From positions 62,001-126,000 of the forward strand of contig JAFWEV010000025.1 in the NCBI GenBank assembly GCA_017512745.1: a stretch of DNA of 64,000 nucleotides, given 5' to 3'. The notes beneath the pieces are model-generated. The model was not told where the DNA came from and did not search any database. It saw only the letters and a program-made list of their open reading frames with translations. The stretch is from Oscillospiraceae bacterium. GTDB taxonomy: Bacteria > Bacillota > Clostridia > Oscillospirales > Ruminococcaceae. Of the stretch, positions 1 through 64,000 are shown one piece after another; within the stretch, counting starts at the first letter, position 1; every line of letters starts with the position of its first letter. The position numbers and the translations under genes are program-made.

Positions 1-582
1 AAATTCTTTCCATTTCGTATCCGCAAACAGGACCGCAAGCGCGGAGAACATCAGTACGTCATACGCGACATATACCTTATATTCCGTGAAGAACGGATTA
101 AAGAAATACTGGAAAAATGCTCCGAAAAGGGGCAGTCCCGGGAGATATGCACTGGTAAGCATGCTCGTCCCGGCTGTTGTGTAGAGCTGCCTTGTGCTCC
201 AGATGACCTTTGCTGCCGTTCCCCAGAACGAGAACTCGTCCCACTGTCTGAAAGCCGGAACCAGGATAAGACAGGCGATATATATGCCTACGGAAGCCGC
301 AATGAAGAACGCAACTCCGGGCGCAAAAAATCCCGTCAGAAGTTCCGACATTTTCTTTTTCTTTCCGAAAACGGGGACAAGAGAAATGACAAGCATTACA
401 GCCGACAGGGTATAAATGGCTATAACTCCGGTCGAGAGTATTCCAAGCGCTCCGAAAAGCGTCAGCAGTATTATAACTGTGGCGCATGCCGCAAACGGTG
501 CGGACGCTGCTTTCATCCCCACCGCGGAGTTATAAAACAGAGCAATAAACAGGATGCACAGAAGTGCCAGTAAACAATCCAT
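1..582 (-). CDS. Partial polytopic membrane protein, GT-C glycosyltransferase-like
   Basis: The N-terminal 194 codons are present and the gene runs off the left edge. The start is ATG at 582, nine bases after the upstream stop codon, with an AAGGCGG ribosome site. It shows several hydrophobic segments (about residues 3-20, 28-50, 52-70, 87-110) and then a polar loop with WDEFSFWG at residues 114-121. An acidic pair in the first large outer loop is typical of GT-C membrane glycosyltransferases that use lipid-linked sugars, so a role in extracellular glycan or teichoic-type polymer glycosylation is inferred. It is translationally coupled to the DUF2142 gene and the neuB-like gene before it. The exact family is not recognised; an O-antigen polymerase-like function is also possible. 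Confidence 0.7.
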   Translation of the reverse strand, partial: MDCLLALLCILFIALFYNSAVGMKAASAPFAACATVIILLTLFGALGILSTGVIAIYTLSAVMLVISLVPVFGKKKKMSELLTGFFAPGVAFFIAASVGIYIACLILVPAFRQWDEFSFWGTAAKVIWSTRQLYTTAGTSMLTSAYLPGLPLFGAFFQYFFNPFFTEYKVYVAYDVLMFSALAVLFADTKWKEF

Positions 583-591
583 AGGTCCGCC

Positions 592-2649
592 TTACATGAG
601 ATAGTATTTGAGGAACACTTCCGCCGCTCCTGCCGCCGCAACAAGGACGAGAACGTATGCACTTATATTCAGAGCGCGTTCCTTCTGTTCGAGCTGCTTT
701 ATGACAGATGTCACCGCCGCAGCAAGCGTGAATATCACCGGGACAAAATATCTTGCCTGAACGCCCAGGATCGATGTTGATCCGAGAGTTGACCATACAA
801 CATAGAATGCCGTTACGATGAGCACGTACATCATGACCGTAATCACCGAGAACACTGCCGTATGTCTTGCGCTCTTTTTCTTTTCTCCTGATATTATGCA
901 GCATATTCCGGCCGCAACCGGAGCCAGGACAGTTGTCATGTTTGCTTTGACATCGAGGGTCCCGAACAGACCCCATTTGTCGATGTAGAAACTGTTTTCA
1001 TAGCCGTCCACTGCAAGTATCAGCAGATATTTGACCGGGTTTCTCAAAATAAAAGCGATCTGTCCGAAATAATCTACCCCTTCAGGATAGACCGGGTCGC
1101 TGATGCCTATCCTCAGCAGTACAGCAAGCCCCTGAGAAATGCCCCACAGCGCAAGTCCCGCTGCAAGCATTGCCCCCATGGCTGCAAATCTGTTCCACAT
1201 AACGTTCTTTTTGTCCTTGATCAGCAGGAGCAGAAGCATCGGAATATATATGGGCTTGATAAGTACCATAACAGCATATGAAATGATCAAAGCGGTCATA
1301 TCCCTGCCAGCGATCTTTTCGGAGAGCAGTGTCCCTGCGAAAACGGCAAAGGCTGCCAGGAAAAGCGCATCGTAACTGAGCGAAGCCGCCATTGACACCG
1401 TGATCGGTGCTGCAAGCGCTATCAGGAGCGGAACTTCATATTTCTTCGCTTTTCTGAACGCATATCTCACCGCAAATGCATACATTATGGCATTGGCGAG
1501 CCTCGCCGCCCACAGGCATATCAGCGCATTTGCCCCAAACAGCCTGAATACTGCTATGGCGATCGCCGGAAGAACATACGGCAGAGTGATCTGTATGCTC
1601 GTGTGCAGTTCTCTCTCTGACTGAACTCCGCCGGCAACGGCACTTAAATATCCCCGGATGCCGGAAGGAATACTACCCCTGTCGTCGCTCTGGATGACAT
1701 TGTAGAACTCTCCGGGGAAATAGTCATAGAGAAGCCTCATATCGTTGGGATATTCATGATCGTAGTCGTATCTGAATGAACCTTCCGCCATGGCATAAGC
1801 ACGCATATAGTGCGTAGTCTCATCCGGGATCTGCAGCGGTCCGGTGGCAAAAGAGAACACAATGCCTACAACTAGTATTCCGTAGAATACCTTCTTTACA
1901 AAAGTATCAGCTTTACTGATATACAGGATGATCACGGTATAGACCGCCGCCAGTGTAATTGCGGCAATGAGCGGCAGCGCTTTCCCGAACATAGCCGCCG
2001 CTGTAAAGATCCTTGAAGCAAAATAGCCGAGTGCTCCTCCGCAGGATGCTGCTGTCATCCCTCCGAGCATCCGCCAGCCCATGTCTGTTTTTTTCAGCAG
2101 TTTAAGTATCAGCAATGCCGCGGTAGCTATGACAAGTGCGATGACGAGCATTCCGGGAACGGAGAATCTGCCTGTTTCAACCACATCGTTGAGCATCATT
2201 CCTTCAAAGGATACGGTAGTGCGCACACGCTGGGTCGGATAGAACCTTATGGAATCCACTCTGTCTGCGCGAAGTCTCGCGCTGAAAGCATTCCCGTCCC
2301 GCTCGAGGGGTACGACAAATTCTCCTTCGACCCCGTCCTTGACCCCGTAGAAGTACAGCGTCTTGGTCGTCGTATCCCCCTGATCCACAGAAAGATCAAG
2401 ATGGATATGGTCGACCGGTATTCCTCCTATGTCATCGGAGATGAAATATGAGTTATTGGCAAGGGCATAATACTCGGACCCGCCCTTAGGCTCAAATTCC
2501 CATTGAGAGAATTCCGATGCGTCAAGGTAGACCTTCTCATAGTCCGGTCCCGATTTTGACGCAGAAAGGTACTCTGCACCGCATCCCAGCAGAAGAGAGA
2601 CGATGAGGATCCCTATCACGAGTATTGAGTTTTTGCGGGGCTTTGCCAT
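592..2649 (-). CDS. DUF2142 family polytopic membrane protein
   Basis: A 685-residue membrane protein. An N-terminal hydrophobic anchor (about residues 8-24, with LLLGCG, which could also be a lipobox) is followed by an extracytoplasmic beta-rich domain to about residue 165 and then about ten membrane segments. The motif PDETTHYMRAYAMAEG near residue 274 matches the P-D-E-x-x-H-x-x-R-A signature of DUF2142 proteins, which resemble GT-C glycosyltransferases and often lie in cell-surface polysaccharide clusters. It follows the neuB-like gene by six bases and precedes a second GT-C-like gene, so all three are probably one transcript. The sugar donor and acceptor cannot be read from the sequence. 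No defect is visible. Confidence 0.8.
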   Translation of the reverse strand: MAKPRKNSILVIGILIVSLLLGCGAEYLSASKSGPDYEKVYLDASEFSQWEFEPKGGSEYYALANNSYFISDDIGGIPVDHIHLDLSVDQGDTTTKTLYFYGVKDGVEGEFVVPLERDGNAFSARLRADRVDSIRFYPTQRVRTTVSFEGMMLNDVVETGRFSVPGMLVIALVIATAALLILKLLKKTDMGWRMLGGMTAASCGGALGYFASRIFTAAAMFGKALPLIAAITLAAVYTVIILYISKADTFVKKVFYGILVVGIVFSFATGPLQIPDETTHYMRAYAMAEGSFRYDYDHEYPNDMRLLYDYFPGEFYNVIQSDDRGSIPSGIRGYLSAVAGGVQSERELHTSIQITLPYVLPAIAIAVFRLFGANALICLWAARLANAIMYAFAVRYAFRKAKKYEVPLLIALAAPITVSMAASLSYDALFLAAFAVFAGTLLSEKIAGRDMTALIISYAVMVLIKPIYIPMLLLLLIKDKKNVMWNRFAAMGAMLAAGLALWGISQGLAVLLRIGISDPVYPEGVDYFGQIAFILRNPVKYLLILAVDGYENSFYIDKWGLFGTLDVKANMTTVLAPVAAGICCIISGEKKKSARHTAVFSVITVMMYVLIVTAFYVVWSTLGSTSILGVQARYFVPVIFTLAAAVTSVIKQLEQKERALNISAYVLVLVAAAGAAEVFLKYYLM

Positions 2650-2655
2650 CAGCTA

Positions 2656-3654
2656 TCAGAGTTCAATCAGTTCGTCGTAGGCAAAGTCGCGCTTTGCCTT
2701 CTGACCTATAACATCGAACCACTTGATCGGAGAGATACCGCTTCCGGGTCTCTTCACCGTCAGGTTCTCGTACGTAAATGTCTCGCCGGCTTTGATGTCG
2801 CGCGCAGCGATAATACTCTTTCTCGCTACATCCTTGTTGACAAGTTCGGCCTGTGACGGTTTCTTGATTCCGTCACCGAGTGCTACTTCTATATTTCTTA
2901 TGGATTCCACCATTTCCTTCAGCTCGTCCGGTTCAAGGCTGGCTGACTGATCCGGCCCTTCCATATCTCTTGACAGTGTAAAATGCTTTTCAATGATCTC
3001 GGCGCCCATTGCCACCGCAGCAACGGGGCAGCAGATCCCGAGAGTATGATCGGAATAACCCACTCTCGCATCCGGAAAATGGGCTTTTATATCGAGCATT
3101 GCTCTGAGATTGGCGTCCTTGAAAAGCGTGGGATAAGCGGTATTGCAGTGTAGCAGGGATACTTCCGGCGCACCGTAGTCGAGGAGCATCTTTCTTGCAA
3201 AAGCAATCTCGTCCATATTTGACATTCCGGTTGACAGTATTACCGGAATGCCGAGTTTTGCCGCTTCTATAAGCAGCGGCAGATTGGTTATCTCCCCCGA
3301 GGGGATCTTGAGATACGGCATGTCAAGTGTATTCAGGAATCTGAGGCTCTCTATATCAAACGGGGTGGACATAAATGCTATACCGCGTTCATCGCAGTAC
3401 TTTTTAATGTCCCCGAACCCTTCAAACGGAATATACAGTTTCCTGATCATATCTAGCTGACTTTCGTCTGCACCCGTAGTCTCCTTCTGATATTCCGCCT
3501 TCTCGGCAAAATGAGACATCACGTTTTCCGGAATAAATGTCTGGAACTTGACTGCATCCGCCTTTGCGTCTGCTGCCGCATCTACCATTCTTTTTGCAAG
3601 TTCCAGGTCTCCGTTATGGTTGACTCCTGCTTCGGCGATTATATATGTGTGCAT
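2656..3654 (-). CDS. neuB: NeuB family nonulosonic (sialic-type) acid synthase
   Basis: A 332-residue protein with a TIM barrel (about 1-265) and a C-terminal SAF/antifreeze-like domain (about 280-332). Visible family motifs are EAGVNHNGD near the start, KFQTF, STGMS, GYSDHT and EKHFTL. The family condenses phosphoenolpyruvate with an N-acetylated hexosamine to give N-acetylneuraminate, legionaminate or pseudaminate; the sequence does not settle which, though the SAF domain and length fit all three. No CMP-sugar synthetase or epimerase lies beside it in the window; such partners may lie beyond the left edge. AGAAGAGG precedes the ATG. It heads a three-gene surface-glycan unit, separated from the TPM gene by a strong hairpin. 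Confidence 0.88.
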   Translation of the reverse strand: MHTYIIAEAGVNHNGDLELAKRMVDAAADAKADAVKFQTFIPENVMSHFAEKAEYQKETTGADESQLDMIRKLYIPFEGFGDIKKYCDERGIAFMSTPFDIESLRFLNTLDMPYLKIPSGEITNLPLLIEAAKLGIPVILSTGMSNMDEIAFARKMLLDYGAPEVSLLHCNTAYPTLFKDANLRAMLDIKAHFPDARVGYSDHTLGICCPVAAVAMGAEIIEKHFTLSRDMEGPDQSASLEPDELKEMVESIRNIEVALGDGIKKPSQAELVNKDVARKSIIAARDIKAGETFTYENLTVKRPGSGISPIKWFDVIGQKAKRDFAYDELIEL

Positions 3655-3688
3655 GATATAGACCTCTTCTGTGTGAAACTAGGCAAAT

Positions 3689-3717
3689 GAGGGCGACGTA
3701 AATATTACATCGCCCTC
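3689..3717 (-). terminator. Hairpin after TPM gene, possible terminator
   Basis: An 8-bp perfect stem GAGGGCGA/TCGCCCTC extended by four more pairs after one mismatch, loop of three bases. It lies 18 bases after the stop of the TPM gene and 35 bases before the neuB start. On the - strand it is followed by ATTTG rather than a U-run, so termination may be partial and the hairpin could instead be an attenuator or processing site. Confidence 0.55.
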
Positions 3718-3734
3718 CGTCTTTTCAGATGATA

Positions 3735-4814
3735 TTACTTCTTTCCTCTGACTCCGCCGCCTCCGGAGAATCCTCCGCTGGATCTTCCGCTGGAAGAACT
3801 CCTGGAGCTGGAGAAACTGCTGCCGGAACTGCGCGAGCTTGAACTGCTGCCGGAGCTGCGCGAGCTTGAGTAACTGCTGCGGGAAGAACTTCCTGAGCTG
3901 GAGAAGCTCTTTGAGCTCCTTGAAGAACTGCCGGAACTTGAATATGACCTTGTTCCTGAACTTCTGGATCCGCCGCCTCCGGAGAATCCGCTGCCCGACC
4001 TTGTCGGTGCGGGAGGAGGATTTCCCCAGCCGTTGCCCCTGTATGTGGTTCCGGAGCTCGGTGTCGTTGTATAAGTTCTCTGTGTCGGATAGTAGTATCC
4101 GCTCGGATATCTGTCTCTCGGCGTCACCGTGTATGTCCTGTAGATCACCGGACGGGATGTCCACCAGGAATTCGGAGCATACCACGGTCTGGAATAATTA
4201 TACCCGGACCAGTAGTACATCCTTCTGGAGATCGCTCTGATGATCGCGATGATGACTATTATGAGGATGATCGTCAGGATGAGCTGACCGAGATAGCTTC
4301 CGCCGCCGCCCGCATATGCGTAGATCGAATTTGCGTTAACATTGTTTCCGATCGTATCTGCAAGCGCTTCCGCGAACGCCTTGACAGCCTTACTGTAATC
4401 CATATTAGGAACATAGTACCTGTCGAGCAGCCTGTCATAAGTGTAATCGAGAGAGTTCGCCAGTGCCGATCCGTAGATGAACCAGTAGGAATCGTTACCG
4501 GTAACTATCAGCAGTTCGCAGTCTGTCTGCTTAAGACTGTGCGCCTCCTGCCAGAAGTAGCAGTAATCCTCTGTCGTCATGGAACCGGTGTCTTTGATGG
4601 TCACGACATAAAGATCCGCAGCCATCCTGCTGTTGGCCTTGTCGACTGCCTTTATGGCGCTGCTGTCGAGAACACCGGCCTCATCAAATACATATGAAGA
4701 CTTCTCAGTTACGTTATCGACGCTAATATAGTCAGGCTTTCTTATGAAACCTATGACCAGAGCGATCACGCACGCAACTATCAGGACTATCTGTCCTACT
4801 CTTCTTTTATTCAT
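3735..4814 (-). CDS. TPM-domain membrane protein with Ser/Arg/Gly-rich tail
   Basis: A 359-residue protein. Membrane segment at residues 8-24, then a TPM_phosphatase-type domain (about 35-160, YVFDEAGVLD to the ALADTIGNN region), a Gly linker, a second membrane segment (174-193) and a long tail (194-359). The tail is first Tyr/Pro-rich and from about residue 272 becomes almost only Ser, Arg and Gly, ending GGFSGGGGVRGKK. With two membrane segments the TPM domain is predicted outside and the tail inside. TPM-domain proteins are linked to membrane-complex assembly or repair, but the function here is unknown. It is the last gene of the xpaC-telA-TPM unit, 40 bases after telA. The tail composition is unlike the neighbouring proteins. 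Confidence 0.75.
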   Translation of the reverse strand: MNKRRVGQIVLIVACVIALVIGFIRKPDYISVDNVTEKSSYVFDEAGVLDSSAIKAVDKANSRMAADLYVVTIKDTGSMTTEDYCYFWQEAHSLKQTDCELLIVTGNDSYWFIYGSALANSLDYTYDRLLDRYYVPNMDYSKAVKAFAEALADTIGNNVNANSIYAYAGGGGSYLGQLILTIILIIVIIAIIRAISRRMYYWSGYNYSRPWYAPNSWWTSRPVIYRTYTVTPRDRYPSGYYYPTQRTYTTTPSSGTTYRGNGWGNPPPAPTRSGSGFSGGGGSRSSGTRSYSSSGSSSRSSKSFSSSGSSSRSSYSSSRSSGSSSSSRSSGSSFSSSRSSSSGRSSGGFSGGGGVRGKK

Positions 4815-4854
4815 TTGCTTTACCCTTTATTGGATATGACTTTTCTCTGTATGA

Positions 4855-6033
4855 TCAGTTGAGGGAATGGATGTCCAGAAGTTTCTGCTTGAGTTCGCCT
4901 TCAAGACGTGCGATCTCTTCCTCTGCGATCCTGCGCTGCGCACGGCCGTCATCCTGGATCTTGACTACATCGTCGAGTGTCTGGATGAGGAGCTCATTGG
5001 TGTGCTTGATCGTCTCGAGATCGACGATTCCGCGCTCTGTCTCTCTTGCTGTCTCAACTGTTGCTGTGTGCAGTTTTTCAGCATTCTTTCTGAGGAGCTC
5101 ATTTGTCATGTTGGTAACTTCGCGCTCAGCCTTAACAGCCTGATTCGTATGCTCTACGCCGAGAGCGAGGAGCATCTGGCTCTTCCAGAGCGGGATCGTA
5201 TTGACCAGAGTTGACTGGATCTTCTCTGCCATGAGAGAGTCGTTGTTCTGAACAAGTCTGATCTGGGGAGCCATCTGGATCGAAACGATTCTTGTGAGCT
5301 CGAGGTCATGGAGCTTCTTCTCAAATCTGTCGCAATATGATGCAAGGTCATTGGCTGCCTGTGCATCTTCCTGGAGACCTGTCTGCTTTGCATGCTCTAC
5401 GAGATCCTTAAGAGTTGTGTCTCTGACTTCCTGGAGCTTTTTCTTTCCTGCGATGATATAGAGGGAGAGTTCCTTGATGTTGATCTGATTCTTTTCATAC
5501 ATCTGGTCAAGTACTGCGATATCCTTAAGGAGTGTTACCTGCTGTGCCTGCAGTGAATCACTGATCTTGGAAACATTGACTTCTGCCTTGTCATATTTAG
5601 CTTTGAGAGCTGTGAGTTTGTTGGATGTCTTCTTGAAGATTCCGAGGAATCCCTTTTCCTCTTCGTCAACATCGAAGCCCTTCAGTTCCTTTACGAGATC
5701 GGTTACGAGATCGCCGACTTCGCCGAGATCCTTCGTTCTGACATTTGCAAGTGCGCTGTCGGAGAAGTCAGAGAGCTTCTTCTGTGCAGATGCGCCGTAC
5801 TGCATGATCTGGCTTGCATTCGTGACGTCGATCTTCTGTGAGAACTCGTTGACTGCTCTGCGCTCTGCTTCCGAAAGCATAGACTCGTTGAGCTGTACGG
5901 GTTCGGCTGTTGTCTTTATGGGAGCTTCCTGTGCAACTGCCACGCCTGCGATCACCTGATCCGCCTGCTGTGCAACTGCCGCTGCCTGCTGCTCTTCTGT
6001 GTCAAGACTTAACATGATCTCATTGTTATCCAT
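4855..6033 (-). CDS. telA: TelA/YaaN family (toxic anion resistance-type) protein
   Basis: A 392-residue, mostly helical, soluble protein without a signal peptide, matching the TelA family in length and layout: an acidic, Ala/Gln-rich start, then long coiled-coil helices with motifs such as QIRLVQNNDSLMAEKIQSTL and a C-terminal heptad-like region ending near the ELKQKLLDIHS segment. The family was named for tellurite resistance plasmids, but chromosomal copies such as Bacillus YaaN are linked to envelope-stress phenotypes and have no proven reaction. It lies 42 bases after xpaC, the same pairing as xpaC-yaaN in Bacillus, so the two products probably work together. Confidence 0.88.
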   Translation of the reverse strand: MDNNEIMLSLDTEEQQAAAVAQQADQVIAGVAVAQEAPIKTTAEPVQLNESMLSEAERRAVNEFSQKIDVTNASQIMQYGASAQKKLSDFSDSALANVRTKDLGEVGDLVTDLVKELKGFDVDEEEKGFLGIFKKTSNKLTALKAKYDKAEVNVSKISDSLQAQQVTLLKDIAVLDQMYEKNQINIKELSLYIIAGKKKLQEVRDTTLKDLVEHAKQTGLQEDAQAANDLASYCDRFEKKLHDLELTRIVSIQMAPQIRLVQNNDSLMAEKIQSTLVNTIPLWKSQMLLALGVEHTNQAVKAEREVTNMTNELLRKNAEKLHTATVETARETERGIVDLETIKHTNELLIQTLDDVVKIQDDGRAQRRIAEEEIARLEGELKQKLLDIHSLN

Positions 6034-6075
6034 AGTATTTTCTCCTTTTATATTTATAGGGATTTGTTTTTACTG

Positions 6076-6822
6076 TTATTTGCCCTGTGAGAGCACCTGC
6101 TGGATCTCATCGATCGCCTGTGCCGTTGCAGGAACTTCACTCAGATTATTACCGGTCATCTGATACTCGGCGAGTCCGTTCTGTGCAAGCTGATTCTTGA
6201 GAACGCTTATGTCTGCCGTGATATCAACAGCCGTGTCCTCAAACAGTGAGTCGAGCTGTTTCTCGAATGCACCTCTTATGGTATCGAGAGTTCCCTCGAT
6301 ACTGTTCATGGTCTTTGTGACATTCTCTCCCGTGGAATCTGTTGCTTCGAGCTTCTGATAACTTGTCAGAAGTTTTTCAACCGTCGGAAGGTAGAAGTTC
6401 ATGAACTGTTTGAGCTTTGATGCGGATGTCGGGTTAGCCTGAACATAATCGAATATCTTCATGCACACCGCAACGATCTCCGTAGTCTTCTGCTTTACCG
6501 TCTCGTTTCCCGTCGAATCTCCGGCTCTTATGATATTGGCCAGCATCTGCTTGCCGTCCTTGAGCAGGGCATCGGCTTCGGGATTTCCTGTGGATTTCAT
6601 CTTGGCAGCCTGTTTTTCCATCTGCTCTGCTGTGTTCATCTGCCAGGTGACGGCCTTCTTCGACATTATCGAGTCGGTCACCAGGAAGATGATTCCGCAC
6701 ACTACCGTTGCTATGAGGTAGTGCATCGGCTTGTAGAGCGGTAACAGGAAAGCATAGATGATCACCGCAGCGGCAGTAACGTAATACGGTAATGCACTTC
6801 TTGCTTTAGTATTATTCTCCAA
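6076..6822 (-). CDS. xpaC: XpaC-like membrane protein
   Basis: A 248-residue protein with two adjacent N-terminal membrane segments (about residues 10-28 and 32-50) and a long helical cytoplasmic part. The layout and the position directly before telA match XpaC, named for hydrolysis of 5-bromo-4-chloroindolyl phosphate, although the family has no recognisable hydrolase motif and that activity may be indirect. The start at 6822 follows the E2-like gene by 27 bases, and ATCTCC on the + strand gives a GGAGAT ribosome site. It is probably a membrane partner of TelA. Family assignment rests on topology and context rather than on catalytic residues. Confidence 0.78.
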   Translation of the reverse strand: MENNTKARSALPYYVTAAAVIIYAFLLPLYKPMHYLIATVVCGIIFLVTDSIMSKKAVTWQMNTAEQMEKQAAKMKSTGNPEADALLKDGKQMLANIIRAGDSTGNETVKQKTTEIVAVCMKIFDYVQANPTSASKLKQFMNFYLPTVEKLLTSYQKLEATDSTGENVTKTMNSIEGTLDTIRGAFEKQLDSLFEDTAVDITADISVLKNQLAQNGLAEYQMTGNNLSEVPATAQAIDEIQQVLSQGK

Positions 6823-6849
6823 AAAGCAACATCTCCTTATCTTTACAGG

Positions 6850-7761
6850 TTATTTCTCACCTTTGAGCACATCGTAACTGGGTTTCAGCCTGTAAGGCTT
6901 TATACCTATATCATACACTATTTCCTCGGGTGGTGCTTCAAGCAATTCGGGGTTGTTCATGTACTTTATCATTGTCTGGAAGCACTTTGCGAACTGAGCG
7001 CCCGGCATTATTCTCTCGTCCACCACGACTCCTACAGGATATACCCATTTCGCCGACAGTGTCCCGTCGATGCTCTTGTGGAGCTGCGGACGTCTCTTGC
7101 CCATTCCGACAAATATCGATGTGGTTCCGAAGTTGTATATATGGTGGAACACATCGTTCATTTTCAGCGATGCCATATTCGTGATGAACAGGCTCGTGTG
7201 GAACGGAGATATATCCAGTATCTTCTTCGGCAGTATACCGATTCTGTCCATAAACATGAGGATATCCAGTATCAGCCTGGGCAGTACCGGGATGGAAAGA
7301 ATTCCGTTGGCAAAATTGACCACTGCCGTGCTGGAAGCCGCATCTCTCGCTTCCTCGATCGTTTTGTCTATTCTCTTCTGCACCGTATCGACAGTATCGT
7401 AATAGTCGAAGAATGTCTTAGTCGTCGTTTCATCATATGTGTCGAGATCCTTTGATTTTACGGCTACGAATGAAACGGTATACTCGTTGCGCGAGTACAG
7501 TTTTCCGTTCACTATGTATCTGTTCATCATCGGATACTGCGCCGCAGTCCTGAGAATGGCCGCTATAATGACAGTCATGTGTGAGAGTTTGACGCCGTCT
7601 TTCTTGCGCTTTCTTATATATTCGTTCAGTTTCTCCGCATCTATATACTCGGTCGTCATGACCTGCGCATCGCATCTCTGTCTCATTATCAGCGGTGTGA
7701 ACCTTGTGATCGGGTCTACACCTTTTTTCAGCTCACGGCCATCGGGCCTGATTCCAAACAT
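6850..7761 (-). CDS. 2-oxoacid dehydrogenase E2-like acyltransferase domain protein, active-site His replaced
   Basis: About 303 residues from the ATG at 7761; the frame is open to a GTG at 7803, but the segment MFGIRPDGREL looks like the natural N-terminus. The fold signature is that of the E2/chloramphenicol acetyltransferase catalytic domain, with no lipoyl or E1-binding domain. Where E2 enzymes have D-H-R-x-x-D-G, this protein has DERIMPGA (about residues 248-255), so the general-base His is Glu. Similar stand-alone paralogues occur in anaerobic Firmicutes and Actinobacteria; their substrate is unknown. It has its own promoter-like sequence and leads into xpaC, so a membrane or envelope role is possible. 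No dehydrogenase partners are nearby. Confidence 0.72.
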   Translation of the reverse strand: MFGIRPDGRELKKGVDPITRFTPLIMRQRCDAQVMTTEYIDAEKLNEYIRKRKKDGVKLSHMTVIIAAILRTAAQYPMMNRYIVNGKLYSRNEYTVSFVAVKSKDLDTYDETTTKTFFDYYDTVDTVQKRIDKTIEEARDAASSTAVVNFANGILSIPVLPRLILDILMFMDRIGILPKKILDISPFHTSLFITNMASLKMNDVFHHIYNFGTTSIFVGMGKRRPQLHKSIDGTLSAKWVYPVGVVVDERIMPGAQFAKCFQTMIKYMNNPELLEAPPEEIVYDIGIKPYRLKPSYDVLKGEK

Positions 7762-7817
7762 AATGTAAAAATTTCCCTTTCGTATCTTTCGGCTGCTGGC
7801 CACCTCCGGCCTCGCCT

Positions 7818-7854
7818 GTTTTGCCGGCTCTTATGTGCCATATAGCGGCAAAAC
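7818..7854 (-). promoter_or_regulatory. Inverted repeat in 5' leader of the E2-like gene
   Basis: Nine-base perfect arms GTTTTGCCG and CGGCAAAAC separated by 19 bases, between the predicted promoter and the start of the E2-like gene. In the transcript it would form a leader hairpin with no U-run after it, so it is more likely a regulatory or stability element than a terminator. Confidence 0.4.
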
Positions 7855-7863
7855 AACTAATTA

Positions 7864-7892
7864 ACTATAGCATGTTTATATTTATACTACAA
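7864..7892 (-). promoter_or_regulatory. Predicted sigma-70 type promoter for the E2-like/xpaC/telA unit
   Basis: On the - strand TTGTAG and TATAGT are separated by exactly 17 bases, about 100 bases upstream of the preferred E2-like start. The surrounding 145-bp gap after the glycerophosphodiesterase gene is AT-rich, unlike its coding neighbours. Confidence 0.5.
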
Positions 7893-7907
7893 ATTAATAG
7901 TTTGAAC

Positions 7908-8720
7908 TCACGGTATGTAATGTTCAAAGATCACAGCTTCTCCCGCCTTGATCCTCTGCCCGTGCTCCTCCTTTTTTCTGCATGTCCACGAAGCTCTGAA
8001 GGCTCCGAGCAGCAGGCACATCTTCAGGGAAAGCGGCTGCGGGAAGTCTATATCATAGGCTATGAAGTTCGGTCTTCCGTAAAAATTCATGAGCAGGTGG
8101 CTCAGTGCGAAAGCCTGCCCCTTTTTCATTTTTCCGTATCCCGCCGTGCCTGTCGCGAGCTGTCCCCGGATTATTCCCGGTGCGTGCAACCTGAACCACT
8201 GTACGATAGACGGATCAAAGCTCTCTATGCAATACTCGCCCTCATATCCGGACAGTGTTTCATAAGTGATCTCGCAGTTTCTTATATTGAGTTCCAGATT
8301 CGGTCGCTCGCTCTTGAGTTCCACTATGAGCGGAATTTTGCCCCCGACAACACTCAGCACCTCGTCGAACGTCGGGATTCTCTCGTCAGTACCTATAAGT
8401 CTCATAGTCTCGAGTTCTTCAAAGGTAACATCTCTCAGAAGCCTCGAATCTCCGCACATCCTTTTGAGGTTATCGTCGTGAAATACCACGAGTTTCTCAT
8501 CTTTTGTGAGCTGGACATCAAGCTCGCATCCAAACCCGTGTTCTACGGCTCTTCTGAACGCCGGAAGCGAGTTCTCGGGAATGCCGGCGTCGTTGTCATA
8601 CAGTCCTCTGTGGGCGAACGGATGCCCTGTGAAGATCTCCCTGCCTTTTCCGGCTTTTGCAGGAAAAGACAGATAAAGAAAGCCCGCCGCGAAAATAATG
8701 ATCAGGACGATTAAGATCAC
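7908..8720 (-). CDS. Glycerophosphodiester phosphodiesterase, membrane-anchored
   Basis: A 270-residue GDPD-family protein. An N-terminal membrane segment (residues 1-20) is followed by the catalytic barrel with HRG at 37-39, the E-L-D metal pair at Glu66/Asp68 and His81 in the VVFHDDNLKR motif; all catalytic positions expected for the family are present. The family hydrolyses glycerophosphodiesters to glycerol-3-phosphate and an alcohol, probably here from lipids or teichoic-type polymers at the membrane. Its ATG overlaps the NUDIX gene stop by four bases (ATGA), so the two are translationally coupled. It is the last gene of the pncB-led part of the run. Confidence 0.9.
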   Translation of the reverse strand: MILIVLIIIFAAGFLYLSFPAKAGKGREIFTGHPFAHRGLYDNDAGIPENSLPAFRRAVEHGFGCELDVQLTKDEKLVVFHDDNLKRMCGDSRLLRDVTFEELETMRLIGTDERIPTFDEVLSVVGGKIPLIVELKSERPNLELNIRNCEITYETLSGYEGEYCIESFDPSIVQWFRLHAPGIIRGQLATGTAGYGKMKKGQAFALSHLLMNFYGRPNFIAYDIDFPQPLSLKMCLLLGAFRASWTCRKKEEHGQRIKAGEAVIFEHYIP

Positions 8721-9268
8721 TGTTCAGCCTCCTTCCTGAGGTAGGCTGCCGCAGCGAGGATAAGCATTCTGGACTTCAGATCCTTGATCTCTCCCGTAAG
8801 CGCCATCTCCTCAGCCTTTTCAAGGCTGATCCAGCTGAGATTCAGAAATTCTCCTTCGTCGGGAACCGCTTCACCTTTTCTAAGGTCAGCAGCTATGTAC
8901 AGCCACAGACTTTCGTCACAGAATCCGGGGCTGGACATTCCGCAGCCAAGAGAAATCAACTTCCCGCATTCCACACCTGTCTCTTCCTTCAGTTCACGCA
9001 GTGCGGCATGGTCGGGATCTTCGTCTCCGTCTATCTTTCCTGCAGGCAACTCGAGAACGTCCTCTCCGTACGGATATCTGAACTGGCTGACAAATGCTAT
9101 TCTTCCTTCCGCATCGACCGCCGCAATGCATACCCCGTCGGCCTTTCGCACGACTTCCCTTATGGCACTTCTACCATCTGGAAGTTCCGCTGTATCCCTG
9201 AACAGCTTCAGTATCTTTCCGTCATATATGAGTTCCGATTCGAGAGTCTTTTCCTCTGTCTTCACCAT
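8717..9268 (-). CDS. NUDIX hydrolase, ADP-ribose pyrophosphatase-like
   Basis: 183 residues from the ATG at 9268, which lies just after the pncB stop with GAGAGG as ribosome site; a longer upstream frame exists only because it overlaps pncB. The NUDIX box is complete: G-x5-E-x7-R-E-L-x-E-E-x-G within GKIDGDEDPDHAALRELKEE and the following residues. Upstream QFRYPYGEDVLELPAGKID is typical of ADP-ribose pyrophosphatases, which split ADP-ribose to AMP and ribose-5-phosphate. Placement after nicotinate phosphoribosyltransferase fits NAD+ turnover and salvage. Its final bases overlap the glycerophosphodiesterase start. Confidence 0.9.
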   Translation of the reverse strand: MVKTEEKTLESELIYDGKILKLFRDTAELPDGRSAIREVVRKADGVCIAAVDAEGRIAFVSQFRYPYGEDVLELPAGKIDGDEDPDHAALRELKEETGVECGKLISLGCGMSSPGFCDESLWLYIAADLRKGEAVPDEGEFLNLSWISLEKAEEMALTGEIKDLKSRMLILAAAAYLRKEAEQ

Positions 9269-9272
9269 TATC

Positions 9273-10712
9273 TCAGCCTCTCGACTCATGCAGCAGCGTA
9301 TTCTTCGTATCCCAGAGTTTCTGAGACAGGTCGACATAATACTCATGCGGGTTGTCAAATCTCTTGACTTCGTCCCAGAGCGAATCGATCTCTCTCTGGC
9401 AGTGTGCCCTTATCTCTTCCGTATCCGGTCTGTTATAGACAAGTTCGCCGTTCCTGAAGATCGGAACGAGCAGCTGTCTCGCGGTATAGTCGTCGAAGGT
9501 CTTTCTCTTCCATGTGTGGATCGGATCAAAGAGTTCGATCGGCTTGTCAAAATCGATCTCTTCGCCTCTCAGCGTGATTAGGTCGGCCTCCGCCTTGTTG
9601 GTCTCTCCGTAGATCCTCCAGACTTCCTTGAAGCCCGGTGTTGTGATCTTTGCGACATTTTCCGACACCTTGATCTTCGGGATGATCTCTCCGTTCTTTT
9701 CAACGGCAACCAGTTTATAAACACCGCCGAAGACCGGATTGCTTTTTGCCGTTATGAGTCTCTCACCCACTCCGAAGGAATCAACGCAGCCTTCCTGGCT
9801 GATAATATCTCTTATGATGTTCTCGTCCAGCGAGTTGGACGCAATTATCTTACAATCTGTAAGTCCCTCTTCGTCCAGTTTCTGTCTGCACTTCTTGGAG
9901 AGATACGCGATATCTCCGGAGTCGATCCTTACAGAACATTTTGTGATGCCCTTCGGAAGCAGCACTTCCTTGAACACTTTTATTGCGTTCGGCAGCCCGC
10001 TCTTCATCACATCATATGTATCGATGAGCAGGGAAGCGTTGTTCGGATATATCTCGCAGTATGTCTTGAAAGCCTCATATTCTGAGTCGAATGTCTGTAT
10101 CCACGAATGCGCCATGGTCCCTGTAGCGGGGACTCCAAACTTTAGATCGCTCAGCGTGCATGCCGTTGCGGCAGCTCCAGCTATGTATGCGGCTCTCGCG
10201 CCGATATATGCTCCGTCGGCGCCCTGCGCACGGCGGGATCCGAACTCCATGATGGTTCTGCCCTTGGCCGCTCTCACTATCCTGTTTGCCTTGGTGGCGA
10301 TAAGCGACGAATGGTTGAGGCAGAGAAGCAGATACGTCTCTATGATCTGCGCCTCAACAGCTCTCGCTCTGACCTGTACAAGAGGTTCGCCCGGGAATAC
10401 CGCAGTCCCTTCCGATACCGCCCAGATATCTCCGGTAAACTTGAAATTCTTCAGGCTGTCCAGATATCCCTGTGAGAATATTCCCTTGGAAGCCAGGAAC
10501 GCAATATCCTCATCGTCGAAATGCAGATTCTGTATATAGTCGATGAACAAATCGAGTCCGCACGCGATAGCAAAACCGCCGTCATCCGGGACCGTTCTGA
10601 AAAACATATCAAAATACAGAATGTCATCCGCTCTTCCGGATTCATAATAGCCGTTCGCCATGGTGTATTCATAAAAGTCGGTTACGAGTTCTTCCTTAAT
10701 GAGTCTTCCCAT
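9273..10712 (-). CDS. pncB: Nicotinate phosphoribosyltransferase
   Basis: A 479-residue enzyme of the usual Firmicutes length. Recognisable regions are LVTDFYEYTMANGYYESG at the N-terminus, EFGSRRAQGADGA, GTMAHSWIQTF around residue 200 (the His that is phosphorylated in this family) and the DSGDIAYLS segment. It joins nicotinate to PRPP with ATP hydrolysis, giving nicotinate mononucleotide for NAD+ salvage; PRPP synthase is encoded elsewhere in this window (prs). It is the first gene of the - strand run, with a good promoter upstream, and is followed at once by a NUDIX hydrolase. Confidence 0.95.
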   Translation of the reverse strand: MGRLIKEELVTDFYEYTMANGYYESGRADDILYFDMFFRTVPDDGGFAIACGLDLFIDYIQNLHFDDEDIAFLASKGIFSQGYLDSLKNFKFTGDIWAVSEGTAVFPGEPLVQVRARAVEAQIIETYLLLCLNHSSLIATKANRIVRAAKGRTIMEFGSRRAQGADGAYIGARAAYIAGAAATACTLSDLKFGVPATGTMAHSWIQTFDSEYEAFKTYCEIYPNNASLLIDTYDVMKSGLPNAIKVFKEVLLPKGITKCSVRIDSGDIAYLSKKCRQKLDEEGLTDCKIIASNSLDENIIRDIISQEGCVDSFGVGERLITAKSNPVFGGVYKLVAVEKNGEIIPKIKVSENVAKITTPGFKEVWRIYGETNKAEADLITLRGEEIDFDKPIELFDPIHTWKRKTFDDYTARQLLVPIFRNGELVYNRPDTEEIRAHCQREIDSLWDEVKRFDNPHEYYVDLSQKLWDTKNTLLHESRG

Positions 10713-10770
10713 AGTTGTTGCCCTTCTTTGTTACGGCCCCTCTTTGTCGGGCGCCTTAATATCTAAATGT

Positions 10771-10798
10771 ATTATAAGATATTTTCCCCAATAAACAA
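10771..10798 (-). promoter_or_regulatory. Predicted pncB promoter
   Basis: On the - strand TTGTTT and a perfect TATAAT are separated by 16 bases, about 60 bases before the pncB ATG. It is divergent from hsp20 and lies 24 bases from the CIRCE element, so HrcA binding there could also touch this promoter. Confidence 0.6.
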
Positions 10799-10822
10799 CA
10801 CAAAACAGCAGCCTGCAAAATA

Positions 10823-10849
10823 TTAGCACTCATATTATTTGAGTGCTAA
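10823..10849 (+). promoter_or_regulatory. CIRCE operator (HrcA binding site)
   Basis: A perfect match to the CIRCE consensus: TTAGCACTC, nine bases, GAGTGCTAA. It lies 117 bases upstream of the hsp20 start. HrcA repressor binding here would make the small heat-shock gene heat-inducible. No hrcA, groESL or dnaK gene lies in the window. Confidence 0.95.
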
Positions 10850-10965
10850 TATTTACAATTTGTTCATATATTTATAAACTTCTGTTAACGCTCCGGCGGT
10901 ACTATACAGGTGTTCTCAGGAGAGAACAGAGACAATATAAATAACCTCGAAAAGGAGAGATAAAT

Positions 10966-11376
10966 ATGTTCGGACTTACACCATATGAAGCAAGAAATGA
11001 GTTTGCAAGATTTTTTGATGATGACTTCTTCTATCCCCGCAAGAGCGAGTTCAAGGGGATAAGGACCGATGTTATCGATAACGGCGACAGCTATTCGCTC
11101 GAAGCTGAGCTTCCCGGATTCACAAAGGAAGACATCGACATCGCAGTAAATGACGGTGTCCTTACGATCAAGGCTTCCCACACCGAGGAGAAGAATGACG
11201 ATTCCAAAGGTTATGTTTACAGGGAGAGACATTCCGGTTCATATTCCAGAAGCTTCGATATCTCAGGTATCGATGAGGAAAATATCTCCGCCGAGTACAA
11301 GGACGGCATCCTCAATGTCACATTGCCCAAGATAAAGGAAGTTAAGCAGGAGCCGAGGAAGATCGCGCTCAACTGA
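10966..11376 (+). CDS. hsp20: Hsp20 / alpha-crystallin family small heat-shock protein
   Basis: A 136-residue protein of the Clostridium HSP18 type. The alpha-crystallin domain spans about residues 35-128, with NDGVLTIKASH and YKDGILNVTLPK as the two characteristic strand motifs, and a short C-terminal extension. It is an ATP-independent holdase that keeps unfolding proteins soluble in the cytoplasm. The ATG follows AAAGGAGAG. A perfect CIRCE element upstream predicts HrcA control, and a terminator follows directly, so it is monocistronic. Confidence 0.95.
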   Translation: MFGLTPYEARNEFARFFDDDFFYPRKSEFKGIRTDVIDNGDSYSLEAELPGFTKEDIDIAVNDGVLTIKASHTEEKNDDSKGYVYRERHSGSYSRSFDISGIDEENISAEYKDGILNVTLPKIKEVKQEPRKIALN

Positions 11377-11397
11377 AACACGCATCCGTTTTTATCC

Positions 11398-11424
11398 GCC
11401 CGCACAAATGTGCGGGCTTTTTTT
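11398..11424 (+). terminator. Rho-independent terminator of hsp20
   Basis: Stem GCCCGCAC/GTGCGGGC with a short AAAT loop followed by seven T. It separates hsp20 from the V-ATPase operon. Confidence 0.93.
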
Positions 11425-11448
11425 GTCAATCAGGCATGCGTCTTTGCC

Positions 11449-11478
11449 TTGTTTATAAAAGTATATATATGATAAAAT
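11449..11478 (+). promoter_or_regulatory. Possible V-ATPase operon promoter
   Basis: TTGTTT and TAAAAT separated by 18 bases in an AT-rich stretch, about 35 bases before the first gene of the operon. The match is moderate and the AT-rich setting allows alternatives. Confidence 0.4.
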
Positions 11479-11514
11479 ATTAGTTAACAATATGCATTGT
11501 GAGGACCATGTGTT

Positions 11515-11829
11515 TTGAGCATTCTAGAAGAGATCAAAAGCGCAGAACTGACTGCAGCCGGTGAGAAGGCACGTATTATAGAAAGTGCCCGCAAAGAGGC
11601 TGAAGATATTATTTCCGCGGCTGAAATCAAGTCGAAGGAAATGCATTCCGATGCAAAGGAACAGGCAGCAGCCATAGTAAGTGATTATATTGAGAAAGCC
11701 AAAGAGGCATCTGCTCTTTCCAGAAAGGAATCTCTTGAGAGAGATTCCGCGCTTGTGGAAAAAGCTTCCTCCAATCTCGATGCTGCTGTGGATTTCGTCA
11801 TAAAGGGCATAGAGGGTGATCTTGTATGA
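11515..11829 (+). CDS. ntpF: V-type ATP synthase peripheral-stalk subunit H (NtpF-like)
   Basis: A 104-residue, Ala/Glu/Lys-rich, fully helical protein with no membrane segment, as expected for the coiled-coil peripheral-stalk subunit that pairs with subunit E (called NtpF in Enterococcus, H or G elsewhere). The start is TTG at 11515, preceded by GAGGA about ten bases upstream; the nearby ATG at 11508 is in another frame. The last codons overlap the ntpI start as ATGA, giving translational coupling. It is the first gene of the nine-gene operon, the same place as ntpF in E. hirae. Confidence 0.85.
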   Translation: MSILEEIKSAELTAAGEKARIIESARKEAEDIISAAEIKSKEMHSDAKEQAAAIVSDYIEKAKEASALSRKESLERDSALVEKASSNLDAAVDFVIKGIEGDLV

Positions 11830-13682
11830 TCGTTCCCATGAAACATATCGATATCTGTGCTATGCAGAGCGACAGGGAAGAACTGCTTCGCTCGCTTCAG
11901 CGCGCGTCCGTCATGATGATCGTTTCCGATGACGAAACAGTCAGTGCCGGCAATACTGAAGCCTTAGAACAGAATTATATTGATGCCAACGAAGCGATCG
12001 CTTTCACCAAGTCTTCGGGGAAAGTCAGCGGGCTGCGTCCGGAAAACGTTGTCTCTTTCGACGATCTGGATAAGGCTGCCGGCGAGTATGCGCCTCTTGT
12101 CAGCGACATGCTGGCGACGAAAGAATTGCTCGAAGGCAAAGAGAGAGAACTTGACCGTCTGAATTCACAGATAGACGAACTTCTCCCGTGGAAAGATCTC
12201 GAAATGGATCTGGGTGAGGGTTCTGACACTAAAGCGTGTCATAAGTTTTTCGGCTTCCTGCCAATGAACACCACCATCTCCATACCTGACGGTCTCCCTG
12301 TTGATATAGAGACATACGGTTCTTCTGCTAAAGGAACCGCCTGTATGTGCATTGCCTACCACACCGCAGTGGAAGAAGCCGAGGATATGCTGAGAGAGAT
12401 GGGGTTCTCCGAGACTCCGCTTCCAAACGCAGACGGAACTCCTGCCGAAGCGCTGAAAACTCTTGAAGACAGGCGTACGGCGGTGGAAGATGAGATTTCC
12501 TCCCTCAAAAAGACAGCAAGCGGGTATACCTCATCCATCGATCAGCTCGAGATGGACAGAGACTCCGCTGCAACAGAGCTCGCGCGTGCACAGGTCCCCG
12601 TATCCCTTACGGACAAGACCTTTATGATATCAGGCTGGGTGGCATCCGACAGAGTGGACGAGCTCAAAACGATCGTTCTGGGTGTTGTTCCCTATGCTCT
12701 TATCGATGTCAGAGATGCCGAAGAGAGCGAGCAGCCCCCAACACTTACAAAAAACAACAAGTTTATATCCCAGTTCGAGACCCTGACAGATATGTTCTCA
12801 AGACCGTATCCGCGCGGAGTGGATCCAAACCCCGTCATGGGTGTCTGGTACTGGATAATTTTCGGCATGATGATGGGCGATGCAGGTTACGGTGTCCTCA
12901 TGCTTATCCTGTTTGCTGTGCTCAAGAAAGTCATGAGACCGCGGGGAGAAACGAAAAAGCTCATCAATCTGCTGCACTTCAGCAGCGTGACAACAATATT
13001 CTGGGGTATAGTCTTCGGTAGCTATTTCGGCGCCGAATGGTTCCCCCCTCTCCTCTTTACACCGCTGGATAAGCCGGTGGAAGCCCTGATCTTCAGCATA
13101 ATAATCGGCGTTCTTCATATCTTCTCCGGAATGATAATCAAAATGTACGACCTCATAAGGAACGGACATGTGATGGACGCGATCTTCGATCAGCTGAGCT
13201 GGATAGTTCTCCTTACCGGCATCGGCTTCCTGGTCATTCCCGCTCTCAAGACCGCAGGCATGATCATGGCTATTGCCGGCGCGGCGGTCATTCTCCTCAC
13301 CGGCGGCAGAGACAAGCCGAACATCTTCGGAAAGATCAGCGGCGGACTGCTGTCACTTTACAACATCTCAAGTTACTTCAGCGACATAGTGTCGTACACA
13401 AGAATCATCGCTCTGATGCTCTCGAGCGGAGTCATAGGAATGGTCATGAACCTGCTAGCATCAATGGTGCAGGGTTCTATTATCGGCTACTTCTTCTCTT
13501 TCCTCATATATATTGCCGGACACGCTTTCAATCTGGTCATGGGTCTCCTGTCTGCTTATGTCCATGACAGCCGTCTGCAGTATATTGAGTTCTTCGGCAA
13601 ATTCTACGACGGCGGCGGTTATGCTTTTGATCCGCTTTCCGCCGATACAAAATATGTTACGCTGAACGATCAGCGCAAATGA
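11826..13682 (+). CDS. ntpI: V-type ATP synthase subunit I (membrane a subunit)
   Basis: A 618-residue protein. The N-terminal half (about 1-320) is soluble and helical; the C-terminal half begins around FSRPYPRGVDPNPVMGVWYW and carries about seven or eight membrane segments, including the GMMMGDAGYGVLM region conserved in V/A-type a subunits. With the NtpK ring it forms the ion path of the rotary motor. Start ATG overlaps the previous stop. It matches the usual length of bacterial NtpI. A 49-base gap with a GGAGGAT site separates it from ntpK. Confidence 0.95.
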   Translation: MIVPMKHIDICAMQSDREELLRSLQRASVMMIVSDDETVSAGNTEALEQNYIDANEAIAFTKSSGKVSGLRPENVVSFDDLDKAAGEYAPLVSDMLATKELLEGKERELDRLNSQIDELLPWKDLEMDLGEGSDTKACHKFFGFLPMNTTISIPDGLPVDIETYGSSAKGTACMCIAYHTAVEEAEDMLREMGFSETPLPNADGTPAEALKTLEDRRTAVEDEISSLKKTASGYTSSIDQLEMDRDSAATELARAQVPVSLTDKTFMISGWVASDRVDELKTIVLGVVPYALIDVRDAEESEQPPTLTKNNKFISQFETLTDMFSRPYPRGVDPNPVMGVWYWIIFGMMMGDAGYGVLMLILFAVLKKVMRPRGETKKLINLLHFSSVTTIFWGIVFGSYFGAEWFPPLLFTPLDKPVEALIFSIIIGVLHIFSGMIIKMYDLIRNGHVMDAIFDQLSWIVLLTGIGFLVIPALKTAGMIMAIAGAAVILLTGGRDKPNIFGKISGGLLSLYNISSYFSDIVSYTRIIALMLSSGVIGMVMNLLASMVQGSIIGYFFSFLIYIAGHAFNLVMGLLSAYVHDSRLQYIEFFGKFYDGGGYAFDPLSADTKYVTLNDQRK

Positions 13683-13731
13683 TCTTTATTTATTATTTTA
13701 ATCGTTGACGCGATTAAGGAGGATATAACGT

Positions 13732-14202
13732 ATGTTTAAAAACCCAATGTCAATCGTCTTAATCGGAGTTGCTATTGCAGCTGCTCTTCCAGGCATCGGT
13801 TCAGCCTACGGCGTTCATGCCGCAGGTAAGGCTGCAGCCGGGGTTGTCTCCGACAAACCTGAACTGTTCGGAAAACTGCTTGTTCTGCAGGCTCTGCCTG
13901 GCACACAGGGAATCTACGGCTTCCTCGTAGCAGTGCTCATTCTCGTCAGATCGGGTATTCTCGGCGGCGGCGCGGCAGCTCTGACAACCGAAACCGCTTT
14001 TGCCTATTTCGGCAGCGGTCTCGCCATCGCACTCGGCGGCCTCTTCTCCGGTATTTATCAGGGCAGAGTCGCTGCTGCATCCATCCTCATGACCGCAAAA
14101 CAGCCGGATGCATCCGCAAGGGGCATTACAATGACCGCTCTGGTTGAGACTTACGCGATCCTTGCTCTCCTTGTTTCGATCCTTGCTCTCTTCAGCATCT
14201 GA
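13732..14202 (+). CDS. ntpK: V-type ATP synthase subunit K (rotor-ring proteolipid) with Na+ site residues
   Basis: A 156-residue protein with four membrane helices arranged as two hairpins, as in NtpK. The ion site residues known for Enterococcus hirae NtpK (Leu61, Thr64, Gln65, Gln110, Glu139) have counterparts at Leu55, Thr58 and Gln59 in LPGTQGIYGF, Gln110 in SGIYQGRVAAASI and Glu139 in TALVETYAIL. H+-specific rings usually lack the Gln ligands, so Na+ coupling is predicted. It forms the rotating c-type ring in the membrane. The gene sits between ntpI and ntpE as in the E. hirae operon. Confidence 0.95.
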   Translation: MFKNPMSIVLIGVAIAAALPGIGSAYGVHAAGKAAAGVVSDKPELFGKLLVLQALPGTQGIYGFLVAVLILVRSGILGGGAAALTTETAFAYFGSGLAIALGGLFSGIYQGRVAAASILMTAKQPDASARGITMTALVETYAILALLVSILALFSI

Positions 14203-14231
14203 TCATTATTCACATATAAAGGATATTAACA

Positions 14232-14822
14232 GTGAGTAGTAAAAACATAATCGAAAAGATAAATGCGGATTATATCGCGGAGGCAAACGAAGTGCGCAGC
14301 TCTCTGCTCAGCGAGGCATCCTCAAGAGCTGATGAGATCCTCAGTGCCGCAAAGCAGGCTGCAGATGCAGTGCTTGCAGGTGCGAAGCGCCGCGGCGAAG
14401 AAGAAATGCGCCGCGCCGCACTCGTGGCATCTCTCGATTCGAGAAAGGCTACTCTTGAGGCAAAGCGCTCTCTGGTCGAAAAGGTGTTCGAAAAGGTCAC
14501 AAACGCCATCGACAGCTTTGATGATGACCGCTGGTCATCCTTCATGGTCAACCTGATATCTTCTTCAGGCGCAGAGGGAAATGAGGATATCTATGTCCCG
14601 GAGTCCTGTGCAGACAGGTTCTCTTCTCTCAAGATCATTGACAAAGTCAACAAGGGCGGGAAATCCTTCAAGTACGCCGGCACAACCGATGCCATCCGTT
14701 CCGGAGTTCTTATTTCAGGTCCGGATGCAGATATAAACTGCTCTGTCGACACTCTCATCGCCGATTGGCGTTCAGTACATGAGATCGACGTTTCCGATAT
14801 CCTGTTCAAAGAGGAGGAATAA
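14232..14822 (+). CDS. ntpE: V-type ATP synthase subunit E
   Basis: A 196-residue protein. The first about 110 residues are Ala/Arg/Glu-rich helix and the C-terminal part is a globular alpha/beta domain, the standard layout of the peripheral-stalk E subunit that holds the catalytic A3B3 head. The start is GTG at 14232, preceded by AAAGGA. It pairs with the small coiled-coil subunit encoded first in the operon. The stop is three bases before the ntpC start. Confidence 0.9.
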   Translation: MSSKNIIEKINADYIAEANEVRSSLLSEASSRADEILSAAKQAADAVLAGAKRRGEEEMRRAALVASLDSRKATLEAKRSLVEKVFEKVTNAIDSFDDDRWSSFMVNLISSSGAEGNEDIYVPESCADRFSSLKIIDKVNKGGKSFKYAGTTDAIRSGVLISGPDADINCSVDTLIADWRSVHEIDVSDILFKEEE

Positions 14823-14824
14823 TA

Positions 14825-15736
14825 ATGCCCTCTCAAGGATATCAGTATGCTTCAGGTAGAATAGCCGCTCTGGACTCAAGGCTGCCTTCCGAGCAGGAAG
14901 TCAGAAACGCGTCTTCCGGAGGGCTTGATAATCTTGTGCGTCTGTTTTCCCAAGCTGAACTCCTGGAGGCTTCCGCACGACCGGATTCCGTCGATACCCT
15001 GAGGAATCTGTGCGAAACAAAACTTCGCGATGAGCTCGGCGAACTCTGTCCCGACCGCAGATTGTTTGAAGTGCTGTGGATGGACGGAGACCTCATTAAT
15101 CTGAAGCTTCTTATCAAACTGCGTTTGCTCGGTCTTCCGCTTGACTCGGAAACTCTCGCGCTCGGCACTGTTCCCGCTCAGGAAATCGTGCATGCAGTTG
15201 AAGAAAAAGACTACTCCTGTTTTGATGATCTTCAGAAAGAGATTCTCGATATAGACAATAAGGTCGAAAAAGACAAAGACATTATGGCGGCATGCGCTGC
15301 ACTTGATGAGCTGTTCATCGCCAGGCAGAAATCCGAATCAGAAAAGCTCGGATATGCTCCTGTGGCTTCTTTCTATGAGACGAAAGCGGAATATGCGGAT
15401 ATTCTTACCGCTCTGCGCTGTCTGTCTCTCAACATACCAAAGAAGACGATGTACTCTCTGCTGATCGGCCCAAACAAAGACAGGATAATAGGATCCTATG
15501 ATGATCTTCCGGATTCTCTTGTTTCTGTCGCCCCATTAAACATACGAGAAGATATTCAGGCATACTTGCTGGACCGTGATCTGTCAAAACTGTCAAACAG
15601 GATCAAAGCAGTCGGTACGGGTTCCCTTTCCGGTTCCTTTGCCGCACTTGAAGGTCCTGCCGCACTTGTTGCGTATGTTTCAAAGGTCAGATCCCTTCTC
15701 ACTTCCATATCATTGAAAAAAGAAACGAGGTCCTGA
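14825..15736 (+). CDS. ntpC: V-type ATP synthase subunit C
   Basis: A 303-residue, all-helical soluble protein in the position of ntpC (d-type subunit), which forms the funnel joining the proteolipid ring to the central stalk. Similarity at the residue level is low, as is usual for this subunit; assignment rests mainly on size, helical character and strict operon order between E and F. GAGGAGGAATAATA overlaps the end of ntpE and supplies the ribosome site. Confidence 0.88.
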   Translation: MPSQGYQYASGRIAALDSRLPSEQEVRNASSGGLDNLVRLFSQAELLEASARPDSVDTLRNLCETKLRDELGELCPDRRLFEVLWMDGDLINLKLLIKLRLLGLPLDSETLALGTVPAQEIVHAVEEKDYSCFDDLQKEILDIDNKVEKDKDIMAACAALDELFIARQKSESEKLGYAPVASFYETKAEYADILTALRCLSLNIPKKTMYSLLIGPNKDRIIGSYDDLPDSLVSVAPLNIREDIQAYLLDRDLSKLSNRIKAVGTGSLSGSFAALEGPAALVAYVSKVRSLLTSISLKKETRS

Positions 15737-15739
15737 TAA

Positions 15740-16069
15740 ATGAGTAACGGTATAGCTGCTGTCGGAGATCGCGGTACAGTGATGATATGGAGAGCGATAG
15801 GCGCTGAAACGGTCTTCTGTGAGACCAAGGAAGAGACCGAACGCGCAATAAGGAAGCTGGCAAAACAGGATTATGCCATCATATACATTACAGAAAACTG
15901 TGCCAAACTTATACCGGACACAATAGAAAAATACAAAATGAGCAAAACACCTGCAATCATTCCGATCCCCGGAAGAGACGGCAAGACCGGATTTTCCGAG
16001 GAAGCTCTGCACAGGGTTGTGGAGAAGGCTATCGGTGCAGATATCTTATTTAAGGAGGAGAATAACTGA
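15740..16069 (+). CDS. ntpG: V-type ATP synthase subunit F (NtpG)
   Basis: A 109-residue alpha/beta protein of the CheY-like subunit F type. It contains the [16 protein letters not shown] start, the [14 protein letters not shown] core strand and the IPGRDG segment that is typical of the family. It is a central-stalk subunit that binds D and regulates rotation. Called NtpG in Enterococcus, where the order C-G-A is the same. The final codons contain AAGGAGGAGAATAAC, the ribosome site of ntpA. Confidence 0.93.
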
Positions 16070-16071
16070 TT

Positions 16072-17862
16072 ATGGATGCTCCTGAAATGCAAGTCATTTC
16101 CGGCAAGATCGTAAAAGTCGCCGGTCCGCTGATAGTGGCCTCCGGTCTCAAAAACAGCAAACTTTACGATGTTGTCCGAGTCAGTGAGAACAAACTGATA
16201 GGAGAGATCATCGAACTGCGCGGTGATATCGCTTCTATACAGGTTTATGAAGATACGGCAGGACTCGGACCCGGAGAACCGGTTTTTGTAACCGATGAGC
16301 CTCTTTCCGTTGAACTCGGACCCGGCCTCATCGGAGGTATTTACGACGGTATCCAGCGTCCCCTCACAGCCATAAGGGACATCGTCGGGGACAGGATCAC
16401 CAGAGGTGTCGAAGTTCCGAAAATATCAAGAGATCTCAAGTGGACATTCGTTCCTTCCGTGGAAGAAGGCGCCGAAGTGTCGGGAGGAGATATTCTGGGT
16501 CACGTCCAGGAAACCGACGCCGTAGATCACAAGATCATGGTTCCTCCCGGAGTCAAGGGAAAGGTCTCATGGATCTATTCCGGCGAGTGCACCGTGACGG
16601 AAACAATAGCAAGGATCGCCACAGATGCCGGATATGAACACGAACTGTCAATGCTTCAGAAATGGCCTGTCCGTGTTCCCAGACCTTATGTGGAAAAAAT
16701 CGCTCCGACTGACCCGATGATCACCGGTCAGCGCGTTATCGATACACTGTTTCCCATCGCCAAGGGTGGTGTAGCTGCTATTCCGGGTCCTTTCGGATCA
16801 GGCAAGACAGTCGTTCAGCATCAGTTGGCAAAGTGGGCTGATGCAGACATCATCGTATATATCGGCTGCGGTGAGCGCGGAAACGAGATGACGGACGTTC
16901 TCAATGAATTCCCGGAACTGAAAGATCCGAGAACAGGATCGGCTCTCATGAACAGAACCGTCCTTATCGCAAACACATCCGATATGCCGGTTGCCGCACG
17001 TGAAGCATCCATCTATACGGGAATCACTATCGCCGAGTATTTCAGGGATATGGGATACAAAGTCGCCATCATGGCTGACTCCACCTCCAGATGGGCCGAA
17101 GCCCTCCGTGAAATGTCCGGACGTCTGGAAGAGATGCCGGGTGATGAAGGATATCCCGCTTACCTCTCATCCCGTCTTGCAGCCTTCTATGAAAGAGCCG
17201 GTGTTGTCAGCTGCCTCTCAGAGCACCAGCCGAGAGAAGGTGCCATTACGGCTATCGGTGCTGTTTCACCTCCGGGCGGCGACACATCCGAGCCTGTCTC
17301 CCAGGCGACCCTAAGGATCGTAAAAGTTTTCTGGGGCCTCTCTTCCGCTCTTGCATATCAGAGACACTTCCCGGCCATTGACTGGCTGACAAGTTATTCC
17401 CTGTATAAAGATTCCGTCGGGCAGTGGTTCGATGAGAATATCGGAGATAACTGGAGCGCCATGGTCACAAAAGCGATGGCCATACTTCAGGAAGAAGCAG
17501 AGCTCAATGAGATCGTCCGACTGGTCGGTGTCGATGCTCTGGGATATGATGACAGACTGAAACTGGAAGTCGCGAGATCCATAAGAGAAGACTATCTCCA
17601 TCAGATAGCTTTCGACTCGGTGGATACTTACACCTCTCCTTCTAAACAGTACTCAATGCTTAGCGTTATCCTCTCCTGGTACCAGCAGTCGCTTGACGCG
17701 CTGCACAATGGTGCAGATTTCCAGGATATTCTCAAAATGCCGGTCATCGAGCAGATCGGACGTATGAAGGGTATTCCGGAAAATGAATTCAAGGACAGGA
17801 TCGAAAAGATAGAGGCTGAACTCAAACGCGAAGTTTCCGATCTGACCAAGGAGGATGCCTGA
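16072..17862 (+). CDS. ntpA: V-type ATP synthase catalytic subunit A
   Basis: A 596-residue catalytic subunit of full length. The P-loop [17 protein letters not shown] is present, followed by the [11 protein letters not shown] motif, and the non-homologous bulge region specific to V/A-type A subunits lies before the P-loop. It binds and hydrolyses or makes ATP in the A3B3 head in the cytoplasm. The stop overlaps the ntpB start by one base (TGATG). No defect is visible. Confidence 0.98.
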
Positions 17863-19238
17863 TGCGTAAAGAATATAAGACAATTAAAGAAGTAGTCGGA
17901 CCCCTTATGCTGGTAGACAGTGTTGAGGGCGTCAAATATGACGAACTTGTGGAGATCGAGCAGGCCAACGGCGAGATCAGGCACGGCAAAGTCCTTGAAG
18001 TAAACCGCGACAGGGCTCTTGTTCAGCTCTTCGAAAGTTCGCAGGGTCTCAAGCTGACCACCGCAAAGGCAAAATTCCTCGGTCACGGCACACAGCTTAA
18101 CGTCAGTCGTGATATGCTCGGAAGAGTCTTCGACGGAATGGGCAATCCTATTGACGGCGGAGCCGCTATCATTCCGGAAAAAACACTCGATATCAACGGT
18201 GCTCCCATAAATCCTGCGGCACGTGACTATCCCGCGGAATTCATCCAGACAGGTATCTCGGCAATCGATGCTTTGAATACGCTGGTCAGAGGGCAGAAGC
18301 TTCCGGTGTTCTCCGGTTCCGGTCTGCCTCATGCTCAGCTCGCAGCTCAGATAGCCCGTCAGGCAACTGTTCTCGGAACGAGAGAGCCGTTCGCCGTTGT
18401 GTTTGCCGCAATGGGCATCACTTTTGAGGAAGCAAACTACTTCATTTCCGACTTCAGAAGAACAGGCGCGATCGAGCGTGCCGTCATGTTCATGAACCTC
18501 GCCAACGACCCTGCCGTTGAGAGAATCGCAACTCCGCGTATGGCTATCACATGCGCAGAGTACCTTGCATATGATCTTGGAATGCATGTTCTCGTAATCC
18601 TTACGGATATCACGAACTATGCCGAGGCTCTCCGCGAAGTCTCCGCGGCAAGAAAAGAGATTCCGGGACGACGCGGGTATCCGGGTTATCTGTATACCGA
18701 CCTTGCTAGCCTCTATGAACGCGCAGGAAGAATCAAAGGCAATCCTGGCTCTATCACACAGATCCCGATCCTCACAATGCCTGAAGATGACAAGACCCAT
18801 CCTATTCCGGACCTTACGGGATATATCACGGAAGGGCAGATAATCCTCTCAAGAGACCTGAACCGCAGAGGTATCACACCTCCTATCGATGTTCTCCCGT
18901 CACTGTCCCGTCTTAAAGACAAGGGCACCGGTAAGGGCAAGACCCGTGAAGACCACTCCGATACGATGAACCAGCTGTTCTCCGCATATGCAAGAGGAAA
19001 AGAGGCCAAGGAGCTCGCTGTCATCCTCGGCGAGGCCGCTCTTTCCGATGTGGATAAACTCTATTCCAAATTCGCCACAGAATTTGAAGAGCGCTACGTA
19101 TCTCAGGGCTGGGAGACCAACAGAACCATCGAAGAGACTCTCGATCTCGGATGGGACCTCCTTTCCATTCTTCCGAAATCCGAACTCAAACGTATCCATC
19201 AGGAATATATCGACAAATACTATCCAAACAAGGAGTGA
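17862..19238 (+). CDS. ntpB: V-type ATP synthase subunit B
   Basis: A 458-residue non-catalytic subunit. In place of a P-loop it has [18 protein letters not shown], as expected for B subunits, and it carries the [22 protein letters not shown] and [19 protein letters not shown] regions conserved in the family. It alternates with A in the A3B3 head and supplies the arginine finger. It is translationally coupled to ntpA and followed ten bases later by ntpD. Confidence 0.98.
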
Positions 19239-19247
19239 TTTGAGTCA

Positions 19248-19877
19248 ATGGCAAAAGTCAATCCTACCAGAATGGAGCTTACGCGCCTCAAAAAGCGCCG
19301 CGCAACAGCGGTCAGAGGCCACAAGCTCCTGAAGGACAAAAGAGATGAGATGATCAGAAGATTTATTCTTCTTGCTCAGAGAGAACAGAAACTCAGGATC
19401 GAATGCGATAATGGGTTAGCTGAGTGTGCCGTTCGCTTTGCGGACGTCGGAGCATCCATGGGACAGGCTGCCGCCACAGAAGCTCTTATCTATCCCGTTA
19501 ACAGCGCTGCCATCAGCGTTGGTGAGCAGAATATCATGAGTGTCCGGGTTCCCACCTTCAAGGTAGTGCAGCAGGCCTCAAAAATCAGTCTCTCCTACTC
19601 CATGGCAACTACCCCTCCCGAGCTGGATGACGCCGTTCTTCAGCTCAGCCGCCTTCTCAATCAACTTATAGAGCTTGCTGAGACACAGAAAGCATGCGAG
19701 ATGCTCTCAGATGAGATAGAGAAGACCAGAAGAAGAGTCAACGCCCTAGAGCATGTCATGATCCCCGAATTGGATCAGCAGATCCGCGAGATCACCATGA
19801 AACTCGATGAGAACGAGCGCGGTACCCTGTCCAGGCTCATGAAAGTCAAAGATATGATCCAGGAGGACGTTGGCTGA
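19248..19877 (+). CDS. ntpD: V-type ATP synthase subunit D
   Basis: A 209-residue central-axle subunit. The N-terminus NPTRMELTRLKKR is the family hallmark, and the protein is a long antiparallel coiled coil with a short middle hairpin, ending in a Lys/Asp-rich helix. It rotates inside A3B3 and contacts subunits F and C. It is the last of the nine ATPase genes; ntpH and ntpJ (the K+ transporter that follows in Enterococcus) are absent and an unrelated repeat protein follows. Confidence 0.96.
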   Translation: MAKVNPTRMELTRLKKRRATAVRGHKLLKDKRDEMIRRFILLAQREQKLRIECDNGLAECAVRFADVGASMGQAAATEALIYPVNSAAISVGEQNIMSVRVPTFKVVQQASKISLSYSMATTPPELDDAVLQLSRLLNQLIELAETQKACEMLSDEIEKTRRRVNALEHVMIPELDQQIREITMKLDENERGTLSRLMKVKDMIQEDVG

Positions 19878-19951
19878 GCACGTCAAACCGTCAAACATTT
19901 TTAATAAATGTGTGATATATTAAACTTACATTTTTGAAGGGAGCAAGCAAT

Positions 19952-20650
19952 ATGGATTATAAAGACATTGAAGATGCAGTCGAAAACACTGTTGAAAAAG
20001 TAGCTGATGCAGTCGAAGACAGCACTGAAAAGGTCGCAGATGTTCTCGATGAACATATCGAAGTAGCAGAAGACGTAGCAGAAGACGTAGCGGATGCTCT
20101 TGAGGATTTCGTTGAAGAGGCAATACCTACTGTGGAGCCGGAGAAACCGTCATTTGTTGACGATGTTGCGGATACCATTGAAGAGGGAGCTTCCAAAACA
20201 AAAGAATTTGTCAGCAATGCTTATGACAAGGCAAAGGATTATTCCGGCATTGCATATGAAAAGGGCAAAGCTTTCGTGGGCACTGTCGCTGAAAAGGGCA
20301 AGGGATATGCTTCGACCGCTGCTACATTTATCGGTGATGCGGTTCGCGATCTCAGAGACGCAACAAAAATGAGCGTTGCAAGAACAAATGAGAAATCTGC
20401 TCTCAAGCGCAGTTATGAAGACCTCGGAAAACTCTATTACGAGGTAATGGCTGACAAGGCTGAGGGAGAATTCCTCGTATGCTGCAATAATATCAAAGCT
20501 TCTCTCGATAAGATCGCCGATCTCACAGCTCAGATCGAAGCTATCCGCTCCAAGACAAATGTCCAGGTCGTGGATGCAACAGATGCTACTGAGGAACTCG
20601 ATGAGATCCAGGCTGTCGTTGAAGGCAAGTCAGAAGACACCGAAGAATAA
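19952..20650 (+). CDS. Unrecognised protein with two blocks of 11-residue amphipathic repeats
   Basis: 232 residues from the ATG at 19952, which follows GAAGGGAGC; an earlier in-frame start at 19934 has no ribosome site. No family is recognised. Residues 10-53 form four 11-residue acidic units (VENTVEKVADA, VEDSTEKVADV, LDEHIEVAEDV, AEDVADALEDF). Residues 79-133 form five more, Lys/Gly/Tyr-rich units (GASKTKEFVSN, AYDKAKDYSGI, AYEKGKAFVGT, VAEKGKGYAST, AATFIGDAVRD). The last 95 residues are a predicted coiled coil with LGKLYYEVM, then an acidic tail. Eleven-residue periodicity is known from LEA, apolipoprotein and synuclein helices that lie on membranes, so lipid binding is inferred. No signal peptide. 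It has its own terminator and follows ntpD by 75 bases. Confidence 0.8.
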   Translation: MDYKDIEDAVENTVEKVADAVEDSTEKVADVLDEHIEVAEDVAEDVADALEDFVEEAIPTVEPEKPSFVDDVADTIEEGASKTKEFVSNAYDKAKDYSGIAYEKGKAFVGTVAEKGKGYASTAATFIGDAVRDLRDATKMSVARTNEKSALKRSYEDLGKLYYEVMADKAEGEFLVCCNNIKASLDKIADLTAQIEAIRSKTNVQVVDATDATEELDEIQAVVEGKSEDTEE

Positions 20651-20671
20651 TCGCAACAAACGTTCCTGGAA

Positions 20672-20700
20672 GGTGCTGATTTTTATCAGCACCTCTTTTC
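20672..20700 (+). terminator. Terminator of the 11-residue-repeat protein gene
   Basis: Stem GGTGCTGAT/ATCAGCACC with a TTTT loop, followed by TCTTTTCTTATTT. Confidence 0.88.
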
Positions 20701-20706
20701 TTATTT

Positions 20707-20739
20707 AAAAAAGGAGACCATCCTTTCAGATGGTCTCCT
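20707..20739. terminator. Bidirectional terminator between convergent genes
   Basis: Stem GGAGACCATC/GATGGTCTCC with a six-base loop, flanked by six A on the left and four T on the right. It can end the GH25 transcript on the - strand and back up the terminator on the + strand. Confidence 0.88.
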
Positions 20740-20762
20740 TTTGTCATATACCGTTCGCAAGA

Positions 20763-23321
20763 TTACCACACGTAACTGTAGTTCATATCAACTCCGCCGG
20801 AAACTCCGTCAACCGTTCCGACCGAAGTATACTGCCACATATTGTATCTGCCTGCATAGCTGGACTTTGTTCCGCCTGTATAGTGAGCAAGCCAGATATA
20901 ATAATTGGAGAACTCAGACGGATAGACCTTGTATTCCAGGTAATATTTGTTTGCGTATACCATTGCGCTGTATCCGCTGGATCGGCATGTATCACAGAAC
21001 GCCACGCAGATCTTTGTGAGATCAGATCTTGAAAGTGAATTCGTTCTGGCATTAGGTGCAGCATACTCCACATCGATGACTATCGGAAGCTCTATGGAAT
21101 ATCCTGAAGATCTGACAAGACTTATACATGCACTGGCTTCCTCTACTGCCTCGGCAGTGTTTATTGCCTGTGAGAAGAAATATACACCGACCTTGAGTCC
21201 TGCAGCTTTTGCTCCGGCAATATTAGCCCGGAACATATCATCCTCAACGATCTTTCCTGAACCGTATCCTCTGAATCCGCATCTGATGATTACGAAGCTG
21301 ACTCCCGAGGCCTTTACCCTCGCCCAGTCGATCGAATTCTGCCACGTGGATACATCGATTCCGATCGTGGCTGTCGCGTTCTTCTGAAGCGCTCCGTCGT
21401 TATCGAAGTAATATGTGATGCCGTCAATGATCTGCTGACCGGTAACCTTATTTCCGTTCTGGTCGTAGTAGTACGTTTTACCATCCTGGTCATGCCAGCC
21501 GCGATACTCCGTTACTTTTTCCGTGGTTTTGATCTCGATAGCTTCGATCTCGTAATCCTTTGTATAATTCGCAAGGTCTCCGAATGATTCCGGATAGTCG
21601 TTTCCGCCAAGTCCTACGGAACCTTCCTGCGGCTGCTCTTCGCTGCTGGCAGGCGGCTCTTCCGAGATCGGTTCAGAACTGACAGGAGGCTCGCTGCTTA
21701 CGGGCTCTTCAGAACTTGCAGGCGTCTCCGAGCTTGCAGGTGTCTCCGAACTCGCAGGGGTCTCCGAGCTCGCAGGAGTTTCCGAGCTCGCAGGAGTTTC
21801 CGAGCTTGCAGGAGTTTCCGAACTCGCAGGTGTCTCTGAACTCACAGGCGGCTCAGGAGGAGTGCTGCTCTCCTCGATCTTTTCAAAATTGGCGAGAACC
21901 GTAACCGATGTAGCCGGCATAGAGAAGTTCAGGGCAGGATCCGTATGGCTGCCGCTCAGAGATCCCTCTACTATGGTCCATGCGCTGAACCTATATCCGC
22001 TGTTTGCCTCAGCCGTGATAGTGATCGGAGTTCCTTCTTTAACTTTATCGCCCGAATTGAGAGATCCTGTTACAGCGGCGATCTTACCGCCCTCTCCTGC
22101 TGACCACTTGAACACATATCCGTCAGTCGTCGGCGCAGGGGCTTCCTTATATACACGGTAATAACCGGTCATATATCCATCGGCATCTATTTCAGGAACA
22201 TAGTCGGATACCGTGCCGTCTCTCTTGAGAAGTCTGCCGTTGCTGTCGACCCTGCATTTGTACTTCACGGTCGTCACCGGCTTTTCAACCTCTTTGACCT
22301 CATTATCGACATGAGGTGTGGTATCCGTAACTTCAGACACCCCGGGATCCGCTCCGGCTCCTGTATTGCCGCCGTAGTTCGGGTCATCCTGTGATGCGAC
22401 GATCTGTGATGAGTCAACGATCTTCTCATTGATGTTTGCGATCATCTGTCTTGCAACTTTCGGAAGGACGTCCACCTCGATGTTTTCGGCACTGTATCCG
22501 GCGATCTCAACGAGCTCGACCGTATATTTGCCCTCGGCAATGCCGTCAATATACATTGATCCGTCCATGTCGTCATCGGTATAATACTGAATCTCATCAT
22601 CAGGAGAAGTAACGGCAAATTCAAAGGCAATTCCCGTGATCCTGTCGCCGTTCTCATCCTCTACCCTGATGCTCATATCCTCCTCAACAGAGGTTCCGAC
22701 CATTGTTACATTTCGTTCGCTGGTGAGCACAGGAACATCTGCCCGAGTCTCGGCGATCTCCATCTTGTGATAAGCGGTAAGATCTGCAAGGAATGAAGTT
22801 GCATTGAGCGTTGGATCTGCCGTGCTTGCTCTCACGACTCCGCCGTAATAGAAGACCGCACTCGTGCACATCAGAAGAAGAATACAGGCAGCTATGGGCT
22901 TTCTCCAGTCAACTCCGCCGTCTTTGCCGGTCAGTTTGGCAAGCCAGCCTGATTTTGCCGCTGCCTTCTTTGCCTTTTTATCTTTCTTTCCGCTTGCATG
23001 AAAGACGGTTGCTGCGCTCTCAACAGTTTTTTCTTCAGAGCTGTCCGAATCGGGCGATACCTCTTCCATGATCTCCGGGACACTCCCGGATGTCTCTGCA
23101 ATTTCTTCTATGCCTGCGGCGCTGGCAAAGACAGCCTCCGCACTCTCAAGTTCTCCTGTCGGGAACATGTCGGCCGAAGCATTCTCGCTGTTCTCTATGT
23201 TTGTGAACTGGAAAGTTTCCCCGTTTGCAGGAGAATCCAACGTTTCCGCTGAGTTACCGTTTTCATCCGCATCAAACAGAAGAGTTGAAAAATCTTTCTC
23301 TAATTCATTATTCCTATCCAT
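20763..23321 (-). CDS. Membrane-anchored modular GH25 lysozyme-like hydrolase
   Basis: 852 residues from the ATG at 23321 (GGAGGG seven bases upstream). Modules in order: acidic N-terminal region without a signal peptide, then Lys-rich (to about 141); one membrane segment (about 143-161); a SpaA/prealbumin-like domain (about 217-294); a Gly/InlB-repeat-like domain (about 397-480, GYRFSAWTIVEG); seven SSETPA repeats plus a Ser/Pro/Glu linker (about 494-570); a choline-binding-type cell-wall repeat pair (GKTYYYDQNGNKVTG, GITYYFDNDGAL, about 604-644); and a GH25 barrel to the end. GH25 catalytic acids are visible in IGIDVSTWQ and VIDVEYA. It should cleave N-acetylmuramoyl bonds of peptidoglycan while tethered by its N-terminus (type II topology). 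Confidence 0.92.
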   Translation of the reverse strand: MDRNNELEKDFSTLLFDADENGNSAETLDSPANGETFQFTNIENSENASADMFPTGELESAEAVFASAAGIEEIAETSGSVPEIMEEVSPDSDSSEEKTVESAATVFHASGKKDKKAKKAAAKSGWLAKLTGKDGGVDWRKPIAACILLLMCTSAVFYYGGVVRASTADPTLNATSFLADLTAYHKMEIAETRADVPVLTSERNVTMVGTSVEEDMSIRVEDENGDRITGIAFEFAVTSPDDEIQYYTDDDMDGSMYIDGIAEGKYTVELVEIAGYSAENIEVDVLPKVARQMIANINEKIVDSSQIVASQDDPNYGGNTGAGADPGVSEVTDTTPHVDNEVKEVEKPVTTVKYKCRVDSNGRLLKRDGTVSDYVPEIDADGYMTGYYRVYKEAPAPTTDGYVFKWSAGEGGKIAAVTGSLNSGDKVKEGTPITITAEANSGYRFSAWTIVEGSLSGSHTDPALNFSMPATSVTVLANFEKIEESSTPPEPPVSSETPASSETPASSETPASSETPASSETPASSETPASSETPASSEEPVSSEPPVSSEPISEEPPASSEEQPQEGSVGLGGNDYPESFGDLANYTKDYEIEAIEIKTTEKVTEYRGWHDQDGKTYYYDQNGNKVTGQQIIDGITYYFDNDGALQKNATATIGIDVSTWQNSIDWARVKASGVSFVIIRCGFRGYGSGKIVEDDMFRANIAGAKAAGLKVGVYFFSQAINTAEAVEEASACISLVRSSGYSIELPIVIDVEYAAPNARTNSLSRSDLTKICVAFCDTCRSSGYSAMVYANKYYLEYKVYPSEFSNYYIWLAHYTGGTKSSYAGRYNMWQYTSVGTVDGVSGGVDMNYSYVW
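21715..21840 (-). repeat. Seven tandem 18-bp repeats encoding SSETPA
   Basis: Seven consecutive 18-bp units of the type CTYGCAGGNGTYTCYGAR, starting at 21715, 21733, 21751, 21769, 21787, 21805 and 21823. Units 4 and 5 are identical; the next unit to the right is degenerate. They form a flexible linker in the GH25 protein, and copy number could vary by slippage. Confidence 0.95.
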
Positions 23322-23434
23322 CAACTATCCCTCCGGACCCTTGCGGTCCAAAAAGTATTGAATAATGCTGATTCTATTAAGAATATCTGTTCCAAAGGTA
23401 ACCTAAACACGCCTCTGATGTCACAGATTAAGTA

Positions 23435-23463
23435 ATTATAATATATATACATTTAATTGTCTA
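23435..23463 (-). promoter_or_regulatory. Predicted promoter of the GH25 gene
   Basis: On the - strand TAGACA and a perfect TATAAT are separated by 17 bases, about 115 bases before the ATG, giving a leader of roughly 105 bases with no recognised riboswitch. Confidence 0.65.
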
Positions 23464-23503
23464 CAGATTTCGACCAGAAGTGTAAAGGTTTTTTCATTTA
23501 CAA

Positions 23504-24148
23504 TCAACCCTCTATGGATGGATATGCCCATATAAATACCATCGTGGGCTGTTCATTTTTCATTTCCGCAGTGTATTCCTCCTGCGTATTATATCTCCTG
23601 TCGTCCATAACTACATGCCATTCTCTTGGGGATGCGGTAGACCACTCTCCATCTTTGGTCTCGTATCTGATATCGATCACTGAGAGATATTTCCGGGTAT
23701 ATTCCGCAAACTGGGAGGTTCCGAATCTGTCTCTGGAATTGTCGACTGCAAGATAGTATTCATCATTCGTTTTGCTGTACTCAAGATAATTGACAATAGG
23801 GTCTCCCTCGATAGTGAGTGTGACAATTATGACTGAAGCATTCTCCCCTTTCTCCACTTCTTCAAGAAACGCTGTCCACTTTCCCCAGTTTCCTACCGTG
23901 TCCAGAGATGCTGTGATGACATCATCTGACTTCAGATCCTCTTCTGTCATAGATTTAAGCTTCTCCTCTATCTCCTCACGACTTGGAGGTTGTATCTCCC
24001 CCGACTCTTCTTCGGAAGATTCGGTGTTGCTGATACTCTCAGAAACGCTCTCTGTCGAAGGATCTGTCGCTGAGGTGTTCGTTTTTCTGTCTGCGCAACC
24101 GCATAGCAATAGAACAACGCACACAAATACCGGTATCCATTTCTTCAT
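23504..24148 (-). CDS. Lipoprotein with DUF4362-like domain
   Basis: A 214-residue lipoprotein. The signal peptide ends in the lipobox LLCGC with Cys18, followed by a Ser/Thr/Glu linker (about 20-55). The rest, with DVITASLDTVGNWGKWTAFLEEVEKGE, TLTIEGDPIVNYL and VDNSRDRFG, matches the layout of DUF4362 lipoproteins of Firmicutes, whose function is unknown. It would be anchored outside the cell membrane. It is transcribed away from parAB and lies upstream of the GH25 gene on the same strand, but that gene has its own promoter, so an operon is doubtful. Confidence 0.82.
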   Translation of the reverse strand: MKKWIPVFVCVVLLLCGCADRKTNTSATDPSTESVSESISNTESSEEESGEIQPPSREEIEEKLKSMTEEDLKSDDVITASLDTVGNWGKWTAFLEEVEKGENASVIIVTLTIEGDPIVNYLEYSKTNDEYYLAVDNSRDRFGTSQFAEYTRKYLSVIDIRYETKDGEWSTASPREWHVVMDDRRYNTQEEYTAEMKNEQPTMVFIWAYPSIEG

Positions 24149-24287
24149 AATGATGTTCTCCTTCGTTGATCTCTGTAATCAGTTAACGTAATCATGGTGT
24201 TATTCTCTCATTTTCTCTTTTCGATTCATCTATGTTTACTTTTCATGCCTCAGATTCTATAATTAATAGGCTATTTGGTCTCAGAAA

Positions 24288-24303
24288 TGTTCCACGTGGA
24301 ACA
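24288..24303. promoter_or_regulatory. parS: parS site 1
   Basis: Perfect 16-bp palindrome TGTTCCACGTGGAACA, part of a longer palindrome that includes flanking AA/TT. It matches the parS consensus bound by ParB/Spo0J, apart from the symmetric GG variant in the right arm. ParB spreads from such sites and loads SMC near the origin. Confidence 0.93.
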
Positions 24304-24325
24304 TTTACGGGAACACAGAACACAA

Positions 24326-24341
24326 TGTTCCACGTGGAACA
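24326..24341. promoter_or_regulatory. parS: parS site 2
   Basis: A second identical TGTTCCACGTGGAACA, 38 bases from the first (centre to centre) and ending 18 bases before the parA start, so ParB bound here would sit on the parAB translation start and probably its promoter. Confidence 0.93.
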
Positions 24342-24359
24342 TCTGAAAGAGGTACCCCT

Positions 24360-25163
24360 TTGGGAAAGATTATTTCGGTTACTAACCAAAAAGGCGGTGT
24401 AGGAAAAACCACCACTGCTGTCAATCTTGCTGCTGCGCTTGGTGCCAAGGGCAAAAACGTTCTCCTCGTGGACATCGACCCGCAGGGAAACGCGACCAGC
24501 GGTGTAGGCATCAATAAGAGACTTATAAGGAATTCCTCGTATACTCTGCTCATGGGAAGAAGCGGCATCGACGATACCATCTTGGCGACAAAGTATTCCG
24601 GTCTCTCCATAATACCTGCAGATATTAATCTGGCGGGTGCAGAACTTGAGCTGGTCTCTCTTGATAACCGCGAATATCGTCTCAGAACAGCTATAGTAGA
24701 GAAAAGAGATTATTATGACTTTATCATCATCGACTGCCCGCCATCTCTCGGTCTTCTGACTGTAAACGGGCTTTCAGCATGTGATACGATAATAATACCG
24801 ATACAGAGCGAGTATTACGCTCTTGAAGGCCTTGCTCAGCTGCTGACGACAGTAAGACAGATAAAGCGTCTTTACAATCCGACCATTGAGATCGAAGGCG
24901 TTCTTCTTACCATGTTCGATTCAAGGCTGAATCTGACCATGCAGGTCATGGCGGAGGTCAAGAAGTATTTCCCGCAGAAAGTTTATTCGACTGCGATTCC
25001 CAGAAATATACGGTTGTCCGAAGCTCCCAGTCATGGCAAGCCTATAAAGTATTACGATCCGTCATCCCGTGGAGCAGTATCCTACGATATGCTTGCGGAT
25101 GAAGTAATCGCGAAGAACAGTCCTCAGGTACCTTCTGTACCCGAAGCGGCTGAAAACACATAA
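24360..25163 (+). CDS. parA: Chromosome partitioning ATPase ParA/Soj
   Basis: A 267-residue ParA/MinD-type ATPase. The deviant Walker A KGGVGKTTT with the signature Lys lies at residues 11-19 and the DIDPQGN and IIDCPPSLG motifs follow, so it is a chromosomal Soj. It starts with TTG at 24360, preceded by AGAGG; no better start exists before the conserved MGKIISVTNQKGG. ParA-ATP dimers on the nucleoid are stimulated by ParB to segregate origins, and Soj also acts on DnaA. The gene is 12 bases before parB, and two parS sites lie just upstream. Confidence 0.97.
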   Translation: MGKIISVTNQKGGVGKTTTAVNLAAALGAKGKNVLLVDIDPQGNATSGVGINKRLIRNSSYTLLMGRSGIDDTILATKYSGLSIIPADINLAGAELELVSLDNREYRLRTAIVEKRDYYDFIIIDCPPSLGLLTVNGLSACDTIIIPIQSEYYALEGLAQLLTTVRQIKRLYNPTIEIEGVLLTMFDSRLNLTMQVMAEVKKYFPQKVYSTAIPRNIRLSEAPSHGKPIKYYDPSSRGAVSYDMLADEVIAKNSPQVPSVPEAAENT

Positions 25164-25175
25164 GGAGGACTGTGA

Positions 25176-26021
25176 ATGGCAAAAGAACTCGGCCTCGGAA
25201 GAGGTCTCGGAGCCCTTTTTGCAGATGATCCTGCAGATAGCGGCAACGTTACAGAGATCCCTCTTGCAGAGATCCAGCCCAACCGGTCTCAGCCCCGCAG
25301 GGATTTTGATGAAAAAGCTCTCGCTGAACTGACCGAATCGATCAGGAACTACGGTGTGATTCAGCCGATCCTTGTAAAGCCGATCCCCAGCGGCGGATAT
25401 ATGATAGTAGCCGGCGAAAGACGCTTCAGAGCCGCAATGAATGCCGGGCTTTTCTCGATACCGGCTGTTGTGCGCTCTATGAGTGAACAGGACTCTTCTG
25501 AGATCGCGCTTGTCGAAAACCTTCAGCGTGAAGATCTCAATCCCGTCGAGGAGGCAAGAGGTATAAAGCAGCTCATTGACGAATACGGATACACTCAGGA
25601 GGAAGCTGCATCCAGGATCGGATCGTCAAGGCCTTCTGTCACTAACGCGCTTCGCATCCTGTCATTGCCGGAAGATGTCATTTCCATGCTTGAAAGCGGA
25701 AGCCTTTCAGTAGGACATGCTAAAGCTCTTCTCTCATTGCAGGACCCGGCTCTCATCTCCACCATCGCGAAAGAAGTTGCGGAAAACGGATATTCCGTAA
25801 GGCAGACCGAAAAACTGTGTAAAAGCGCAGGTAAACCGCGATCTATTAAGCCGAAGCCTCTTGATCCGGATGTGACAGAGGTCGAGCTTGCGCTTAAAAA
25901 CGATCTCGGCGTCGAGGTTTCGGTAAAATGCAATAACGGCAAAGGATCTTTGACGATAAACTTCTATTCGAAAGAACAGTTATACGATTTTGCAAATAAA
26001 TTAGGCAGAAAGGACACCTAA
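25176..26021 (+). CDS. parB: Chromosome partitioning CTPase / parS-binding protein ParB (Spo0J)
   Basis: A 281-residue ParB. The N-terminal start MAKELGLGRGLGALF, the IQPNRSQPRRDF segment, the CTP-binding GERRFRAAMNAG motif and the ENLQREDLNPVEEA region are all present, followed by the helix-turn-helix (TQEEAASRIGSSRPSVTNALR) and a C-terminal dimer domain. It binds parS and spreads as a clamp. An AAGGAGG site lies nine bases before the ATG. serS follows by four bases, so the transcript likely continues. Confidence 0.97.
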   Translation: MAKELGLGRGLGALFADDPADSGNVTEIPLAEIQPNRSQPRRDFDEKALAELTESIRNYGVIQPILVKPIPSGGYMIVAGERRFRAAMNAGLFSIPAVVRSMSEQDSSEIALVENLQREDLNPVEEARGIKQLIDEYGYTQEEAASRIGSSRPSVTNALRILSLPEDVISMLESGSLSVGHAKALLSLQDPALISTIAKEVAENGYSVRQTEKLCKSAGKPRSIKPKPLDPDVTEVELALKNDLGVEVSVKCNNGKGSLTINFYSKEQLYDFANKLGRKDT

Positions 26022-26025
26022 TACA

Positions 26026-27306
26026 ATGATAGATATTAAATTAATAAGAACTGATCCTGACCTTGTCAGAGAAAATATCAAAAAGAAGTTCCAGGATGAG
26101 AAACTTCCCCTCGTAGATGAGGTCATTGAGCTGGACAAGCAGTTCCGTGCAGCCAGAACCCGCTGCGACGAGCTTCGCTCACAGCGCAACTCCATCAGCA
26201 AACAGATAGGCGTTCTGATGGGACAAAAAAAGCGCGATGAAGCTGAGGAAGTCAAAAAGCAGGTCCAGGACATAAACAATGAGCTTGCTTCCCTTGAAAT
26301 CAAGGAAGAAGAGTATGAGGCAGAGATCAAAAAGAGAATGATGGTCATTCCTCAGATAATTGACGATTCCGTTCCTATCGGTAAAGACGATTCCGAAAAC
26401 GTCGAGATCGAAAGATTCGGCGAGCCCGTTGTCCCCGATTACGAGATCCCTTATCATATCGATATCATGGAGCGTCTTGCAGGCATTGATCTCGATTCCG
26501 CAAGAAAAACCAGCGGCAACGGTTTCTATTATCTGAAAGGCGATATCGCCCGTCTGCACTCCTCCATTCTCAGCTATGCCAGAGATTTCATGATCGGCAG
26601 AGGCTTTGAATACTATATCCCTCCGTTCATGATCCGCGGCAATGTTGTCAACGGTGTCATGAGCTTTACAGAAATGGAAAACATGATGTACAAGATCGAA
26701 GGCGAGGATCTTTACCTTATAGGCACAAGCGAACACTCCATGATCGGAAAATTCATCGATTCCATTCTCGAAAAAGATCAGCTCCCTCAGACGCTCACAA
26801 GCTACAGCCCCTGCTTCAGAAAGGAAGTCGGTGCTCATGGTATCGAAGAACGTGGAGTATACCGTATCCATCAGTTTGAAAAGCAGGAAATGATAGTTGT
26901 CTGTGAGCCTGAGGACAGCAAAAAATGGTACGACGTCCTCTGGCAGAATACCGTAGATTTCTTCCGCAGCATGGATATACCGGTACGCACGCTTGAATGC
27001 TGCAGCGGAGATCTCGCAGACCTCAAGGTCAAGAGCTGCGACGTTGAGGCGTGGAGCCCCAGGCAGCAGAAGTACTTTGAAGTCGGCAGCTGCTCAAATC
27101 TCGGTGATGCACAGGCTCGCAGACTCGGAATCAGGATCCGCGACAAAGAGAAAGGCACGTATTTTGCGCACACCCTCAACAATACATGCGTTGCTCCTCC
27201 CCGTATGCTCATAGCTTTCCTTGAGAACAACCTCCAGGAAGACGGCAGGATCCGCATTCCCGAACCTCTCCGTCCATACATGGGCGGTCAGGAATACATC
27301 GGCTGA
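26026..27306 (+). CDS. serS: Serine-tRNA ligase
   Basis: A 426-residue class II synthetase of normal length. The N-terminal two-helix arm (about 1-105) is followed by the catalytic core with the IGTSEHSM region (motif 1/TSE loop), PCFRKEVGAHG (motif 2) and the C-terminal NNTCVAPPRMLIAFLENN (motif 3). It charges tRNA-Ser; a tRNA-Ser gene lies 7 kb away. It follows parB by four bases and ends at a strong terminator. Confidence 0.98.
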   Translation: MIDIKLIRTDPDLVRENIKKKFQDEKLPLVDEVIELDKQFRAARTRCDELRSQRNSISKQIGVLMGQKKRDEAEEVKKQVQDINNELASLEIKEEEYEAEIKKRMMVIPQIIDDSVPIGKDDSENVEIERFGEPVVPDYEIPYHIDIMERLAGIDLDSARKTSGNGFYYLKGDIARLHSSILSYARDFMIGRGFEYYIPPFMIRGNVVNGVMSFTEMENMMYKIEGEDLYLIGTSEHSMIGKFIDSILEKDQLPQTLTSYSPCFRKEVGAHGIEERGVYRIHQFEKQEMIVVCEPEDSKKWYDVLWQNTVDFFRSMDIPVRTLECCSGDLADLKVKSCDVEAWSPRQQKYFEVGSCSNLGDAQARRLGIRIRDKEKGTYFAHTLNNTCVAPPRMLIAFLENNLQEDGRIRIPEPLRPYMGGQEYIG

Positions 27307-27318
27307 TCTGATCAACAG

Positions 27319-27359
27319 TAAAAAAGAAACACAGTATTCCAATACTGTGCTTCTTTTTT
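27319..27359 (+). terminator. Terminator after serS
   Basis: Stem CACAGTAT/ATACTGTG with flanking AAAAAGAA/TTCTTTTTT that extends the stem and supplies the T-run. Confidence 0.92.
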
Positions 27360-27388
27360 CAATACATATATTAACAGGCTGCTGACAC

Positions 27389-28837
27389 ATGTCTCTGGTA
27401 TCTACAACTTTTGCAATTCTTGTAATACTCGCTCTGCTGATCCGTTATCTGGTTCCAAAACCGTATAACCGCATCGGTCTTCTTCTGTTGAGCTATATTT
27501 TTGTATACAGCTATTCAGCCGGATCTTTGGTAGTTCTTCTGCTGATCTCCTGCGCCGGTTATATCGGGCAATATCAGGTAGAAGATCCCGGAAAAAAGAG
27601 TCCGAAATATACTATATGTATAATTTTTATATTATTATTGCTACTTGTATATAACTATTTCGGTTTTTTCTCAAGACTGATCCCCTCTGCGGGCGCTGCT
27701 TACAGTGCCTTTAAGGCATCGCCTTTCGGGTTGTTCATTCCGATCGGGATCTCTTTTTACGGGCTCAGTGTAATAGGATCGATCGTTGATTCAAAGAAAG
27801 GTCTGTACAGCGAAAAAGATATCCTAACATATTTCCTGTTTGCAGGCTGGTTTCCGCAGATCCTGTCGGGTCCTATAGCAAGAGCAAGAGATCTCTGTCC
27901 TGCTCTAAAGGATCTTTCTTCATTTGATTATGACAACCTCCGGAACGGACTGATCCGGTTTGTTTCCGGTGTTTTCATAAAATATACGCTGGCAGATGTG
28001 CTCTCAACGGCCGTCCTGACACAGTACGACCCGAAGGATGTCCTTATAGCTACCGGATCCGGGCTGCTCTTTGCAACAGTCTTCTATACGGTGCAGATTT
28101 ATGCCGATTTCGTAGCATATACCTGGATGGTCAGGGGGCTTTCCGAAATGTTCGGGATCATGCTCAACATAAATTTCAATGCGCCATATACATCATTCTC
28201 CGTAAGGGAATTCTGGCGCAGATGGCACATCTCGCTGTCATCATGGCTCCGGGAATATGTCTACTTCTCTCTCGGCGGTTCACGCAAAGGTACGCTCCGG
28301 ACATGCATCAATACCCTCGTAGTATTCTTTGTAAGCGGTCTGTGGCACGGAGCCTCTTTCAACTACATTGTATGGGGTCTGCTCCACGGCCTGTATATCT
28401 CGCTCGAGATCCTCCTCAGCGGTCCCAGAAAGAAACTGGACGAAAAATATCCGAAGAATGTGATCATAAAGGGCTTTGAATGGCTCATCACATTCTGTCT
28501 TGTTTCGTTTGCCTGGATATTCTTCCGCTCGGAGAGTCTTAATAACGCTTTTTATATCATTTCGAAGCTTGCCGATTCCATATCGCTGTCAGAGATATTC
28601 TCAGCAGGCTTCTTTACACGTTTTCAGGTCTCAAATATCCATTGGATTGTGGCAGCTGCAGCCTTCCTCGTTCTGGTAGTCTCAGATATCCTCCAGAACC
28701 TCAGGGAGAAAGACCTTCCTGCACTGATAATATCCGCTCCGCTCTGGGCAAGGATAGTTCTCTGTTATCTTATGGTCGGTTCTGTTCTCTTCTGGGGCGC
28801 TGTCGGCAGTTCTCAGTTCATCTATTTCCAGTTCTGA
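27389..28837 (+). CDS. MBOAT family membrane O-acyltransferase (DltB/AlgI-like)
   Basis: A 482-residue protein with about 11 membrane segments. The MBOAT core is clear: FSVREFWRRWHISLSSWLREYVYFSL-type loop and the active-site His in SGLWHGASFNYIVWGLLHG. The family transfers acyl groups (D-Ala, acetate) across the membrane onto surface polymers. No dltA or dltC lies nearby, so polysaccharide or peptidoglycan O-acetylation is more likely than D-alanylation. The next gene, 17 bases on, encodes an SGNH-type exported partner, as in algI/algJ and dltB/dltD pairs. Confidence 0.92.
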   Translation: MSLVSTTFAILVILALLIRYLVPKPYNRIGLLLLSYIFVYSYSAGSLVVLLLISCAGYIGQYQVEDPGKKSPKYTICIIFILLLLLVYNYFGFFSRLIPSAGAAYSAFKASPFGLFIPIGISFYGLSVIGSIVDSKKGLYSEKDILTYFLFAGWFPQILSGPIARARDLCPALKDLSSFDYDNLRNGLIRFVSGVFIKYTLADVLSTAVLTQYDPKDVLIATGSGLLFATVFYTVQIYADFVAYTWMVRGLSEMFGIMLNINFNAPYTSFSVREFWRRWHISLSSWLREYVYFSLGGSRKGTLRTCINTLVVFFVSGLWHGASFNYIVWGLLHGLYISLEILLSGPRKKLDEKYPKNVIIKGFEWLITFCLVSFAWIFFRSESLNNAFYIISKLADSISLSEIFSAGFFTRFQVSNIHWIVAAAAFLVLVVSDILQNLREKDLPALIISAPLWARIVLCYLMVGSVLFWGAVGSSQFIYFQF

Positions 28838-28853
28838 GGAGAAGGAAGATCAT

Positions 28854-29939
28854 ATGAAAAAAGTAATCAAACTAATATGTATTATTCTTCCTCTGCTGAT
28901 TTTTGTCGTGGGGGTGAATGTCTATGTTGATCCTGCGAACACTTACAGGACCATTCCGGTAAGCAACAAGATCATCTCCGCTTTCCGGAGCGATCAGAAC
29001 ATGATCATCTCTGAAAACTACAGCGACCGGACACTTATAAAAAAGATCATTCTTGAGACAGATCTATCCGCCCCGACTATCGTGATGGGGTCAAGCCGCG
29101 GTGCACAGATCTCGTCGGATATTCTCGGTTCGGAATCTCTAAACACTTCTGTTACAGCCGCCGCTCTCGAAGACATTGCGGCTATTTGGCAGATGTATCT
29201 CGATTCGGGGAAAGCAGACGATCTTGAAAACGTTGTTCTGTCCATAGATCCATGGATCTTCAACGAGAACAACAACGAAGCCCGATACCAGTCCTACTAT
29301 TACAGTTATGCAAAACAGTTCTTCCGTTCCTGCGGACTCGATCTCAACACGAAGAACTACCTACGCTATCTGGGGCTCGGCACAAACTGTATTTCCGTAG
29401 CCTATTTCCAGGCATCTGTGAAAGCTCTGCCCGGCCGGATCGCTCAGGATCCCATCGAGCTCTTTGTCCCGACCGATATGCCTCAGGCAATGGGCTCTCC
29501 CGTTCTGAGAAGCGACAACAGTTATGTATATCCCATGAATTATGAATACGCTGAACCGACTGCAGTATATGACAGAGTCTCATTGGCTCTGAGGGGAATC
29601 GTCGATACTTTTGAAGAGGCAAAACACCCCAGTGAACGTAACACTGTTGTGTTCGAGAACCTGATTCTCTCGATGCAGTCAAAGGGAATAAATGTGTATT
29701 TCGTGATCTCGCCGTACAATCCATATGTCTGGGATGCTATGGCGGCTGATCCTAAACGATATTCTTTTATTTTCGAAGTTGAAGATTATCTGAAAGATTT
29801 TGCCGGAAACAACGGTATCCCTGTTGCCGGATCTTACGATCCCGGAGCATGCGGGTTCTCCTACGGAGAGTTCATGGATGCTCTCCACATCAACTCAGCC
29901 GCGACAGCTATCCTCATTGACGGTCTTCTCAAGCGCTGA
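28854..29939 (+). CDS. Exported SGNH-like partner of the MBOAT acyltransferase
   Basis: A 361-residue protein with one N-terminal membrane anchor (residues 5-23) and an outer domain. GSSRGAQI at residues 79-86 fits block I of SGNH hydrolases with a candidate nucleophile Ser80 or Ser81, and MDALHIN at 341-347 fits the D-x-x-H block V. DPANTYR just after the anchor is shared with DltD/AlgJ-type proteins. It probably completes acyl transfer to a glycan outside the cell. It is coupled to the MBOAT gene, with GAGGAGAAGGA before the ATG. Its exact subfamily is not settled. Confidence 0.78.
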   Translation: MKKVIKLICIILPLLIFVVGVNVYVDPANTYRTIPVSNKIISAFRSDQNMIISENYSDRTLIKKIILETDLSAPTIVMGSSRGAQISSDILGSESLNTSVTAAALEDIAAIWQMYLDSGKADDLENVVLSIDPWIFNENNNEARYQSYYYSYAKQFFRSCGLDLNTKNYLRYLGLGTNCISVAYFQASVKALPGRIAQDPIELFVPTDMPQAMGSPVLRSDNSYVYPMNYEYAEPTAVYDRVSLALRGIVDTFEEAKHPSERNTVVFENLILSMQSKGINVYFVISPYNPYVWDAMAADPKRYSFIFEVEDYLKDFAGNNGIPVAGSYDPGACGFSYGEFMDALHINSAATAILIDGLLKR

Positions 29940-30021
29940 TATGATTTGTCCGGTGATATTTCCAAACCCCTCTTCTTCAGGAAAAAGCCGGACTTTGTTG
30001 ATTATTTAGTTGAAAAACCTG

Positions 30022-30050
30022 TTGACAATCACCGACCCTTCTCATATAAT
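30022..30050 (+). promoter_or_regulatory. Consensus promoter of the tRNA pair
   Basis: Perfect TTGACA and perfect TATAAT separated by 17 bases, 15 bases before the first tRNA. Confidence 0.92.
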
Positions 30051-30064
30051 TGTTTTTACTTTGT

Positions 30065-30141
30065 GGCGGCATAGCTCAGTTGGCTAGAGCATTCGGTTCA
30101 TACCCGAAGTGTCACCGGTTCGAATCCAGTTGCCGCTACCA
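30065..30141 (+). tRNA. tRNA-Met (anticodon CAT)
   Basis: 77 bases with a full cloverleaf: acceptor GGCGGCA/TGCCGCT (G-U first pair), anticodon loop TTCATAC, T-loop GGTTCGAATCC and encoded CCA. A CAT anticodon can also belong to an Ile2 tRNA; elongator Met is the default reading. Confidence 0.9.
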
Positions 30142-30147
30142 CAAGGT

Positions 30148-30222
30148 GGCCCGTTGGTCAAGTGGTTAAGACACGGCCCTTTCACGGCTGTAACATGGGT
30201 TCAAATCCCGTACGGGTCACCA
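30148..30222 (+). tRNA. tRNA-Glu (anticodon TTC)
   Basis: 75 bases: acceptor GGCCCGT/ACGGGTC, anticodon loop CTTTCAC, T-arm GGGTTCAAATCCC and encoded CCA. It is six bases after tRNA-Met and shares its promoter and terminator. Confidence 0.95.
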
Positions 30223-30227
30223 TTAGA

Positions 30228-30257
30228 GAACAACCTTTCACAGGTTGTTCTTTTTTT
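30228..30257 (+). terminator. Terminator of the tRNA-Met/tRNA-Glu unit
   Basis: Stem GAACAACCT/AGGTTGTTC with a five-base loop, followed by seven T. Confidence 0.93.
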
Positions 30258-30316
30258 GTATATTAATTCGCATCATCTCTCCTGCATGATATAATTATCT
30301 GTAAGGAGCTGCTATT

Positions 30317-31522
30317 ATGGACAACAACGGTAAAAAGAGAAAACTTCTGTTTCTTACTCCAGAGCAATGGGGTTATGTCATTGTCGGCATAATCATATGC
30401 ACTTTCTATCTTGCCCTCAAAAACATCGGTCTTATCAACCGATATGTTTCGCGCGGGCTTGAGATCATCAGTCCGGCCATCTCCGGCGCGGTGTTGGCTT
30501 ATCTTCTGAACCTTCTTATGGAGCCTCTGGAAAGAAACGTTTTCGGGAACATAAAGAAACCGGCTGTAAAGCGCGGGCTGGCTATGCTGCTTACAGTGAT
30601 CATCGTCCTCGTGATCCTGGCTGGCCTCATATATATGCTCGTCCCGCAGTTGATAGCCAGTATTTCAAAGCTGTATCTGAACCTCGAATCGTATATGAAT
30701 ACGGCCTATGATCAGGCATACAAGATCGCAGCAAGGTTCAACATTGACGAGGAAACCATAACCAAAGTGATCGGTTCATGGGACAAGATCGTTGACTCGA
30801 TCACATCCTGGCTCGGCAACGCGATCCCCAAGATCATTAGTTATTCCCGTCAGGTCGGCTCAAGTTTCATCAAGACTATAATTGCATTCTTTGTTGCTTT
30901 ATATATTCTGGCAGACCGCGACAACATCCTAAGAAGAGTCAAATACACACTTCTCGCCTTTTTGCCCACCCCCACCTATAAGAGGCTGGCATATTATGTT
31001 AAGAAGAGTGATACCGCTTTCGGCGGATTCATCAAGGGTAAACTGATCGATTCCCTTATCATAGCGATCATAACCCTCATATTCACGCTTATTTTCAATA
31101 TCCCATATGCGGTACTCATAAGCACCATAATCGGTATGACAAACATCATTCCGACGATCGGACCACTTGTCGGTACCATCCCATGCGCATTTATTCTGCT
31201 TCTCATAAGTCCTCTTAAGGCTCTCACTTTTGTGATATTCATACTGGTTCTACAGCAGATCGACGGCAACTACATCGGACCCAGGATCCTCTCCAGTTCG
31301 GTCGGGATCTCCCCGCTGTGGATCCTCATTGCAGTATTTGTCGGAGGCGAGCTGTGGGGGCTTAAGGGAATGATCATCGGCGTTCCCCTCTTCTCGGTCC
31401 TCTTGGATATTGCCCGCGAGATCGTTGAGAAAATGCTGAAGCGCAAAGGAATATCCATCGATGAGGGGAAAGAAATCCAGATCTCTGAGAATGCTGCAAA
31501 GGAGACAGACAAACATGAGTGA
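30317..31522 (+). CDS. AI-2E family transporter
   Basis: A 401-residue membrane protein with about eight membrane segments in the AI-2E (DUF20/YtvI) layout: two N-terminal helices, a soluble stretch (about 120-180), then IIAFFVALYILADRD, and the conserved QQIDGNYIGPRI and LWGLKGMIIGVPLFSV segments near the C-terminus. Family members include Na+(Li+)/H+ antiporters and exporters; the substrate is not deducible. AAGGAG precedes the ATG. The end overlaps the udk start by eight bases. Confidence 0.93.
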   Translation: MDNNGKKRKLLFLTPEQWGYVIVGIIICTFYLALKNIGLINRYVSRGLEIISPAISGAVLAYLLNLLMEPLERNVFGNIKKPAVKRGLAMLLTVIIVLVILAGLIYMLVPQLIASISKLYLNLESYMNTAYDQAYKIAARFNIDEETITKVIGSWDKIVDSITSWLGNAIPKIISYSRQVGSSFIKTIIAFFVALYILADRDNILRRVKYTLLAFLPTPTYKRLAYYVKKSDTAFGGFIKGKLIDSLIIAIITLIFTLIFNIPYAVLISTIIGMTNIIPTIGPLVGTIPCAFILLLISPLKALTFVIFILVLQQIDGNYIGPRILSSSVGISPLWILIAVFVGGELWGLKGMIIGVPLFSVLLDIAREIVEKMLKRKGISIDEGKEIQISENAAKETDKHE

Positions 31523-32156
31523 TGAGATTCTTACGATTGGAATCTGCGGCGGCACCGGAAGCGGCAAAACGACTCTTACAAACGCTCTCAGACGCCGTTT
31601 TCCAGATGATATCTCAATCGTCTACCAGGATAACTATTACAGACGAAATGATGAGATGCCTCCGGAAGAACGCGCAAAGCTGAACTACGACCATCCGAGC
31701 GCCATTGAACTCGATCTCATGGCCGAGCAGATCCGCCAGCTCAAAGAGGGAAAGTCAGTTCTCTGTCCCGTATATGACTTCTCTATAAACAACAGGACCG
31801 ATGAGACTGTAGAAATTAGGCCGACAAGAGTCATTATTGTCGAGGGGATCCTCATTTTCACTTCCAGAGAGCTGAGAGATCTCCTGGATATCAAAGTGTT
31901 CGTCGATGCTGATGCAGATGTCAGGATCCTGAGAAGACTTTCAAGAGACATCACGGAGCGCGGAAGGACTATAGAATCCGTCATTAATCAGTATCTTACG
32001 ACCGTCAAACCCATGCACGAACAGTTCGTTGAGCCGAGCAAGAAATATGCAGATATCCTGGTGCAGAACGGAGGGCTGAACAAGGTCGCCGCGGAACTTC
32101 TTATAGGGCGCGTCAAAGAGCAGCTCGGAAAAGACCCTCTGTACATCGTTGACTAA
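31515..32156 (+). CDS. udk: Uridine kinase
   Basis: 213 residues from the ATG at 31515, directly before the conserved ILTIGICGGTGSGKTTL P-loop; a longer frame upstream only overlaps the transporter gene. The YQDNYYRR, DHPSAIELDL and PVYDFSINNR segments are typical of uridine kinase. It phosphorylates uridine and cytidine in pyrimidine salvage. The start lies inside the end of the transporter gene, so translation is coupled, with AAGGAG about 11 bases upstream. Confidence 0.95.
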   Translation: MSDEILTIGICGGTGSGKTTLTNALRRRFPDDISIVYQDNYYRRNDEMPPEERAKLNYDHPSAIELDLMAEQIRQLKEGKSVLCPVYDFSINNRTDETVEIRPTRVIIVEGILIFTSRELRDLLDIKVFVDADADVRILRRLSRDITERGRTIESVINQYLTTVKPMHEQFVEPSKKYADILVQNGGLNKVAAELLIGRVKEQLGKDPLYIVD

Positions 32157-32170
32157 AGACTAAGCGATAA

Positions 32171-32206
32171 CAAAAAAAACGGAAGCACTGATGCTTCCGT
32201 TTTTCA
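32171..32206. terminator. Bidirectional terminator between udk and the M20 gene
   Basis: Stem ACGGAAGCA/TGCTTCCGT with a four-base loop, preceded by eight A and followed by TTTTTC, so it works on both strands for the two convergent genes. Confidence 0.9.
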
Positions 32207-32219
32207 TTATGCAATTATT

Positions 32220-33437
32220 TCAGTTGCCCTGAACGAGCTCTTTCTGATGCTCGACATTGTATCTGTGCTCTTCCTTTATGCTCCTGAGAAGCTCAGGATC
32301 ACAGATCAGATCTATTGCCGTATTTACGAGAGCTTTGGCAGCAAGCGGAATGAACGCAAGTCCCTTTTCGGAGCACGACGCTTCAACCATACCCTGAGAA
32401 TGTCCAGGCACAGGAACATCCGTGATGCTGATCATCGGCTGGATAGCGGGGCATTTCTGGGAAACGTTTCCGACATCGCTCGATCCGGGCATGACTTTGA
32501 GGGTCTGCGGCTGGGATTTGTATCCGAGCTCATTGAAGTTCTTCTCATACAGAGCGTCAAGGCTTGGTGTGAGCACCATGTTCTCAACAAGGTTCTGATA
32601 GAGTTTCATGCTGGATTTTGTTCCGGTCTGAAGCGCTGCGCCTTCCACTATCTTCTCGATCTTGGCATAGACATCGTTGAGCGTATCCATGGATGCGGCG
32701 CGGATAAAGAATTTTGACTTGGTATAATCGGGAATGACATTCGGGGCCTGGCCTCCGTCAGTAATGATCCCGTGGATCCTGACGTCAGTCGTCAGCTGCT
32801 GACGAAGCAGCGCTATCGCATTGAAGACGAGGATCTGAGCATCGAGAGCATTGAGTCCCATCTCGGGAACCGCTGCCGCATGCGCAGGTCTTCCCCAGAA
32901 TTCAATATCTACAGGCGCGTTCGCAAGCAGTCTCATCGACAGGATATTTTCCGGGCCGCTTGCAGGGTGGGCACAGAGTGCGGCATCGACATCATCGAAA
33001 TAACCTTCTCTGGCAAAACTTCCTTTTGCGCTTCCTTCTTCTCCGCCTTCTTCGCCGGGTGTACCGTAAACTCTTATCTCTCCGCCTATTTCATCGATGA
33101 CAGATTTGAGAGCCACACCGGAAAGAGCAGAGGCAGCGCCAAACAGATTGTGTCCGCACCCGTGTCCGAGCCCCGGCAGAGCGTCATACTCCGCGAGAAA
33201 AGCAATGACCGGACCGGGTTTGGAAGATTTGTAGCTAGCAGCGAACCCTGTTCTGTGTCCCGCCGCCGGAAGTTCTATCTCAAAGCCCTCTTTTTCCAGC
33301 TGTTTGCTGAGTGTTTCGGAAGCAAAAAACTCATAGTTGCTTACCTCCGGCTTCGCATGTATGGCAAGTGCGATATCCTGATAGACCTTCGCATTTTCTT
33401 CTGCAGTTTTGTCCGCTATCTGTTTGTACTCTGTCAT
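32220..33437 (-). CDS. M20 family amidohydrolase (AbgB/HipO-like)
   Basis: A 405-residue metal-dependent amidohydrolase. The metal ligands are visible in HGCGHNLFGA and in GTPGEEGGEEG; the dimerisation lid follows (about 170-290), and NVSQKCPAIQP with HSQGM supplies the C-terminal part of the active site. Related enzymes cleave N-acyl or p-aminobenzoyl amino acids, or aminoacyl dipeptides; the substrate here is open. It is the last of three - strand genes (amidotransferase, TSCPD protein, M20) spaced by under 40 bases and probably co-transcribed. Confidence 0.93.
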   Translation of the reverse strand: MTEYKQIADKTAEENAKVYQDIALAIHAKPEVSNYEFFASETLSKQLEKEGFEIELPAAGHRTGFAASYKSSKPGPVIAFLAEYDALPGLGHGCGHNLFGAASALSGVALKSVIDEIGGEIRVYGTPGEEGGEEGSAKGSFAREGYFDDVDAALCAHPASGPENILSMRLLANAPVDIEFWGRPAHAAAVPEMGLNALDAQILVFNAIALLRQQLTTDVRIHGIITDGGQAPNVIPDYTKSKFFIRAASMDTLNDVYAKIEKIVEGAALQTGTKSSMKLYQNLVENMVLTPSLDALYEKNFNELGYKSQPQTLKVMPGSSDVGNVSQKCPAIQPMISITDVPVPGHSQGMVEASCSEKGLAFIPLAAKALVNTAIDLICDPELLRSIKEEHRYNVEHQKELVQGN

Positions 33438-33463
33438 TGTATAAACCTCTTTTTGTTCTTATC

Positions 33464-33718
33464 TCAGTCCGCGATTGCTTCCATAATGCCCCTGGCCAGC
33501 TGGTCGGCACATGATGTCGGTCTGTAGCCGCATGTGTTTCCAAGAAGTCTGTCAGCGACTTCCTTTGCATCTGAACCTTCTATCAGCTTGGATATAGCCT
33601 TGAGGTTTCCGTCGCAGCCGCTGAGGAATGCTACGTTGTGAAGCTTTCCCTGATCGTCGAGATCAAATTCTACCTGTAGAGAACAGGTTCCCTGGTTTTT
33701 ATGCACATAGTGTTTCAT
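33464..33718 (-). CDS. Small TSCPD-domain protein
   Basis: 84 residues from the ATG at 33718, which follows a GGAGG site; a longer frame would enter the upstream gene. It begins MKHYVHKNQGTCS and carries LSGCDGNLKAI and RPTSCADQLARGI, the cysteine and T-S-C-x-D positions of the TSCPD family. That domain also occurs at the end of some ribonucleotide reductases, where it may bind metal, but the stand-alone form has no known function. It sits between the amidotransferase and the M20 gene. Confidence 0.85.
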   Translation of the reverse strand: MKHYVHKNQGTCSLQVEFDLDDQGKLHNVAFLSGCDGNLKAISKLIEGSDAKEVADRLLGNTCGYRPTSCADQLARGIMEAIAD

Positions 33719-33756
33719 TTGTTTTTCCTCCGTTATGTTTTCCAAGTTATTATATG

Positions 33757-34317
33757 TTATTCCTCCAATTTGCACAAATCCACGAACCAGGTGATTATCC
33801 GGATGGTGGATTCGTTTCTCTCAGGATGGAACTGAACGCCGTATATTTTCCTTTCATCGTTCACCATCGCTGCGATCGGAGTTATGTCTGTTTTCCCGAC
33901 TGCAGTAAATCCGCGGGGAAGAACGGTAACTCTGTCATTATGAGACATGGAAATATCACCGCTGACAGCACTCATGATCGGATGATCCTGAGTGACATAA
34001 AGCATCGTGTCTCCAAATTCCGACTGTTCAGCCTTTATGACTTCTCCTCCGAGATAATGAGCCTCGACCTGCATTCCGTAGCAGATACCGAGCACCGGTA
34101 TCCCGAGGTCGAATATCGCAGGATCACACTTCGCGCACACATCTTCGTCATAAACCGAATCGGCGCTTCCGGAAATTATGATCCCGGAAACACCGTCAGA
34201 CATGAGCTCTTCATGGGTCACGTCCGATTCATAGATCCTGTATGAAGCTCCTGCTTCTTCAACTCTGTAAGCTATTTTAAGCGAACTGGTTCCGCAATTC
34301 AGGACCGCAATCAGCAT
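33757..34317 (-). CDS. Stand-alone class I glutamine amidotransferase, GuaA-type
   Basis: 186 residues from the ATG at 34317, before MLIAVLNCGTSSLK; the frame extends upstream without a better start. The catalytic triad is complete: Cys79 in GICYGMQ, and His164 and Glu166 in FHPE. The closest pattern is the amidotransferase domain of GMP synthase, but the ATP-pyrophosphatase and dimerisation domains that make up most of bacterial GuaA are missing and no such gene adjoins it. It may supply ammonia to another synthetase or hydrolyse a gamma-glutamyl compound. It heads the operon with the TSCPD and M20 genes. Confidence 0.85.
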   Translation of the reverse strand: MLIAVLNCGTSSLKIAYRVEEAGASYRIYESDVTHEELMSDGVSGIIISGSADSVYDEDVCAKCDPAIFDLGIPVLGICYGMQVEAHYLGGEVIKAEQSEFGDTMLYVTQDHPIMSAVSGDISMSHNDRVTVLPRGFTAVGKTDITPIAAMVNDERKIYGVQFHPERNESTIRIITWFVDLCKLEE

Positions 34318-34342
34318 AAAAATATATAATTCCTTTCCGATA

Positions 34343-34372
34343 ATGACAAAATCAGCTTTTATGATATATAAT
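34343..34372 (+). promoter_or_regulatory. Predicted tRNA-Ser promoter
   Basis: ATGACA (one mismatch) and a perfect TATAAT separated by 18 bases, 14 bases before the tRNA. It is divergent from the amidotransferase gene. Confidence 0.65.
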
Positions 34373-34386
34373 ATCCATACCGTCAT

Positions 34387-34475
34387 GGAGACGTATCGAA
34401 GTGGTCATAACGGGACTGACTCGAAATCAGTTGAGCCGCAAGGCTCCGTGGGTTCGAATCCCACCGTCTCCGCCA
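34387..34475 (+). tRNA. tRNA-Ser (anticodon CGA)
   Basis: 89 bases with a long variable arm (GAGCCGCAAGGCTC) typical of serine tRNA; acceptor GGAGACG/CGTCTCC, anticodon loop CTCGAAA, discriminator G and encoded CCA. Confidence 0.95.
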
Positions 34476-34479
34476 GACA

Positions 34480-34513
34480 AGCAGCTCATGAACATATCAT
34501 GAGCTGCTTTTTG
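34480..34513 (+). terminator. Terminator of tRNA-Ser
   Basis: Stem AGCAGCTCATGA/TCATGAGCTGCT with a five-base loop, followed by TTTTG. Confidence 0.9.
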
Positions 34514-34560
34514 TTGTCGCATTTTCTATTTGTATAAAAATGTATTGTTTATACAATTCG

Positions 34561-35703
34561 TTAACCAAGAAGTGCCGCTGTAAACTGCATTTTCTCAGTG
34601 ATCTTAACTCCGAAAGGACATCTTGCCTCACAGCTGCCGCACCCTATGCATTCAGAAGCTTTGTGTGCAAGCTGGTCATAATGATTCTGGATGGACTCAG
34701 GTATCTCATCCTGCATACTCGCGAGATCCGAGTACTTGTTTACCATTGCGATATCAATATCCATAGGACACGGTTTGCAGTGCCCGCAGTATGTACATTG
34801 TCCGGCATATGCGTGTTTGGGGGCATTCGCAAGCACGGTGGCATAATCCTTCTCGTCATCAGATGCCGTCTCATACTTCACAGCATCCAGAACATGGCCG
34901 GGGTTGTCAAATCCTGCCATGATCGATGCCACAGCGGGTCTTGTAAGTACATAGTGTATGCACTGGACCGGCGTGAGAGCAACCCCGAGAGGAGAACGCT
35001 TCTCGTCAAACAGTCTTCCCCCGGCATAACCCTTCATTACAGTGATCCCGACATCATTCTGTTCGCAGAGTTTATACAGTTCCGCTCTTACGGGATCCAT
35101 TCCCGCGAGCGACGCATCATATTCCTCCACAAACAGAGTATTTATATCTTCGCTTGCGGGAAGAATGTCAAAAGCCGGATTTATCGAGAACAGAAGATTT
35201 TCAATGAGCCCTTCCGTAACGGCTCTGATCGCAACCTCGGGATTATGAGAACTCATTCCGATATGCTTAATGACTCCATCCGCCTTGAGTTTTCTTACAT
35301 ATTCGATAAACGGACCGTTCACGATCTCCTCATAATCCTTCATTGAATCGACAAAGTGTATCATACCGAGATCGATGTAGTCCGTATCCAGACGCTGAAG
35401 GAGATCCTCAAAGGCGGGAACGACCTTGTCCATCTCGCGGGTCCTCTTGTACTGTCCGTCGATCCATACAGAACCTATATGTCCCTGGATATACCATTTC
35501 TCTCTGTTTCCGCTTATAGCCTTTCCGATATGCGTGCGGACATTAGGTTCTGACATCCAACAGTCCAGAATGTTTATCCCCTGCTCGGCACATGTGTCGA
35601 TAATAGCCTTGCATTCCTCATAGTTATGTCTCTCGAGCCATTCCGCTCCAAGCCCTATCTCACTAACTTTCAGGTCGGTCTTTCCGAGTCTTCTGTAGAG
35701 CAT
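34561..35703 (-). CDS. Aldo/keto reductase with C-terminal 4Fe-4S domain
   Basis: A 380-residue protein. The AKR barrel (about 1-290) has the early MLYRRLGKTDLKVSEIGLG start and DYIDLGMIHFVDS strand. The C-terminal ferredoxin-like part has two cysteine sets: C303-x2-C306-x2-C309-x2-C312-P and C352-x2-C355-x2-C358-x3-C362-P, enough for two 4Fe-4S clusters. Such fusions are common in anaerobic Clostridia and probably link ferredoxin electrons to a carbonyl or related substrate, which is unknown. The gene stands alone, with GGAGG before the ATG. Confidence 0.92.
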   Translation of the reverse strand: MLYRRLGKTDLKVSEIGLGAEWLERHNYEECKAIIDTCAEQGINILDCWMSEPNVRTHIGKAISGNREKWYIQGHIGSVWIDGQYKRTREMDKVVPAFEDLLQRLDTDYIDLGMIHFVDSMKDYEEIVNGPFIEYVRKLKADGVIKHIGMSSHNPEVAIRAVTEGLIENLLFSINPAFDILPASEDINTLFVEEYDASLAGMDPVRAELYKLCEQNDVGITVMKGYAGGRLFDEKRSPLGVALTPVQCIHYVLTRPAVASIMAGFDNPGHVLDAVKYETASDDEKDYATVLANAPKHAYAGQCTYCGHCKPCPMDIDIAMVNKYSDLASMQDEIPESIQNHYDQLAHKASECIGCGSCEARCPFGVKITEKMQFTAALLG

Positions 35704-35994
35704 CTCACAATCCTCCGTAAATGCTGTTTTATATTATCATTATAACCTCAATCGCCGATGATTTCCCGTTCTGCCGCAAATTAGGCAGTCCTTAATGATC
35801 ACAACTTATGGTTGTTGGAAAGAACAAATTCAGCTTCTTCATTTGTTATCTATATATAATATTTCTTAACCCGCCGGAACATAACTTTATTTATTGATTT
35901 ATATAGTGTATTATTTTAATGATCCCCTATAAATTATCTTTCTATATTTTTGCGCAAATATATAGCATACTTTGTATTGACAGAGGTGAAGAAT

Positions 35995-37737
35995 ATGTCT
36001 TTCAGGAGCCAGCTCATTGAATACATGAACCAGGTCGGATGCTCTTCCAAAGATCTGTCTCTAGCATGCGGCCTATCGACATCATCCATAAGCCGGTATC
36101 GTTCCGGTGACAGGAAGCCCCCTACAACCAGCAAACATATCCGACAGATAGCAGAAGGGCTCTGCAAGCTTGCCCGCGAACACGGCATAATAGATTTTGA
36201 AACTCCAAACCGTGTCACACAGAATCTTGTCAGTTCCATCAACAAATCACCGTTCATCTTCGACTATACCTCATTCAGAGCCAATTTTTCCGAACTTGTC
36301 TCCTCGCTTGATATAGATCAGGTGGCTGTTTCAAGGTATCTCGGCTATGATGACGTGTTTGTTGCGGGTCTGCTGCGAGGCAAACGTCAGCCTGCCGAGC
36401 CTGCCATGCTCGTTGATCTGATCACAGAATACATCGTAAAGAATCACTCTTCCGATTCAGAAAAAGAAATCATTGCAGATATCATCGACGCTGACACCGC
36501 AGACATTGAATCCGACACCGATTTCTACAACAGCCTGCATTACTGGCTCAATACGACACAGAATGATCACAGACGCACTGTGTCAACTCTTCTCGATGCC
36601 ATCGACGCTTACGACGTCTCGTCGGCCAAAGAATTCTTTGACACCGACAAATTCAAGGGAAAACCTCTTCAGAACGTTTGGCCAACGATCCCGGACGCTG
36701 AGTATATCACGGATCCGGAACTCTTCCCCGAAGCGGAACTTGCATTCATTGATTCTCTCAAAGATCTTGAGCCCGGAAGCTCCGCATTTATTTATAACGA
36801 TTATACGTTCCGCCTGCTCGGTGCAGGAGGAACGGAGCGCAGCGAAAAGTGGAGATACGGTATTGGTCAGGCGCTCAAAAAAGGCGTCAGAATTAACTTG
36901 ATCCTGAACATAGATTCTCCTTTCAAGACTGTTCTTGCAAACTTTGAAAGCTGGCTTCCTTACTTCATGACAGGTAACCTGCTCCCTTACTATGTAAAAG
37001 GCTCTCAGAGCAGCATATTCAATCATGTTCTTCTGGTCTCCGACAAATGTGCCGTCCTTGGCGAGTCTTTAATGCGCAAATTCACTTTCGGCACGTACTG
37101 CCTGATGAGTGCCAAAGACAGACTGGACGAAATGAAAGAACGTGCGTCCCTGATAATGGAAAAAGCGCTTCCTCTGATCGAGATTCTCGGACAGTCTGCG
37201 ATTCCCGATCTGGCAAAGAGAATAGTCAGATCAATAACCGATTCCGGAAACAAACGCGCGGTCGTAACTTCTCCGCCGCTGTTCCTTGCCAGTGACAGTT
37301 TGATTGATAAGATCATCGACGAGAACAATCTTTCTGAGGAGGAACAGGAGCAAATAAGATATTATTGCAGGGCAGAACGGCTCAACTCCGATGTGGCAAC
37401 CAGAAACAGTTCCATCGACATGAGCGTTGTAAAGCTGAGCAAAGAATTCTTTGAGTCCTCACGACCGAGACTCCTCGCTTCCGCACTCATCGGAAAAGAG
37501 ATCAGCTACTCATACGAAGATTACTGTAAACATCTGGAGCAGGCAGAAGAATATGTCGCCAGGAAAAAGCGCTTCAGATTGACATATATCAAGAGTCCAT
37601 ACACCAATATACATATCCTCGTTCACAAAGGAAAATTCGTTCTGGTGACTAAGACAAATGATCCCGTCACATGTTTGGTAATGAAACATCCGAAACTCTT
37701 CAAGGCGATTGAAAGCATCCTTTTCCCCGAAAACTGA
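35995..37737 (+). CDS. Large transcriptional regulator with two helix-turn-helix regions and an unassigned core
   Basis: 580 residues from the ATG at 35995 (AGAGGTG upstream); an earlier in-frame ATG at 35950 lacks a ribosome site. HTH 1 lies at about 17-41 (SSKDLSLACGLSTSSISRYRSG) and a second similar region at about 104-132 (DQVAVSRYLGYDDVFVAGLLRGKRQP). The core (about 245-400) has KWRYGIGQALKKGVRINLIL and NHVLLVSDKCAVLGES, which recall a phospholipase D-like fold with a degenerate H-x-K-x4-D motif (His344, Asp350, Lys lost). No known effector domain is recognised. It is cytoplasmic and single, divergent from the aldo/keto reductase, and ends at a strong terminator. It probably senses a ligand or signal and controls distant genes. 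Confidence 0.78.
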   Translation: MSFRSQLIEYMNQVGCSSKDLSLACGLSTSSISRYRSGDRKPPTTSKHIRQIAEGLCKLAREHGIIDFETPNRVTQNLVSSINKSPFIFDYTSFRANFSELVSSLDIDQVAVSRYLGYDDVFVAGLLRGKRQPAEPAMLVDLITEYIVKNHSSDSEKEIIADIIDADTADIESDTDFYNSLHYWLNTTQNDHRRTVSTLLDAIDAYDVSSAKEFFDTDKFKGKPLQNVWPTIPDAEYITDPELFPEAELAFIDSLKDLEPGSSAFIYNDYTFRLLGAGGTERSEKWRYGIGQALKKGVRINLILNIDSPFKTVLANFESWLPYFMTGNLLPYYVKGSQSSIFNHVLLVSDKCAVLGESLMRKFTFGTYCLMSAKDRLDEMKERASLIMEKALPLIEILGQSAIPDLAKRIVRSITDSGNKRAVVTSPPLFLASDSLIDKIIDENNLSEEEQEQIRYYCRAERLNSDVATRNSSIDMSVVKLSKEFFESSRPRLLASALIGKEISYSYEDYCKHLEQAEEYVARKKRFRLTYIKSPYTNIHILVHKGKFVLVTKTNDPVTCLVMKHPKLFKAIESILFPEN

Positions 37738-37744
37738 TTCTTAA

Positions 37745-37782
37745 ACAAAAAACCCGGGTCTGATCGCGACCCGGGCTTTTTT
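37745..37782. terminator. Bidirectional terminator
   Basis: Stem CCCGGGTC/GACCCGGG with a seven-base loop, flanked by six A on the left and six T after a C on the right; it can end both the regulator and the convergent nucleotidyltransferase gene. Confidence 0.92.
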
Positions 37783-37843
37783 GGCTTAACTCTATTATTT
37801 CCCAAATAGGGAAAGCATGTCTGTTTTCTCAAACATTGGTTAT

Positions 37844-38758
37844 TCACAGATCGGAGAACAGATCTGCCTGATATACTCCGTCCGCGAGCATCTTTTTAAA
37901 TCCGTCGATGACAAGCGGCTTGTCTTCCTGATATGTTATACCGAGCCATTTGTCATGCGTCGGAAGGACTTTGACCTTCAGTGATCCGTTCTTGAGAAGA
38001 TCTCCTACATGTGACGGAAGTAGATATTCCGCTTTAAGGGGATTATCCCCTATATTCTCGAAGAAATCCCTGAATCCCGCATCGAGTGAATCCATGAGGC
38101 AAGGTCTGAATCCCCACATGTTCATGGATACGTTCGTATTCTCATCGAATTCCTTATCCCCGGCTTTTGCGCCTGTTGCGGTCTTTTCGATATCCGATGT
38201 CTCTACGATATCCGTAAGATATCCGTCCTCACTGACCTTGCATACGCCTCTTGTGACTGTCCCGTGATCACTGAGGGTGTTCTTGATAATGAATCCCGCC
38301 ATACAGCAGACTCCGTCATCTTCATTCTCCGCTATAAAATCGTGTATCGATCTGAACGCCTCTTTGCCGTAATAATCATCCGCATTGATGACCATGAACG
38401 GCTCGGAAATGACATCCTTCGCAGCAAGGACTGCCTGTCCCGTTCCCCATGGTTTGCCTCTTCCCTCCGGCACGGAATATCCTTCCGGTATGGCATCCAT
38501 TTCCTGGAATACATATTCCAGTTTTATGCCCTTTTCATCGCAAACCTTCTTTACTCTCTTATTTATGATTTCAAGAAAATCCTCTTCTATCTCTTTTCTG
38601 ATGACGAAGACTATCTTGTTGAATCCCGCCTCAATAGCATCGTGGATAGAAAACTCCATTATTATCTCGCCGTTGGGCCCTACTCCGGCAAGCTGTTTTA
38701 TCCCCTGGCCGAATCTGGAGCCGATCCCCGCTGCCATTATCAGTAATGCTGTATCCAT
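37844..38758 (-). CDS. Sugar-phosphate-type nucleotidyltransferase
   Basis: A 304-residue protein of the NTP_transferase fold. The N-terminal loop LIMAAGIGSRFGQGIKQL is the nucleotide-binding signature (G-x-G-x-R-F), KPWGTGQAVLAAKD fits the base-binding part, and INADDYYGKEAF holds the metal-binding Asp pair. The family transfers NMP from an NTP to sugar-1-phosphates; the lack of a C-terminal left-handed helix separates it from GlmU and GlgC. Its substrate is not evident, and no sugar-nucleotide genes adjoin it. GGAGG lies before the ATG inside a possible leader hairpin. Confidence 0.85.
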   Translation of the reverse strand: MDTALLIMAAGIGSRFGQGIKQLAGVGPNGEIIMEFSIHDAIEAGFNKIVFVIRKEIEEDFLEIINKRVKKVCDEKGIKLEYVFQEMDAIPEGYSVPEGRGKPWGTGQAVLAAKDVISEPFMVINADDYYGKEAFRSIHDFIAENEDDGVCCMAGFIIKNTLSDHGTVTRGVCKVSEDGYLTDIVETSDIEKTATGAKAGDKEFDENTNVSMNMWGFRPCLMDSLDAGFRDFFENIGDNPLKAEYLLPSHVGDLLKNGSLKVKVLPTHDKWLGITYQEDKPLVIDGFKKMLADGVYQADLFSDL

Positions 38759-38768
38759 ATTTACCTCC

Positions 38769-38816
38769 GAAGATGGTTGTGTTAATTAGAGTTTAACCGA
38801 ATAGCCCGCCATCTTC
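38769..38816 (-). promoter_or_regulatory. Inverted repeat next to the ribosome site of the nucleotidyltransferase gene
   Basis: Eight-base arms GAAGATGG and CCATCTTC separated by 32 bases in the leader. The downstream arm ends directly at GGAGG, so pairing would affect access to the ribosome site. The long loop makes it weak evidence. Confidence 0.3.
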
Positions 38817-38899
38817 AACCTGAGTTGTTTTGTTAACACTTTTTTGTTAATATATGAATCTGCTTTTTCATTATCATCAAGGATTCATTTTACATTTTT

Positions 38900-39655
38900 A
38901 TGCGCAAAGAAAAAAATCTTGCACTGCTGCGTCTTGCGGCAGTCATTGTGATAGTTACGGCTGTCGTTCTTGTAGTCTTCATGTTTCTGAAAACCATGAT
39001 GCCTGGTCTTATAGAGGCTATCGAGAGCGGTAGGGAAGACGCGATAGAGAAATATCTCCGCAGTTCTGGCCGGTTCTGGGGCATAGTCAGCCTTTTTCTG
39101 CTGCAGTATATCCAGATAATGTCCATTTTCCTTCCCGGAGCACCTATACAGATAGCCTCCGGTATAGTATTCGGAACATGGATAGGCTTCCTCACCTGCT
39201 ATGTCGCTTATAATCTGGCGAACCTCTCTCTGTTCTTCCTTTCCAGACGGCTTGGAGACTCGATAAAACAGATCATCGCTCACGACACCCAGAAGGACTC
39301 CAGAATAGAAAATCTCCTGGTCTCTCCCGGAATAGGCGTAATAATGCTTTGTCTGATCCCCATAGTCCCCAACGGACTGGTCCCGGTATTCGCTTCAAGG
39401 ACCAATATCACTTACAGGAGGTTTATAATGGCAGTCGCAGTCGGCTCGGTTCCGACTCTGCTAGTGCTTGCAGCTGTCGGAAATCATCTTCTGGTAGGTG
39501 ACTATCTCGTCTCCATTTTCCTCTGCATAGTTCTCGGCACCTTTGCCGGTATGGTGTATCTGAATCAGAATAAAATAATCGAGCTTGTCACCGCTTTTGA
39601 GAGTACAATAAGAGGTGACCACTCAAAAGATACGGAAGACAGGAATCAGGATTAG
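38900..39655 (+). CDS. TVP38/TMEM64 family (VTT domain) membrane protein
   Basis: A 251-residue protein with five or six membrane segments. The VTT/SNARE-associated core is seen in FLPGAPIQIASGIVFGTWIGFL, a re-entrant Gly/Pro-rich loop, and in IPIVPNGLVPVFASRTNITYRRF. Relatives (DedA, YdjX, TMEM41/64) act in lipid flipping or transport. The ribosome site is weak (AAGGA, 16 bases upstream). The pth start overlaps its stop by one base, so pth is coupled to it. Confidence 0.88.
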   Translation: MRKEKNLALLRLAAVIVIVTAVVLVVFMFLKTMMPGLIEAIESGREDAIEKYLRSSGRFWGIVSLFLLQYIQIMSIFLPGAPIQIASGIVFGTWIGFLTCYVAYNLANLSLFFLSRRLGDSIKQIIAHDTQKDSRIENLLVSPGIGVIMLCLIPIVPNGLVPVFASRTNITYRRFIMAVAVGSVPTLLVLAAVGNHLLVGDYLVSIFLCIVLGTFAGMVYLNQNKIIELVTAFESTIRGDHSKDTEDRNQD

Positions 39656-40254
39656 TGTTCTCATTGTTCAAAAAAACCAAGGATCGTGTCCTCATCGTCG
39701 GTCTCGGAAATCCGGGAAAACAATACGAGAGATCACGCCATAACGTTGGTTTCATCATGATCGACCGTTTCGCCGCGTCACTTTCATGTGACATCAGGCG
39801 GAACAGATTCAATGCGCTCTGTGGCGAGACAACCGTTGACGGTCGAAGCTGTATCCTGATGAAGCCTCAGACCTTCATGAATAACTCCGGCGAAGCAGTG
39901 CTGGCTGCCGCCAGGTATTACGATATCGGACCGGAAAACATCATAATTCTCTGTGATGACATATCCCTCGATCCGGGGATCATAAGGATCCGCCCATCCG
40001 GCTCGGCAGGCGGACACAACGGTCTCAAGAGCATCATAGCCATGCTCGATTCAGATCAGTTTGCAAGAATAAAGATCGGTGTCGGCGCAAGGCCGAACCC
40101 CGACTACCCTCTCCCCGACTGGGTCCTCGGAGCCCCGTCCCGCGACGACCAGCAGCTGATCGATTCCCGTTCCGATGATGTCGGCGACGCCATACGTCTT
40201 CTTGTCAGAGGCGAACTCAACGAGGCGCAGAACAGATACAACCATAAAAAATAA
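39655..40254 (+). CDS. pth: Peptidyl-tRNA hydrolase
   Basis: A 199-residue enzyme with all catalytic residues of Pth: Asn in VGLGNPG, His in SRHNVGF, Asn in TFMNNSGE and Asp in ILCDDISLD. It frees tRNA from peptidyl-tRNA dropped by ribosomes. The start is GTG at 39655, sharing its G with the stop of the VTT gene (TAGTG); this leaves an N-terminal extension of about ten residues (MFSLFKKTKD) before the usual start. mfd follows by about 12 bases, as in many Firmicutes (pth-mfd). Confidence 0.96.
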   Translation: MFSLFKKTKDRVLIVGLGNPGKQYERSRHNVGFIMIDRFAASLSCDIRRNRFNALCGETTVDGRSCILMKPQTFMNNSGEAVLAAARYYDIGPENIIILCDDISLDPGIIRIRPSGSAGGHNGLKSIIAMLDSDQFARIKIGVGARPNPDYPLPDWVLGAPSRDDQQLIDSRSDDVGDAIRLLVRGELNEAQNRYNHKK

Positions 40255-40268
40255 TCGGTGCAGTTTTG

Positions 40269-43200
40269 ATGGAATGGCTTTCTCTGATTGAAAATACCGA
40301 AACATTCAAAACGTTGGCTTCGTCCCTCTCAAAGGGCAGCAAGTCAGCGCTTTTTGGCGTTCACCCGTCCCACAGAGCAGCTTTTGCCGCCTCAGCAGCA
40401 AGAACTCTCAGACGGCCGGTCGTTGTCCTGACCGCGACCGATTCTGAAGCAGCTCATATATCCGAGGATATCAACGTCATATACGGGCATTCTGTGGCGT
40501 ATCCGTCCAGGGACTATGTTTTTCCTGATGCAGAAGGAACATCACACATGTCGGAAAGAGTTCGGTTGTCAGCCCTCGGTTCTCTTGTATCCGGCTCAGC
40601 TTCCATCGTGTGCTGCTCTGTCGAAGCGTGGATATCCAGAACTATTCCGAGAGACCGCTTTTCATCTCTCACCACTGTAGTCAAAACGGGCGATACTCTG
40701 AACACAATAGTTTTTGCGGAGCAGCTGCTAAAAGCAGGGTATACGAGAAGCGACATAGTAGATGGGCGGGGATGTTTTGCGATCAAGGGCGGAATCATCG
40801 ACATCTTCCCCTGTGACAGCGAACAGCCTTACCGACTCGAGCTCTGGGGGGATTCCGTAGAGACGATGAGGATCTATGACAAAGATTCCCAGAGAAAAAT
40901 AAAAGACATCCAGTGCATCGTGATCCCGCCGGCAAGCGAAGTCATAGCTTCCGGTGAGGACGATGCCTCAAAGATAGAGAAAAGTTCGGCAAGACTGAGA
41001 TCTCTGGAATACTCGGGTCTTGCATCGAGAGATGCTGAGCTCATACGCAACAATTCCAATCCACCCTCTCTCGACAGATACCTTCCCGCTCTGTACGATG
41101 AGTTCGCTACGGTCGGAGACTATGTTCCCGGCTGTGTCATGTTTGTATGCGATCCGGTTTCCGTCGCAAGTCATGCGAAAGATCTCATGACCACACAGGG
41201 CAATATTTTTCAGGAAATCCGCAAGAGAGGTCTCTGCGCGTACAGGCGTCAGGACTTTTACACGGACTATGACCCGGATGCCCTTCCCCCTTGCGTATTC
41301 ACAGATGTGTTTGCAAGATCCATAGGTGATGTCCGACTCGATTCCCTGAACAGCATTACAGCTCTTCCCGTGCCTAAAGTATCCGGGGGATACTCTTCTG
41401 TAATGGAACTCGTCACCGGCTTCCTTGCATCAAATGATGCCGTTCTTATTTTTGCTCCTACGGAAAAATCCGCTGATATATATGTGCGCGATCTCACGGC
41501 CGAGGGCATCAGCGCAGCAAGGCTTTCCAAGAAAACTGTGCCCGTCGCCAGGACCGTATATGTCGGAGTCGGTACTTTCTCTGGAGGCTTTGAATATCCC
41601 GAGGCGAAACTTGCCGTCATAGTTCTCCAGGGTAAGATCGCCCAGAACGAGAAGCGTCTCACAAGGAAGAAGGCCGAGAAGGCTGACAGCGAGATGTTTG
41701 GTTCTCTCGAAGATCTCAAACCAGAGGATTATGTGGTACACCGCAATCACGGCATAGGAAGATATGAGGGTGTCGAGCGTATAGACCACTACGGAATGGT
41801 CAAGGATTACATCAAAATTCAGTACCGTGATTCGGACACTTTGTATCTGCCGGTCGAACAGCTCAACATGGTTTCCCCCTACATCTCCGTCAAGGAGGAC
41901 GGCCCGGTAAAACTGGCAAAGCTCTATTCCGGAGAGTGGCAGAAGACAAAGCAGACCGTATACCGTTCCATCAGGGAAATGACCAAAGAGCTCACAGAGC
42001 TGTATGCCAAGCGCGACAGAACGGAAGGCATAGCCTTCTCTCCCGACGACGATTGGCAGAGTGATTTCGAAGCCCGCTTTATTTATGACGAGACAGACGA
42101 TCAGCTGACTGCTGCAAGAGAGATTAAGAGCGATATGCAGCGTCCCCGTCCGATGGACCGCCTGCTGTGCGGAGATGTCGGTGTGGGAAAGACTGAAGTT
42201 GCACTCCGTGCCGCCTTCAAATGCGTCAACGACTCATATCAGTGCGCCGTTCTGGTTCCGACAACTATACTGGCCTGGCAGCACTATTCCACATTTATCG
42301 AGCGTATGAGCCCCTATCCGATCAAGATCGTCATGCTGTCCAGATTCTCCACACAGAAAGAGATCAAGGCAGCAATTAAAGGTATCAAAGATGGGACAGT
42401 TGACATAGCGATAGGTACTCATCGCCTGCTTCAGAAAGACGTTGAGTTCAAAAGACTCGGATTGCTCATCGTCGACGAGGAGCAGCGTTTCGGCGTCTCG
42501 CACAAGGAAAAACTTAAGCAGGATTTCCCGAATGTTGATGTTCTGACTCTCTCTGCGACACCGATCCCCCGTACGCTCAACATGGCCATGTCGGGGATCA
42601 GGGACATGAGCGTTATCGAGCAGCCTCCGGAAGATAGGCAGCCGGTCATGACATATGTCATAGAGTTCGATCAGGCGACTGTCGATGCCGCCATAAGCAG
42701 GGAACTGGCAAGAGGCGGTCAGGTCTATTATCTTCACAACAGGGTGGACACGATAGAAAAAGTCGCCACAGGTATTATGGAACGCTTCCCCGATGCAAGG
42801 GTCGAAATAGCTCACGGGAAGATGAGCGAGCAGCAGCTTTCAGGTGTTTGGCAGCGGCTCATCAACAATGAAGTGGACATCCTGGTCTGCACAACGATCA
42901 TAGAAACAGGCGTCGATGTCCCGAACTGCAATACCCTGATCGTCGAAAACTCAGACCGCATGGGTCTTTCACAGCTTTACCAGATAAGAGGACGCGTTGG
43001 CCGCTCGGCGAGAAGGGCATACGCCTATTTCACCTTCAAACGCGATTATGTCATGAACGAGATAGCGGAAAAACGGCTCTCTGCCATAAGGGATTTCACG
43101 AGCTTCGGTTCCGGCTTCAAGATAGCAATGCGCGACCTTCAGATACGCGGAGCCGGCGGCATTCTGAGCGCCAGACAGAGCGGTCATATCGCCACCGTCG

Positions 43201-43712
43201 GATACGAGACATACCTTGAGCTTCTTGAGCAGGCCGTGGCCGAAGAAAAGGGCGAAGCCCCGAAAAAGCCCAGAACGGAGTGTGTCATCGACCTGGCTGT
43301 AAATGCGTACATTCCTGAGCGCTTTATCGAGGATGAGGCAACAAGGATCTCCATGTACAAGAGAATTGCGGCTATCACCAGCAGTGAAGACGCCGCTGAT
43401 GTGAGAGATGAACTGTCCGACCGGTTCGGTATGATACCGGCAAGCGTATCGGCACTCATAGACATCGCCCTGTGCAGATATATAGCGTCCGACGCAGGAT
43501 TTTATGAAGTCAGAGCAGACAAAGACCATGTCTATCTCTATAAGGACGGACTCGATACTTCTCTCGCCGGAAAGGCTGCCGAAATGAGCCCGAGAAAGCT
43601 CATGTGGGTCCCAAAAGGAAAAAGCTATGTTTCGGCGACATTGCTCGACAGTGACAATCATGCTGCTGCAGCGCTGGAAACTGCCCGCATCCTCAGCGAG
43701 CTCGGAGCCTGA
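40269..43712 (+). CDS. mfd: Transcription-repair coupling factor Mfd
   Basis: 1147 residues from the ATG at 40269 (a TTG just before it is in frame and also possible). Domains in order: UvrB-like N-terminal modules (about 1-350), the RNA polymerase-interacting domain beginning near EDLKPEDYVVHRNHGIGRYEG, the RecG-like translocase with GDVGVGKTEVALRAAFK (Walker A), DEEQRFG (motif II) and the QIRGRVGRSARRAYAYF motif VI, then the C-terminal autoinhibitory D7 domain. It removes stalled RNA polymerase and recruits UvrA. It follows pth; the next gene has its own promoter. Confidence 0.98.
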   Translation: MEWLSLIENTETFKTLASSLSKGSKSALFGVHPSHRAAFAASAARTLRRPVVVLTATDSEAAHISEDINVIYGHSVAYPSRDYVFPDAEGTSHMSERVRLSALGSLVSGSASIVCCSVEAWISRTIPRDRFSSLTTVVKTGDTLNTIVFAEQLLKAGYTRSDIVDGRGCFAIKGGIIDIFPCDSEQPYRLELWGDSVETMRIYDKDSQRKIKDIQCIVIPPASEVIASGEDDASKIEKSSARLRSLEYSGLASRDAELIRNNSNPPSLDRYLPALYDEFATVGDYVPGCVMFVCDPVSVASHAKDLMTTQGNIFQEIRKRGLCAYRRQDFYTDYDPDALPPCVFTDVFARSIGDVRLDSLNSITALPVPKVSGGYSSVMELVTGFLASNDAVLIFAPTEKSADIYVRDLTAEGISAARLSKKTVPVARTVYVGVGTFSGGFEYPEAKLAVIVLQGKIAQNEKRLTRKKAEKADSEMFGSLEDLKPEDYVVHRNHGIGRYEGVERIDHYGMVKDYIKIQYRDSDTLYLPVEQLNMVSPYISVKEDGPVKLAKLYSGEWQKTKQTVYRSIREMTKELTELYAKRDRTEGIAFSPDDDWQSDFEARFIYDETDDQLTAAREIKSDMQRPRPMDRLLCGDVGVGKTEVALRAAFKCVNDSYQCAVLVPTTILAWQHYSTFIERMSPYPIKIVMLSRFSTQKEIKAAIKGIKDGTVDIAIGTHRLLQKDVEFKRLGLLIVDEEQRFGVSHKEKLKQDFPNVDVLTLSATPIPRTLNMAMSGIRDMSVIEQPPEDRQPVMTYVIEFDQATVDAAISRELARGGQVYYLHNRVDTIEKVATGIMERFPDARVEIAHGKMSEQQLSGVWQRLINNEVDILVCTTIIETGVDVPNCNTLIVENSDRMGLSQLYQIRGRVGRSARRAYAYFTFKRDYVMNEIAEKRLSAIRDFTSFGSGFKIAMRDLQIRGAGGILSARQSGHIATVGYETYLELLEQAVAEEKGEAPKKPRTECVIDLAVNAYIPERFIEDEATRISMYKRIAAITSSEDAADVRDELSDRFGMIPASVSALIDIALCRYIASDAGFYEVRADKDHVYLYKDGLDTSLAGKAAEMSPRKLMWVPKGKSYVSATLLDSDNHAAAALETARILSELGA

Positions 43713-43721
43713 TCGGTTTCC

Positions 43722-43750
43722 TTGAAAACGGTATAGTGCTTTGATATAAT
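43722..43750 (+). promoter_or_regulatory. Predicted promoter of the foldase-like lipoprotein gene
   Basis: TTGAAA and a perfect TATAAT separated by 17 bases, starting ten bases after the mfd stop and about 57 bases before the next start. Confidence 0.72.
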
Positions 43751-43806
43751 TCTTAGTTGCAGTATCGTTCCAAAAACTTTAGATACAAAGGATTTTCTTA
43801 AGATCC

Positions 43807-44883
43807 ATGAGAAAGAATCTGATATTCAAAACCGCAGCCGCAGTTCTTTTTACGACCATATTGCTGTGCGGATGCTATAACCCGTCAACGGTCATGAGCA
43901 TCGACGGAACAAATGTCGCATGCGGGACATATCTCATAAGGCAGCTTTCCGAAGCGGAGAACGCAGTCGCCAAACTCACTGACGAGCAGGGGTCCGCAGT
44001 GTCGCTTCAGGACGCAAGATCCATGTCACTGGAAGGCACTCCCTTCGACCAGTACGTCAGGGAGAAAACGATAGAGTCCTGCAAGAGATATATTTTTACC
44101 GAGCAGGAATTCTCCAAGTACGGTATCACCATCCCGAACGGCGTCGCATATTATTACGATTCGTACTGTCAGAATCTGTGGGCCGAGTATTCAACTTTTT
44201 ATATGAATAACGGCATATCCTATGACACTTTCCTCAATAATACTCTTAACGGATATAAATACACTCTGGTCTTCTCGTATCTTTACACGGATCCTCAAAG
44301 CCCGATGTGCATTCCGGATGATGAGCTGTCACAGTGCTTCAGAGACAATTACAGAACGATCTCCTATATAAAGCTTCCCGACTCCAACAATGACTCTTCC
44401 GACTTCAGCGCGGATCAGGTCGCCGAGATCGAATCCCTCGCTGACGGTCTCGTTGATGATCTGAATGCCGGAGCCGAAATGGAGGATCTCTTCAATGAGC
44501 GTTACAGCGAAGCTCTCGCAATAGGGCACTACACCCTCAGCGTTCAGGATTCTGTCGTGCAGGCAAACCTCTCGTCCGATGTTCTCGTTTCCCCTCTTAC
44601 AACCACGGAAGATCCCGTTCTTCTCAGCACGGTCCTATCTTCTCCTATAAATACCAACGGATGGGTAGTCGGATCAAACGGAGTCACCTACATATATTCG
44701 ATCGGGGATCACGTCACAAGCGATACGGCATGGAAAGATTACAGCTCCTATCTGGCTGAGATCCTGAAAGCCGATGATTTTGAGGCGTATGTACAGAGTA
44801 ATATGGCGGCTATGAGCGTTCAGCTCGATGAGAAAGCCGCAGATTACTACTCTGTAGCTAACATCAAAACTGCTGACCGGTAA
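43807..44883 (+). CDS. Lipoprotein, foldase (PrsA/SurA)-like
   Basis: A 358-residue lipoprotein with signal peptide and lipobox LLCGC (Cys23). The helical part after it (NVACGTYLIRQLSEAENAV to about residue 190) fits the SurA/PrsA N-terminal chaperone layout, and a PrsA-like gene after mfd is common in Clostridia. No parvulin isomerase core is recognisable at about 185-300, so it may be a chaperone-only or divergent form. It would act between membrane and cell wall in secreted-protein folding. It is followed by a terminator. Confidence 0.68.
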   Translation: MRKNLIFKTAAAVLFTTILLCGCYNPSTVMSIDGTNVACGTYLIRQLSEAENAVAKLTDEQGSAVSLQDARSMSLEGTPFDQYVREKTIESCKRYIFTEQEFSKYGITIPNGVAYYYDSYCQNLWAEYSTFYMNNGISYDTFLNNTLNGYKYTLVFSYLYTDPQSPMCIPDDELSQCFRDNYRTISYIKLPDSNNDSSDFSADQVAEIESLADGLVDDLNAGAEMEDLFNERYSEALAIGHYTLSVQDSVVQANLSSDVLVSPLTTTEDPVLLSTVLSSPINTNGWVVGSNGVTYIYSIGDHVTSDTAWKDYSSYLAEILKADDFEAYVQSNMAAMSVQLDEKAADYYSVANIKTADR

Positions 44884-44897
44884 CCTATAAGCACAGT

Positions 44898-44928
44898 ACA
44901 GCGTCTGCCTGCCAGACGCTGTTTTATT
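44898..44928 (+). terminator. Terminator after the foldase-like gene
   Basis: Stem ACAGCGTCTG/CAGACGCTGT with a five-base loop, followed by TTTATT. Confidence 0.88.
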
Positions 44929-44940
44929 GAAAGAGATGCC

Positions 44941-46209
44941 ATGACTTTTATCACTGATACAGACATAACCAGATATGAGGATTTTGTGAGGAATCACCCC
45001 ACAAAGTCCCATTTCATGCAGAGCGCAGCATGGGGTGAGCTCAACAAAGAAGCCCGAGGCATGGATTACCGCCTTGTTTCCCTCGAGAACGACAGCGGTG
45101 ATATCTGCGCGGCCGCTCTGCTTCTCATAAAGAAGCCTCCCGTTTTTCCGGCATATATCTACTGCCCGAGGGGCTTTGTTCTGGATTATCACGATTCCTC
45201 CCTTCTGAGAGAATTCACAGAACATGTTGTGGCTTTCGGCAGATCCATCGGCGCGATGTACATCAAGATCGATCCCGACATAGAGCTTCGTGAGATCCTC
45301 CGCGACGGATCATCCGATCCCGATGGTCCGGACGGGACCTATGCAAGGAACAACATCCTTGCTTGCGGGTTTGTGCCGAACGGGGACAGAAAAGTCTTCG
45401 GCGGAAGACAGCCACGATTCACTTTTCGCATAGATCTTACCGGGACTGAATCGGAGATCAGGAAAAGAGTTACCGGAAATGTCATGAAGAACATCCGCAA
45501 GGGCAATGAGTATTACCCCTGCAGTATACGTATCGGTGACGAAAAGGATATTCCCGACCTCCACCGCCTTGTGACTCTCACAGGCGAGCGGGATGATTTC
45601 GTGGGATACTCTCTTCAGTACTATGAAGATCTCTACAGAGTGCTCGCACGACATAACATGGTAAAGCTCTATGTCGGAACTGCATATCCTTCCGAGATCA
45701 GGGACTCTCTGATAAAGAGAAAGACCGACATAGAGAAAGCTCTTCTCACATATAAAAAAGAAGCCAAGATAAACGAAGCTCATATCATGCTCGAAAGACT
45801 TGAAAATGAGATAGCTCTGTTTTCCGGATATGCCGAAAAGTATCCGGACGGAGAAGTCATAAGCGTTCATTTTGTAGTGAAATACGGAAAGCACGAGTGG
45901 GCGGTCCACGCCGGGAGCGCCGGTGTCATGAACGAAACTTTCCTCAACAACCGCGTTTATTGGCAGAAGATCATGGATGCAAAGGCTGACGGAGCGGAAT
46001 GGATCGATCAGTTCGGTACCGTGGGGGATCCCGATAACAGTCCTCTCAGATCTCTGCATGAATTCAAGCGTCAGTTCGGCGGTCGTTATATGGAATTTAT
46101 AGGAGAATTCGATTACATCCTCAAGCCGTTCTGGTACAAACTGTATTACGAGATGCTTCCGAAGGTAAGAAGTTTCCGAATAACAGTAAAACAGGCCTTT
46201 CACAGATAA
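44941..46209 (+). CDS. FemAB family aminoacyltransferase
   Basis: A 422-residue protein of Fem ligase size. The start region FMQSAAWGELNK, the YCPRGFVLDY segment, the tandem GNAT-like folds and a coiled-coil insertion (about 255-300, rich in Lys/Glu) are the family layout, and the C-terminal part has FGGRYMEFIGEFDYILKPFWYKLY. Fem ligases add amino acids from aminoacyl-tRNA to the peptidoglycan stem peptide, forming the cross-bridge on lipid II at the inner membrane face. The gene is single, between two terminators. Confidence 0.93.
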   Translation: MTFITDTDITRYEDFVRNHPTKSHFMQSAAWGELNKEARGMDYRLVSLENDSGDICAAALLLIKKPPVFPAYIYCPRGFVLDYHDSSLLREFTEHVVAFGRSIGAMYIKIDPDIELREILRDGSSDPDGPDGTYARNNILACGFVPNGDRKVFGGRQPRFTFRIDLTGTESEIRKRVTGNVMKNIRKGNEYYPCSIRIGDEKDIPDLHRLVTLTGERDDFVGYSLQYYEDLYRVLARHNMVKLYVGTAYPSEIRDSLIKRKTDIEKALLTYKKEAKINEAHIMLERLENEIALFSGYAEKYPDGEVISVHFVVKYGKHEWAVHAGSAGVMNETFLNNRVYWQKIMDAKADGAEWIDQFGTVGDPDNSPLRSLHEFKRQFGGRYMEFIGEFDYILKPFWYKLYYEMLPKVRSFRITVKQAFHR

Positions 46210-46222
46210 TAGCCGCATCATA

Positions 46223-46258
46223 AAACCCTGGCAGCGTTAAGCTTCCAGGGTTTGCTTA
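46223..46258. terminator. Bidirectional terminator between the Fem-type gene and prs
   Basis: Stem AAACCCTGG/CCAGGGTTT with a 13-base loop, flanked by AT-rich ends, between convergent genes. Confidence 0.7.
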
Positions 46259-46271
46259 TTATTTCAGTTTG

Positions 46272-47240
46272 TCAGGCCCTCTTGAAGAGCGGTGAGAGCG
46301 GCTTGTCCGAATATATTCTTGCGATTGCCTCCGCAAAGAGGTGTCCAACCTCGAGGATCTGCATTTTATCCAGGATCTTCTCAGGGGGAAGATGGATGGT
46401 ATCCGTAAATACCAGTTCGTCGATCGGGGCATTCTCGAGATCTCTTATGGCGTTTCCGGAAAGAACAGCATGGGTGGCAGCAGCTGAGATTGTTCTTGCA
46501 CCGGCGTTTTTTATAGCCTCCGCAGCATGACACAGTGTACCGCCTGTATCGACCATGTCGTCAAAGATAACGATATCTTTGCCGTCAACATCGCCGATGA
46601 TGTTCATGACTTCGCTTACATTCGCTTTCTCACGTCTCTTGTCCACGATGGCAAGAGGCACATTAAGTGTCGTTGCGAAATTTCTCGCTCTGGCGATAGA
46701 GCCTACATCGGGAGACATGACGACGATATTGTCCTGATTCCCCTGCTCCTCGATCTTCTTGAGATAGTATCCTGAAAGGATGGGGGCTCCCAGCAGAATA
46801 TCCACAGGGATATTGAAGAATCCCTGGATCTGCGGTGCATGGAGGTCCATTGTGAGAACTCTGTCCGCTCCGGCTGCGGTGATGATGTCAGCTACCAGCT
46901 TCGCAGAGATCGGATCTCTGGATTTCGACTTTCTGTCCTGTCTCGCATAGCCGAAATACGGAATGACCGCTGTTATTCTTCCGGCAGAAGCTCTCTTGAA
47001 CGCATCTATCATGATCAGCAGTTCCATGATATGGTCATTTACCGGATCGCATGTCGACTGAACTACGAATACGTCACTTCCTCTGACAGTTTCACCGATA
47101 TTTACCGATATCTCGCCGTCAGAAAATCTGGACACTTCGCTCTTGCCGAGAGGAAGTCCGAGATATTCTGCCATGACCTTTGCCAAAGCAGGATGAGAAT
47201 TTGCTGTAAAGATCTTTATGTCTCTTCCGTGCAGGTTCAA
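46272..47240 (-). CDS. prs: Ribose-phosphate pyrophosphokinase (PRPP synthase)
   Basis: About 322 residues from the TTG at 47240, which leaves a nine-base gap to the GGGGG ribosome site and gives the usual N-terminus NLHGRDIKIF; a GTG three codons upstream is too close to that site. Family motifs are FSDGEISVNIGE, GYARQDRKSKSR, DLHAPQIQGFF and the PRPP loop IFDDMVDTGGTL. It makes PRPP from ribose-5-phosphate and ATP for nucleotides, His, Trp and NAD salvage (pncB in this window). It is preceded by a possible small gene and ends at a bidirectional hairpin. Confidence 0.97.
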   Translation of the reverse strand: MNLHGRDIKIFTANSHPALAKVMAEYLGLPLGKSEVSRFSDGEISVNIGETVRGSDVFVVQSTCDPVNDHIMELLIMIDAFKRASAGRITAVIPYFGYARQDRKSKSRDPISAKLVADIITAAGADRVLTMDLHAPQIQGFFNIPVDILLGAPILSGYYLKKIEEQGNQDNIVVMSPDVGSIARARNFATTLNVPLAIVDKRREKANVSEVMNIIGDVDGKDIVIFDDMVDTGGTLCHAAEAIKNAGARTISAAATHAVLSGNAIRDLENAPIDELVFTDTIHLPPEKILDKMQILEVGHLFAEAIARIYSDKPLSPLFKRA

Positions 47241-47339
47241 TGGAAACACCCCCTAAGTGTTGCTGGTCGTTATCTCTTTCCAAAAGAAAAAGCGTGTCCG
47301 GAACCTCCGGCCGTGCAGGCTCTGATTAATTCTGACCCG

Positions 47340-47498
47340 CTAGCCGCGATACTGGACCGCTTCGAAATGGTTGCTCTCTGACAAGAAGCAGGCCGTTCCG
47401 GACAGATATCTTCCGGTAAACGCAAGATGCTTTGAGGAAAGACGTACGGGTTTTCCGTCTGCCGGTAAAGCGTTTTTTAAGATGTTCGCTTTGCTCAT
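47340..47498 (-). CDS. Possible small gene upstream of prs (52 codons)
   Basis: An ATG at 47498 preceded by TTTAGGAGACTTAT, a strong ribosome site at good spacing, opens a 52-codon frame ending at a TAG in the 490-bp gap between ppdK and prs. The product starts MSKANILKNALPADGKPVR and is basic, without a membrane segment or recognised domain. About 100 bases separate its stop from prs, including a short CCGGA/TCCGG hairpin followed by TTTTTCTTTT on the same strand. It could be a leader or small regulatory protein, or a chance frame; only the ribosome site supports it. I see nothing else coding in this gap. Confidence 0.4.
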   Translation of the reverse strand: MSKANILKNALPADGKPVRLSSKHLAFTGRYLSGTACFLSESNHFEAVQYRG

Positions 47499-47742
47499 AT
47501 AAGTCTCCTAAAGCCGTATCGCTGTTCCTGTCACTGCAGTTCAATTATTGCAGTTTTCATACTGTTTTTCAAGGCAAAAACAAACTATGAGGAAAAATAC
47601 CAAAAATATCCGCAATGTGCTCATTTTCAAGTGGTTTTTCCTCGCATAAATTTGTATAATAATATATTATATTGTCACTATTCTTATGTGATGATATCAC
47701 TATATTGTTAATAAGCTCGTTAGTTAAAGGGAGGAAAACCAT

Positions 47743-50376
47743 ATGAGCCATAAATACGTTTACCTTTTCTCAGAAGGTAACGCAAACATGCGTGAGCTCC
47801 TCGGTGGTAAAGGCGCAAACCTTGCAGAAATGACAAACATCGGTCTGCCTGTTCCCCAGGGATTCACAATCACCACAGAAGCCTGCACAAAATACTATGA
47901 AGACGGCCGTACGATCAATGACGAGATCATGGCTCAGATCAATGAGTATATCGTGAAGATGGAAGAGATCACCGGTAAAAAATTCGGCGACTCCAAGAAT
48001 CCGCTTCTCGTTTCAGTACGTTCAGGCGCAAGAGCTTCAATGCCCGGAATGATGGACACAATCCTCAATCTTGGTCTCAACGAAACAGTTGTCAACACCA
48101 TCGCAGAGATGTCCGGCAACCCGAGATGGGCATGGGACTGCTACAGAAGATTCATCCAGATGTATTCCGATGTTGTTATGGAAGTCGGAAAGAAATACTT
48201 CGAGACTCTCATCGATGAGATGAAGAAGGAACGCGGAGTCAAACAGGACGTTGAGCTCACGGCTGACGATCTTAAGGAACTCGCGAACCAGTTCAAGGCT
48301 GAATACAAATCCAAGATCGGCTCGGACTTCCCGGACGATCCGAAGGAACAGCTCATGGGAGCAATCAAAGCTGTTTTCCGCTCCTGGGACAACCCCCGTG
48401 CAAATGTATATCGCCGCGACAATGATATCCCCTATTCCTGGGGTACAGCTGTCAATGTACAGTCCATGGCTTTCGGAAACATGGGTGATGACTGCGGTAC
48501 AGGTGTTGCTTTCACACGTGACCCCGCTACAGGCGAAAAAGGTCTCTTCGGAGAGTTCCTCACAAATGCCCAGGGCGAAGATGTTGTTGCCGGTGTCCGC
48601 ACACCTATGCACATCAACGAGATGGCAGAAAAATTCCCGGAGGCATTCAAGCAGTTCACAGATGTCTGCTCAACGCTTGAATCTCATTACAGAGACATGC
48701 AGGACATGGAGTTCACCGTCGAGCACGGAAAGCTCTATATGCTGCAGACACGTAACGGAAAGAGAACCGCTCAGGCTGCTCTCAAGATCGCATGTGATCT
48801 CGTTGACGAGGGCATGAGAACCGAGAAGGAAGCCGTGGCGATGATCGACCCGAGAAACCTCGATACTCTTCTCCATCCGCAGTTTGACGCAAAAGCCCTT
48901 AAGGAAGCCCAGCCTGTCGGAAGAGCACTCGGTGCTTCTCCAGGAGCTGCATGCGGAAAGATTGTCTTCACCGCTGAAGATGCAGTAGAGTGGAATGCAC
49001 GCGGCGAAAAAGTCGTTCTTGTACGTCTCGAGACATCTCCTGAAGATATTACCGGTATGAAAGCTTCTCAGGGCATCCTCACCGTACGCGGCGGTATGAC
49101 ATCTCATGCAGCCGTTGTCGCCCGCGGAATGGGCACATGCTGCGTATCTGGATGCGGCGATATCGTTATGGACGAGGAAAACAAGAAGTTTACTCTCGCC
49201 GGAAAAGAATATCATGAAGGCGACTACATCTCCATTGACGGTTCCACAGGTAACATCTATGACGGAATCATTCCGACAGTCGATGCAAAGATCGCCGGCG
49301 AGTTCGGAAGGATCATGGGCTGGGCAGACCAGTACAGAGTGCTGAAAGTCAGAACAAACGCAGATACTCCTGCTGATGCAAAGAAGGCAAGAGAGCTTGG
49401 TGCCGAAGGTATCGGTCTCTGCCGCACAGAGCATATGTTCTTCGCGGAAGACAGGATCGCGGCATTCAGAGAAATGATCTGCTCTGACACAAAGGAAGAG
49501 AGAGAAAAGGCTCTCGAAAAGATCCTCCCGTATCAGCAGGGAGACTTCGAAGCTCTCTATGAGGCTCTTGAAGGTTATCCGGTATGCATAAGATTCCTCG
49601 ATCCTCCTCTCCACGAGTTCGTTCCCACAGAAGAAGCCGACATCAAGAAGCTGGCTGATGCTCAGGGCAAAACTGTTGAGCAGATCAAAGCGATCATCGA
49701 CGGTCTCCATGAGTTCAACCCGATGATGGGTCACAGAGGCTGCCGTCTCACAGTAACATATCCCGAGATCGCCGTCATGCAGACAAAGGCTGTTATCCGC
49801 GCCGCGATCAAGGTACAGAATGCTCATCCCGACTGGGATCTCCGTCCGGAGATCATGATCCCGCTGGTAGGCGAAGTCAAGGAGCTCAAGTTTGTAAAGA
49901 AGATCGTTGTTGAGACTGCAGATGCAGAGATCGCCGCTGCCGGTTCTTCTCTCAAGTATGAAGTTGGAACAATGATCGAGATCCCGAGAGCTGCTCTTAC
50001 AGCTGATGAGATCGCAAAAGAAGCTGACTTCTTCTGCTTCGGTACCAATGACCTCACTCAGATGACATTCGGTTTCTCAAGAGACGACGCAGGCAAGTTC
50101 CTCAACGCTTACTATGATACGAAGATCCTTGAGAACGATCCGTTCGCAAAGCTCGATCAGGTCGGCGTAGGCAAACTCATGAAGATGGCCATCAACCTCG
50201 GCAAACCGGAGAATCCGAACCTCCATATCGGAATCTGCGGCGAGCACGGCGGAGATCCGTCATCTGTTGAATTCTGCCATGCAATAGGACTAGATTACGT
50301 ATCCTGCTCTCCGTTCCGCGTGCCGATCGCAAGACTGGCTGCAGCACAGGCAGAGATCAACAATCCCCGCAAATAA
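47743..50376 (+). CDS. ppdK: Pyruvate, phosphate dikinase
   Basis: An 877-residue enzyme of full length. The ATP-grasp domain (about 1-340) is followed by the swivelling phosphohistidine domain with GGMTSHAAVVARGMG (catalytic His and the regulatory Thr/Ser site) and the PEP/pyruvate barrel with LCRTEHMF and the catalytic Cys in GICGEHGGDP. It interconverts pyruvate + ATP + Pi and PEP + AMP + PPi, the usual PEP-pyruvate step in many anaerobes. GGGAGGAAAACC precedes the ATG. It is monocistronic, just before the decarboxylase operon that acts on neighbouring C3/C4 acids. Confidence 0.98.
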   Translation: MSHKYVYLFSEGNANMRELLGGKGANLAEMTNIGLPVPQGFTITTEACTKYYEDGRTINDEIMAQINEYIVKMEEITGKKFGDSKNPLLVSVRSGARASMPGMMDTILNLGLNETVVNTIAEMSGNPRWAWDCYRRFIQMYSDVVMEVGKKYFETLIDEMKKERGVKQDVELTADDLKELANQFKAEYKSKIGSDFPDDPKEQLMGAIKAVFRSWDNPRANVYRRDNDIPYSWGTAVNVQSMAFGNMGDDCGTGVAFTRDPATGEKGLFGEFLTNAQGEDVVAGVRTPMHINEMAEKFPEAFKQFTDVCSTLESHYRDMQDMEFTVEHGKLYMLQTRNGKRTAQAALKIACDLVDEGMRTEKEAVAMIDPRNLDTLLHPQFDAKALKEAQPVGRALGASPGAACGKIVFTAEDAVEWNARGEKVVLVRLETSPEDITGMKASQGILTVRGGMTSHAAVVARGMGTCCVSGCGDIVMDEENKKFTLAGKEYHEGDYISIDGSTGNIYDGIIPTVDAKIAGEFGRIMGWADQYRVLKVRTNADTPADAKKARELGAEGIGLCRTEHMFFAEDRIAAFREMICSDTKEEREKALEKILPYQQGDFEALYEALEGYPVCIRFLDPPLHEFVPTEEADIKKLADAQGKTVEQIKAIIDGLHEFNPMMGHRGCRLTVTYPEIAVMQTKAVIRAAIKVQNAHPDWDLRPEIMIPLVGEVKELKFVKKIVVETADAEIAAAGSSLKYEVGTMIEIPRAALTADEIAKEADFFCFGTNDLTQMTFGFSRDDAGKFLNAYYDTKILENDPFAKLDQVGVGKLMKMAINLGKPENPNLHIGICGEHGGDPSSVEFCHAIGLDYVSCSPFRVPIARLAAAQAEINNPRK

Positions 50377-50389
50377 TCAACTGTCTTTC

Positions 50390-50428
50390 AAAAAGAGGTT
50401 CGGTCATTGACCGGACCTCTTTAATTTT
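50390..50428 (+). terminator. Terminator of ppdK
   Basis: Interrupted stem AAAGAGGT-CGGTC/GACCG-ACCTCTTT with a three-base loop, followed by TTTAATTTT. Confidence 0.88.
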
Positions 50429-50572
50429 GTAAAAAAATAACAAAATATTTTTTTCTCCAACTCTTCTCATTTGTTCTACAGTCATAGTAATCTATTGGAA
50501 AATAAGCTATAATAAATCCAAATCGGCTTTTTTTACAGCATTAGACGATAATATATTTTGAGAGGGAATAAT

Positions 50573-51973
50573 ATGAGAAAAGTCCAAATCACAGAGACTG
50601 TTCTTCGCGATGCGAACCAGTCCCTCATGGCCACCAGACTCCCGTATTCAGACTTTAAAGATATCCTGTCCGAAATGGACAAAGCAGGATATTATTCAGT
50701 TGAATGCTGGGGCGGCGCGACATTCGATTCCTGCCTGCGCTATCTCGGTGAGGATCCGTGGGAAAGACTTCGCAACATCAGACAGAACATGCCCAACACG
50801 CGTCTTCAGATGCTTCTCAGAGGCCAGAACCTTCTTGGCTATAAGCACTATCATGACGATGTAGTTGAGAAGTTTGTGGAGCTCTCCATAAAGAACGGAA
50901 TCGACGTGATCCGTATTTTTGACGCATTGAATGACTTCAGAAACATCAGAACAGCTTATGAGGCTGCCAGAAAGTATGCAACTCCCAATACTGTTGTCTC
51001 GGGCTGCATCTCATATACACAGAGCCCGATCCACACAGTCGAGAAATATGTCGAGATGTGCAAAGATCTCAAGGATATGGGATTTGACACCATCTGCCTC
51101 AAGGACATGGCCGGTACAATGAGCCCCTATGAAGCAGAACATCTTATTAAGGGAATCAAAGAAGAAGTCGGCGATATGCCTATCGTTCTCCATACTCACT
51201 GCACAACAGGTATGGCCTACATGACAATCACAAAGGCCATCGAGAGCGGCGTTGATGTTGTAGATACCGCAACATCCTGTTTCTCAAACGGAACATCTCA
51301 GGCTGCTACAGAAACTCTGTTCTATGCTCTCCAGCAGTATGGCATTGACAGCGGACTCAACGAAGACGTCATCAATAAAGTCAATGACTTCTTCAAGCCC
51401 GTTAAGCAGAAATATGTCGACAATGGCACGATCAATCCGAAGAGCATGGCAACCGATTCACAGGCTCTTGTTTACAAGGTCCCCGGCGGAATGCTCTCCA
51501 ACATGATCGCTAACCTCAAAGACATGAACGCTATGGATAAATTCGACGAGGCTCTTCTTGAGATCCCGTCCGTACGCAAAGACCTCGGTTATCCGCCTCT
51601 GGTCACTCCCCTCTCTCAGATGGTCGGCAACCAGGCTGTTGTCAACGTCCTCATGGGCGAGAGATACAAACAGATCTCCAAGGAAGTCCAGAACTACTTC
51701 AAAGGCGAGTACGGAATCGCTCCGGGTCCCGTCTCCAAAGAGCTTCAGGACAAGATCCTCGGCGAAGGCAATGAACCGATAGACTGCAGAATCGAAGATT
51801 CAAAACGCACCGGAAAAGATTTTGAAGATGCAAAGGCTGCCCTCGGCGATCTCTGCGAAACAGAAGAAGATATGATGAGCTATATCTGCTTCCCCGATCA
51901 GGCCAGAAAATTCCTCGAAGACCGCAAGGCAAAGAGGGAGAATGTGGCCAAGTACACAATCGAAGAAGCTTAA
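50573..51973 (+). CDS. oadA: Carboxyltransferase subunit of Na+-pumping decarboxylase (oxaloacetate decarboxylase alpha type)
   Basis: 466 residues from the ATG at 50573 (GAGAGGG upstream; the in-frame TTG at 50558 overlaps that site). It begins VQITETVLRDANQSLMATR, typical of pyruvate-carboxylase/OadA/transcarboxylase 5S barrels, with KDMAG (carbamylated Lys region), HTHCTTG metal ligands and a C-terminal helical PYC_OADA domain. It stops before any biotin domain; the biotin carrier is encoded two genes on. It moves CO2 from oxaloacetate (or a related acid) to biotin. Pyruvate carboxylase subunit B is the main alternative, but the beta subunit in the operon favours a decarboxylase. Confidence 0.92.
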   Translation: MRKVQITETVLRDANQSLMATRLPYSDFKDILSEMDKAGYYSVECWGGATFDSCLRYLGEDPWERLRNIRQNMPNTRLQMLLRGQNLLGYKHYHDDVVEKFVELSIKNGIDVIRIFDALNDFRNIRTAYEAARKYATPNTVVSGCISYTQSPIHTVEKYVEMCKDLKDMGFDTICLKDMAGTMSPYEAEHLIKGIKEEVGDMPIVLHTHCTTGMAYMTITKAIESGVDVVDTATSCFSNGTSQAATETLFYALQQYGIDSGLNEDVINKVNDFFKPVKQKYVDNGTINPKSMATDSQALVYKVPGGMLSNMIANLKDMNAMDKFDEALLEIPSVRKDLGYPPLVTPLSQMVGNQAVVNVLMGERYKQISKEVQNYFKGEYGIAPGPVSKELQDKILGEGNEPIDCRIEDSKRTGKDFEDAKAALGDLCETEEDMMSYICFPDQARKFLEDRKAKRENVAKYTIEEA

Positions 51974-51984
51974 GGAGTATTACC

Positions 51985-52344
51985 ATGAACACTGCAACAG
52001 TATCCGGTTCTCCGATGGAGCTGCTTCCGGCTCTCGGTACCGCAATAATGGGTTACGCGGTGGTCTTCCTTGGAATAGTCATGCTGATGTTCGTGATCAT
52101 CATCACCGGAAAGATCATGACCGCACGCAAGCAGCCTGCAGCCGCTCCGGCTCCGGCGATTGAGAAGCCGGCCTCCGCACCGAAGGCGCTGCCTGCTCCG
52201 GGTTCTGCCGGCCAGGTTAAACTGTTTGACGTTCCTGATAAAGAAGCCGCTATGATCATGGCGATCGTCGCCAACAAGATGGGCAAGCCTCTCAATGAGC
52301 TCCGCTTCAAGTCCATCAAAGAGATAACTGAGGAGGAAAAGTGA
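51985..52344 (+). CDS. oadG: Na+-pumping decarboxylase gamma subunit (OadG-like)
   Basis: A 119-residue protein with one membrane segment (about residues 17-41), an Ala/Pro-rich linker and a soluble C-terminal part with KLFDVPDKEAAMIMAIVANKMG. The layout fits OadG_gamma, which holds the alpha and beta subunits together in the membrane complex. It lies 11 bases after oadA, and a GAGGAAAAG at its end serves the next gene. Confidence 0.85.
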   Translation: MNTATVSGSPMELLPALGTAIMGYAVVFLGIVMLMFVIIITGKIMTARKQPAAAPAPAIEKPASAPKALPAPGSAGQVKLFDVPDKEAAMIMAIVANKMGKPLNELRFKSIKEITEEEK

Positions 52345-52345
52345 A

Positions 52346-52747
52346 ATGAAATATAAAGTCACTCTTAACGGCCGAACATATGAGGTAGAAGTAGACGCTG
52401 GTGAAGCAATGCTCGTAGATGAATATGAGGCTTTTGCTCCCGCTCCCGCAGCAGCTCCCGCTCCCGCGGCGGCTCCTGCAGCTGCAGCTCCGGCTGCACC
52501 TGCTGCCCCGGCAGCTCCTGCCGTTACAGCAGCCGGTGAAGCTGTCGAATCCCCGATGCCCGGCACAATTATCAGAGTCGAGGTATCCGCAGGACAGGCA
52601 GTCAAATCGGGAGACCTTCTCTGCATTCTCGAAGCTATGAAGATGGAGAATGAGATCCTCGCGCCGCGTGACGGAACAGTCGCTCAGGTCGCTGTCCAGA
52701 AGGGTTCTACCGTAGATACGGGTTCTCCGCTGGTCGTTCTCGCATAA
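52346..52747 (+). CDS. Biotin carrier subunit of the decarboxylase
   Basis: A 133-residue protein: an N-terminal strand region (1-30), an Ala/Pro linker (about 31-62) and a biotinyl domain with LEAMKMENE, where Lys99 is the biotin site. The long Ala/Pro hinge is typical of carriers in decarboxylases and transcarboxylases, where it lets biotin swing between alpha and beta. A separate carrier, rather than a domain fused to alpha, is found in many Clostridia and in methylmalonyl- and glutaconyl-CoA decarboxylases. Confidence 0.95.
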
Positions 52748-52757
52748 GGAGGTCCGC

Positions 52758-53957
52758 ATGGATATACTCGGAACCTTAAAAGGCCTTGCGTCTGATTCGG
52801 GTTTCGGTCTCTTCTTCGCTGAGGGAGGCTGGAAATACCTCATCATGATCGCAGTCGCCTGCGTGCTGCTCTATCTGGGCATTCACAAGAAATTTGAGCC
52901 TCTGCTCCTTGTCGGTATCGCATTCGGATGTCTTCTGACAAACCTTCCCGGCGCAGGACTCTACAGCCCGGAACTCTGGGATGCTTTTCTTGATCCCACA
53001 AATCCCGCTTATCACAGTTTCGGAACCATCATGACTCACGGCGGACTGCTCGATATCCTCTATATCGGTGTAAAAGCCGGTGTCTATCCGTGTCTCATAT
53101 TCATTGGCGTAGGCGCGATGACAGACTTCGGTCCTCTGATCGCCAATCCGAAGACATTCCTTCTCGGTGCTGCCGCACAGTTCGGCGTATTCTTCGCCTT
53201 CTTCGGTGCTATCCTTCTCGGATTCACCGGAAACCAGGCAGCTGCCATAGGAATTATCGGCGGAGCGGACGGTCCTACTGCCATCCTCACCGCCACGCTT
53301 CTGGCTCCGGAACTTCTCGGAGCTATAGCGATCGCCGCATACAGCTATATGGCGCTGATCCCGATGATCCAGCCTCCGATAATGAAAGCTCTTACGACTG
53401 AAAAAGAGAGAAGCGTAGTGATGACTCAGCTTCGTGATGTCAGCAAGACAGAAAAAATTCTGTTCCCGATCATCACATCCTCTTTCATTATCCTTCTTCT
53501 CCCGTCAACAGCGCCTCTTATCGGAAGCCTTATGTTCGGAAACCTCCTCAAGGAGACCGGTGTCACAGAGCGTCTCAGCGACACAGCTCAGAACGCCCTG
53601 ATGAATATAGTCACTCTGTTCCTCGGAATAAGTGTCGGCGCAACCACGGTCGCCACGAGATTCCTGACGCTCCAGACTCTGGGCATCGTCCTTCTCGGAC
53701 TTATTGCTTTCTCGTTCTCAACGGTCGGCGGCCTTCTCGTCGGGAAGCTCATGTATAAGCTCTCCGGAGGAAAGATCAATCCGCTTATCGGCTCGGCTGG
53801 TGTTTCTGCCGTTCCGATGGCTGCACGCGTCAGCCAGATGGAAGGCCAGAAAGCCAACCCGAAGAACTTCCTCCTCATGCATGCCATGGGTCCGAATGTT
53901 GCAGGTGTTATCGGTTCAGCCATCGCTGCCGGATTCCTCATCAAGTTCTTTGGCTGA
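52758..53957 (+). CDS. oadB: Na+-pumping decarboxylase beta subunit
   Basis: A 399-residue membrane protein with about ten segments. The Na+ site motif [12 protein letters not shown] (with the essential Asp) is present, as are [17 protein letters not shown] and the C-terminal [17 protein letters not shown] segment. It decarboxylates carboxybiotin and pumps Na+ out of the cell. With alpha, gamma and biotin carrier it forms a complete four-subunit pump. TAAGGAGG precedes the ATG and a terminator follows. Confidence 0.97.
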
Positions 53958-53981
53958 TAACAGAATAATAATTGTATTACA

Positions 53982-54014
53982 GATCACCGAAGCGATTCGG
54001 TGATCTTGTTTTTT
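53982..54014 (+). terminator. Terminator of the decarboxylase operon
   Basis: Stem GATCACCGAA/TTCGGTGATC with a four-to-five-base loop, followed by TTGTTTTTT. Confidence 0.92.
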
Positions 54015-54017
54015 AAC

Positions 54018-54057
54018 AAAAAACTGTCTGCAGCAAATCATGCCGCAGACAGTTTTC
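54018..54057 (-). terminator. Terminator of gyrA
   Basis: Stem GAAAACTGTCTGC/GCAGACAGTTTT on the - strand with a 13-base loop, followed by TTGTTAAAAA. It lies ten bases after the gyrA stop. Confidence 0.82.
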
Positions 54058-54067
54058 TAAATTCGTA

Positions 54068-56599
54068 TTACTCTTCGGTTTCCTCTGTGAAGTCTTCTTC
54101 ATCAGGCGTATTATCCGGAACTGTTATATCGTCCTGTTCATCGGATTCGTCATTTCTCTCCGTTCTTGCCACAGTTACCACCCTGTCGCCCTCGCCGAGT
54201 CTCATGACCTTGACGCCGCTTCCGTATCTCGACTGAGTCGCAATATCGGATACGTGCATCCTTATGATGATTCCCATCTCGCTTATCATTATGACATCGT
54301 CTCTGTCAGTGACGATCTTGACTCCGGCAACCTTGACTCCGCGCTTTGCGCAGTCATAGTTTCTGCTTCCCTGGCCGCCTCTGTTCTGGATATGATAATC
54401 ATCGGTATCTGTAAGTCTTCCCTTTCCGTCCTCCGTGACGGTAAAGAGCATGTCTCCTTTGGATACGAGAGACATTCCTATGACTTCATCGCCTTTCTTA
54501 AGAGTGATGGCTTTAACTCCTCTCGCACTTCTGCCTATCGCTCTGGCATCGGTTTCGTTGAATCTTATAGCCATACCGTTGAGTGTCGCAATGATGACAT
54601 CATCGTCTCCTGATGACAATCTTGTCGATTTGATCTCATCGTCCTCATCTATGGTGATTCCGATGATTCCGGTCTTTCTTATATTACCGAACAGTTTTAA
54701 GCTTGTGCGCTTTATGATGCCTTTTTTCGTGACCATGATCAGATACTTGTCATCATCCATATCACTGACCTTAATGACACTGTTGACGACTTCTCCGGGC
54801 ATAAGCGGAAGGAGATTGACAATATTCATGCCTCTTGCCGCACGGGAGCCTTCAGGTATCTCATATGCTTTCAGTTTGTATACTCTTCCGAGAGAAGTAA
54901 TGAAAAGCAGATAATCATGAGTGGAGCAGATGAAGAGATCCTCGACGAAATCTTCGTCCTTTCTTGTGAGTCCGCTTATTCCTCTTCCGCCTCTTCTCTG
55001 ACTCTTGTACTCGTCAGCCGACTGTCTCTTGAAGTAACCGGCATGGGTCGCTGTGATCATACATGCCTCTTCGGGGATCAGATCTTCAATATCGAGTTCT
55101 CCGCTGATCGCGGCGATCTCGGTCCTTCTGTCGTCTCCGAATTTTTTCTTTGCCTCTTCAAGGTCCTCTTTTATTATTCTCACAACATGAGCATCGTTCG
55201 CCAGAATATCTTCATAATCAGCGATCTTGTCATGAAGTTCTTTCAGTTCGGCATCTATCTTGAGTATTTCAAGTCCGGCCAGCTGTCCTAATCTGAACTG
55301 GACAATTGCCTGTGCCTGAGGCTCATCAAAGTCGAACTTGTCCATGATGGCCTGTTTGGCTTCGGACTGCCCTCCCTTGCATGCTCTGATCGTTGCAATG
55401 ATCTCGTCGACTATATCTACAGCTCTTCTGAGACCTTCCTGGATATGAGCTCTTTCTCTTGCCTTTCCGAGATCGAATTCTGTCCTTCTTCTTATTACGT
55501 CTCTCTGGAAATCTGCGTAGGCCTCCAGCATCTCCTTAAGGTTCAGGACCTTCGGCTCGCCGTCCTTTATAGCCAGCATTATGACGCCGACCGTATCCTG
55601 AAGCTGAGTCAGCTGGTATAGATGATTCAGAACTATCTGAGGATTCGCGTCGTGCTTGAGTTCGACGACTATCCTCATTCCTTCTCTGTCGGATTCATCT
55701 CTGAGGTCTCTTATGCCCTCAAGCCTTTTATCCTTCACGAGATCGGCGATGTGCTCTATCAGCCTTGCCTTGTTGACCATGAACGGAAGTTCTGTGACTA
55801 CTATCCTGTAAAATCCGTTCTTTACTTCTTCGATCTCTGCACGGCCTCTCAGAATGATCCTTCCTCTTCCGGTCGCATATGCTGCCCTGATCCCGGATCT
55901 TCCCATTATTATTCCGCCGGTGGGGAAATCGGGTCCCTTGATATATTCGCACAGATCAAGAGGCTCACAGTCGGGATTATCCAGAAGATATCCGATCCCG
56001 TCTACAAGTTCTCCGAGATTATGCGGTGGAATGTTTGTAGCCATTCCGACGGCTATACCCGTAGAACCGTTCATCAGCAGCTGAGGAATTCTGGACGGCA
56101 GTACTGTGGGTTCTACCATTCTTCCGTCGTAGTTCGGAGTGTAATCCACCGTATTCTTGTCTATATCCATGAGCATCCAGTCTGAAAGCGTGCTCATTCT
56201 GGCTTCCGTATAACGGTATGCTGCCGGAGGATCTCCATCTATAGATCCGAAGTTTCCCTGAGGATCCACAAGAGGATATCTCATCGAGAAATCCTGTGCG
56301 AGCCTTACCATTGCATCATATACGGACGCGTCACCGTGCGGATGATAACTTCCGAGAACGGATCCTACCGTATCCGCAGACTTGTGGTACGGTTTGTCAT
56401 GTGTAAGACCTTTTTCACCCATGGTGTAAAGGATCCTTCTGTGAACAGGCTTAAGTCCGTCTCTTACATCAGGAAGGGCTCGCGAGACTATAACAGACAT
56501 CGAATAGTCGAGGAAGCTGTTTTTCATCATCGGCTCGATATCTACGTCCGTTATCTTGCCTTCCGTGTAAAGTTCGTTTTTAATTCCTTCTTCTACCAT
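54068..56599 (-). CDS. gyrA: DNA gyrase subunit A
   Basis: An 843-residue protein. The breakage-reunion domain holds the active-site Tyr in [11 protein letters not shown]; the C-terminal beta-pinwheel begins near residue 510 and carries the GyrA box SQRRGGRG, which separates gyrase from topoisomerase IV. It ends in a strongly acidic tail (from about residue 815, DESDEQDD). With GyrB it introduces negative supercoils. It follows gyrB by 20 bases at the end of the origin operon. Confidence 0.98.
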
Positions 56600-56619
56600 T
56601 ATCTATTTACTCCCAAACC

Positions 56620-58545
<1,926 letters not shown>

Positions 58546-58553
58546 TCAGCTCC

Positions 58554-58796
58554 TTATCTTGATCTTACTCTTATATTTCTGGTACTCACGCCGGAGAGGA
58601 TTATCCTGTCCGAACCGCCGTCTGAAAGAACTATGAAACTTCTCGGTATATCCGGAGATCTGTTTTCAAGCCTGTTTTCTTTCTGAGCCCTGTTGAGCGT
58701 ACCTACGGTCTTTTTTGAAACGGTCGAAGTATCCATATCGAATACTCCTATGAATTCTTTTTCGTTTACCGGTACCCCGCACATGTTTATATACAT
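58554..58796 (-). CDS. remB: RemB-like (DUF370, YaaB) protein
   Basis: An 80-residue protein between recF and gyrB, the position of remB/yaaB in Bacillus and Clostridia. It carries GVPVNEKEFIGVFDMDTSTVSKKT and ends with SFIVLSDGGSDRIILSGVSTRNIRVRSR, the family pattern. RemA/RemB of Bacillus regulate matrix genes; RemA is a DNA-binding protein, whereas the role of RemB is not known. Its start overlaps the recF end by ten bases and GCGAGG lies just upstream. Confidence 0.88.
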   Translation of the reverse strand: MYINMCGVPVNEKEFIGVFDMDTSTVSKKTVGTLNRAQKENRLENRSPDIPRSFIVLSDGGSDRIILSGVSTRNIRVRSR

Positions 58797-59881
58797 TCGG
58801 ATACCTCGCCTTTACTGACTTCAAACATTTTTGTTATTGTTTTCTGTTTCAGGATATTTGGATCGCAGCAGGTTATCACTGATTGAAATCCTTTGAGTTT
58901 TTCTATGAGTCTGTCCTGTCTTGTAGAATCAAGTTCTGACAGAACATCATCGAGGAGAAGTATAGGTTTTTCTCCCGTTTTCTTCTCCATATATTCCGCT
59001 TCCGTCATTTTGAGAGCTAATACAGCGCTTCTCTGCTGTCCCTGAGATGCATATACTCTCATATCCTGACCGTTTATGGTCATATAAATATCATCTCTGT
59101 GAGGGCCTGCGCCGCAATATCCCCTTATAACGTCTTCCTTCTGGTTCTCTTTATAAGTTTTCAACACTGTTTCTACGCTCAGTTCATTACTGTCAGCGAG
59201 AGTTGAAACATATTTAAAGTCCACTTCTTCGTCGGAAGACGATACCGATCTGTAGTATTCCGAATAGTCCTTCACTATCTCGGAACAAAGATCGTATCTC
59301 ATCTTTGTTATCTTATATCCCTCTTCCGCAAGCTGCTGATCAAATACTTCAATAAGATCATAGGCCGCAGCAATGCTTCTCATATCCTTGAGAAGATTGT
59401 TCTTCTGTATGAGAAATCTTGTGTAAAGTTTGAGTGACGCCAGATATCCCGGAGAAATCTGGCACAGCAGTGTATCCATAAATGTTCTTCTGATCTCAGG
59501 CGCTCCTTTGACCAGGGAAAGATGTTCCGGAGAGAAGACAGAGCACAAAAAACTGCCCGCAAGTTTTGAAGCCGGACCCTGAGTTCCCCGGTTCAGACTT
59601 GCTCTTCTTCCGTCATCGTTAATTTTTAATTCTATCTGCTGTTTTCTGCCGAAAGCTTCAAATTCGTCTTTAATGATGGATACCATCTCATCATTTCTGA
59701 TAAGATCCCTGTCCTTGCTTTTTCTGAACGATTTGGCGCCGGAAAGAAGAAATATACTCTCAAGAATATTTGTCTTTCCCTGTCCGTTCATTCCGAAAAG
59801 AACATTGACGGAATCGCAGAATTCAAGTTCCGCATGTCCGATATTTCTGTAATTTGATATTTCGTGGCGGTATATCCGCAT
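58787..59881 (-). CDS. recF: DNA replication and repair protein RecF
   Basis: A 364-residue SMC-like ATPase with Walker A GMNGQGKTNILESI, the signature region near the VYASQGQQRSAVLALK segment and Walker B PILLLDDVLSELD. It loads RecA with RecO/RecR at gapped DNA. The ATG at 59881 is directly next to the dnaN stop (one base between). The S4-domain gene yaaA, which often lies between dnaN and recF, is absent. Confidence 0.97.
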   Translation of the reverse strand: MRIYRHEISNYRNIGHAELEFCDSVNVLFGMNGQGKTNILESIFLLSGAKSFRKSKDRDLIRNDEMVSIIKDEFEAFGRKQQIELKINDDGRRASLNRGTQGPASKLAGSFLCSVFSPEHLSLVKGAPEIRRTFMDTLLCQISPGYLASLKLYTRFLIQKNNLLKDMRSIAAAYDLIEVFDQQLAEEGYKITKMRYDLCSEIVKDYSEYYRSVSSSDEEVDFKYVSTLADSNELSVETVLKTYKENQKEDVIRGYCGAGPHRDDIYMTINGQDMRVYASQGQQRSAVLALKMTEAEYMEKKTGEKPILLLDDVLSELDSTRQDRLIEKLKGFQSVITCCDPNILKQKTITKMFEVSKGEVSECI

Positions 59882-59882
59882 A

Positions 59883-60986
59883 TCATTCGGTCCTTATTCT
59901 TACAGGAAGGACCAGGAACAGAAATGAATCTCCTTCTTTCGGAAGGACTTTCATAGGAGCAGTGGGTCCGTTGAGTTCAAACCATACTTCATCGGATCCG
60001 CTGTTCTTGAGCGCATCGAGAAGATATCTGGCATTGAATCCTATTTCAAGATCATCGCCTTCCTGCTCGAGACTGAGCTCATCATACGAATTGCCAAGAG
60101 ATGTTTTGCAGACTATGCTTATATGTCCGCTTTCCATCTTTATTCTGAGCGGGCTCTTGAATCTGTCTGTTATGAGAAGCAGCGCTCTCTCGATGCAGTC
60201 TTCCATCTGATCTACATTGACAAGAACTCTTGTCTTACATCCGTCGGGAATAGATCTCTTATAATCTATGAATTCACCTTCAAGAAGTCTTGTGAGAACA
60301 GTGTATTTCTCCATTGTGAATACAGCGTATCTTCTTGCCGTAGATATCTCTATTTCACCGTCGCTGTTTCCAATCAACTGACATACTTCATTGAGAGTCC
60401 TTGCCGGAACCACAAAACTTCTTTCATCCGTGTTTATAAGTTTTTTGTTTGCAACTGCAAGCCTGTATCCGTCTACAGAAACAAGTGTCAGCTCATTGAA
60501 TTCGAGGAAAAACTTAATTCCGGTATGAACCGGCTTCTGATCGTTCTGAGCAACGGCATATATGGTCTTTCCGACCATTTCCTTAAGATCCTGACCAAGG
60601 ATATTCATATGATTTTCTGCATTTGCTTCCGGAAGTTCCGGATAATCTTGCGCCGGAAGACCCGTAATATTGAATACGGCATTTCCGCCCTTGACCGTAA
60701 CAGCCAGATCGTCGTTTATCTCAAATTCAATTTCATCCGCATTTATCTTTCTGACGATCTCTGTAAGAAGCTTTGAACTTACAACAGCCTCTCCTCTTTC
60801 TATAACGTTCGCTTTTATTCTTGAAATAATAGCCATTTCAAGATCGTATCCTGTTAGTTCGATCTCATCAGCATATGCAACTATATGTACACCTTCAAGT
60901 ACACTCAGGTTTGTTGTGCTGACAATAGCTTTTCCTACACCGCTGAGTGCAGTGTTGAGTTCGCTTCTTTCACATACGAATTTCAT
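59883..60986 (-). CDS. dnaN: DNA polymerase III beta sliding clamp
   Basis: 367 residues from the ATG at 60986, which follows GGAGGCAAAATA; the frame extends upstream as non-conserved sequence. The three-domain clamp pattern starts MKFVCERSELNTALSGVGKAI, with FVVPARTLNEVCQLI in the middle domain, and ends FLFLVLPVRIRTE, close to the usual V-x-P-V/M-R C-terminus. It keeps polymerase on DNA and binds many partners. It follows dnaA by 216 bases. Confidence 0.98.
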   Translation of the reverse strand: MKFVCERSELNTALSGVGKAIVSTTNLSVLEGVHIVAYADEIELTGYDLEMAIISRIKANVIERGEAVVSSKLLTEIVRKINADEIEFEINDDLAVTVKGGNAVFNITGLPAQDYPELPEANAENHMNILGQDLKEMVGKTIYAVAQNDQKPVHTGIKFFLEFNELTLVSVDGYRLAVANKKLINTDERSFVVPARTLNEVCQLIGNSDGEIEISTARRYAVFTMEKYTVLTRLLEGEFIDYKRSIPDGCKTRVLVNVDQMEDCIERALLLITDRFKSPLRIKMESGHISIVCKTSLGNSYDELSLEQEGDDLEIGFNARYLLDALKNSGSDEVWFELNGPTAPMKVLPKEGDSFLFLVLPVRIRTE

Positions 60987-61202
60987 TATTTTGCCTCCAA
61001 AAAAATATAAACAAAAATATAAGAATAGTATTAGTAGTAGAGTCGGTTGATTCTGTTGATAACCGCTGTATGCAGGGATAATACTGAATAAACGGATATT
61101 TTTTATAGGTTGATATTTCACTTAAAACATGTTGAAAGACTTATTATTTACAATCGATTGTTTATCAGTTGAAAACAGGATTGTTTATAAGTGTTGAAAC
61201 TG
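60987..61202. other. dnaA-dnaN intergenic region with repeats and one DnaA-box-like site
   Basis: 216 AT-rich bases. TGTTGATAA at 61054-61062 (TTATCAACA on the - strand) is one mismatch from the DnaA box TTATNCACA. Two imperfect 23-bp direct repeats, both starting GATTGTTTAT, lie at 61156-61177 and 61179-61202, right after the dnaA stop. No cluster of perfect boxes is visible, so origin function is only a possibility; a dnaN promoter probably lies here too. Confidence 0.4.
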
Positions 61203-62507
61203 TTAATTTCTGGAATTTGTGATTATATCCTCAACCATATCCTTGAGTCTCGGATCATTATCCATCATCTGACGGACTTTTTTGAGGGAATGGGTAACGG
61301 TAGCGTGATCCTTTCCTCCGAATTTTTCTCCGATAGACTCATGGGTGAGACCTGTAACTTCTCTGGTGACATACATTGCTATCTGACGGGCATTCACTAT
61401 TTCAGCATCTCTCTTCTGTGATTTGATATCATCTTCTGAAATATCAAATGTCCTGGATACTTCGGTAATTATTTTGTCTACGGTTACGGGAACAGGTCTC
61501 TCATCTCTCATGATATCCTTTATGGCATTCTGCACATCGGATATTGACGGAGATGAGTTTTCCATAATTCTGAGAGCCGAAAGTTTTTTAACTATTCCTT
61601 CTAACTGACGAATATTGTCTTTTATATTGTCAGCAATATACTGTGCGATATCATCAGAAATGGGATAACCGAGTTCTTCGGCTTTTCTCTTGAGAATGGA
61701 AACTCTTGTCTCATATTCAGGAGGAGTTATATCCGCCATTAATCCCGATTCAAATCTCGTCTGAAGCCTTTCGGTGAGTGATTTGATCTCCTTCGGAGGA
61801 CGGTCAGATGTAAGTACTATCTGTTTTCCCGCTGTAGTCAAAGCATTGAAAGTATGGAAGAATTCTTCCTGCGTACTCTCTTTTCCGCCGATAAACTGGA
61901 CATCGTCAACAAGAAGGGCATCAACCGTTCTGTATTTATTATGGAAAGATTCCGTACTGCCCTGGCTTATTGCCGTGATGAGCTCGTTTGTGAAGGTTTC
62001 AGACTGGATGTACATGACATTCATATCCGGTCTTGTCTTTGCAAGTTCATTCTTTATAGCAAAGAGAAGATGTGTTTTTCCGAGTCCTGATCCTCCGTAT
62101 ATAAACAGAGGATTGTATGCTGCGGCAGGATTGGATGCAACAGCCTGTGCGGCAGCGTGGGCAAATCTGTTTCCGGGTCCTACAACGAAGTTTTCAAAAG
62201 TATTTGTCGTGTCGCCTATTGCGGCCAGGTTCTGACTGAGAGGAATATTTTGGGAAACAGACGAAATACTCTCTATTTTTACTGTGATCGGAAAACCCAG
62301 GAGTTCCGTAAATCCATTCTGAAGAAGATTCAGATATCTCTCCTGAACGGTATTTTTGAGCCAGTCTGAGGTTATCGAGAGCGTTATGACATCGTCAGCC
62401 ATCGATACGGGTTTGAGAGGTTTGATAAATAGGCTGTGAGATGTCTCGGACATATTGGCTTTGCAGTATTCTGAAACTATCTCAAAGCACTGTTCTAATG
62501 ATTCCAT
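61203..62507 (-). CDS. dnaA: Chromosomal replication initiator DnaA
   Basis: A 434-residue initiator. Domain I (about 1-85), a short linker, then the AAA+ domain with Walker A GGSGLGKTHL and Walker B LLVDDVQF, and domain IV with the DnaA-box recognition signature GGKDHATVTHSLKKV. It unwinds the origin. The ATG lies about 58 bases after a predicted promoter. The linker is short, so the protein is slightly shorter than Bacillus DnaA. Confidence 0.98.
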   Translation of the reverse strand: MESLEQCFEIVSEYCKANMSETSHSLFIKPLKPVSMADDVITLSITSDWLKNTVQERYLNLLQNGFTELLGFPITVKIESISSVSQNIPLSQNLAAIGDTTNTFENFVVGPGNRFAHAAAQAVASNPAAAYNPLFIYGGSGLGKTHLLFAIKNELAKTRPDMNVMYIQSETFTNELITAISQGSTESFHNKYRTVDALLVDDVQFIGGKESTQEEFFHTFNALTTAGKQIVLTSDRPPKEIKSLTERLQTRFESGLMADITPPEYETRVSILKRKAEELGYPISDDIAQYIADNIKDNIRQLEGIVKKLSALRIMENSSPSISDVQNAIKDIMRDERPVPVTVDKIITEVSRTFDISEDDIKSQKRDAEIVNARQIAMYVTREVTGLTHESIGEKFGGKDHATVTHSLKKVRQMMDNDPRLKDMVEDIITNSRN

Positions 62508-62564
62508 AAAACACCTTAAAATAAATGATTTTCTTATTAATATACATTATTTAAATATAAAAAA

Positions 62565-62593
62565 ATTATATCACTTTAGACACATATGAACAA
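62565..62593 (-). promoter_or_regulatory. Predicted dnaA promoter
   Basis: On the - strand TTGTTC and a perfect TATAAT are separated by 17 bases. Confidence 0.72.
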
Positions 62594-62685
62594 CTGTAAT
62601 ATTGCCCTTGAAAACTCCTGACTGCATGGCTGAAAAATGCCTGAAAAGGCCGAAAAAATCGGCTTTTTCCTTAAAGTAGTTTTGC

Positions 62686-62714
62686 TTGACAGTTTTACAT
62701 GCGTAATATATACT
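62686..62714 (+). promoter_or_regulatory. Predicted rpmH promoter
   Basis: Perfect TTGACA and TATACT (one mismatch) separated by 17 bases, about 73 bases before rpmH. Confidence 0.85.
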
Positions 62715-62787
62715 TGCATTTTGCAAGACTATCGACACTTGCTTATTTTTGTTGTACTTATTTTTAAATAGAAGGGACGAAAAAATC

Positions 62788-62922
62788 ATGAAACCCACAT
62801 TCCATCCGAAAAAAACACAGCGTTCAAGAGTTCACGGATTCAGAGCTCGCATGAGAACATCAAACGGCCGCAAAGTTATCTCACGCCGCCGCGCGCAGGG
62901 AAGAGCTAAGCTCAGCGCATAA
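62788..62922 (+). CDS. rpmH: Ribosomal protein bL34
   Basis: A 44-residue, strongly basic protein: [18 protein letters not shown], then [19 protein letters not shown], which is the bL34 pattern with the usual length. It is part of the large ribosomal subunit. GAAGGGACG precedes the ATG. It heads the rpmH-rnpA-yidD-yidC block next to dnaA, the conserved order at bacterial origins. Confidence 0.98.
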
Positions 62923-62944
62923 AACAGAATAAAGATAACAGAGA

Positions 62945-63283
62945 ATGAATAAAGAGCGACATACGCTCAATCGCAACTATGAATTTCAGAGGGTATACCA
63001 CAGAGGTAAAAACTTCGTATCGCCCATACTCGTAACCTACGTCTTCAAGAAGAGAGACGGCGGTATAAACTACGGTATATCAGCAAGTAAAAAGATCGGA
63101 TGCGCGGTAGAGCGCAACAGAGCCCGAAGGATAATAAGGGCGGCAGCTCTCAATTGCTTTAAAGATATTGAGGGCTCTTATGATATTGTTTTTGTTAGCC
63201 GAAGAGCTACAGTAAACGCAAAATCTACTGAGATTCAGACAATTATGGCAGAACAACTCAAAGAGGCGGGAGTCTTACAGTAA
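62945..63283 (+). CDS. rnpA: Ribonuclease P protein component
   Basis: A 112-residue basic protein. [12 protein letters not shown], then the RNR-type signature [14 protein letters not shown], typical of RnpA. It assists the RNase P RNA in cutting tRNA 5' leaders. Its stop codon overlaps the first base of the yidD ATG (TAATG), so the two are coupled. Confidence 0.97.
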
Positions 63284-63513
63284 TGGGAAAGATAGCGGTC
63301 TTTCTTATACGACTTTATCAGAAGTACATCTCACCTATGTTAGGAAATAACTGTAGGTATACTCCCACATGCTCTCAATATGCCATAGAGGCCATACAGA
63401 TACACGGATTCCTGTACGGATCGTGGCTGGCCTTCAAAAGGATACTTAGGTGTAATCCATGGGGAGGACACGGATATGATCCCGTTCCTCCGAAAAAGAC
63501 AAAAAGAATCTGA
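63283..63513 (+). CDS. yidD: Membrane protein insertion efficiency factor YidD
   Basis: A 76-residue protein with the YidD pattern: [30 protein letters not shown], then [17 protein letters not shown]. It is a small membrane-associated factor that helps YidC insert membrane proteins. Start overlaps the rnpA stop. yidC begins 20 bases later. Confidence 0.97.
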
Positions 63514-63532
63514 AACAATCGGAGAATCCAAC

Positions 63533-64000
63533 ATGAAAAAGAAGAAAATACTTCTCGCAGCGGTAAGCATACTGATGGTACTGGCGCTTACAGCGTGCGG
63601 AGCCACGACGAGTTCAGAGGCGTCCACAACCTCAAGTGCCGCACAGCAGTCGATGTTCGGTTCCATCTGGGGAATCATAGCAATACCGCTCGGCTGGATA
63701 ATGAACTACTGTTATATCCTGTTCAACGATATTCTCCACTTCCCTCTCGCATACGTATTCGCACTCTTCCTCTTCACGATCATCACGAAGGCGCTGATGT
63801 TCCCGCTGTCACTTAAACAGCAGAGATCTCAGGCTTCGATGTCAGCCTTCCAGCCGATGATGAACGAGATCAACAAGAAGTATGCAAACAATCCGGAAAA
63901 AAGAAACGAAGAACTGACGAAGCTCCAGCAGGAATACGGATATAATCCGACAGCCGGATGTCTTCCTCTCCTTATACAGTTCCCGATAATCTTCGGTCTT
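63533..64000 (+). CDS. yidC: Membrane protein insertase YidC (partial)
   Basis: The first 156 codons are present; the gene runs off the right edge. A lipoprotein-type signal with LTACG (Cys22) is followed by a Ser/Thr linker and the first 60K_IMP membrane segments; TKALMFPLSLKQQRSQASM and GCLPLLIQFPIIFGL are typical of the Gram-positive YidC/SpoIIIJ type. It inserts proteins into the cell membrane. ATCGGAGAATCCAAC precedes the ATG. Confidence 0.96.
   Translation, partial: MKKKKILLAAVSILMVLALTACGATTSSEASTTSSAAQQSMFGSIWGIIAIPLGWIMNYCYILFNDILHFPLAYVFALFLFTIITKALMFPLSLKQQRSQASMSAFQPMMNEINKKYANNPEKRNEELTKLQQEYGYNPTAGCLPLLIQFPIIFGL

Follow-up and report, generated by a model that had tools for sequence, protein, structure and literature searches.

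The window, that is, the whole 64,000-nucleotide stretch of DNA analysed here, carries on its forward strand a gene of 232 codons plus a stop (19952..20650; ATG at 19952, stop codon at 20648-20650), which was recognized as an open reading frame and encodes an all-helical protein of 232 amino acids. A GGGAGC resembling a ribosome-binding (Shine-Dalgarno) site lies just 5' of the ATG. Upstream is a complete V-ATPase operon (11515-19877), whose tightly spaced genes were assigned by reading the ORFs and follow the order G/H-I-K-E-C-F-A-B-D; the best relatives of its ntpD are just 59-61% identical. An AT-rich spacer of 74 bp (19878..19951, + strand; 31% GC) leads from ntpD to the gene, exceeds every gap within the operon, and showed no scored consensus promoter on the + strand. 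Downstream, a terminator-like hairpin with a T-rich tail (20671-20694, + strand) is likely the end of the transcription unit. The Rfam search of the window found neither a riboswitch nor a leader in the vicinity of the gene, and its sole matches were tRNAs (30065-30138, 30148-30219, and 34387-34472). A convergent gene (20763-23324, - strand) contains an 853-aa, GH25-type lysozyme-like ORF in which a TM region and two kinds of repeats, SSETPA and cell-wall-binding-like, can be made out, all assigned by eye. Further along, parA-like, parB-like, and seryl-tRNA synthetase-like genes (again by eye) stand consecutively at 24360-27306 on the + strand, which suggests a region close to the replication origin.

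Neither a signal peptide nor a TM segment is evident by eye in the 232-aa protein, which on this basis is cytosolic, and no CxxC pairs are found on reading its sequence. The preliminary description of this locus had pointed to two blocks of 11-residue amphipathic units, and this periodicity was borne out. When the blocks were delimited as in that description (residues 10-53 and 79-133) and compared with composition-preserving shuffles, the strongest self-similarity was at lag 11, with 12/33 identities in block 1 (BLOSUM +60, p ~0.0005 or less) and 13/44 in block 2 (BLOSUM +51, p<0.0005); in block 2, the other lags within the range of 3 to 15 were not significant. The maximum of the hydrophobic moment lies at 98.5-100 degrees; for block 2, the moment is 0.298 at 98.2 degrees (11/3) versus 0.116 at 102.9 degrees (7/2). 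An 11/3 helix with an apolar face, as proposed earlier, therefore stands: heptad periodicity and a missing apolar face were both looked for and neither was found, since lag 11 is the strongest and the 11/3 moment is larger than the 7/2 moment. The number of units, given previously as four plus five, had to be revised to five plus six that share a register and cover residues 2-56 and 68-133, with units starting at residues 2, 13, 24, 35, and 46 in block 1 and at 68, 79, 90, 101, 112, and 123 in block 2. Apolar columns 1, 2, 5, 8, and 9 are common to both blocks (column 1 being weak in block 1), and on an 11/3 wheel they form, in the order 8, 1, 5, 9, 2, a single sector of ~130 degrees. The blocks are separated by a proline-containing linker, IPTVEPEKPS (residues 58-67; 20123..20152, + strand).

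Block 1 (residues 2-56; 19955..20119, + strand) consists of five acidic units, DYKDIEDAVEN, TVEKVADAVED, STEKVADVLDE, HIEVAEDVAED, and VADALEDFVEE. It contains 2 K/R versus 17 D/E and is strongly acidic, as helical as block 2, and highly amphipathic, and its HeliQuest-type lipid score is strongly negative. At the DNA level, the similarity of the first two units that had been noticed before was confirmed as a 33-bp tandem repeat in two copies (19973..20038, + strand; 76% identical). A 12-bp tandem repeat, GTAGCAGAAGAC, present in 2.4 copies (20063..20091, + strand), also contributes to this block.

Block 2 (residues 68-133; 20153..20350, + strand) comprises six units, those at 79, 90, 101, and 112 being GASKTKEFVSN, AYDKAKDYSGI, AYEKGKAFVGT, and VAEKGKGYAST. 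Within residues 79-122, all 8 of the 8 lysines fall in columns 4 and 6, flanking the apolar face with the acids opposite, an arrangement with a chance probability of ~3e-7 for four units that were chosen after inspection. Column 8 is aromatic in every one of these units. Measured from the apolar centre, K/R residues lie at 98 degrees and D/E residues at 164 degrees (p=0.0004 by permutation), so that the likeness of the KTK-type cores to synuclein repeats extends to the geometry seen in synucleins and apolipoproteins. By geometry, residues 79-122 are a class-A (apolipoprotein/synuclein-like) amphipathic helix. Such a class-A pattern is typical of exchangeable apolipoproteins and synucleins. The apolar face is rich in A, V, G, and Y and moderately hydrophobic. 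With 9 K/R and 7 D/E, block 2 is nearly neutral; the acidic character ascribed to block 1 was correct, whereas the basic character ascribed to block 2 was not, so the contrast of acidic and basic halves had been overstated and their self-pairing by charge complementarity was not supported.

The C-terminal part, described before as a coiled-coil end, is indeed helical but proved to be a helical hairpin that is conserved in relatives from many genomes. The region shared with relatives spans residues 109-207 (20276..20572, + strand), so that the last hendecads run into the hairpin, whose first helix carries YEDLGKLYYE and is followed by a turn at ~167-170 and a second helix at 171-206. An AlphaFold2 prediction of residues 109-207 made with one relative gave a helix at 112-166, a turn, and a helix at 171-206 (mean pLDDT 73). 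The full-length AlphaFold2 model built without relatives was of low confidence (pLDDT 50) and was set aside as evidence. A fold search with the hairpin returned nothing below E 0.001, only generic helical hairpins, and the PDB search gave weak coiled-coil matches alone, the best being designed coiled coils (E 5e-4). The protein ends in an acidic tail (residues 208-232; 20573..20647, + strand), located where most relatives have zinc ribbons.

By peptide patterns, no close relatives were found in the genome and viral collections. In 61 related genomes, homologues match the C-terminal part alone (~104-208, E to 2e-8), and residues ~109-205 match both zinc-ribbon and ribbon-less proteins with E down to 6e-11. 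The relatives have the form M-x-F-F-x-x-L-G-K-K-I-S ... KTK ... AKLN ... Y-x-x-L-G-K-L-Y-Y, mostly followed by zinc ribbons; the plan of the family is thus a short amphipathic N-terminal helix, a hairpin with the Y..LGKLYY motif, and, in most cases, C-terminal zinc ribbons. Within the same taxonomic family, a profile of the helical part matched 248/397 genomes (E<=1e-4); across the class, it matched 124/216 sampled genomes (E<=1e-6). In the source genome (~90% complete), the gene at 19952..20650 is the single family copy found. The 232-aa protein has both the motif Y..LG[KR]xYY in the homologous helical core and a hendecad-like amphipathic N-terminal helix directly N-terminal to the hairpin. 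The core of the family, as its sequences show, is an amphipathic N-terminal helix that continues into a short hairpin of antiparallel helices. Zinc ribbons are present in 68 of 99 distinct members and absent from 31, and so do not define it.

Against the 232-aa protein, all Pfam and NCBIfam models stay below their cut-offs, and across the helical regions of 17 members each model matches at most 2. No papers on the family were found in the open-access literature. The earlier statement that no bacterial family of this architecture had been described holds in so far as Pfam and NCBIfam have no model for it; the protein is no orphan, however, and the preliminary description had missed class-wide relatives that already bear the KTK helix and 11-residue indels. 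By its sequence, the 232-aa protein is a divergent member, expanded in hendecads and devoid of zinc ribbons, of a Clostridia-wide family that is unnamed and uncharacterised. The distance from start to motif, which is 48-49 residues as a standard, is 157 in this protein, by far the largest among the 99 members, and its 11 hendecads compare with ~3 in most relatives. It is the most repeat-rich family member found.

The N-terminal helices of close relatives show exact 11-residue differences in at least four separate lineages (L028 vs L021; L152/L004/L153 vs L154-L156; L165/L166 vs L169, in one genus; and L171 vs L176, also in one genus). In three of the four, the inserted 33 bp matches the adjoining unit at 22-25/33 positions, which indicates tandem duplication. 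When members sharing at least 45% identity are aligned pairwise, 73/109 internal gaps have length 11 and the remainder are mostly of length 4 or 7, although these counts are non-independent and some of the 4s and 7s reflect uncertain start sites; gaps of 4 and 7 likewise preserve the helix face. Across family N-termini, lag 11 is the strongest (z 18, inflated by the kinship of members), and the moment is 0.48 versus 0.32 when shuffled. The class-A-like arrangement of charges also recurs, with a gap between D/E and K/R of 32.7 degrees in 55 relatives against -0.1 +/- 3.2 with permuted charges. The 11-residue unit is the step in which the family evolves, and the repeat array of the 232-aa protein, which has probably been lengthened by tandem duplication of 33 bp like that of its relatives, is thus the extreme of a family habit. 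Expansions of helical units were also observed C-terminal to the hairpin. The tail of a ribbon-less relative (L164:1483-1926) contains NTAEKVADAVESVEGVVKDAVDVS, strikingly like block 1, so that units of the block-1 type occur there as well, and that of a zinc-ribbon relative (L204:1447-2037) carries tandem acidic repeats, EKAEEECEKTVEQVEAAEEEYEKAAEQ....

Several known systems resemble parts of this protein. The closest are the unnamed Clostridial 'zinc-ribbon domain' proteins, of which Pfam models the ribbons alone; they share the hairpin with Y..LG[KR]LYY, which is homologous, and the preceding amphipathic helix with KTK cores and 11-residue indels. The 232-aa protein differs from them in its 11 hendecads, its acidic first block and tail, and the lack of a ribbon. 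HP0958, CT398, and MSMEG_4306 (zf-RING_7, PF02591) are adaptors consisting of a coiled coil and a C-terminal zinc ribbon (PMC5947703), an order of hairpin and ribbon also seen in the zinc-ribbon relatives, and CT398 and HP0958 surfaced in the fold search of the hairpin, not significantly (E 0.3). However, the hairpin is much shorter here and is preceded by an amphipathic helix, and the CXXC-X18-26-CXXC ribbon is absent from the 232-aa protein; no PF02591 match was listed for this protein, or for the hairpins among the best 25 of 52 families. The alpha-synuclein family, with its 11-residue KTKEGV repeats, resembles block 2 only, in the 11/3 helix, interfacial lysines, polar-pole acids, and KTK-type cores, whereas the present protein is non-homologous, bacterial, attached to a hairpin, and provided with an acidic N-terminal block. 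Exchangeable apolipoproteins and apolipophorin-III are similar in their class-A helices and 11-mer periodicity and gave weak matches (PF01442, E 0.004; 1eq1, E 0.061), but PF01442 reached 17.3 bits against a cut-off of 90 and the domain organisation differs. Membership in the LEA, synuclein, or YtxH families was not upheld by the profiles, as LEA_4 and synuclein gave no match at E<=1 and YtxH scored 12.9 bits against 37.5. Matches to ZorA, EMYY lipoprotein, Lysozyme_like, and similar models were sub-threshold and were taken as helix or coiled-coil noise.

With moderate confidence, we regard the 232-aa protein as a cytosolic, peripheral-membrane adaptor working at the membrane surface, with lipid binding as part of this inference. 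Block 2, as an extension of the family's N-terminal helix, would lie flat on the inner leaflet as an 11/3 helix, with its apolar face down and its lysines at the headgroups in a synuclein- or apolipoprotein-like manner, and the N-terminal helix of the family would likewise adsorb to this side of the membrane. The hairpin (~134-206) may dimerise or bind a protein partner. Block 1 and the tail, being too acidic for an anionic membrane, would be kept off it and might act as a detachable cover or as a repelling brush that tunes adsorption. Where present, the zinc ribbons could add protein or nucleic-acid binding, by analogy with HP0958/CT398/MSMEG_4306. Against the surface adaptor, the HeliQuest-type lipid score of block 2 shows no excess over shuffles (1.26 vs 1.39, p=0.58) and was therefore dropped as proof of membrane binding, block 1 scores negative, and the apolar face is only moderately hydrophobic; family-wide, the score is slightly in excess (1.31 vs 1.20 +/- 0.06 shuffled). 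In addition, hendecads also form right-handed coiled coils, and lysines at the interface also occur in proteins that do not bind lipid.

The same observations leave room for a soluble right-handed hendecad coiled-coil scaffold, in which the apolar stripes would pack block against block or copy against copy into an extended rod without lipid. Hendecads with apolar positions a-d-e-h build right-handed coiled coils and are their classic signature (PMC6131620); block 1 is highly amphipathic yet far too acidic for membranes, the lipid score is no higher than that of shuffles, and a helical hairpin also makes up the adjoining domain. On the other hand, the broad apolar sector (~130 degrees), which is Gly/Ala-rich in block 2, together with the interfacial lysines and the central position of the acids, is better suited to a surface than to a packed core, and AlphaFold2 gave no confident model of block-block packing. 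Since the lipid score of block 2 does not exceed that of shuffles and hendecads equally make coiled coils, no more than moderate confidence was placed in the surface adaptor, and the scaffold was kept as a distinctly less probable alternative.

A stress protectant of the LEA type, disordered in water and helical on drying, which would shield membranes or proteins, is improbable. Group-3 LEA proteins (LEA_4) do share tandem 11-mer amphipathic units with K/E-rich polar faces, and bacterial examples are known in Deinococcus (DosH/DrHD, PMC6559209) and Aggregatibacter (BilRI, PMC8096337). However, besides the unmatched LEA_4 profile, conservation in the family is highest in the hairpin rather than in the repeats, the majority of relatives are short and combine about three units with zinc ribbons, and the family is class-wide with no stress-gene context seen.

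An accessory part of the V-ATPase, such as an extra peripheral-stalk-like subunit, was discarded on grounds of context, sequence, and co-location and retains very little probability. The gene adjoins ntpD on the same strand, 74 bp downstream, and the stalk subunits E and G of A/V-type rotary ATPases also carry hendecads (PMC6131620). Yet the fixed place after ntpD from which a V-ATPase link might have been drawn was not found elsewhere: a family gene lies within 1.5 kb at 0/29 of the other closest same-family ntpD loci, and only 1/80 named ntpD loci has one nearby, in a zinc-ribbon form ~0.8 kb away. Apart from the window's own, no V-ATPase genes border the sampled family loci, whose neighbours vary between subfamilies. 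The operon already contains its stalk genes (11515-11829 and 14232-14822), in sequence the protein resembles no V subunit, E and G included (best E-value 1.2), and its codon usage differs (GC3 0.41 vs 0.55-0.60 for ntpB/ntpD). Given this absence from other ntpD loci and the family loci elsewhere without V-ATPase neighbours, the place after ntpD is an accident of the source genome, and the link to the V-ATPase is purely positional. A phasin coating a storage granule or lipid body can hardly be credited either, as the matches that favour it (PHA granule protein, E 0.014; phasin, 0.43; PhaP_Bmeg, 0.092; apolipoprotein, 0.004) are weak, are expected of any amphipathic helix, and all fall far under the curated cut-offs (15.5 vs 94.7 bits for the phasin/PHA granule protein match), and PHA synthase (PhaC_N) was not found in the 90% complete genome; a phasin or gas-vesicle-like identity was rejected.

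Extending the surface-adaptor reading to the whole family, it is tentatively suggested that these proteins constitute a Clostridia-wide 'synuclein-like' adaptor family, in which 33-bp units would set the length of an 11/3 class-A helix and thereby tune membrane affinity or curvature sensing, the 232-aa protein being the most expanded. The family is present in over half of the sampled Clostridia genomes, with a helical part that has no Pfam or NCBIfam model, so that at best its ribbon is annotated. Its exact 11-residue indels provide a natural length series of amphipathic helices on one conserved hairpin, which is useful for testing the evolution of 11/3 helices and membrane binding outside animals and plants.
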